Of a stretch of DNA of 34,005 nucleotides, positions 1 through 34,005 are shown one piece after another. The notes beneath the pieces were generated by a model. That model did not search any database. It was not told the DNA's origin and saw only the letters and a list, made by a program, of their open reading frames with translations. Source of the stretch: Chromatiaceae bacterium (GTDB taxonomy: Bacteria; Pseudomonadota; Gammaproteobacteria; Chromatiales; Chromatiaceae); the NCBI GenBank assembly GCA_020851955.1, contig JADZBU010000135.1, positions 1 to 34,005 of the forward strand, read 5' to 3'. A program made the position numbers and the translations under genes. Each line of letters starts with the position of its first letter. Positions within the stretch are counted from its first letter, which is position 1.

Positions 1-3000
1 CTGGGCAATGGCAAGATCGTCGATGACCAGGGCGCCGGCGACCGGATATGCGGAAGTGCTCTTACCGGTGAGAAACTTCGGCTCGGCCTTGCCAACCCAT
101 TGCAGAGCCCCTTTGGCGGGACTGTGCAGATGAACCCTATGGGCCTCCAGCCTGAGCCATTCCGGCATGCAGTTCATGACCTCGGTGCCGCGCCTCTCGA
201 TGGCCTCCGTCACCTCGTTCGGGCGCAACACGCTGCGCATCAGCAGATGTTGGCCCGTGGGTTGCAGCCGAAGCAAGGGGTCCTGGCCCGTGGCATCGGC
301 CTGACCGAGCAACCGCAACAAGAGGGCGATGCCATTCGAGCTCAGGTCGTGCGCTGGGATTCGCGGGATGCGATCGATCGGTATCTGCTGACCGGATTCG
401 GTCATGAGCAGGCTCAAGGGACTCTCCAGATCGGTGCCGCCCTTGAGCTTGTATGCCGCCTCGATATCCTCGAAGGTCACCGACCATACCCGGTACTCGC
501 CCCGCAGCATCAGGGTGGCGCGCTTGCGGGCATCGTCCGCCAGGGACTGCTGGTGGAACTCCCAGCCGTCCACGAATACCGCAATCGGGCGCATCGGGCT
601 AGCGGACTTGGTGGCCGAGATCACAAAGTCGGGCTGACACAGGGTCTGTCCCGAGGATAGGTCCTCGATAGGCACCTGGGTGTCCACCCAGTATTTGCTG
701 GGACCGATCGTCAGCAGATAGGCGGTCTTACCCCCCTTGATGTCCTGGGTGACCTGCACGGCGGGAAATCTGGCATTGTCCGCATCCAGTTGTCCACCCA
801 ACGCCTTCAGAGCCGGCAGAAAGCGCCGCTCCAGCTCGGAGCCGAAGTCGGGATTGATATAGATCTCGGACAGGCATTTCACCTGCTTGCGTTGGAAGTT
901 GCCCTCGATCAGGGCATCGAGCATCTCCAGCGCGGCGGTGCGGGAGATGTGCCGGCGGTTCCGTCCCTGGCGGTAATGAAACACGCATTGGTAGCACCCG
1001 TCCATGTTGGGCCTGTCCTTGCATCCGCAATCCCGGATCACCGCATGGGCCGCGGCCAGAACCTCGGTCAGGGTATCCGCGTCTCCCGCCAGCAACTGCT
1101 GCAAATAGCCGGTGCCGCCGGGCACCGAGTCATAGATCAGGATATAGGACTTGCCGGAGCCGTCCCCGGAACCCGCCTCGGACATGGTCTCGAAGCGCAG
1201 GTGGTCCACCTTGCCGCCAAAGCGCTTACGCAGGCCCAGTTGCAGCGCCGACATGAAGGAATAGGTGGTGCGCTCACCGGCGCCGAACCCCTTGGGCACC
1301 ATGATGCGCAGGCACTCGGACTCGAACTGGCGGTACAAGAAGAGTCGGTCCAGCAGATGCTCGCTCCCCGTGGCGTGGCGGTCCGGGCAGTCCGGGGTGT
1401 GCTCCTGCCTGCGCCCTTCCTTGTGATTGTTGCCGCCGCTGGGCTGCACCATGCCGCAGCTCTTGCACAGGGAGAAGCCGGGCTTGGCGCTATCGTCACC
1501 GGCGATCAGCGTCGCAGGCTCCACGGCGCCCAGGGGTGCCCGCTGGCCGAGATTCAGGTCGTGAAAGGCCGCCTTGACGATGAACTCGAAACCATAGATG
1601 GCCTGGTCGGACTCCAGCGTCCAGGCGCTGCGCACGTCCTCGGTAGCGAAGTTCATCAACAGCCGGCGGACGTAGAACCGGGGGTTGCGGGCCTCGTCCG
1701 TCTCGGTGATCCGCGTCTTGTCCGCTCGCTTGATATTGGCGACGGCCCGGGTCAGACGCAACGCGGGCCGCACCTGGCTGCCGTCCGCCCAATGACTGTC
1801 GCCACAGTGGGGGCAGGTGTCCGACTTGGCCTCCGGCTCGGTGAGCGGGGTCAGGAAATGGCAGCTCGCGCAGAAGCGGTGCTCGGCCGGCGGCTCAAGG
1901 CTCATATCGATCTGGTCGATCTGGACCTTGCTCTTGTGGGCGAAGAAGGTGTTGCGGGGCGCAAACTCCGCCAGGGCCGCATGGGCGGGCCGGCTGTAGC
2001 GGTGGACCGGCACCGAATATTCCTCGCCGCTGGCCTTGGCGCCATGGATGATGGTGGTCAGCGCCACCCCTTCCTCGGGGAAGGCGTAGTTCGGCAACAG
2101 CCCGGCGTTGGTCATGGCCTCGAGCAGGTATTCGTTGTTGAGCTGCGCGATGCGCTGCCCCAGTCCGGCGCGCTCCTTTTCCAGCAGGTCGATCTCGGCC
2201 AGGGTCTGCTCGTCCTCGGGGCGCTTCTTGAGCCGGGCGACCTCGGCGCTAATGGCCTTGCGGCGTTTTTTCCAGGATTCGCGCTCCGCCTGGGTCTCCT
2301 CGAAAAAGGCCAGGAAACGGGCACGCAGGTTCTTCTGCTGTTCCGTCCCGGTAATGAAGGCCTCCAGCTTCGCCCGCGTCTCGGGGCGCAGTTCATCGCC
2401 CAGCATCCGGCAAAAGGCCTCGAAGAGGGCGGGCTCATTGCGGTTGACGAAATCCAGGTAGTTGAAGGGAAAGCGCCTGGTATCGCCATCCAGCTTCGCG
2501 ACCTGGTCGAGGGCCTCGCTCAACTTGTCCGGCAGGGCCGGGCTTTCCTCGGCGACCCAATGATCGAAGAAGAAGGCGTAGAGCTGGCGGCGCAGCACCT
2601 CGGCGGCATTCAGATAGATGGCCGGGGCCTCCACGTCGCCCTTCAGCATCTCCAGGGGATTGGCGAAGTAGTACTGATCGTGCCCGTCCGGGGAGGCATC
2701 GGCGATGGCGAACACCGCGGCATTGCCATCCCGGCGCCCGGCGCGGCCGACGCGCTGGATGAAATTGGCCGGGTTCGGCGGCACGCCTCCCAGCATTACG
2801 CTGGACAGGGAGCCGATGTTGATGCCCATCTCCAGGGTCGGCGTTGCCGAGAGCAGGTTCTCGAACCAGGGCTGCCAGGCCTCATCGGGGGCCATGAAGC
2901 GGTCCTGCAAGGCGATCCGCTCGTCCCGCTCTAGGAGCCCCGTGTGCTCATGGGCGATGACCCGGGTGACATCACCGCCCGCGAGTCGGGCATGCCACCA

Positions 3001-6000
3001 GTTTTCCCCGATCACGGACTCCGGCCGCAGGGTCTCACCAGGGCTGTTCCAGGCGGGCAGCCCGCTCAGGGCCTCCGCGGCGTCTTCCGGCACCCAGAAA
3101 GCCTGGGAGCCGGTGGGGGTGACCAGCCGGCGCAGGCCCCGATACAGGTTCAGCCGGCTCGGGACCAGGCCAAACACCCGTGCCCGGTTGCCCCTGTCCT
3201 CCAGTTGCACGAACCGCCCCAGGCCCGCCGCTGCGAGTGCCTTCAGCAGTTCCTCGTAGGCCAGGGTGACGATGCCGGGCGAGCACAGCGATAGGCCCAG
3301 GGCGAGCTGGGCCCAGCGGAGCAGCGGATTGCCGTCGCGCTCCTCCAGGTGCAGAAATCCGTACCGGCCCGCCTCACGGCTGACGAAACGCGGTGCCTCG
3401 GAGCGGCCACGATGGGGTATCCAGTGGCTGCGTGGCATGGCGAACTGGAACCGATCGAAATCACCCGTCTCCGCGACCTGCTCCAGCCCCAGGTGGAAGA
3501 TGGCCCCGGCCTGAATCAGCATCAGCACCGTACCCGTGGCCCAGAACAGCACCCCCTCCTCGGTCAGCGCCTCCAGCCCGCCCCCGGCCTGGCGCAGCTC
3601 GGGCGTCAGGGTCCGCGACACGGCCGACAGATCGGCCAGCGCCGGGAACAGCACGGCGATGCCGACCCGGCTCAAGGTCCGACCCCGGTCCGAACGGTGG
3701 GCCAGTTCCTCGATAGCGCGCCACTGCATGCGCTGGCCGAGCATCTCCGGCAGCCGCGAGCCGGTTGCCAGGTTGCCGCTGGCGGTGAGTTCCCGCCAGT
3801 CCCGCAGCCACTCCATGGTCGGCGGGATGAAGCGCGCGACGAAGTCCCGGGGGGACAAGGCCAAGGGGCTGGCCGGGTCCAGATAGCAGCGGCCGAGGGC
3901 GTCCAGGGCCTGATCCCAGGGCAGGACCGCGGGCAGCGTCGCCATGGCCTGGGCGAGGCCCGCGCGCACCAGGTAGCCCTCGGTCTTGGACTCGATGTAG
4001 CCGGCGCGGTGGGCGGCATCCTGCACCGAATCGGAGAAGAGAATCAGCTTCTTGTGATCATTGAGCGGTGCCGACCAGAGTCGCTCCACGGCGTGGGCCG
4101 CGAGGCTGGTGGTCTGGGCGCCGATGATGAGTTGGCCGCCGCGCTCGCCGCACACCGGGCAGGTATCGTCATGGATGGCGACCTCCCTTGCCTCGTGGCC
4201 GGCGTCGCCATCCCCCCGGAGCCGCAAGCCGCGGGTGGCGCAGGCCAGGTGCACCGGCAGCACGTCGTCGCTCTGGCAATGCGGGCACTGGGTGAGCTGC
4301 GGGTTCCCCAGATGGCCGCACTGACCGCACAGGGTGTGACTGAGCAAGGGCACCAGGGCACGCGGGCTCGCCCCCTCGGCCTCCGGCCGGGGATAAACGC
4401 GGGCGATGAAGGTATCCGGATAGCGGGCGAAGAAGCTGGCATAGATCTTCTCCGGGTCCTTCACCACCCGGCTGTCCTGGGGCTGCTTCAGGGTCAGCCA
4501 GCCGGTGGTGTGACAATGGCGGCACTGGACCAGCGGCAGGCGCAGCCGCTCGCGCTCACTCAGCACCGCGGCCTCGGAGCGCAGCTCGATCTCGGCGGGG
4601 TCGCGGCTGACGGTAGCCAGGACCCGGCGCAGCTCCTGCAGCCAGAGCTGAATGCGCAGGGTCACCAGGTGGCTCAGCTTCCCGACCGGGGTTTGCGCAT
4701 CCACCCGCTGCCCGGCATGGGGCGCCCGGGCCCAGGCTACCAGGGTCAGCAGGGCCCTGACCAAAGCCCTGGCCTCCGGCACCAGCCGGGCGCTCAGGGT
4801 GCGGTGGATCTTGTCCGCGATCTCGGCCACCGTGACCGGGGCCTGGGTGGCGGTCCGCAGCAGGGACTGAAACAGCAGATGCTTCTTCAGCTCCTCACCG
4901 AGCCGCACCCGGCCCAGCGGCGTGTCGATGCCGGCCAGCAGCGCCGCCAGGACCTCCGGGTCCGTGAAGAATGCCGGCAGAACCTGTGCCACGGCCTCCT
5001 GGGGCCGAGCGAAGGCCCGCGGGCGGATCGCCCGCAGCACCGTCTCATCGTCGGCAATCAGATGCTCCACCACCCGGTCGCCGATGAAGGCATCAAAGCC
5101 CTGACGGCGCTCGATGATCACTGCGTCTTCATCGAACGCCGTGGCAAAGATCTGACCGGCGTACTCCCGCAGCGGGCGGGTATCACTGGCGTCGCCCAGG
5201 GTGGCCGAGGTACCGATGCAGATCAGTCGCTGCGCGTCGCTGTGCAGGCGATGACGCAGGCGGCGGATCAGCATCGCCAGGTCCGTACCCTGGGCGCCGT
5301 CGAAGGTGTGCAGCTCGTCCACCACCAGGTAGCGCAGGGTATCCGGCCCGTTGCGGCGCCACAGGGGTTGATCCTTGGGCCGGATCAGGAGGAAATCCAG
5401 CATCTTGTAGTTGGTGAGCAGGATGTCCGGCGGATTGTCCCGCAGCACGTCCTTGTCGGTGATGACGTGCCCCGGCCCCATGGCGACGCTGTCCTGTTCG
5501 GGACTCTTGCCCGCCTTGCCGGGCTGGTACTTGGTTTTGCCGGAGCCGACGAAGAGCCCGGCGCGGATGCCAGCGAAGGCCGGCGTCGTGTGCACCAGTT
5601 CGGCGATACGCTTGGCCTGGTCGTCGGCCAGGGCGTTCATGGGATAGATGATGATGGCCTTGATGCCCGGCCTTTTATGGTGCCGCTCTCGGGCGGCGTG
5701 CTCCAGAATCGGGTAGAGAAAGCACTCGGTCTTGCCCGAGCCGGTGCCCGTGGCCACCAGGGTGGACACCTGCCGCACACCACAGCGCCGCCAGGCTTGT
5801 TCCTGATGGAGAAAGGCCGGGTGCTCGGTCTCGAAGCCGGGGAAGAAGCCCTTGCCCTGGGAGCCCGAGACAAAAGGCATGCCGAGCTGCACATAGGGCC
5901 CCTTGATCCAGCTCGGGTCCTCGATCAGACGGCGGACCCCGTCCCGGAACAGCTCGGTGGAGGGCTCGAACTGGGTGCGCAGGGTCTCGGCGACCCCACG

Positions 6001-6033
6001 GCGGACTTCATCCACGACCAGTGATGGCAGCAT
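1..6033 (-). CDS. Giant DEAD/DEAH-box helicase with DUF1998-type C-terminal region and Vsr/PD-(D/E)xK-like tail (DruE-like or DrmA-DrmB-like); partial, 3' end beyond window
   Basis: Manual minus-strand translation from ATG at 6033 (MLPSLVVDEVRRGVAETLRTQFEPSTELFRDG...) stays open to base 1 (2011 codons). Walker A ATGTGSGKTE (~5730-5760), DELH box VVDELHTFDGAQGTDLAM (~5300-5330), motif III GTSATLGD (~5190-5215), motif VI QRVGRAGRRDG (~2730-2765), DUF1998-like YDSVPGGTGYLQQLL and CGCKDRPNMDGCYQCVFHYRQ (~960-1140). Frame phase checked near 3885, 2133 and 3. Confidence 0.88.
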   Translation of the reverse strand, partial: MLPSLVVDEVRRGVAETLRTQFEPSTELFRDGVRRLIEDPSWIKGPYVQLGMPFVSGSQGKGFFPGFETEHPAFLHQEQAWRRCGVRQVSTLVATGTGSGKTECFLYPILEHAARERHHKRPGIKAIIIYPMNALADDQAKRIAELVHTTPAFAGIRAGLFVGSGKTKYQPGKAGKSPEQDSVAMGPGHVITDKDVLRDNPPDILLTNYKMLDFLLIRPKDQPLWRRNGPDTLRYLVVDELHTFDGAQGTDLAMLIRRLRHRLHSDAQRLICIGTSATLGDASDTRPLREYAGQIFATAFDEDAVIIERRQGFDAFIGDRVVEHLIADDETVLRAIRPRAFARPQEAVAQVLPAFFTDPEVLAALLAGIDTPLGRVRLGEELKKHLLFQSLLRTATQAPVTVAEIADKIHRTLSARLVPEARALVRALLTLVAWARAPHAGQRVDAQTPVGKLSHLVTLRIQLWLQELRRVLATVSRDPAEIELRSEAAVLSERERLRLPLVQCRHCHTTGWLTLKQPQDSRVVKDPEKIYASFFARYPDTFIARVYPRPEAEGASPRALVPLLSHTLCGQCGHLGNPQLTQCPHCQSDDVLPVHLACATRGLRLRGDGDAGHEAREVAIHDDTCPVCGERGGQLIIGAQTTSLAAHAVERLWSAPLNDHKKLILFSDSVQDAAHRAGYIESKTEGYLVRAGLAQAMATLPAVLPWDQALDALGRCYLDPASPLALSPRDFVARFIPPTMEWLRDWRELTASGNLATGSRLPEMLGQRMQWRAIEELAHRSDRGRTLSRVGIAVLFPALADLSAVSRTLTPELRQAGGGLEALTEEGVLFWATGTVLMLIQAGAIFHLGLEQVAETGDFDRFQFAMPRSHWIPHRGRSEAPRFVSREAGRYGFLHLEERDGNPLLRWAQLALGLSLCSPGIVTLAYEELLKALAAAGLGRFVQLEDRGNRARVFGLVPSRLNLYRGLRRLVTPTGSQAFWVPEDAAEALSGLPAWNSPGETLRPESVIGENWWHARLAGGDVTRVIAHEHTGLLERDERIALQDRFMAPDEAWQPWFENLLSATPTLEMGINIGSLSSVMLGGVPPNPANFIQRVGRAGRRDGNAAVFAIADASPDGHDQYYFANPLEMLKGDVEAPAIYLNAAEVLRRQLYAFFFDHWVAEESPALPDKLSEALDQVAKLDGDTRRFPFNYLDFVNRNEPALFEAFCRMLGDELRPETRAKLEAFITGTEQQKNLRARFLAFFEETQAERESWKKRRKAISAEVARLKKRPEDEQTLAEIDLLEKERAGLGQRIAQLNNEYLLEAMTNAGLLPNYAFPEEGVALTTIIHGAKASGEEYSVPVHRYSRPAHAALAEFAPRNTFFAHKSKVQIDQIDMSLEPPAEHRFCASCHFLTPLTEPEAKSDTCPHCGDSHWADGSQVRPALRLTRAVANIKRADKTRITETDEARNPRFYVRRLLMNFATEDVRSAWTLESDQAIYGFEFIVKAAFHDLNLGQRAPLGAVEPATLIAGDDSAKPGFSLCKSCGMVQPSGGNNHKEGRRQEHTPDCPDRHATGSEHLLDRLFLYRQFESECLRIMVPKGFGAGERTTYSFMSALQLGLRKRFGGKVDHLRFETMSEAGSGDGSGKSYILIYDSVPGGTGYLQQLLAGDADTLTEVLAAAHAVIRDCGCKDRPNMDGCYQCVFHYRQGRNRRHISRTAALEMLDALIEGNFQRKQVKCLSEIYINPDFGSELERRFLPALKALGGQLDADNARFPAVQVTQDIKGGKTAYLLTIGPSKYWVDTQVPIEDLSSGQTLCQPDFVISATKSASPMRPIAVFVDGWEFHQQSLADDARKRATLMLRGEYRVWSVTFEDIEAAYKLKGGTDLESPLSLLMTESGQQIPIDRIPRIPAHDLSSNGIALLLRLLGQADATGQDPLLRLQPTGQHLLMRSVLRPNEVTEAIERRGTEVMNCMPEWLRLEAHRVHLHSPAKGALQWVGKAEPKFLTGKSTSAYPVAGALVIDDLAIAQ

Positions 6034-6119
6034 TTCAGCGAGGCCCCATCGGTTATTACCCCTGTCAATACCCTCATGTGAGGGTCATTCATGACCTTAA
6101 TTGCAACCGCCGCCCTTCG

Positions 6120-6491
6120 TCATTCATCAGTCTCGATACCTGGCCGATGTTGATCCAGCCCATCTTGCAGACGTCGCGCCGCGGCTAGCAAGCGCGGTAC
6201 ATGCACGCTCGCGGCATCCCAGAGAATTTCGGTATCGAGACCGAAATACTGGTGCACGATGATGTCGCGTAAACCAGCCGCGCCGCGCCAGTTAACTGCC
6301 GGCTCCGTGTCGCGTAGCGACTGGGGAAGCTGCTTGGTCGCCTCTCCGATGATTAGCAGGCTGAACAGAATCGCCTGACGCAAGACTTCGTCTTGCTCGA
6401 AGCTGTCCAAGCTCTGATCGCGCAGAAGGCGCTCCACGCGATCGCCGTGCTCGAGGATGTCGGCCAGGAAGAGCCGCCAATCACGGGACAC
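6120..6491 (-). CDS. HEPN-domain (DUF86/HepT-like) RNase toxin
   Basis: 123 aa; RDIIVHQY matches the RX4HXY HEPN motif; start overlaps the end of the adjacent MNT gene. Confidence 0.88.
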   Translation of the reverse strand: MSRDWRLFLADILEHGDRVERLLRDQSLDSFEQDEVLRQAILFSLLIIGEATKQLPQSLRDTEPAVNWRGAAGLRDIIVHQYFGLDTEILWDAASVHVPRLLAAARRLQDGLDQHRPGIETDE

Positions 6492-6789
6492 GGATCAGAT
6501 CCTGCTCGACGCTGGCCCGCGCCAAGGGTTTCAAGCCGCGTTCGGTGACCAGATCCACCCGATGCCCCAGGGCCTGCTCCAGGTAGCTCTTCAGACCGAA
6601 ATAGCCGTCGAGCGTCCCCCGGCCGCGAAAGGCCACCAGCAGGTCGATATCGCTTTCGTCGCGCAGGGCATCGCGAGCGGCGGAGCCGAACAGCGCGATA
6701 CGCTCCACCGCGAAACGATCCCGCAACTCGGGCCGCAGCCGCCGGAGCTGTTCGAGAATGCTGTCGCGATTCACGCATCTTGCAGGCAT
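6481..6789 (-). CDS. MNT-type nucleotidyltransferase antitoxin (MntA-like)
   Basis: 102 aa; [15 protein letters not shown] matches GSX10DXD of minimal nucleotidyltransferases; its start overlaps the 3' end of the methylase gene. Confidence 0.88.
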
Positions 6790-9700
6790 GGCGTCACCTC
6801 GCTATCGGTCTTGGAAAAAAACGCCCAGGCGACCCGGTAGTCCTCCTCGCGGTTAGGGCGAACGAAGGGGGCCTGGTATTCGATGGTGCGCTGCACCGGG
6901 CCGCCGGGCAAGGTGTCGTCGGGGAAGGTCTTGGTGACGGTGCAGCCGGCAGGCAGGTCGCGCACCTCTTCCCAGCCCAGGGCGATGCCCTGCTCCCGCA
7001 GTTGCGTGGTCTGGAGCCCAAAGGAGATGCCGGCCCTGAGGTCGGCCTGACGGGCCTTGCGGGGCAGGCCGACGCCCACCAGGCCCTTGCTCGGGGTGAA
7101 GACGATGCGCCCGGTCTGGTCGTACCAGGTGTCGGCCTCATTCTGGCGCATCACCGGGAACTGAATCCGGTAGATGGTCAGCAGCTCATCCAGGGTCAGG
7201 CCCAGGGCCTGAGACACCAGGACGTCGATCTCCACCAAGGCCTGACGACGGGCGTAATCGGTGCGCAGGGCGCAGTGGCGTTGCCAGGTGGGGGTGATGT
7301 TGGCGAAGAAATTAGGGTCGAGCAGTGGGCTGTGGGTGGACCAGCGTTGTTGGCGAAATTCGGGTTGGTAGCAGGGTTTCCAGAGATCGCGATAATGTCG
7401 CGTTAGAGTTGATAGGCACAAAACTCTTATGCTTGTCTGAGCCGAAAAGTACCCGTTGGGAAATGCGAAATCGTCAAGAGATTGTTGTAGATTTGTCCGA
7501 CCGGACAGCTTGATGAAAAAATCAAAGATGATAGAAAGACACCCAGCGGCCATACCCAAAAGATGATCGGTTGATCGGAACAGATAGGTTCTAACGCCGT
7601 GGGTGTGCCCAGCTCCTCTAGGAATTACTGCGGAAACAAGTCCCTTTTCTGCTCCGATACTAATCATTGCTCGTGAGGCAAGGCGGAAGTATTCCGTCAC
7701 TCGCTTCCCTTGGGTTTCCTCCCCTTCCACCCAAGGCACCCTTGGCGTCCGGTCCGCATATTCGGCCGGCGAACAGTCGGGCACATAGTTGGTCCGCGGC
7801 AGATAATCGTCCGGCAATCGGGTCAGGTCGAGGCAATCGTAATGGCCTTTCTCGGTACAGACGGCGCGTGGGGTCTTGTAGGCCGGGTTGCCGACGAAGA
7901 AATGGGGGCCTGAGAGCACCCATTGACCGGGTTCGTCCGGAAAGCGGGTCTCGCGGCGGATGGTGCCATCTTTCTGTTGGTTGGTCTCATGCCACATCTC
8001 CAGTGAGAGGTATTCACCCTTGAGATCACCCAGCCGCCGGGGCTGCGCGGCAAACTTCTGCAACACACTTACTAACTCTTGGGTGTGTAGCGTCGGTAAC
8101 CGAGCCGCTAAGGCAGGAGTTCCTTCTACATCGTAGAGATTAGCGAACAAAGCCAATCGGTCTCTATCGACATGCACAATGCGGCTTGCGTGGCCACCCT
8201 CATTCCAGTCTTTACCGTTGTCGACTTTTATGCCGCCGACAGGCCCTTGGCCATCGTGGTGATAACTGGCATCGATCGTTTGAGCGGCAAATAGATTCGA
8301 GATGCTGTCGAAGCTTGGATCGGATCTGGACTGACACCGATAGATATTGATGCTGAATTTAACCCGATGCGCTATTGGGAAGAGCATCCGTTGGTTCTGA
8401 AACTGAAAATGGCCCCGCAACCTCGGATAAACCTCGGCCCGAAACGCCCCGCCCTTGGGATCGTCATAAAGCCCCTCCGGATGCAGAAACCCAGCCACAC
8501 CCTGCGCGTTACTCGCCATCCATGCCTGCGGCAGAAAGCACTTGTACAAATTGGTCTGCACGCCTTTAAGCAGCGGGTAGTTCTGCGCTGCGTTCAAAAA
8601 CGCCTGCATCCCCGCCTGCTCGCAGAACTCGTCGAGCCAGGGGCCCCGCATCTCGGGGCGCTCTGTAAAGATTGCCGCCCGGCTCTTCGCGAGGTCAGAC
8701 GCGCTCAACTTGCGGATGGCGATCTTGGGGTCCGCCTCGCCCAGGATGCCCTTCTCTTCCCATTCCACCTTGAGCCAAGGTGGGTTCCCGAGGATCAGAT
8801 CGAAGCCACCGCAGGCGCGGAAGATGTCCGCGAAGTTGAGCTCCCAATGGAAGAAGCGGAACCGGGATGCCAGGGCCTCCACCTGGATGACGCGGGGAAA
8901 GTGCTCGCGCAGGCGCTTGATGCGCAGCTCGCCATAACGATCGTGCAGGGTCTTCTCGGCGCCGGCCGCGACCAAGGGCAGTTGGCCCGGCTGGTCGTCA
9001 AACAGGGAGGGCTGGACCTCCGGGACCAGATACTGCCGTTCCACCTTGGCGGGCCTGGGGGCAAGGTCCAGCTCCCGCTGCTCGTCGATCTCCATGACGT
9101 TGCCTTCCAGGATGGCGCCGACCTCGGTGATCCATTGGGTGCGGGTCGGGAGGGCGTTGGCCTGGGCGAGGGGCCAGAACCAGAGGGCGCACCAGTAGTC
9201 CATCACCAGCTTGAGGCGGCGGTAGGGGGTGGCGGTGTCGCCGTCCTCGCTCAACATGCCAGCCTTGCGGGTGGCCTCCTTGCTGGCGCGGCTGCTGATG
9301 CAACCTGCATCGCTGTCGGGCCAGACCGGCAGCTTGTCCTCGGTGCGGGCGCGGTCCTGGGCCAACTGGTGGGCGTGCTCGGCCCAGAGGGCGTCGATCT
9401 TGGCGCTGAGCTGCCGCAGACGCCGGATCTCCAGGTCGGAGAAGGGACCGAGCAGGGCCTTCTTCCAGGTCTTGACCCGGTCCAGCTCGGCGCCGAAGTA
9501 CTCCTTGACCGCCTTGTTGGCGTAGTCGCACATCCCCGCGTCGGGGAGCAGGAAGTGATAGATCTCATCGATCCGGCGCGGCTCGGCTAGGTTCAGGCGA
9601 CGGGGGACGGCGTGGAGCCAGCACTCGGGGTTGGGGACCGACTTGCCGTCCGGTCCCCTGAGGTTTCTCGGGGCGTTGAGCTGGTACGCCCGGAACACCT

Positions 9701-11858
9701 GGGGACGGGCGCCCACCAGGGAGTTGCCGGTGAAGAGCTGATAGCCGAACCAGGGCACCCGGGCCGGCTTGGGGCGGCCCTGCTCGTCGCTCTCGCCATA
9801 GATGGCGTTGAGCCAGATGCTGACCTCGGCCAGCTCGGTGGCGATGGGGTTCAGGTCCACCCCGAAGACGTTGGCGTCGGCCAGGCGCATCCGGACCTTC
9901 TGCAGCTCCTGGGGGTACTGGTCGTGGGGGATGCGGCGCTTGAGCTCCTGCTGCTTGCGCGTGAGATACGCCTCGGCGAGCTGGTTGACCGCCTCGTTCA
10001 CGAAGGCCGCGCTGCCGATGGCGGACTCGAGGACGCGAATGGTGAGGATCTCGTCGGCGGTCTTGCCCTCCAGCAGCTCCTTGAGGGCATATTTCACCAG
10101 GCACTGGGTCAGGGACTGGGGGGTGTAGTAGCTGGCGCTCTTCTGGCGGTCGCGCCCGGCGAGGCGATAGATGAAGGTGCCCTTGGGATAGAGCCGCAGT
10201 TCCTTGCGGCCTTCGGCGTTGGTGAAGGTGACCTTTTCGCCATTCTTGTAGTCGCCGATCTTATCCCGGGTGACGAACCAGCCGTTGCCCAGCAGGTCCG
10301 TGGTGCCGCCGTAGGCCTCCTCGCTCACGCTCCCCTCCTCGCCCTCGCCGGTCTCGTCGTCGTCCGCCTCGGTGGTCGGCTCCTTGGCCGCCGGCATCAC
10401 CTCGTACAGGTCCTCGGCGGCGAAGAAGCCGCGGTAGGACAGCAGGGCCTCGTAAACCGCCCCCAACTGGTTGATGGAGAGGGCCTGGTAGCTCACCCGG
10501 CGGGTGCGCCGGGTCTTGGGGTCCTTTGCGAAGGAGAGGCCGCGCAGCACCGCCTGCCAGAGGTGGTTGGGGAAGCGCACCTTGTTGAGCAGGGGCGTGC
10601 TGGCGGGGTCGAACAGGCGGCTGTCGAGCGGCGCCAGCTCGAAGGCGTTGAGGGTCGCCGAGCCGGTCAGGACCGGCTGCGCCCGGTGGCGGTTGGGGGC
10701 GGTCCCCGCGGCCACCAGGTTGAAGAGCTTCCTGAGGGTCTGGTCGAAATAGCCGCCCTGTTGGGCTTGGGTGGTGTGCAGGTTGGTGAGGGTGAGGTCG
10801 CGCAGGTGCTCCAGGCTGTAGCCGCGGGTGTAAACGTCGCTCCGATTGATGGGGACGTAGCCCAGCTCGGGGCGGGCCTCGATGTAGAAGAGGAAGATGA
10901 GCCGGTAAACCAGGCGCACGCACTCGGTGCTGAGCTGGCCGGCGTTCAGGGGTTTGAGGGTGCCGGTGTAGCTGTAGCCGTGCTCCTGGATCAATTGTCG
11001 CGCCGCCTCGTTGCCCAGCAGCTCGATGGCGTCGCGGAGGGCATATTTGAGGTCTTCGCTGACCCCGGCATCGTGCTTGTGGGATTCGGCGTCCAGGGTG
11101 TCGAGCAAGCCCTCACCCGCGTCGGGACAGAGGGCCTCCCGATGCAGCAGGGCGTAGCTGGCGTTGAGGGCGGCGGGCGGCTTCTTGCCGAGGATCTCCG
11201 TCAGGTCGAAGCGCAGGAAACGGTTGGCGGGCCACTTGAAGCGGTCGATCAGGAGCCACTCGACCTCGCCGATCAGGAGCACGAAGCGCGGCGGGTGATC
11301 GGCGGCGAACAGGGCGTCGGAGAGGATCTCCGCCAGGGGGCGTGGGGTCTTCCTGCCCTTGGCGATATAGGCCGCCGGGACTTCCTGGATGCCGAAGTGC
11401 CGCGCATCCAGGGTGGCATCGAGGGGGTCGGTGGTCTGCTCTGGTTGCCGGGGCCGCTGGTCGGGATTGAAGGCGGGCAGGACGATCACCTCCAGCAGGC
11501 CGGCGGTCTTGCCCACCCGGGCCCAGAGGGGGAGCGGCTGGCCGCCGATCCATTCCTGCTCCTCGGGAGCGATGACGTAGCCGAGTTCCCGCAGCAGGTC
11601 GCGGTGCAGGTCCTGGTGCCATTGCACCTGGGCGGCGAAATCCTCATTCGCGGGGTAGCGGGCCAGGTGCTGAAAGAAGGGGGCGGCGAGGCGTGCCAGG
11701 CGCTTGGCGGGCGGATCGGCTTCCGCCTCGCTTCCGGCGCGCTGTTGCAGCCAATCCTTGATCCGGGCCTGAAAGACATGGGCGAAGAAGTGGTGGCTGT
11801 AGAACTCGTTCTCGTTGACGACGCCCGGGAAGACGTCGAATTTTTCCGTGATTTCCAT
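6771..11858 (-). CDS. Large Eco57I-type N6-adenine DNA methylase, DrmMI-like (class 1 DISARM)
   Basis: ~1695 aa from [12 protein letters not shown] (ATG at 11858, AGGA upstream). Motif I-like [45 protein letters not shown]; motif [21 protein letters not shown]. Starts 13 bp after the SNF2 gene stop. Confidence 0.85.
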
Positions 11859-11871
11859 CGCTGATCCTGGA

Positions 11872-14739
11872 CTAAGGCTGCGCCGTAACGCCGGCGAGCA
11901 CTTGCACGAAGGGCACGGGCTCCACCTCAAGGCTGTCCTTGACCCATTGGCCGTACTCGGTGAAGACGTCCTCGATGTCTTTCATGCGCTGCGCCCGGCG
12001 CCCCGACCGGATGGTGTCTAGCACCTTGGCCAGGCGCAGTTCCAATTGACGCTCCTGGGCACCGCGCAGCTCGTCCAATTCCGCAAGCCGATGTTTCACC
12101 TCCTCGGCGCGGGCGGCGCTGAAGCGCTTGACCTGGTCTTCGACGTGCAACTGCATGGTGGCGACGGCGTCGCCCAGGGCTTGTTGCAGCGGCGTCAGGT
12201 CCAGGGGGCGGCGGGCGTTGGGCAGACCGCGTTCGGTCATACCGGCGCGGGCGCAGAAGGCGTCGAAGTCTTCGATCACATAGTCCTCCCCCCGGCGGCG
12301 GACGACCGCCTGCCACTCGGCGATCAGTGGCTGGCCCTTGCGGTTGGGGATCAGGCCCAGCATCAGAAAGGCGCATTCGTCCGCCGCAAGACGCGGGCTG
12401 GTGATGACCGGGGCGCGCCGGCGGCCCAGGGTGCCGATGACCCGGTCGATCAGCCACTGGCAGATGGGGTGCTGGGGCCAGAGAAACTGGATGTCGGGCC
12501 AGGTGGCGCCTTGCCGATCCTGCTCCCGGACCCGCTGGATGGATTCCTCGACCAAGCCGGGGAGCGCGGAGAGCACATACTCGTCGGTCTCGCGCAGCAC
12601 CTCGGCGGGCAGTTGGCGGCGCAGCCGTCGGCGCAGGTCGGCGGGCGGGGTGAGGCGCAGCATGCGGGCCTGGTCGTCGATGCGGTAGCCCTCCGCCTCG
12701 GGAACTCTGGCGATGGCCTGCTTGGCAAAGGCATGGATATCCGGGAAGAAGCGGTGGGGCTCCGGGAGGACGGCGGCCGGGGGCGCCTCTGGCACCGTGC
12801 CGAACAGGGCCGTCTCCCAATCATCCTCGTCGTCCCGCGCCGCGGCCTGCTCGATACAGTCCCGCTCGAATTGCTCTGCGCTCATGCGGCTGGCCAGCGC
12901 CTCGGCCACCACCACTTCCTCTTCCTCGATGCTGTGCTTGCGCAGGATGGAGGCGGGATCGCCGATGTTGCGGCTGATCTGCTCGTCCTTGCGCACCAGG
13001 ACCTCGATGACGCGCAGGTCGCCTTTGACTGTCTCGATCTCGGATGCGGTCAACAGATAGTCGATGCGCGGGGTCTGGTCCTGGCCAAAGCGGTCCACCC
13101 GGCCGTTGCGCTGCTGGAACACCATGGGCGACCAGGGCAGGTCGAAGTGGACCAACCGATGACAGAAGTAGTGGAGGTTCAGCCCCTCCGAGGCCACATC
13201 GGAGCACAGCAGGACCCGCAGACTGTCGTGCTCCTGGCCGAAGCGTTCGACGATCTCCTGCTGGTCGATGTCGGAGAGGCCGCCGTCCAGGAGGGTGAAG
13301 GCCTCCTCTTTCAGGCGCAGGTCACCCGGGAGCCTGGACATGAGCCACTTCAGGGTCTCGATGCGCTCGGAGAAGATGACCAGCCGGTCTTTGCTGTCCT
13401 TTCCCGTCCATTGGGCCTCGGGGTCGCGGAGCGCGGTCAGCAGCCGCTGGTACTTGCTGAAGCCGTCCGGAGTGATGCCTGCCAGGGTCTGCAACAGGGC
13501 CTGGAAGGCGGAAATCTCATCCTGCTCCGCCCCTGACGGCGCTGGGCCGCGGCGCAACTTGTCGATGCGGTTGCGGGCGTAGCCGATGGCCGCGGCGGGG
13601 CTGGAGAAGAGGGCCTTTTGCAGGCCGACGCGTTGCAGCTCAGACTGCTTGCCGTGGGCGCGCTCTCCTTTCTGGGTGAAGGGGATCGCCAGGACCGCTT
13701 GGAAGGCGGTTTCTTCCTGGGGCGTGGCCCGGGCGGACAGCCGGCGGGTCACGGGATCCAGGAACTGGCCCTGGGCCTGCCCCTTGATGTCCTTCTTGAA
13801 GCGGCGCACGAAGAGGTCCTTGCGGTCCAGGTCCGCGCGGCTGTAGTCGTCCGGATCGGAGATGGCGGTGGGGTCCAGCAGCCAGATCAGGGAGGCAAAG
13901 CTGTTAGCCGAGCCATCGTGGGGGGTGGCCGAGAGCAGGATGAGGGTGTCGGACTTGGTGGCGAGGTTCTTGGCCAGCCGCGCCCGCAGGGAGGAACCCG
14001 AGTCGCCCTTCCGGACGGCGACGTTCTGGCATTCGTCGATGACGATCAGGTCCCAGCGGGACTTGTCCAGGTAGTTGCGGTATTCGTTGTTCCCCTTCAG
14101 GGTGTCCATCGAGATGATGGTCTTGTCGTAGTAGTTGAAGGGGTTGTGCCCGGACGGGATGTTGTTGCGGATGCGCTGGATGCCCGCGGAGTCGAGTCGC
14201 ACCAACGGGATAGTGAAGCGGGACCACCACTCCTTCTGAAACTGAGTCAGCATGCTCTTCTGGGTCACCACCAGGATGCGGCGGCCCCGCCCGCGGATGT
14301 CCAACTCGGTGGCCAGCATGGCGGCCTCCAGCGTCTTACCCAGGCCGACGCCATCCGCGATCAGGATGCGGGTGCGCACCTGCTTGAGCCCCTTCTCCGC
14401 CGGCACCCGCTGGTAGTCGGCGCGCTTCATCACCGCCTGGTGGGCGCGGTGAATGTGCTGATCGTTGGCGACCGTGCGCAGGCGCTGGCTTTCGAGATAC
14501 AGCAGGCTGTCGGTGAAGTAGTCGCTGGTGTCCTGGAACAGCTCGGTTTGAGCGGGGTCGTGGACCTGGATGTCGTCTTCGAGCCGGTCGAGGAAGATGG
14601 CCGAGGTGCCTCGCACCAGTTCGGACAGGCCATCGCAGGTCAAGGCGTGGCCGCCGTCGTCGCTCAAGTCGATGTGGCGGATGACCCAGTCCTCATCCCG
14701 AACGGTGACGCGTGCCCCCGGTGCAAATCCGCGATGCAT
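11872..14739 (-). CDS. SNF2-family helicase/ATPase, DrmD-like
   Basis: Walker [21 protein letters not shown]-position [10 protein letters not shown], motif [19 protein letters not shown], motif [24 protein letters not shown]. Likely start [11 protein letters not shown] at 14739 after AGGACTGGAA; the track extends to 14760. Confidence 0.87.
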
Positions 14740-15014
14740 TTCCAGTCCTGTTTCCTTCACGCTCTAGGGATGGCTAAGAGGCATAAGCGGGGCTATCCAT
14801 GGAAACAATCCTGCCAAACCGCGAGGGGCAAGAGGTTCCTGAAGCAGTAATGAGGTACAGGCGAAAACTGACTGGGTAATCCCCTCTGCCTGCGCAGCCG
14901 ATCTTACACTGATGCCTTGGGCCCTTCCTGGCCAATTTCCGGCCCGGGGTTGTCAGGATCGGGCCCTGGTCCGGACCGCACACCATGATGCCAGTTGCTC
15001 ACGGCATCCCAGCC

Positions 15015-15341
15015 TCAGCTCCTCACTAAACGGTCCAACAGCAGGGATGCGAGTTCCCGGCGACCGTCAAGTACGGCGAGCACCAGGACACTGTCGGGCT
15101 CGATGCGGAAAACGATCCGCCATGGGCGCTCAACGAGTTCCCGATATTGATGCACACCGATGGACCTCAGCTCTGGTACCAGGCGACCGCGTTCGGCGGC
15201 AGTCGTTAGTGACCCCGCCCGCTCCCGCAACCGATCGAGTACCGTCAAGGCGTTCTCGATGCTGTCCTCGGCGATGTAGGCGACGATGGCTTCGAGGTCG
15301 CGCCGCGCGGTCCGGGTCCACAGCACCCGTCGCTCAATCAT
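15015..15341 (-). CDS. RelE/ParE-superfamily toxin
   Basis: MIERRVLWTRTARRDLEAIVAYIAEDSIENALTVLDRLRERAGSL...RELVERPWRIVFRIEPDSVLVLAVLDGRR; typical ParE pattern; start overlaps the end of the antitoxin gene. Confidence 0.8.
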   Translation of the reverse strand: MIERRVLWTRTARRDLEAIVAYIAEDSIENALTVLDRLRERAGSLTTAAERGRLVPELRSIGVHQYRELVERPWRIVFRIEPDSVLVLAVLDGRRELASLLLDRLVRS

Positions 15342-15618
15342 CGGCCGGTTCGCCCCCGGCCAACCGACGTCGCAGATCGGCGAACACCTGCCCCTGCGGC
15401 ACAACCCGGCCAGCCTCGACGTCGCGCTCGCCCTGTACCATCAGCTTCAGCAACACCAGGGCCCGCTGCCGTTCCTGGTGCTGCTCGTAGTCCTCCACCA
15501 CGGCACATGCGCGCCCGTTCTGGGTCAGGACCAGCCGGGTCGGCTCCACGCGGATCTTGTCCAACAGACGGCTGGCATCGGCCTTGAATTCGCCGAGGCT
15601 CAGAATTGTTTCGCTCAT
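15334..15618 (-). CDS. Phd/YefM-family antitoxin
   Basis: MSETILSLGEFKADASRLLDKIRVEPTRLVLTQNGRACAVVEDYEQHQE; typical Phd/YefM N-terminus; operon overlap with ParE. Confidence 0.82.
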   Translation of the reverse strand: MSETILSLGEFKADASRLLDKIRVEPTRLVLTQNGRACAVVEDYEQHQERQRALVLLKLMVQGERDVEAGRVVPQGQVFADLRRRLAGGEPADD

Positions 15619-15689
15619 CGCAACGACCCTATTCGGACAGAATTTAGCTGGAGTCGAGGATGGCCATCAGGGAACGGCTTGTCAAACCT

Positions 15690-15840
15690 CGCATCGCCAT
15701 CCCAGCCGCCTGGGCACCTGCTAAACGCCAGCCACGACCGTCAGCTTGCCGATCCGGACCTGCCTCTCGGCGGGGCCGGTCAGATGCACCGAGCCACCAC
15801 GACTGCCCACGGCCACGGTGACCGGCATTTCGACCACGTC
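15690..15840 (-). pseudogene. Duplicated remnant of the fumarase gene 3' end plus its downstream flank
   Basis: ~150 bp near-match to ~16702-16852, e.g. CTTGCCGATCCGGACCTGCCTCTCGGCGGGGCCGGTCAGATGCACCGAGCCACC vs CTTGCCGATCCGGGCCTGCCATTCGGCGGGGCCGGTCAGATGCACCGAGCCACC. Confidence 0.85.
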
Positions 15841-15843
15841 GTT

Positions 15844-15872
15844 TTGCACCCTCCCCCCGGCCTCGGTATCAT
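15844..15872 (+). promoter_or_regulatory. Duplicated copy of the tRNA-Val promoter upstream of the K+ channel gene
   Basis: TTGCAC - 17 bp - TATCAT followed by ATCCCGCCCCTC; same elements and spacing as the promoter at 21024-21052. Confidence 0.7.
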
Positions 15873-15889
15873 CCCGCCCCTCGGACGGC

Positions 15890-15903
15890 AGGCGCGTAGC
15901 TCA
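15890..15903 (+). pseudogene. 5' stub of tRNA-Val(GAC)
   Basis: AGGCGCGTAGCTCA is identical to the first 14 nt of the tRNA at 21070; homology is lost afterwards. Confidence 0.72.
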
Positions 15904-15916
15904 TTTGAGGTTGATG

Positions 15917-16582
15917 ATGAAATCGGAACACCTCGCCCGCAACAACGTCATCCTTCTCGTCTGCTTGCTGATCCTGATCGTCTTCTACCCGCTTTTCCAG
16001 ACGGATAAGACCCTGGTTCGCGACCTGCTGCTCTCCGCGGTCTTCTTTGCCGGGATATTCTCGTTTGAGTTTCCCGCCAGGGCCCGGATCCTCCTGTTGT
16101 CGCTCGCGACACTAACGGCCGGAACCACCTGGATCCATCATTTCATCGACAATGACCTGCTGTCCCTGATCGACTTCGCGACATCCTCGGTCACGCTGGC
16201 TCTCATCGTCGTACTGATGATCCGCCACATTGCCCGCGGCAGGATCGTGACGCCGACCATCATGCTCAGTTCAGTCAACGGCTACCTGCTGCTCGGCGTG
16301 CTTGGCGCGGTACTGCTGAACATCGCCGATGCCGTCCATATCGCCCTGAACGGCCCGGGAAGCGCCGGCATCGCGCTCCCCCGCGAGGGTTCTCCCGAGT
16401 TCAGCGACTATCTTTATTTGGCGTTCATCACCCTGACTACCGTGGGTTTTGGCGACGTGACGGCCGTTTCCCACCTGACCCGATCCATGACCATTCTCAT
16501 CGGCCTTGCCGGCCAGCTATACATGACCATTCTCATTGCCATGCTGGTAGGAAAATTTCTCGCTGGCCACGAAGGAAAGTAG
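15917..16582 (+). CDS. Two-pore-helix-type potassium channel protein (Ion_trans_2-like)
   Basis: MKSEHLARNNVILLVCLLILIVF...; several hydrophobic helices; selectivity filter FITLTTVGFGDVTAVSHLTR; GAGG Shine-Dalgarno 6 nt before ATG 15917 (ATG 15914 also possible). Confidence 0.85.
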   Translation: MKSEHLARNNVILLVCLLILIVFYPLFQTDKTLVRDLLLSAVFFAGIFSFEFPARARILLLSLATLTAGTTWIHHFIDNDLLSLIDFATSSVTLALIVVLMIRHIARGRIVTPTIMLSSVNGYLLLGVLGAVLLNIADAVHIALNGPGSAGIALPREGSPEFSDYLYLAFITLTTVGFGDVTAVSHLTRSMTILIGLAGQLYMTILIAMLVGKFLAGHEGK

Positions 16583-16734
16583 GGGTGCCGGCGTCCGCGA
16601 CTGCTTGGTTGTCATGCGGAACGGCTGTCCCGGCGTGGCAGTGCCACGGCGCCTTCAGTCGGGACTGGTCCCCGCGCGATTCTGGCAGTCATAGGCCTCG
16701 GCACATGCCATCCCCAGCCGCCTGTACCCCTGCG

Positions 16735-18261
16735 CTAACCGCCAACCACCACCGCTATCTTGCCGATCCGGGCCTGCCATTCGGCGGGGCCGGTCAGATG
16801 CACCGAGCCACCCCGGCTGTCCACGGCGACGGTGACCGGCATATCGACGACGTCGAACTCGCGGATGGCCTCCATCCCCAGGTCCTCGAAGGCCACCAGG
16901 CGCGATCCCTTGATGGCCTTTGAGACCAGATAGGCCGCGCCACCGACCGCCATGAGATAGACGGCGCCGTGTTTCTTGATGGCCTCGATGGCGACGGGAC
17001 CGCGCTCGGCCTTGCCCACCATGCCGATGAGGCCGGTTTGGGCCAGCATCTGCTCGGTGAATTTATCCATGCGGGTGGCGGTGGTGGGGCCGGCGGGGCC
17101 GACCACCTCGTCCCGGACGGGATCGACGGGCCCGACGTAGTAAATAAAGCGGTTGGTGAGATCCACGCCCTCCGGCAGGCCTTCGCCCCGGCTGAGCAGA
17201 TCCGTCAGGCGCTTGTGGGCGGCGTCGCGGCCGGTCAGGAGCTTGCCGCTGAGCAGCAGGCGGTCGCCGGGTTGCCATTGGGCTATCGTCTCCTTGGTCA
17301 TCGCGTCCAGGTTGACGCGGATGGCCTTGGCATCGGCCTGCCAGACGACATCCGGCCAGTCTTCCAGGCGCGGCGGGGTCAGCTCGGCCGGACCACTGCC
17401 GTCCAGGGTGAACTCGACATGGCGGGTGGCGGCGCAGTTGGGGATCATGGCCACCGGCAGGGAGGCGGCGTGGGTGGGATAGTCCTTGATCTTGACGTCG
17501 AGGACCGTGGTCAGGCCGCCCAGGCCCTGGGCGCCGATGCCGAGGGCATTGACCTTTTCGTAGAGTTCCAGGCGCAACTCCTCCAGGGGGTTACGCGCGC
17601 CATGGGCCTTGAGTTCGTGGATATCGATCTCCTCCATGAGAGCCTCCTTGGCCAACAGCATGGCCTTTTCGGCCGAGCCGCCAATACCGATGCCCAGCAT
17701 GCCCGGCGGACACCAGCCGGCGCCCATGAGGGGGACGGTTCGCAGCACCCAATCGACCAGGCTGTCGCTGGGGTTGAGGATGGCGAACTTGGATTTGTTC
17801 TCCGAGCCGCCGCCCTTGGCCGCCAGCTTGACGTGGACCTTGTCCCCCGGCACCAGGCTGACATGGACCACGGCCGGGGTATTGTCGCGGGTGTTGCGCC
17901 GCTCGCCGTAGGGCGGCGCGACCATGGAGGCCCGCAGCCGGTTGTCCGGATGCAGGTAGGCGCGACGCACCCCCTCGTCCACCATCTCCTGCAGACCCAG
18001 GGCGGCCTCCCAGCGCACCGCCATGCCGACTTCCAGGAAGACCACCACCATGCCGGTGTCCTGACAGATGGGCCGGTGGCCTTCGGCGCAGAGCCGCGAG
18101 TTATAGAGAATCTGGGCCATGGCATCGCGGGCCGCGGGGGATTCTTCCCGTTCGTAGGCCGCGCCCAGGGCGCGAATATAGTCCAGGGGGTGGTAGTAAG
18201 AGATGAACTGGAGGGCGTCGGCGATGCTGGCGATCAGGTCTTCTTGGCGGATGCTGGTCAT
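16735..18261 (-). CDS. Class I (iron-sulfur, FumA/B-type) fumarate hydratase
   Basis: 508 aa from MTSIRQEDLIASIADALQFISYYHP; SRLCAEGHRPICQDTGMVVVFLEVG, GGGSENKSKFAILNPSDSLVDWVL, GWCPPGMLGIGIGGSAEKAM, and C-terminal GPAGPTTATRMDKFTEQML. Confidence 0.93.
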   Translation of the reverse strand: MTSIRQEDLIASIADALQFISYYHPLDYIRALGAAYEREESPAARDAMAQILYNSRLCAEGHRPICQDTGMVVVFLEVGMAVRWEAALGLQEMVDEGVRRAYLHPDNRLRASMVAPPYGERRNTRDNTPAVVHVSLVPGDKVHVKLAAKGGGSENKSKFAILNPSDSLVDWVLRTVPLMGAGWCPPGMLGIGIGGSAEKAMLLAKEALMEEIDIHELKAHGARNPLEELRLELYEKVNALGIGAQGLGGLTTVLDVKIKDYPTHAASLPVAMIPNCAATRHVEFTLDGSGPAELTPPRLEDWPDVVWQADAKAIRVNLDAMTKETIAQWQPGDRLLLSGKLLTGRDAAHKRLTDLLSRGEGLPEGVDLTNRFIYYVGPVDPVRDEVVGPAGPTTATRMDKFTEQMLAQTGLIGMVGKAERGPVAIEAIKKHGAVYLMAVGGAAYLVSKAIKGSRLVAFEDLGMEAIREFDVVDMPVTVAVDSRGGSVHLTGPAEWQARIGKIAVVVGG

Positions 18262-18269
18262 TATGGGTG

Positions 18270-18365
18270 AGCCTTTGGTGGGGGCGCGGTGGAGGGGGCC
18301 ATTATAATGAGTCCCGGCCTGACTTGCCGGCGTCACGCCCAGGCCAGGCGCATCCCAAGCCCAAA
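18270..18365. repeat. Left copy of a ~95-bp direct repeat containing the fumarase promoter
   Basis: AGCCTTTGGTGGGGGCGCGGTGGAGGGGGCCATTATAATGAGTCCCGGCCTGACTTGCCGGCGTCACGCCCAGGCCAGGCGCATCCCAAGCCCAAA; matches 20923-21016. Minus strand carries TATAAT at 18301-18306. Confidence 0.9.
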
Positions 18366-18483
18366 GCCTTTGTCTCCGCTGGCTGACCAAACAGCGAGCC
18401 GGGGTCCGGAGGTTTGCCCATGACCCGGTGCGGGGTTACCATCGTCGCCCTACTCTCTTTACCGCCGGCCGGGAGCTGACAGT

Positions 18484-19371
18484 ATGAGTCCACTGCCCTT
18501 TGTGCGTCCGCGTCGCCTTCTTGCGATGTGCCTATCCCTGTGCGGCGCGCTCCTCTTGACAGCCTGCGCGACGCCGCGCCCACCCGAGGTGACGACTCCG
18601 GTGCGGCCCGCACTGCCGCTGCGGACGCCGGCCACGACGCCTTACTCCGCCATCGTAGTCGACGCTCATTCGGGCAAACTCATCTACGCCGCGGCCGACA
18701 AGCAGACGCGGTTTCCCGCTTCCCTGGTCAAGATGATGACGCTCTATCTGGTCTTCGAGTCGCTCGACTCGGGGCGGATCAGCAAGAAGACACGCATCCC
18801 GATTTCCGCGCGCGCCGCCGCCCAGCCTGCGTCCAAGCTTTATCTGAAGCCAGGCGACACCATCGATGTCGATACCGCCATCCGCGCCTTGGTCGTCAAG
18901 TCGGCGAACGACGTTGCCACCGCCGTCGCCGAGCACCTGGGCGGGAGCGAGGCGAATTTCAGCGCGCGGATGACGGCCAAAGCCCGAATGCTGGGCATGA
19001 GCGACACGACTTTCAGGAATGCCTCCGGCCTACCGGATTCCGGAATGCGGACCACGGCGCGCGACATGGCCACCCTCGGCATGGCTCTGAAGCGGGACTT
19101 CCCCGGCGAGTTTGGCTATTTCTCCTTGCGTGACTTCGAGCACAAGGGTCAGATCTTCAAGGGACACAACCGGGCGATGGACATGATCGATGGCGCTGAC
19201 GGCATCAAGACCGGCTTCACGCGCGCCGCGGGATTCAACCTGGCGACTTCGGTCCGCCAAGACGGCCGCGCCGTTGTCGCCGTGGTCATGGGTGCGGAGT
19301 CGGCCCGCAGCCGCGACGTATTCATGCGCGACCTCATCGCCGCGAGCCTGCCGAAGGCCGAGCGCCGGTAA
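18484..19371 (+). CDS. Lipoprotein D-alanyl-D-alanine carboxypeptidase / S11-family penicillin-binding protein
   Basis: Lipobox LLLTAC; SLVK (SxxK), SAN (SxN), KTG motifs. Confidence 0.92.
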   Translation: MSPLPFVRPRRLLAMCLSLCGALLLTACATPRPPEVTTPVRPALPLRTPATTPYSAIVVDAHSGKLIYAAADKQTRFPASLVKMMTLYLVFESLDSGRISKKTRIPISARAAAQPASKLYLKPGDTIDVDTAIRALVVKSANDVATAVAEHLGGSEANFSARMTAKARMLGMSDTTFRNASGLPDSGMRTTARDMATLGMALKRDFPGEFGYFSLRDFEHKGQIFKGHNRAMDMIDGADGIKTGFTRAAGFNLATSVRQDGRAVVAVVMGAESARSRDVFMRDLIAASLPKAERR

Positions 19372-19725
19372 GGCATCTCCAGGGGATGGGGTGATGGGGA
19401 TGGGAAATCTAACCGCACGGCGGCTGGGGTCGTGGGACCTTAGCATCGAACGACGGGGGCTCTGCAAGGGCAAAGTGCGATCTGAGGGTGGCCGACAGGT
19501 AAGGTGGACCCCATGTCAGGCTGGCGTTGTTGATGCCAAGCACTACAGGGCATCTTTCATGGTTTTGGAACAGCCTGCGAATATACCAATGCAGGTGGAT
19601 CGGGTGGGTGATCGGGTATTTTCAAATGCTCAAAGCAACACTGCCTTGATGATGGCCTGGGCGTGGAAGCCCTGCTGAGTGCGTTGGTCAGCAATGTGCA
19701 GCGCCGTAGTGAAACAGACTGGCTT

Positions 19726-20799
19726 TCACCTGACCAAGGCAAGCGTAATCACCAGGCCACTGGCCATCAGATAAAAACCGAACAACAAGCCGCCACCCCA
19801 CCGGTCAGCCTTGACCGAGGCCGCCATATCCGTTGCCTTTTCATGGCCGAGTTTGGTGATGTAGATCAGCAGCGCAATGACGGCAATGCAATACACATAA
19901 GCGTACAGATAGAGGGTGTCGAGCAAGGTCAGGTACTCCACGGTCGGCAGATCTTCACCCACCGTGATCTGCAACGCCACAATCGAGAAGATTGAAAAAA
20001 TGGCAATCTGAAAACGTGAATCCACCAATTTTGGGCTGAGCAAAAACACAAAAGAACAGCAGATGGTGGTCAGCAGAATAGGCAAGACGTTTTTCACAAC
20101 GGCATTGATGATCGGGCGTGTGATCCGCAGCTCAATGGATACGCGGGAATAGGAACTGCCCTGGTCCACCCGTGTATCGCCAAAATTGGTCGGATGGGTG
20201 TAGTCGTAACTTTGCATCGTGGCTGGTTTGTATTGGAATCCGGGCAATTTGAGCTCAGGATTCACACCGATGCTGTCAACCACATATTTTTGCCCAAGCG
20301 TGTCGCGTACCGCATCTTCGATCTCGATGCTGATGCTCTGCTTGTCAAAGGGGTAGTTGCGCAGGTCAAGCTTGCGGCTCATCCGGCCCTCCACATGAAT
20401 GACCTGATACAACTGCCCATCTGGCAACACCTCCGGCTCTTCATAAGACTTAGTGATGACGGTGCCCCAGGATTCCGAGTGGTTGACAAATTCAAGGGAG
20501 CTGGAGGGGTCGATATCCGGGTTTTTCCAGCGAAACCACAGGTAAAAATCAACCATGTAATTGTGATTCTTGAGGTCTATGGCCTGTACGTCGTTGAGGT
20601 AGGCCCCCATCATCACCACGTCGGGTTCGCCAATTTTCTTGACGCTGATGCTGGCCTTTGAAGCATCCTCAGGCTCCATCAGGGTCTCGGCCAACGCCAT
20701 GCCGCTAAGCCCAGTCAACCCAACCAGACATCCACCAACCAACATCACACAGGCAAGTGTCGCCATCCAGCAGGCCGGACGCTTGATCATCGAGGTCAT
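19726..20799 (-). CDS. Prokaryotic pentameric ligand-gated ion channel (Cys-loop receptor-like, GLIC/ELIC-related)
   Basis: 357 aa from MTSMIKRPACW. Signal-like N-terminus, NYPFDKQSISIEIEDAV (Pro-loop region), then RITRPIINAVVKNVLPILLTTICCSFVFLLSPKLVDSRFQIAIFSIFSIVALQITVGEDLPTVEYLTLLDTLYLYAYVYC and a C-terminal TM helix. Confidence 0.87.
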   Translation of the reverse strand: MTSMIKRPACWMATLACVMLVGGCLVGLTGLSGMALAETLMEPEDASKASISVKKIGEPDVVMMGAYLNDVQAIDLKNHNYMVDFYLWFRWKNPDIDPSSSLEFVNHSESWGTVITKSYEEPEVLPDGQLYQVIHVEGRMSRKLDLRNYPFDKQSISIEIEDAVRDTLGQKYVVDSIGVNPELKLPGFQYKPATMQSYDYTHPTNFGDTRVDQGSSYSRVSIELRITRPIINAVVKNVLPILLTTICCSFVFLLSPKLVDSRFQIAIFSIFSIVALQITVGEDLPTVEYLTLLDTLYLYAYVYCIAVIALLIYITKLGHEKATDMAASVKADRWGGGLLFGFYLMASGLVITLALVR

Positions 20800-20922
20800 G
20801 TCAACACTCCATGGAAAGCAGGATTGGATGGCCTGATTCTGTCGCACACCAGCTTTCAGGCACCCATTGCCCGTCCCAGTCCCCTTCCCGCGCCAGCGCA
20901 AGGTAGGTCTCCAGGTGCCGCT

Positions 20923-21016
20923 AGCCTTTGGTGGGGACGCGGTAGAGGGGGGATTATAAAGACTCCCGGCCTGACTTGCCGGCGTCACGCCCCGGCCAGG
21001 CGCATCCCAGCCCAAA
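20923..21016. repeat. Right copy of the ~95-bp direct repeat (fumarase promoter region)
   Basis: AGCCTTTGGTGGGGACGCGGTAGAGGGGGGATTATAAAGACTCCCGGCCTGACTTGCCGGCGTCACGCCCCGGCCAGGCGCATCCCAGCCCAAA; minus strand keeps TATAAT at 20953-20958, facing the pLGIC gene. Confidence 0.9.
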
Positions 21017-21023
21017 TTGGTCC

Positions 21024-21052
21024 TTGCACCCTCCCCCGGGGCTCTGTATCAT
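21024..21052 (+). promoter_or_regulatory. tRNA-Val promoter
   Basis: TTGCAC (21024-21029), 17-bp spacer, TATCAT (21047-21052), then GC-rich discriminator CCCGCCCCTC. Confidence 0.72.
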
Positions 21053-21069
21053 CCCGCCCCTCAGACGAC

Positions 21070-21146
21070 AGGCGCGTAGCTCAGTTGGTTAGAGCACCAC
21101 CTTGACATGGTGGGGGTCGTTGGTTCGAGCCCAATCGCGCCTACCA
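21070..21146 (+). tRNA. tRNA-Val (anticodon GAC)
   Basis: AGGCGCG TA GCTC AGTTGGTTA GAGC A CCACC TTGACAT GGTGG GGGTC GTTGG TTCGAGC CCAAT CGCGCCT A CCA; all stems pair; encoded CCA. Confidence 0.96.
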
Positions 21147-21294
21147 ATTCCTTGGCTACCCGTTCAACGACTAGCCCCCTCAGGGGCCAAAGGCGTTGGC
21201 GGGTAGCTCGATGTTTTTCGGCGGCCGGCGTCATGTTGTTGGCCATGAGCTGAATCACGTGATCCCTCGTACCGATCACCACTGAGCAGGCAGA

Positions 21295-23214
21295 ATGCCC
21301 ATGCCCCGCATCACCCTCCCCGACGGTTCCGTCAAGTCTTTCGACGCCCCTCCGACCGTAGCCCAGGTCGCGGCCAGCATCGGTCAGGGTCTGGCCCGTG
21401 CCGCCCTCGCCGGCCGGGTTGATGGCCGTCTCGTCGATACCTCGCATCTCATCGCCCAGGACGCCAGTCTGGCCATCGTCACCGCCCGGGACGAGGAAGC
21501 CCTGGAACTGCTGCGTCATGACGCCGCCCATGTCATGGCCCAGGCGGTCCAGGAACTCTATCCCGGCACCCAGGTGACCATAGGCCCCGCCATCGAAAAC
21601 GGCTTCTACTACGACTTTGCCCGCGCGGAGCCCTTCACCCCGGAAGACCTGGGCGCGATCGAGCAGCGCATGCACGAGATCGTCGCCCGCGACCTGCCCC
21701 TGGAGCGCGAGGTCTGGGACCGCGAGGATGCCAAGACCCTCTTTGCCGGCATCGGCGAGGACTTCAAGGTTCAGATCATCGAGAACATCATCCCCGAGGG
21801 GGAAGAGGTCTCCATCTATCGCCAGGGCGACTGGTTTGATGTCTGCCGCGGCCCCCATCTGCCCAGCACGGGTAAGCTCGGCAATGGCTTCAAGCTGATG
21901 AAGGTGGCCGGCGCCTACTGGCGGGGCGATTCCACCCAGCCCATGTTGCAACGCATCTATGGCACCGCCTGGCGTGACCGCAAGGAGCTCAAGGATTACC
22001 TCACGCGCCTGGCGGAGGCGGAGAAGCGGGACCATCGTAAGCTCGGCAAGGCCCTGGATCTCTTCCATACCCAGGAAGAGGCGCCGGGCATGGTCTTCTG
22101 GCATGACAAGGGCTGGACCCTCTACCTGATCCTGGAGGATTACATCCGGTCCAAACTCCGGGTGCATGGCTATCTTGAGGTCCATACCCCCCAGATCATC
22201 GATCGCAGCCTCTGGGAGCGGTCCGGTCACTGGGAAAAGTTTCGCGCGGACATGTTCGTCACCGAGGCCGAGGAGCGGGTCTTCGCCATCAAGCCGATGA
22301 ACTGCCCGGCCCATATCCAGATTTTCAATCACGGGCTCAAGAGCTACCGCGACCTGCCCCTGCGCATGGCGGAGTTTGGCTCCTGCCACCGCAACGAGCC
22401 CTCCGGGACCCTGCACGGCCTGATGCGGGTGCGTAACTTCGTCCAGGATGACGCCCACATCTTTTGCACCGAGGATCAGATCCTCTCCGAGGTTCTGGAC
22501 TTCATCGACCTGCTCTACGGCATCTACCGGGATTTCGGCTTCGACGAGGTGCTGGTGAAGTTCTCCACCCGCCCGCCCAAGCGCGTGGGTTCCGACGCCA
22601 CCTGGGACAAGGCGGAGCAGGCCCTGGAAAACGCCCTGATCGAAAAGGGCCTGGCCTTCGACCTGCAGCCCGGCGAAGGCGCCTTCTACGGTCCCAAAAT
22701 CGAATTCTCCCTGCGGGACTGCCTGCAACGGGTCTGGCAACTCGGCACCATCCAGCTCGATTTCTCCATGCCGGAGCGTCTGGGCGCCCACTACATCGCC
22801 GTTGATAACAGCCGCCAGACCCCGGTCATGCTGCACCGCGCGGTACTGGGTTCCCTGGAGCGTTTCATCGGCATTCTGATCGAGCACTACGCCGGCGCCC
22901 TGCCCCTCTGGCTGTCGCCCTTGCAGGCCGTGGTCCTCAATATCACCGATCGGCAGGCGGACTGGGTCCGGGAAGTGGCTAGCACTTTGACGGATAAGGG
23001 CTTCCGGACCCATCTCGACTTGAGAAACGAGAAGATCGGCTTTAAAATCCGCGAGCACACCCTGCAGAGGGTACCCTACCTGCTGGTGGCCGGCGATCGC
23101 GAGGTCGAGACGCGCACCCTTTCGGTACGCAACCGCAAGGGTCAGGACCTGGGTACCCTGAGCCTGGACGAGGTTATCGACCGGCTCGGCGAGGAAGTGG
23201 CCCAAAAAGTTTAA
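21295..23214 (+). CDS. thrS: Threonyl-tRNA synthetase
   Basis: 639 aa; [17 protein letters not shown] domain, FMKPMNCP-like [51 protein letters not shown]-terminal anticodon-binding domain. Confidence 0.97.
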
Positions 23215-23219
23215 TCAAG

Positions 23220-23277
23220 GCCGGCGGATGCCTGGCCCTGCCAGTTCAGGGCCCGAGGTTTCGCCGGCTGTTTTTTT
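23220..23277 (+). terminator. Rho-independent terminator/attenuator between thrS and infC
   Basis: GCCGGCG (23220-23226) / CGCCGGC (23262-23268) with nested GGCCCTG/CAGGGCC stem, then TGTTTTTTT. Confidence 0.65.
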
Positions 23278-23298
23278 CCCTGACTGGAGGAACCTGCG

Positions 23299-23817
23299 AT
23301 AGCTGCGCCAAAGAGAAACCGCGTTAACAAGGAAATCAACGTACCCGAGGTACGACTCATTGACGCGGAAGGTCAACAGGTTGGTATTCTAAGGACGCGC
23401 GAGGCCCTGGAGCGGGCGGCGGAAGAAGGTCTGGACCTGGTCGAGATCGTGCCCAACGTGGAGCCTCCCGTCTGTCGCCTCATGGACTTTGGTAAGTTTC
23501 TCTTCGATCAGAAGAAGAAGCGGGCCGAGGCGAGAAAGAATCAGAAGCAGGTCGAAATCAAGGAAATCAAATTTCGTCCAGGGACGGAGGAAGGAGACTA
23601 TCAGGTCAAACTGCGCAACCTGACGCGTTTCCTCAACGAAGGGGACAAGGCCAAGGTCACGATGCGTTTCCGCGGGCGTGAACACGCCCACCGGGATCTG
23701 GGGCTCGAGTTGCTCCAGCGCGTGGAAAAGGACCTGGCCAGCATCAGTATCATCGAACAGCAGCCCCAGATGGAAGGACGCCAGATGGTGATGGTTCTGG
23801 GCCCCAAGAAAAAATAG
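23299..23817 (+). CDS. infC: Translation initiation factor IF-3, likely ATA start
   Basis: [74 protein letters not shown]...; in-frame TGA at 23281; GGAGGAA 6-7 nt before ATA at 23299. The track shows only the internal ATG at 23449. Confidence 0.9.
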
Positions 23818-23949
23818 CGGCAAGGCGGGTCCCGATGTCGGGACCCTCGCGATTGGGAATGCCAGCGGGCCGTCAGGTGGATGGCCTGGACGGTATTCCC
23901 AGTTTCCGATCGCCGCCATCAGCAATGATCAATAGCGGAGTGTTGAAAA

Positions 23950-24147
23950 ATGCCCAAGATCAAAACCAATCGCGGGGCCGCCAAGCGTTTTTCGTTTACC
24001 GGTTCCGGAAAAATCAAACGGAATGCCTCCCATCGGCGGCACATCCTCACCAAGAAGCCGACCAAGCGGAAGCGCCACCTGCGCGATCCCGCCATGCTCC
24101 ACAAGGCCGATATGAAGATGGCCATGAGGATGATGCCCTACTGCTGA
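23950..24147 (+). CDS. rpmI: 50S ribosomal protein L35
   Basis: [36 protein letters not shown]. Confidence 0.97.
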
Positions 24148-24223
24148 GCCCCTCCTTGACCCTTGCGGTCCAGGGAGCCATCGACAGTCCTAATATGATG
24201 AATTATTTCCGGAGAAGCATTCC

Positions 24224-24592
24224 ATGCCACGCGTAAAACGCGGCGTCATTGCGCATGCACGCCACAAGAAGATCCTGGACGAAGCTAAAGGCTATTACGG
24301 TGCCCGCAGCAAAGTCTTTCGCGTCGCCAAGCAGGCCGTTATCAAGGCCGGCCAGTACGCCTATCGCGACCGTCGCCAGAAAAAGCGCATGTTCCGCGCC
24401 CTCTGGATCGCCCGCATCAACGCCGCCGCGCGCGAGTGCGGCCTGTCCTACAGCCGGCTCATCAATGGCCTGAAGCTGGCGGGGGTCGAACTCGACCGCA
24501 AGGTGCTGGCCGACATCGCTTATCACGACAGCGAGGCCTTCGCCGCCCTGGCCGCTCAGGCCAAGGACGCCCTGCCGCCCGCCGCTGCCTGA
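24224..24592 (+). CDS. rplT: 50S ribosomal protein L20
   Basis: [55 protein letters not shown]. Confidence 0.97.
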
Positions 24593-24625
24593 CGGCACCC
24601 TTGGCCCGGCCAAGGGCGTCCGTAA

Positions 24626-25786
<1,161 letters not shown>

Positions 25787-25857
25787 CCCGACGCGGGCCG
25801 ACATCCCTTTCATTGGTAGCGGGCTGGCACCCTGGGTCGCCCGCCAGGTAGGAACAG

Positions 25858-28236
25858 ATGAGATTCAGTGAAGCCTGGTTGCGTGAGTGGGTGAATCCCC
25901 CCGTGGACACCGCCACCCTCGCGGATCAATTGAGCATGGCCGGCCTGGAGGTGGACGCCCTGATCCCCGCGGCGCCCGCCTTTACGGGGGTCGGCATCGG
26001 GCTGGTCCAGACGGTGGAGCCGCATCCCGACGCCGCCAAGCTCCGCGTCTGCCGGGTGGACCTGGGCCAGGGCGAGCCGCTGCAAATCATCTGCGGCGCC
26101 CCCAACGTCGCCGCCGGGCAGCGGGTACCCGTGGCCACCCTGGGCGCCGTCCTACCGGGCGACCTCAAGATCAAGCGGGCCAAGCTGCGCGGCATCGAAT
26201 CCCACGGCATGATCTGCTCCGCGGCGGAATTGGGCCTGGCGGAGACCTCGGATGGCATACTCCCCCTGCCCGACGATGCCCCCATCGGCGCCGACTTCCG
26301 CGCCTGGCTGACCCTCGACGACACCTGCATCGAGCTGGACCTGACCCCGGACCGCGGCGACTGCCTGAGCCTCGCCGGCGTGGCGCGCGAGGTGGGCGTC
26401 ATCAACCGCTGCCCGGTGTGCGTCCCCCCCATCCCCGCGGTCCCAGCCAGCCGTGACGATCGCTTCCCCGCGGAACTCCTGGCCCCGGAGGCCTGCCCGC
26501 GCTACACCTGCCGCGTCATCCGCGCCATCGACCCCAGCGCCGAGACGCCCCTCTGGCTGCGGGAGCGCCTGCGCCGCTCCGGCCTGCGCGCCATCAGCCC
26601 CGTGGTGGACGTCACCAACTATGTGCTCCTGGAACTCGGCCAGCCCCTGCATGGCTTCGACCTGGCCAAGCTGGCGGGCGGCATCCAGGTCCGCCTCGCC
26701 CACCCCGGCGAGCGCCTGGCCCTGCTCAACGGCGACACCATCGAGCTGAACGCCGGCACCCTGGTCATCGCCGACACCGCCAAGGCCGTCGCCCTGGCCG
26801 GCATCATGGGCGGCGCCGAGACCGCCGTCGGCGCCGAGACCCGCGACATCCTCTTCGAGAGCGCCTTCTTCGCCCCGGCCCACATCAGCGGCAAGGCCCG
26901 CGCCCATGGCCTCCACACCGATGCCTCCCACCGCTTCGAGCGCGGCGTCGATCCCCAACTCCAGGTCAGCGCCCTGGAACGGGCCACCGCCCTCCTCATC
27001 GCCATCGCCGGGGGCGAACCCGGCCCCATCGTCGAGGCCGTCGCGGCGGCTCAGGTGCCGGCCCGCTCCCAACTGGCCCTGCGGCGCGAGCGCATCCGCC
27101 GTCTGCTGGGCCTGAGCCTGGACGACGCCACCCTCGTCGACATCCTGACGCGCCTGGGCATGACGCTGGTCCCCACCGCCGATGGCTGGGAGGTCACCGC
27201 CCCCAGCAGCCGCTTCGACCTGGTGCACGAGGTGGACCTCATCGCGGAGATCGGCCGCATCCATGGCTATACCCGCATCCCCGCCAGCCATGCCTCCGCC
27301 TCCTCCGCCACCAAGGCCCCACCCGAGACCGCCTTCGATCTCGACCGCGCCCGCTTGGCCCTGGTCGATCGCGGCTACCACGAGGTCATCAGCTACAGCT
27401 TCGTCAACCCCGAGCTGCAGCGGCGACTGGACCCGGAGCAGACGCCCCTCCTGCTCGCCAACCCCCTCTCCCCGGAGATGTCCGCCATGCGCACCAGCCT
27501 CTGGCCCGGCCTCGTCCAGGCCGCCCGGGGCAATCTGGCCCGTCAGCAGGAGCGGCTGCGCCTCTTCGAGAGTGGCCTGCGCTTCCAGCAGGACCCGGAG
27601 GGCCTGCGCCAGGAGGGCATGCTCGCCGGCTTGCTGCTGGGCAAGTCCCTCCCCGAACAGTGGGGCGCGGCGGCCCGCGCCGCCGACTTCTTTGACCTCA
27701 AGGCCGACCTGGAGGCCCTGCTGACCCTGACCGGCGCGGCCGGCGACTTCCGCTTCGTCCCCAGCGAGCACCCGGCCTTGCATCCGGGCCAGACGGCACG
27801 CATCGAGCGCCAGGGGCGGGCCGTCGGCCTCATGGGTATGCTCCACCCGGCCCTGGCCGCGGAACTGGATATCGACGCCAACGCCTACCTCTTCGAATTG
27901 AACCTGTCGGGGCTGCGGGAGGGCACCCTGCCCGCCTTCGCGCCCATCTCCCGCTTCCCCGCCATCCGCCGCGACCTGGCCATCCTGGTCGATCGCGACC
28001 TGCCCTTCCAGCGCGTGCGTGACTGCGTGGCGGCGGCGGCCTCCGACCTGCTGCGGGACCTCATCCTTTTCGATGTCTATGAGGGCGAGCGAATCCCCCA
28101 GGGTACAAAAAGTTTCGCGCTGGGATTGATTTTACAAGCCACTTCTCAGACACTTACCGATCAGGAAGTTGACGCGACCATCGGCCGTGTTCTGGAGCGG
28201 CTGAGTGTTGAACTTGGGGCTAAATTAAGAGACTGA
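25858..28236 (+). CDS. pheT: Phenylalanyl-tRNA synthetase beta subunit
   Basis: 792 aa; [60 protein letters not shown]-terminal FDX-ACB-like domain. Confidence 0.97.
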
Positions 28237-28240
28237 CGCG

Positions 28241-28540
28241 ATGGCACTGACTAAGGCCGATATGGCCGAATACCTCTACGAACAACTGGGCCTCAATAAG
28301 CGCGAGGCCAAGGATATGGTCGAGTTGTTCTTCGAGGAGATCCGGGTCGCCCTGGAGAGAGGCGAGCAGGTCAAACTGTCCGGTTTCGGCAATTTCGATC
28401 TCCGCGAAAAGAAGCAACGCCCCGGCCGCAATCCCAAGACGGGGGAGGAAATCCCCATCACGGCCCGTCGCGTCGTGACCTTCCGCCCCGGCCAGAAACT
28501 CAAGTCGCGGGTAGAAGCTTATGTTGGAAGCGACCAGTAA
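28241..28540 (+). CDS. ihfA: Integration host factor alpha subunit
   Basis: [35 protein letters not shown]...[45 protein letters not shown]. Confidence 0.95.
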
Positions 28541-28898
28541 CGCGAGCGAGGGCGAGACGGGCGGCGAACTGCCGCCGATCCCTGGCAAGCGCTACTTCAC
28601 CATCGGCGAGGTCAGTGAGCTCTGCGGCGTCAAGCCGCATGTCCTGCGTTATTGGGAACAGGAATTCCCCCAACTCAGTCCCGTCAAGCGGCGCGGCAAC
28701 CGCCGCTACTATCAGCGCCATGATGTCCTCATGGTCCGCCAGATACGCAATCTCCTTTATGATCAGGGCTTTACCATCAGCGGCGCCCGTCAGCAGCTTG
28801 CGGGCGACAACGCCAAGTATGACGCCTCCCAGAGCCAGCAGATCGTTCACCAGCTCCGCCATGAACTGGAGCAGGTGCTGGAATTGCTGAGTCGCTAA
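28521..28898 (+). CDS. MerR-family transcriptional regulator
   Basis: [63 protein letters not shown]; overlaps ihfA 3' end by 20 nt. Confidence 0.93.
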
Positions 28899-28938
28899 GT
28901 CCCTTGTCCCTGGCCGGTTAACCTGGCCGAGCCCGCCC

Positions 28939-29565
28939 ATGATTCACCCCAAACCCAATGGCAGTGGCCAGCCCGTGCTCATCACGAGCCCGCATAGCCC
29001 TGGGCCCGAGGCCTATTGGCACCTGCCGGACCAGATCGGCACCTTCCTCCCCGAGGGCCCGGTCCCGGCGACCCTGAACGGCATCCTCTGCGCGACCTGG
29101 CGGGAGGCGCCCACCAGCCTGGACGACTGGTCCCGGGTCCCCGGCCAGCTACCGGACCTGGCGGAGCCGCCCTTTGACCCCCAGGGCAAGCAGCCGGCGG
29201 CGGGACTCATCATCGAGGAGTCCGACGGGCGCATCTGGATCGTCTGCCCCACCAACCGCTTCGCGGGCTGCGCGGCCAGCTTCCCCAAGGGCCGCGCCGA
29301 CGAAGGCCTGTCCCTGCAGGTCACGGCCATCAAGGAGACCTTCGAGGAGACGGGCTTGCAAGTGGCCATCACGGGGCTGGTGGGGGATTTCCCGGGCGTC
29401 ATCACCCAGGCGCGCTACTACCGGGCGCGCCGGGTGGGCGGGACCCCGGCGGACATGGGTTGGGAGAGCCAGGCGGTCCTGCTGGTGCCCAAAAATCAGT
29501 TGGTGGCGGTCGTCAACCTGCCCCGCGACCAGGAGCTGGCCCGGATGTTGGGGGGCTCGTCATGA
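28939..29565 (+). CDS. Nudix hydrolase-family protein with divergent Nudix box
   Basis: [23 protein letters not shown] aligned to GX5EX7REUXEEXGU: core E and EExG retained, first E replaced by L. Confidence 0.75.
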
Positions 29566-29825
29566 CCCAGCCACCCTCGACCCCATCGCCCTGGCCGGTC
29601 CAACCCCGCAATCCCCTGCATGGCGTGACCCTGGAGGCCATCGTGACCGCCCTGGTCGCGCATTACGGCTGGCCGGGCCTGGGCGAGCGTCTCCCCATGC
29701 GCTGCTTCACCCAGGACCCGAGCCTCTCCTCAAGCCTGAAATTCCTCCGCAAGACGCCCTGGGCACGCACCAAGGTGGAAAGTCTCTATCTCTTCATGCT
29801 GCGCGAGCAGCGTCGCAACCACTAA
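29562..29825 (+). CDS. VF530/DUF2132-family putative DNA-binding protein
   Basis: [62 protein letters not shown]; start overlaps Nudix stop (ATGA). Confidence 0.83.
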
Positions 29826-32800
29826 CCCCGCGCCGCAAGGCCCCAAAGCGCAAATACAAGGCCGGGACCACGACCATGTTCAAGGCCGTGGATGAAACCA
29901 GCCCCCAGAGGATGACGATGGCCATGGGCGTCTGGATCTCGCTGCCAGGCTCGCCGCCGGCCAGCGCCAGCGGGATCAGAGCCAGGCCCGCGGCCAGGGC
30001 GGTCATGAGGATGGGCGCCAGCCGCTCCATGGCCCCTCGCCGGACCGCCTCCCGAAAATCGACCACGCCCTCTTCCTCGATCAGGTGACGGATGTGGGCG
30101 ATCAACATGACGCCGTTGCGCGCGGCGATCCCGAAGAGGGTGATGAATCCCACCAGGGAGGCAACCGACACCACCCCACCCGCGGCAAAGACGCCCGCCA
30201 CCCCGCCAATGAGCGCCAGGGGGAGGTTGAGCATCACCAGGGCGGCGTCACGACCGGATTTGAAGGCGACATAGAGGAGCAGGAAGATCCCGATCACCAC
30301 GCCGACGCCCAGGATCAAGAGGGTCCGGGTCGCCTGGGCCGCGCTTTCGAACTGGCCACCATACTCGACGCGGTAACCGGCGGGCAGGGGGACGGCATCC
30401 GCGACGGCCCGGCGGATCTCATCCACCAGGCCATGCAGATCCCGCCCCGCCGCGTTGGCGGACACCACGATCTTGCGCTGGACATTCTCGCGGCTGACGG
30501 TATTGGGCCCCCGATCGCGGCGCACCTCCGCCAAGGCATGTAGCGGCAGACGCGCCCCCGAGGGCGTGGTCACCAGGGTCTCGCGCACCCGCTGGATGTC
30601 CTCGCGGGCCTCGTCCCCATAGCGCAAGACCAGATCAAAACTGATCTGTCCCTCCAGGACCTTGGACAGGACCCGCCCCTGGAAGGCCGTCTCGATGGTG
30701 GTGGCGACGTCACGCACCCGCAGCCCATGGCGCGCGATCGCCTCGCGGTGGATCGCAATGGTCACGAAGGGGATGTCCGCCTGCTGCTCGACCATGAGAT
30801 CCACTACGCCGGGGATCTCGGCCATCCGCGCCTCGATGGCCTTGGCGATGCGGCGCAGTTCATAGAGGTCATCGCCAAAGACCTTCACCGCGATACTGGC
30901 GCGGGTGCCCGAGAGCATGTGATCCACCCGGTGGGAGATGGGTTGGCCGATCGTGACATTCATGCCGGGAATCCCCGCCAGCCGCGCGCGCAACTCGGCC
31001 AGGATGGCCTCCATATCCCGACCGGTATCCCTCAAGGTCACCTCGATTTCCGTGCTGTTGACCTCCATGCTGTGCTCGGCAAGATCGGAACGGCCCGTCC
31101 GCCGGGCCGTGCCGAGGACCTCCGGCTGGGCCAGCAGGGCGTCCTCGAGTTGCGCCGCCAGGGCATCGGACTGCTCCAGGGAGGTCCCCGGCGGCGTGTT
31201 GGCGAGCAGGGTGAGACTGCCCTCGTTAAAAGGCGGCAGAAAGGCCTGGCCGGCCTGGCTCAGGGCCACCAGTGCCAGGACGACCAGCACCAGGGAAGTC
31301 GCGGCCACGGGACGCCAATGGGACAGGGTGCGCGCCAGCAGGGGGGCATAGCCTCGTTTGAGCCAGCCCACCAGCCTGGGCTCGCGTCCCGCCCGCACCG
31401 CGCGGGTGCGGGGCAGGAGGTAGAAGCCGAGGACGGGCGTCAGGGTAATGGCGATCAGGAGGGAGGCGGCGAGCGCCACCACATAGGCCAGACCCAGGGG
31501 CTGCAAGAGGCGCCCCTCCACCCCGGAGAGGAAAAAGAGCGGCAGAAACACCAGGATGATGATGAGGGTGGCAAAAACGATGGAGGATTGAATCTCCAGG
31601 GTGGCGGCGAAGACCACCCGCATCACCCCCCGCCGATCCTGGGGGGCGCGCGCCGCATCCTCGCGCAGGCGCCGGGCGATGTTCTCCACGTCGATGATGG
31701 CATCGTCCACCAGGGCGCCGACGGCAATGGCCATGCCACCGAGGGTCATGGTGTTGATGCTGGCCCCCAAGGCATCCAGGACCAGGACGGCGGCCAGCAG
31801 GGACAAGGGGATCGCCAGGACCGTGATGGCGGTGGCCGCGGCGCTCCCCAGGAAGGCGAAGACGATCACCAGGACCATGAGGGCGCCGTCGCGCAGGGCC
31901 ACCCGCACATGGGTGACCGCCGCCTGGATGAAATCCGCCTGGCGGAAGAGCCCCGTTTCGATCAGCATGCCCGCCGGCAGGCCGGCCTGGAGCTCGGTCA
32001 TGCGGGCGTCGAGGCGTTCGGTCAGGGCCAGGGTGTTGGCCCCGGGCTGCTTCTGAATGGCGAGCACCACCGCCGGGTGGCCGTTGGCCGCGGCCGTGCC
32101 GCGGGTGATGGCGGGACCGATGCGCACCCGCGCCAGGTCGGCGATGCGGACCGGCACGCCATCGCGCAGGTCCACGACCGTCGCGGCGATATCGTCCGGG
32201 CTGTGCACCCGCCCCAGGCCATTGATCAAATACTCCTGCCCGTTCTCGACCAGAAAACCGGCGGAGGTGTTCTCGTTGGTCTCGCTCAGGGCCGCGCCGA
32301 CCTGATCGAGGCCGATGCGATAGTTGGCCAGCTTCACCGGATCGACCAGCACCTGATATTGGCGGGTCTCGCCCCCCGTGATGACCACCTGCGCCACCCC
32401 GGGAACCGCCAGCAGTTGCCGGCGCAGGTTCCCGTCCGCCACCGTCTTAAGGGTCATGAGGTCATAGGGGGCACCCGCCTCGGCGCGCAGGGCGATGAAC
32501 ATCACCTCGCCCATGATGGAGGTCACCGGGGCCAGGACCGGCGCCGGCATATCGGGGGGCAGGGCGGCGCGGGCGGTCTGCAGATGCTCCGCCACGACCT
32601 GGCGCGCCCGCGGGATATCGGTCCCCCAGTCAAACTCCACCCAGACCATGGCCGTGCCAATGCCCGTGGAGGAGCGGATGCGCCGCACCCCGGCGGCCCC
32701 GTTCAGGGCGGCCTCGATGGGCAGGGTGACCAGGGTCTCCATCTCGGTGGGCGCCAGCCCCGGGGCCTCGGCGAGTACCGTGACCGTGGGGGCGGTGAGA

Positions 32801-32922
32801 TCCGGAAAGACATCCACCGGCATGGTCATGGCGCGGTCCAAACCGTAACCCAGCAGCAGCAGGGCGGCGGCGAGCACGAAGAGGCGGTCCTGCAGGGACC
32901 AGCGAATGAGGGCGGCAATCAT
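29794..32922 (-). CDS. RND efflux pump inner-membrane transporter, CzcA/CusA-like
   Basis: 1042 aa; [41 protein letters not shown]4 [24 protein letters not shown]; convergent 3' overlap with the VF530-like gene. Confidence 0.93.
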
Positions 32923-32931
32923 GATGGGCGC

Positions 32932-34005
32932 TCAGTGGGCATGGCCATGACCCGCCTCGGCGGGGGCCCCGGCGGCCAGATGCACCAGATAGGCGCCCCG
33001 ACTCACCACCCGCTCCCCCGGGGCCAGGCCCTCGGTAATGGCCACGTAATCGCCATCCCGCAGCCCGGTGCGCACCAACCGCCGCGCGAAGCGCTCGCCG
33101 CCGGTTTGCACATAGACGACATCACCCCCCGCGTCGTTGATCAGGGCACCGGCCGGCACGGCCAGGGCCTCTTCTTCCTCGCCGGTCAAGACCCGGGCGT
33201 TGACCGCCTGACCCACCCGTAGCCGGGCATCCGGGCGCGGAAACTCGAAGATGACGGGTACGGTGCGGCTCTGGGCGTCCACCAGGGCCCCGAAGGCCAC
33301 CAGGCGCGCCCCCTTGTCCGCGGAGACCTCGAAGGCCGTGTCGAACCCGGGCACCTGGAACCAGGCCCCCTGGGGCTGGCGAATGGCGCCGATGTCCGCC
33401 TCGGCGACACGGGCCTCGAGCCAGAACCGCTCGGGGTTCACGAAATGAAAGAGCCGCGCGCCCTCCTCCACGAAGCCACCGGGGGCAACCTGGACCTGAG
33501 CCACCAGGCCCGTGATGGGAGCCCGCACCGGCACGCCCGCCGCCTCGCCCTCCGGGGTGCGCGTGACCTGGGCCAGGCGCTTGTTGGCGGCCGCGAGTTC
33601 CGCCTCCGCCACCTCCTCGGCACTGCGCGCCTGGAGCACCTCCCGATTGGGGACGGAGCGCTGTTGCCAGAGGGCGTCCAGGCGCTCGCGCTCCTGACGG
33701 GCCAGATCCCGGGCCGAGGCCGCCCGGGTGACGCTCAACTCCAGGCCCGCCACATCGGTGTCACCCCCGAGTTGGGGCACCAGATAGGCCATGACCTGGC
33801 CCTCCGTCACCGCCATCCCCGTGTAGGGAAAGCCCCCGGGCGCGGGCCGCAGGTGGCCGTCGATGGGGGACGTGACCTGGGCCTCGCCATCCGCGCTCGG
33901 CCGCAGCAGGCCCGTGGCGGGCACGGACCCGCGCAGCCGGCGCGGCGTGGCGACCGCGGTGGCGAAGTCCGACCGCCATTGCTGCTCCTTGAGCAGGACC
34001 ACGCC
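32932..34005 (-). CDS. RND efflux periplasmic adaptor subunit (CzcB/HlyD-like), 5' end likely beyond window
   Basis: Lipoyl/beta-barrel pattern TSPIDGHLRPAPGGFPYTGMAVTEGQVMAYL...VRAPITGLVAQVQVAPGGFVEEGARLFHFVNPERFWLEARVAEADIG; sequence reaches the window edge; His-rich C-terminus GHGHAH. Confidence 0.88.
   Translation of the reverse strand, partial: GVVLLKEQQWRSDFATAVATPRRLRGSVPATGLLRPSADGEAQVTSPIDGHLRPAPGGFPYTGMAVTEGQVMAYLVPQLGGDTDVAGLELSVTRAASARDLARQERERLDALWQQRSVPNREVLQARSAEEVAEAELAAANKRLAQVTRTPEGEAAGVPVRAPITGLVAQVQVAPGGFVEEGARLFHFVNPERFWLEARVAEADIGAIRQPQGAWFQVPGFDTAFEVSADKGARLVAFGALVDAQSRTVPVIFEFPRPDARLRVGQAVNARVLTGEEEEALAVPAGALINDAGGDVVYVQTGGERFARRLVRTGLRDGDYVAITEGLAPGERVVSRGAYLVHLAAGAPAEAGHGHAH

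Follow-up and report, generated by a model that had tools for sequence, protein, structure and literature searches.

A predicted Vsr-type nuclease domain in the C-terminal part of the giant helicase ArmC of an ARMADA type II operon from a Chromatiaceae bacterium

The long reading frame at the left end of the analysed DNA very probably encodes the YprA-family helicase ArmC, part of an ARMADA type II operon, with a C-terminal Vsr-type nuclease domain of the PD-(D/E)xK superfamily. The stretch analysed (the window, 34,005 nucleotides) is the entire contig C135 of a 4.26 Mb draft genome in 475 contigs, and ArmC is therefore truncated. The initial annotation had placed a Vsr/PD-(D/E)xK-like segment after the DUF1998 region of a giant helicase, and conservation, profile alignment with hhalign and the predicted fold all bear this out. 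A Vsr domain at the end of ArmC was already described in a 2025 preprint, so that the locus is a further example of a known system.

In the list of open reading frames, the minus-strand frame runs from position 6033 to the left contig end, 2011 codons without a stop. It matches the Pfam families DEAD (1.6e-21), Helicase_C (8.4e-8) and MZB (8.5e-13), placing the RecA-type helicase domains and MZB/DUF1998 together in a single ORF. Relatives of this ArmC in other Chromatiaceae (Lamprocystis, Thiorhodococcus, Thiohalocapsa, Halochromatium) are 74-86% identical to it and, in the alignment, extend about 150 residues past the end of the window's contig. Some 45 residues separate the MZB/DUF1998 match from the Vsr-type segment, whose peptide NPDFGSELERRF...TFEDIEAAY comprises ArmC residues 1727-1861 (minus strand, window bases 451-855), in agreement with the span of 440-860 originally assigned to it. 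The features are collected in Table 1.

Table 1. Features of the ARMADA type II operon in the window.
Feature	Position in window	Strand	Remarks
Start of ArmC C-terminal extension	1..378	-	Alignment; relatives' version ends in a tail related to the ZorE C-terminus
armC, YprA/DruE-type SF2 helicase	1..6033	-	2011 aa in window, C-terminus cut by contig end
Vsr-type PD-(D/E)xK-like nuclease domain of ArmC (predicted)	379..888	-	aa 1716-1885
Catalytic candidate R1838	520-522	-	Invariant in 26 relatives
Catalytic candidate D1834	532-534	-	Invariant in 26 relatives
Catalytic candidate H1827	553-555	-	Invariant in 26 relatives
Catalytic candidate D1822	568-570	-	Invariant in 26 relatives
Catalytic candidate D1802	628-630	-	Invariant in 26 relatives
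Catalytic candidate E1735	829-831	-	Invariant in 26 relatives
MZB (DUF1998) zinc-binding domain of ArmC	982..1254	-	Pfam PF09369, aa 1594-1684, 8.5e-13
HepT-like ribonuclease toxin, accessory, between armB and armC	6120..6491	-	PF01934 2.1e-25
MntA-like nucleotidyltransferase (antitoxin), accessory, between armB and armC	6481..6789	-	PF01909 2.4e-14
armB, PglX/type IIG-like DNA methyltransferase	6774..11930	-	1719 aa; Eco57I 1.1e-10; PADLOC REase_MTase_IIG, DrmMI
armA, SNF2/BrxHII/RapA-like helicase	11875..14760	-	962 aa; SNF2-rel_dom, Helicase_C; DrmD-like below NCBIfam cut-off

A profile of the domain recovers relatives, located at the equivalent position of other giant helicases (E about 1e-75 to 5e-22), which puts the Vsr-type segment far beyond chance. 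We compared 26 domain sequences, drawn from close relatives, six additional genomes of the class, the window genome's own second copy and further genomes of the phylum and the family, with identity to the window down to about 25%. Twelve columns are invariant throughout: S1732, L1734, E1735, G1768, D1802, F1803, D1822, G1823, H1827, D1834, R1838 and W1850. The residues singled out beforehand as catalytic candidates (the E of SELE, the D of QPDF, and the D and H of VDGWEFH) are among them, as E1735, D1802, D1822 and H1827, and the clustered acidic and basic residues expected at the predicted active site are present and fixed in all 26 sequences. The SELE glutamate needs to be specified, as only the second E (E1735) is fixed while the first varies (SVLE in some relatives). 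In the PD motif, the proline is replaced by alanine or valine in some relatives.

The label attached to the domain rests on profile comparison. Aligned with hhalign, the domain profile matches MTES_1575 (PF18741) with 91% probability and Vsr (PF03852) with 62%, whereas neighbouring segments used as controls stay below 4%. In this register the PDF and VFVDG...H motifs of the domain lie opposite PDL/PDF and VFVHGCFWH of Vsr. The DUF559 model also aligns in register, yet with a probability of only 2.7%, and DUF559 was not taken up as a label. Pfam assigns MTES_1575 to one relative (7.7e-4) and nothing to the Vsr-type segment of the window protein. Compared with the Vsr and MTES_1575 nucleases, then, the ArmC domain shares the PDF and VFVxG...H motifs, but it is fused to a giant helicase, has DG where Vsr has HG, carries a longer beta region ahead of the PD motif and, in the window protein, falls short of Pfam significance.

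Searching PDB sequences with a profile of the C-terminal region returned chance matches only; a fold comparison was therefore needed. The AlphaFold2 model of the domain (pLDDT 75, pTM 0.73) contains a helix (18-30), strands (44-70, 88-92, 102-106), a second helix (109-129) and a last strand (133-137). These elements follow one another as in the superfamily (a helix, three strands, two more strands, a helix and a strand), and the model includes the alpha-beta-beta-beta-alpha-beta core of the restriction-endonuclease-like fold, as the initial annotation had anticipated. A model of the complete C-terminus of a relative (L005, pLDDT 82) shows the same structural elements. The top three Foldseek matches of the domain model in the PDB are all TnsA (probability 0.97, 0.84 and 0.77; best E 2.3e-3), with E-values that are modest, none reaching 1e-3; weaker matches include the restriction enzyme PaqCI and VRR_NUC proteins. 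Searching with the whole C-terminus of 472 residues gave nothing significant, so the fold check succeeded for the isolated domain and not for the full region. TnsA (PDB 1f1z, 1t0f) thus offers the best fold match and a PD-(D/E)xK endonuclease core; it acts in Tn7 transposition, has the canonical catalytic lysine and shows no sequence match to the ArmC domain.

The alternative that survives best, although we consider it unlikely, is that the Vsr fold has degenerated and lost catalysis, being retained to bind DNA or to keep the complex together. Druantia I and II carry dead Vsr domains at the same place, and further dead domains often follow it in ARMADA II ArmC (PMC12458937). The canonical acidic residue and the catalytic lysine of the (D/E)xK motif are indeed absent from the window's domain, which has VFVDG at this position; two distant relatives have VIELDG or VIEMDG, with the usual acidic residue. 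However, Vsr itself departs from the canonical motif (VFVHG), and the altered positions are those altered in Vsr too. The Vsr-type D, H and acidic helix residue are kept (E1735, D1802, H1827 and D1834 being invariant), and invariance of the candidate catalytic residues down to about 25% identity would not be expected for a dead domain. As read from the alignment, the pattern D ... [FE]xDG...H ... D...R is that of a Vsr-type active site, and we infer that the ArmC domain of the window is an active nuclease.

The assignment to ARMADA type II follows from the operon. Upstream of armC and in the same direction lie armA and armB, whose products are 43% identical (ArmA) and 47% identical over 1722 aligned columns (ArmB) to those of E. 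coli, while ArmC reaches 34.5% over 1904 aligned columns. The E. coli reference copy belongs, as the published one does, to an array of the order Zorya II - Druantia III - ARMADA II, and the numbering of K110 and D234 in its ArmC equals that of the experimentally tested protein (PMC12458937). ARMADA is defined by this gene set, with a strict armA-armB-armC-armD order in type II, ArmD being a RelE-GajB-like fusion (PMC12458937). The contig of the window stops inside armC, and an armD search across the assembly found only that of a second copy on another contig (C366). In relatives, armD stands next to armC in 9/9 close relatives and 15/15 further loci, the A-B-C-D order is kept at every locus whose contig reaches (15 further genome stretches), and the gene after armC encodes a UvrD helicase; ArmD of one relative (L005) is 40% identical to that of E. 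coli. ArmC of E. coli ARMADA II (NCTC 12900, ATCC 8739; PMC12458937) combines the same YprA helicase, DUF1998 and C-terminal Vsr domain, in the same armA-armB-armC order, with matching active-site residues E1689, D1748, D1768 and H1773. The two loci differ between armB and armC, which are separated by a MntA-HepT pair in the window and have no gap in E. coli.

A Druantia system, with DruE in the window and its partners lost or located elsewhere, is very improbable. DruE1 (3.5e-110) and DruE3 are the best PADLOC matches of the ArmC frame, but E. coli ArmC receives the same DruE matches, because the PADLOC library (2023) predates ARMADA. In addition, the window protein aligns over its full length with E. 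coli ArmC and only in pieces with E. coli DruE, and its neighbours are ArmA and ArmB rather than DruH, DruABCD or DruMFG. Druantia membership was rejected on this gene content.

The reading with the least support, held to be extremely unlikely, is a DISARM variant whose helicase acquired its own nuclease in place of DrmC: ArmA and ArmB do match the DrmD and DrmMI models, and DISARM class 1 also has a methylase and a SNF2 helicase, but DrmA and DrmB are expected as separate genes where the window has helicase and DUF1998 in one 2011-aa ORF, PADLOC scores DruE at 3.5e-110 against 9.5e-15 for DrmA, the DrmD score of 333 bits lies below the cut-off of 610, and relatives have ArmD, not DrmC. The two systems have relatives of the SNF2 helicase and the PglX-like methylase in common; DISARM splits DrmA from DrmB and keeps its nuclease, DrmC, as a separate PLD protein, which was not found in the window operon. 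DISARM membership was rejected on gene content, and with it the original framing, since helicase and DUF1998 form one polypeptide, DruE models are closest and the operon is that of ARMADA type II. The fused nuclease had been set against the presumed reliance of DISARM on DrmC; this contrast sets two different systems apart, because ARMADA II is described as normally having a Vsr domain, predicted to be active, fused to its helicase (PMC12458937).

For ARMADA type II, then, published work provides the functional frame. According to Bell et al. 2025 (PMC12458937), ArmC of ARMADA I and II carries at its C-terminus a Vsr nuclease predicted to be active. E. coli ARMADA systems protect against phage; ARMADA II blocks the phage without killing the cell, and this requires all four genes and the ArmC ATPase (PMC12458937). 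Only the ATPase motifs of ArmC were mutated (PMC12458937), and we found no nuclease mutant of ArmC in the ARMADA literature examined.

A mechanism can be proposed by analogy with DruE of Druantia type III, a helicase-nuclease effector with the same YprA core, MZB and a C-terminal nuclease. DruE binds 3' overhangs through its helicase channel and cleaves long DNA, with its nuclease domains held at the periphery (PMC13192584). The analogy covers the helicase only, because the nuclease of DruE is a PLD and not a Vsr domain; its partner is DruH, and identity to ArmC is about 24-32%, in pieces only. ArmC would act like DruE with Vsr in place of PLD: its helicase core and DUF1998 canopy, as in the solved DruE structure, would take hold of invader DNA that is single-stranded or 3'-tailed and exposed; ArmC would then translocate and pass the DNA, unwound or distorted, to the tethered Vsr domain for nicking or cutting. 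The ArmB methylase would presumably either label the cell's own DNA or sense modification, while ArmA and ArmD may be further DNA motors. In this way phage DNA would be removed directly and the cell would not have to kill itself.

The armB-armC junction varies between ARMADA II loci. Both genes are visible at 19 ARMADA II loci, a small sample in which seven loci are close relatives and gene ends come from BLAST matches; armB and armC are separated by roughly 0.7 to 4.7 kb in 14/19 and by less than 50 bp in 5/19, and the armA-armB spacing never exceeds about 80 bp. The inserts are often toxin-antitoxin genes and differ between loci: MntA-HepT (window), PIN and Fic (L005), MNT and HepT-like, by eye (L007), DUF3368 and Fic/Doc (L008), GmrSD_N (L010), BrnT (L011), nucleotidyltransferase, HEPN and a weak PIN (L013), UPF0175 and DUF3368 (L096), MqsA-like and DUF4258 (L101), PIN (L103), and unrelated genes (L092, L098), with no clear gene at L089. 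The main text of PMC12458937 does not mention HepT, and a narrow literature search found nothing on it. Because the sample is small and seven loci are close relatives, these varied inserts are a lead only. That the boundary is a dedicated slot for toxin-antitoxin modules working with the helicase-nuclease, a core operon with an exchangeable suicide module, appears improbable; if true, the module could for example serve as a guard, killing the cell upon a block of ARMADA or breakage of its mRNA.

The tail of ArmC drew a separate observation. Its last ~85 residues (aa 2021-2096 of E. coli ArmC, L014) show a relationship to the C-terminal end of ZorE, the nuclease of Zorya II: a PADLOC ZorE2 match occurs in the tail of 6/17 relatives (6e-11 at best), and hmmsearch, with Z set to 1000, relates E. 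coli ZorE (L088:12944-14047) to the ArmC tail at 4e-8. Zorya II and ARMADA II share defence islands, and the common tail is perhaps a docking or DNA-binding module. A second, dead Vsr domain has been described as the tail of some ArmC (Bell et al., PMC12458937); hhalign of the last 96 residues against Vsr, MTES_1575 and the active domain gave less than 4%, leaving a second dead Vsr unconfirmed by sequence.

Across genomes, the domain profile matches 8/399 drawn from the phylum and 3/96 of the family, a patchy distribution, as for mobile defence genes. The genome of the window holds a second, complete ARMADA II (contig C366, L089), with an ArmC about 42% identical, and two copies likewise occur in G814, a different genome of the family. 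Two more MZB-containing frames, one of 1983 aa, occur in the window's genome (C75, L003; C420, L004); that on C75 is only distantly related to ArmC. Outside the defence operon, window positions 19726-21015 (minus strand) show a weak pentameric ligand-gated ion channel match (LGIC_1, 5e-14), below the curated cut-off.

Taken together, the motif call was right, and the domain now finds its place in ARMADA, a system that received its name in 2025. Published work tested the ATPase motifs of ArmC only (PMC12458937), and a role of the Vsr active site in the cutting step of ARMADA becomes directly testable. Its setting here is the purple sulphur bacteria, where one genome can hold two copies of ARMADA II.
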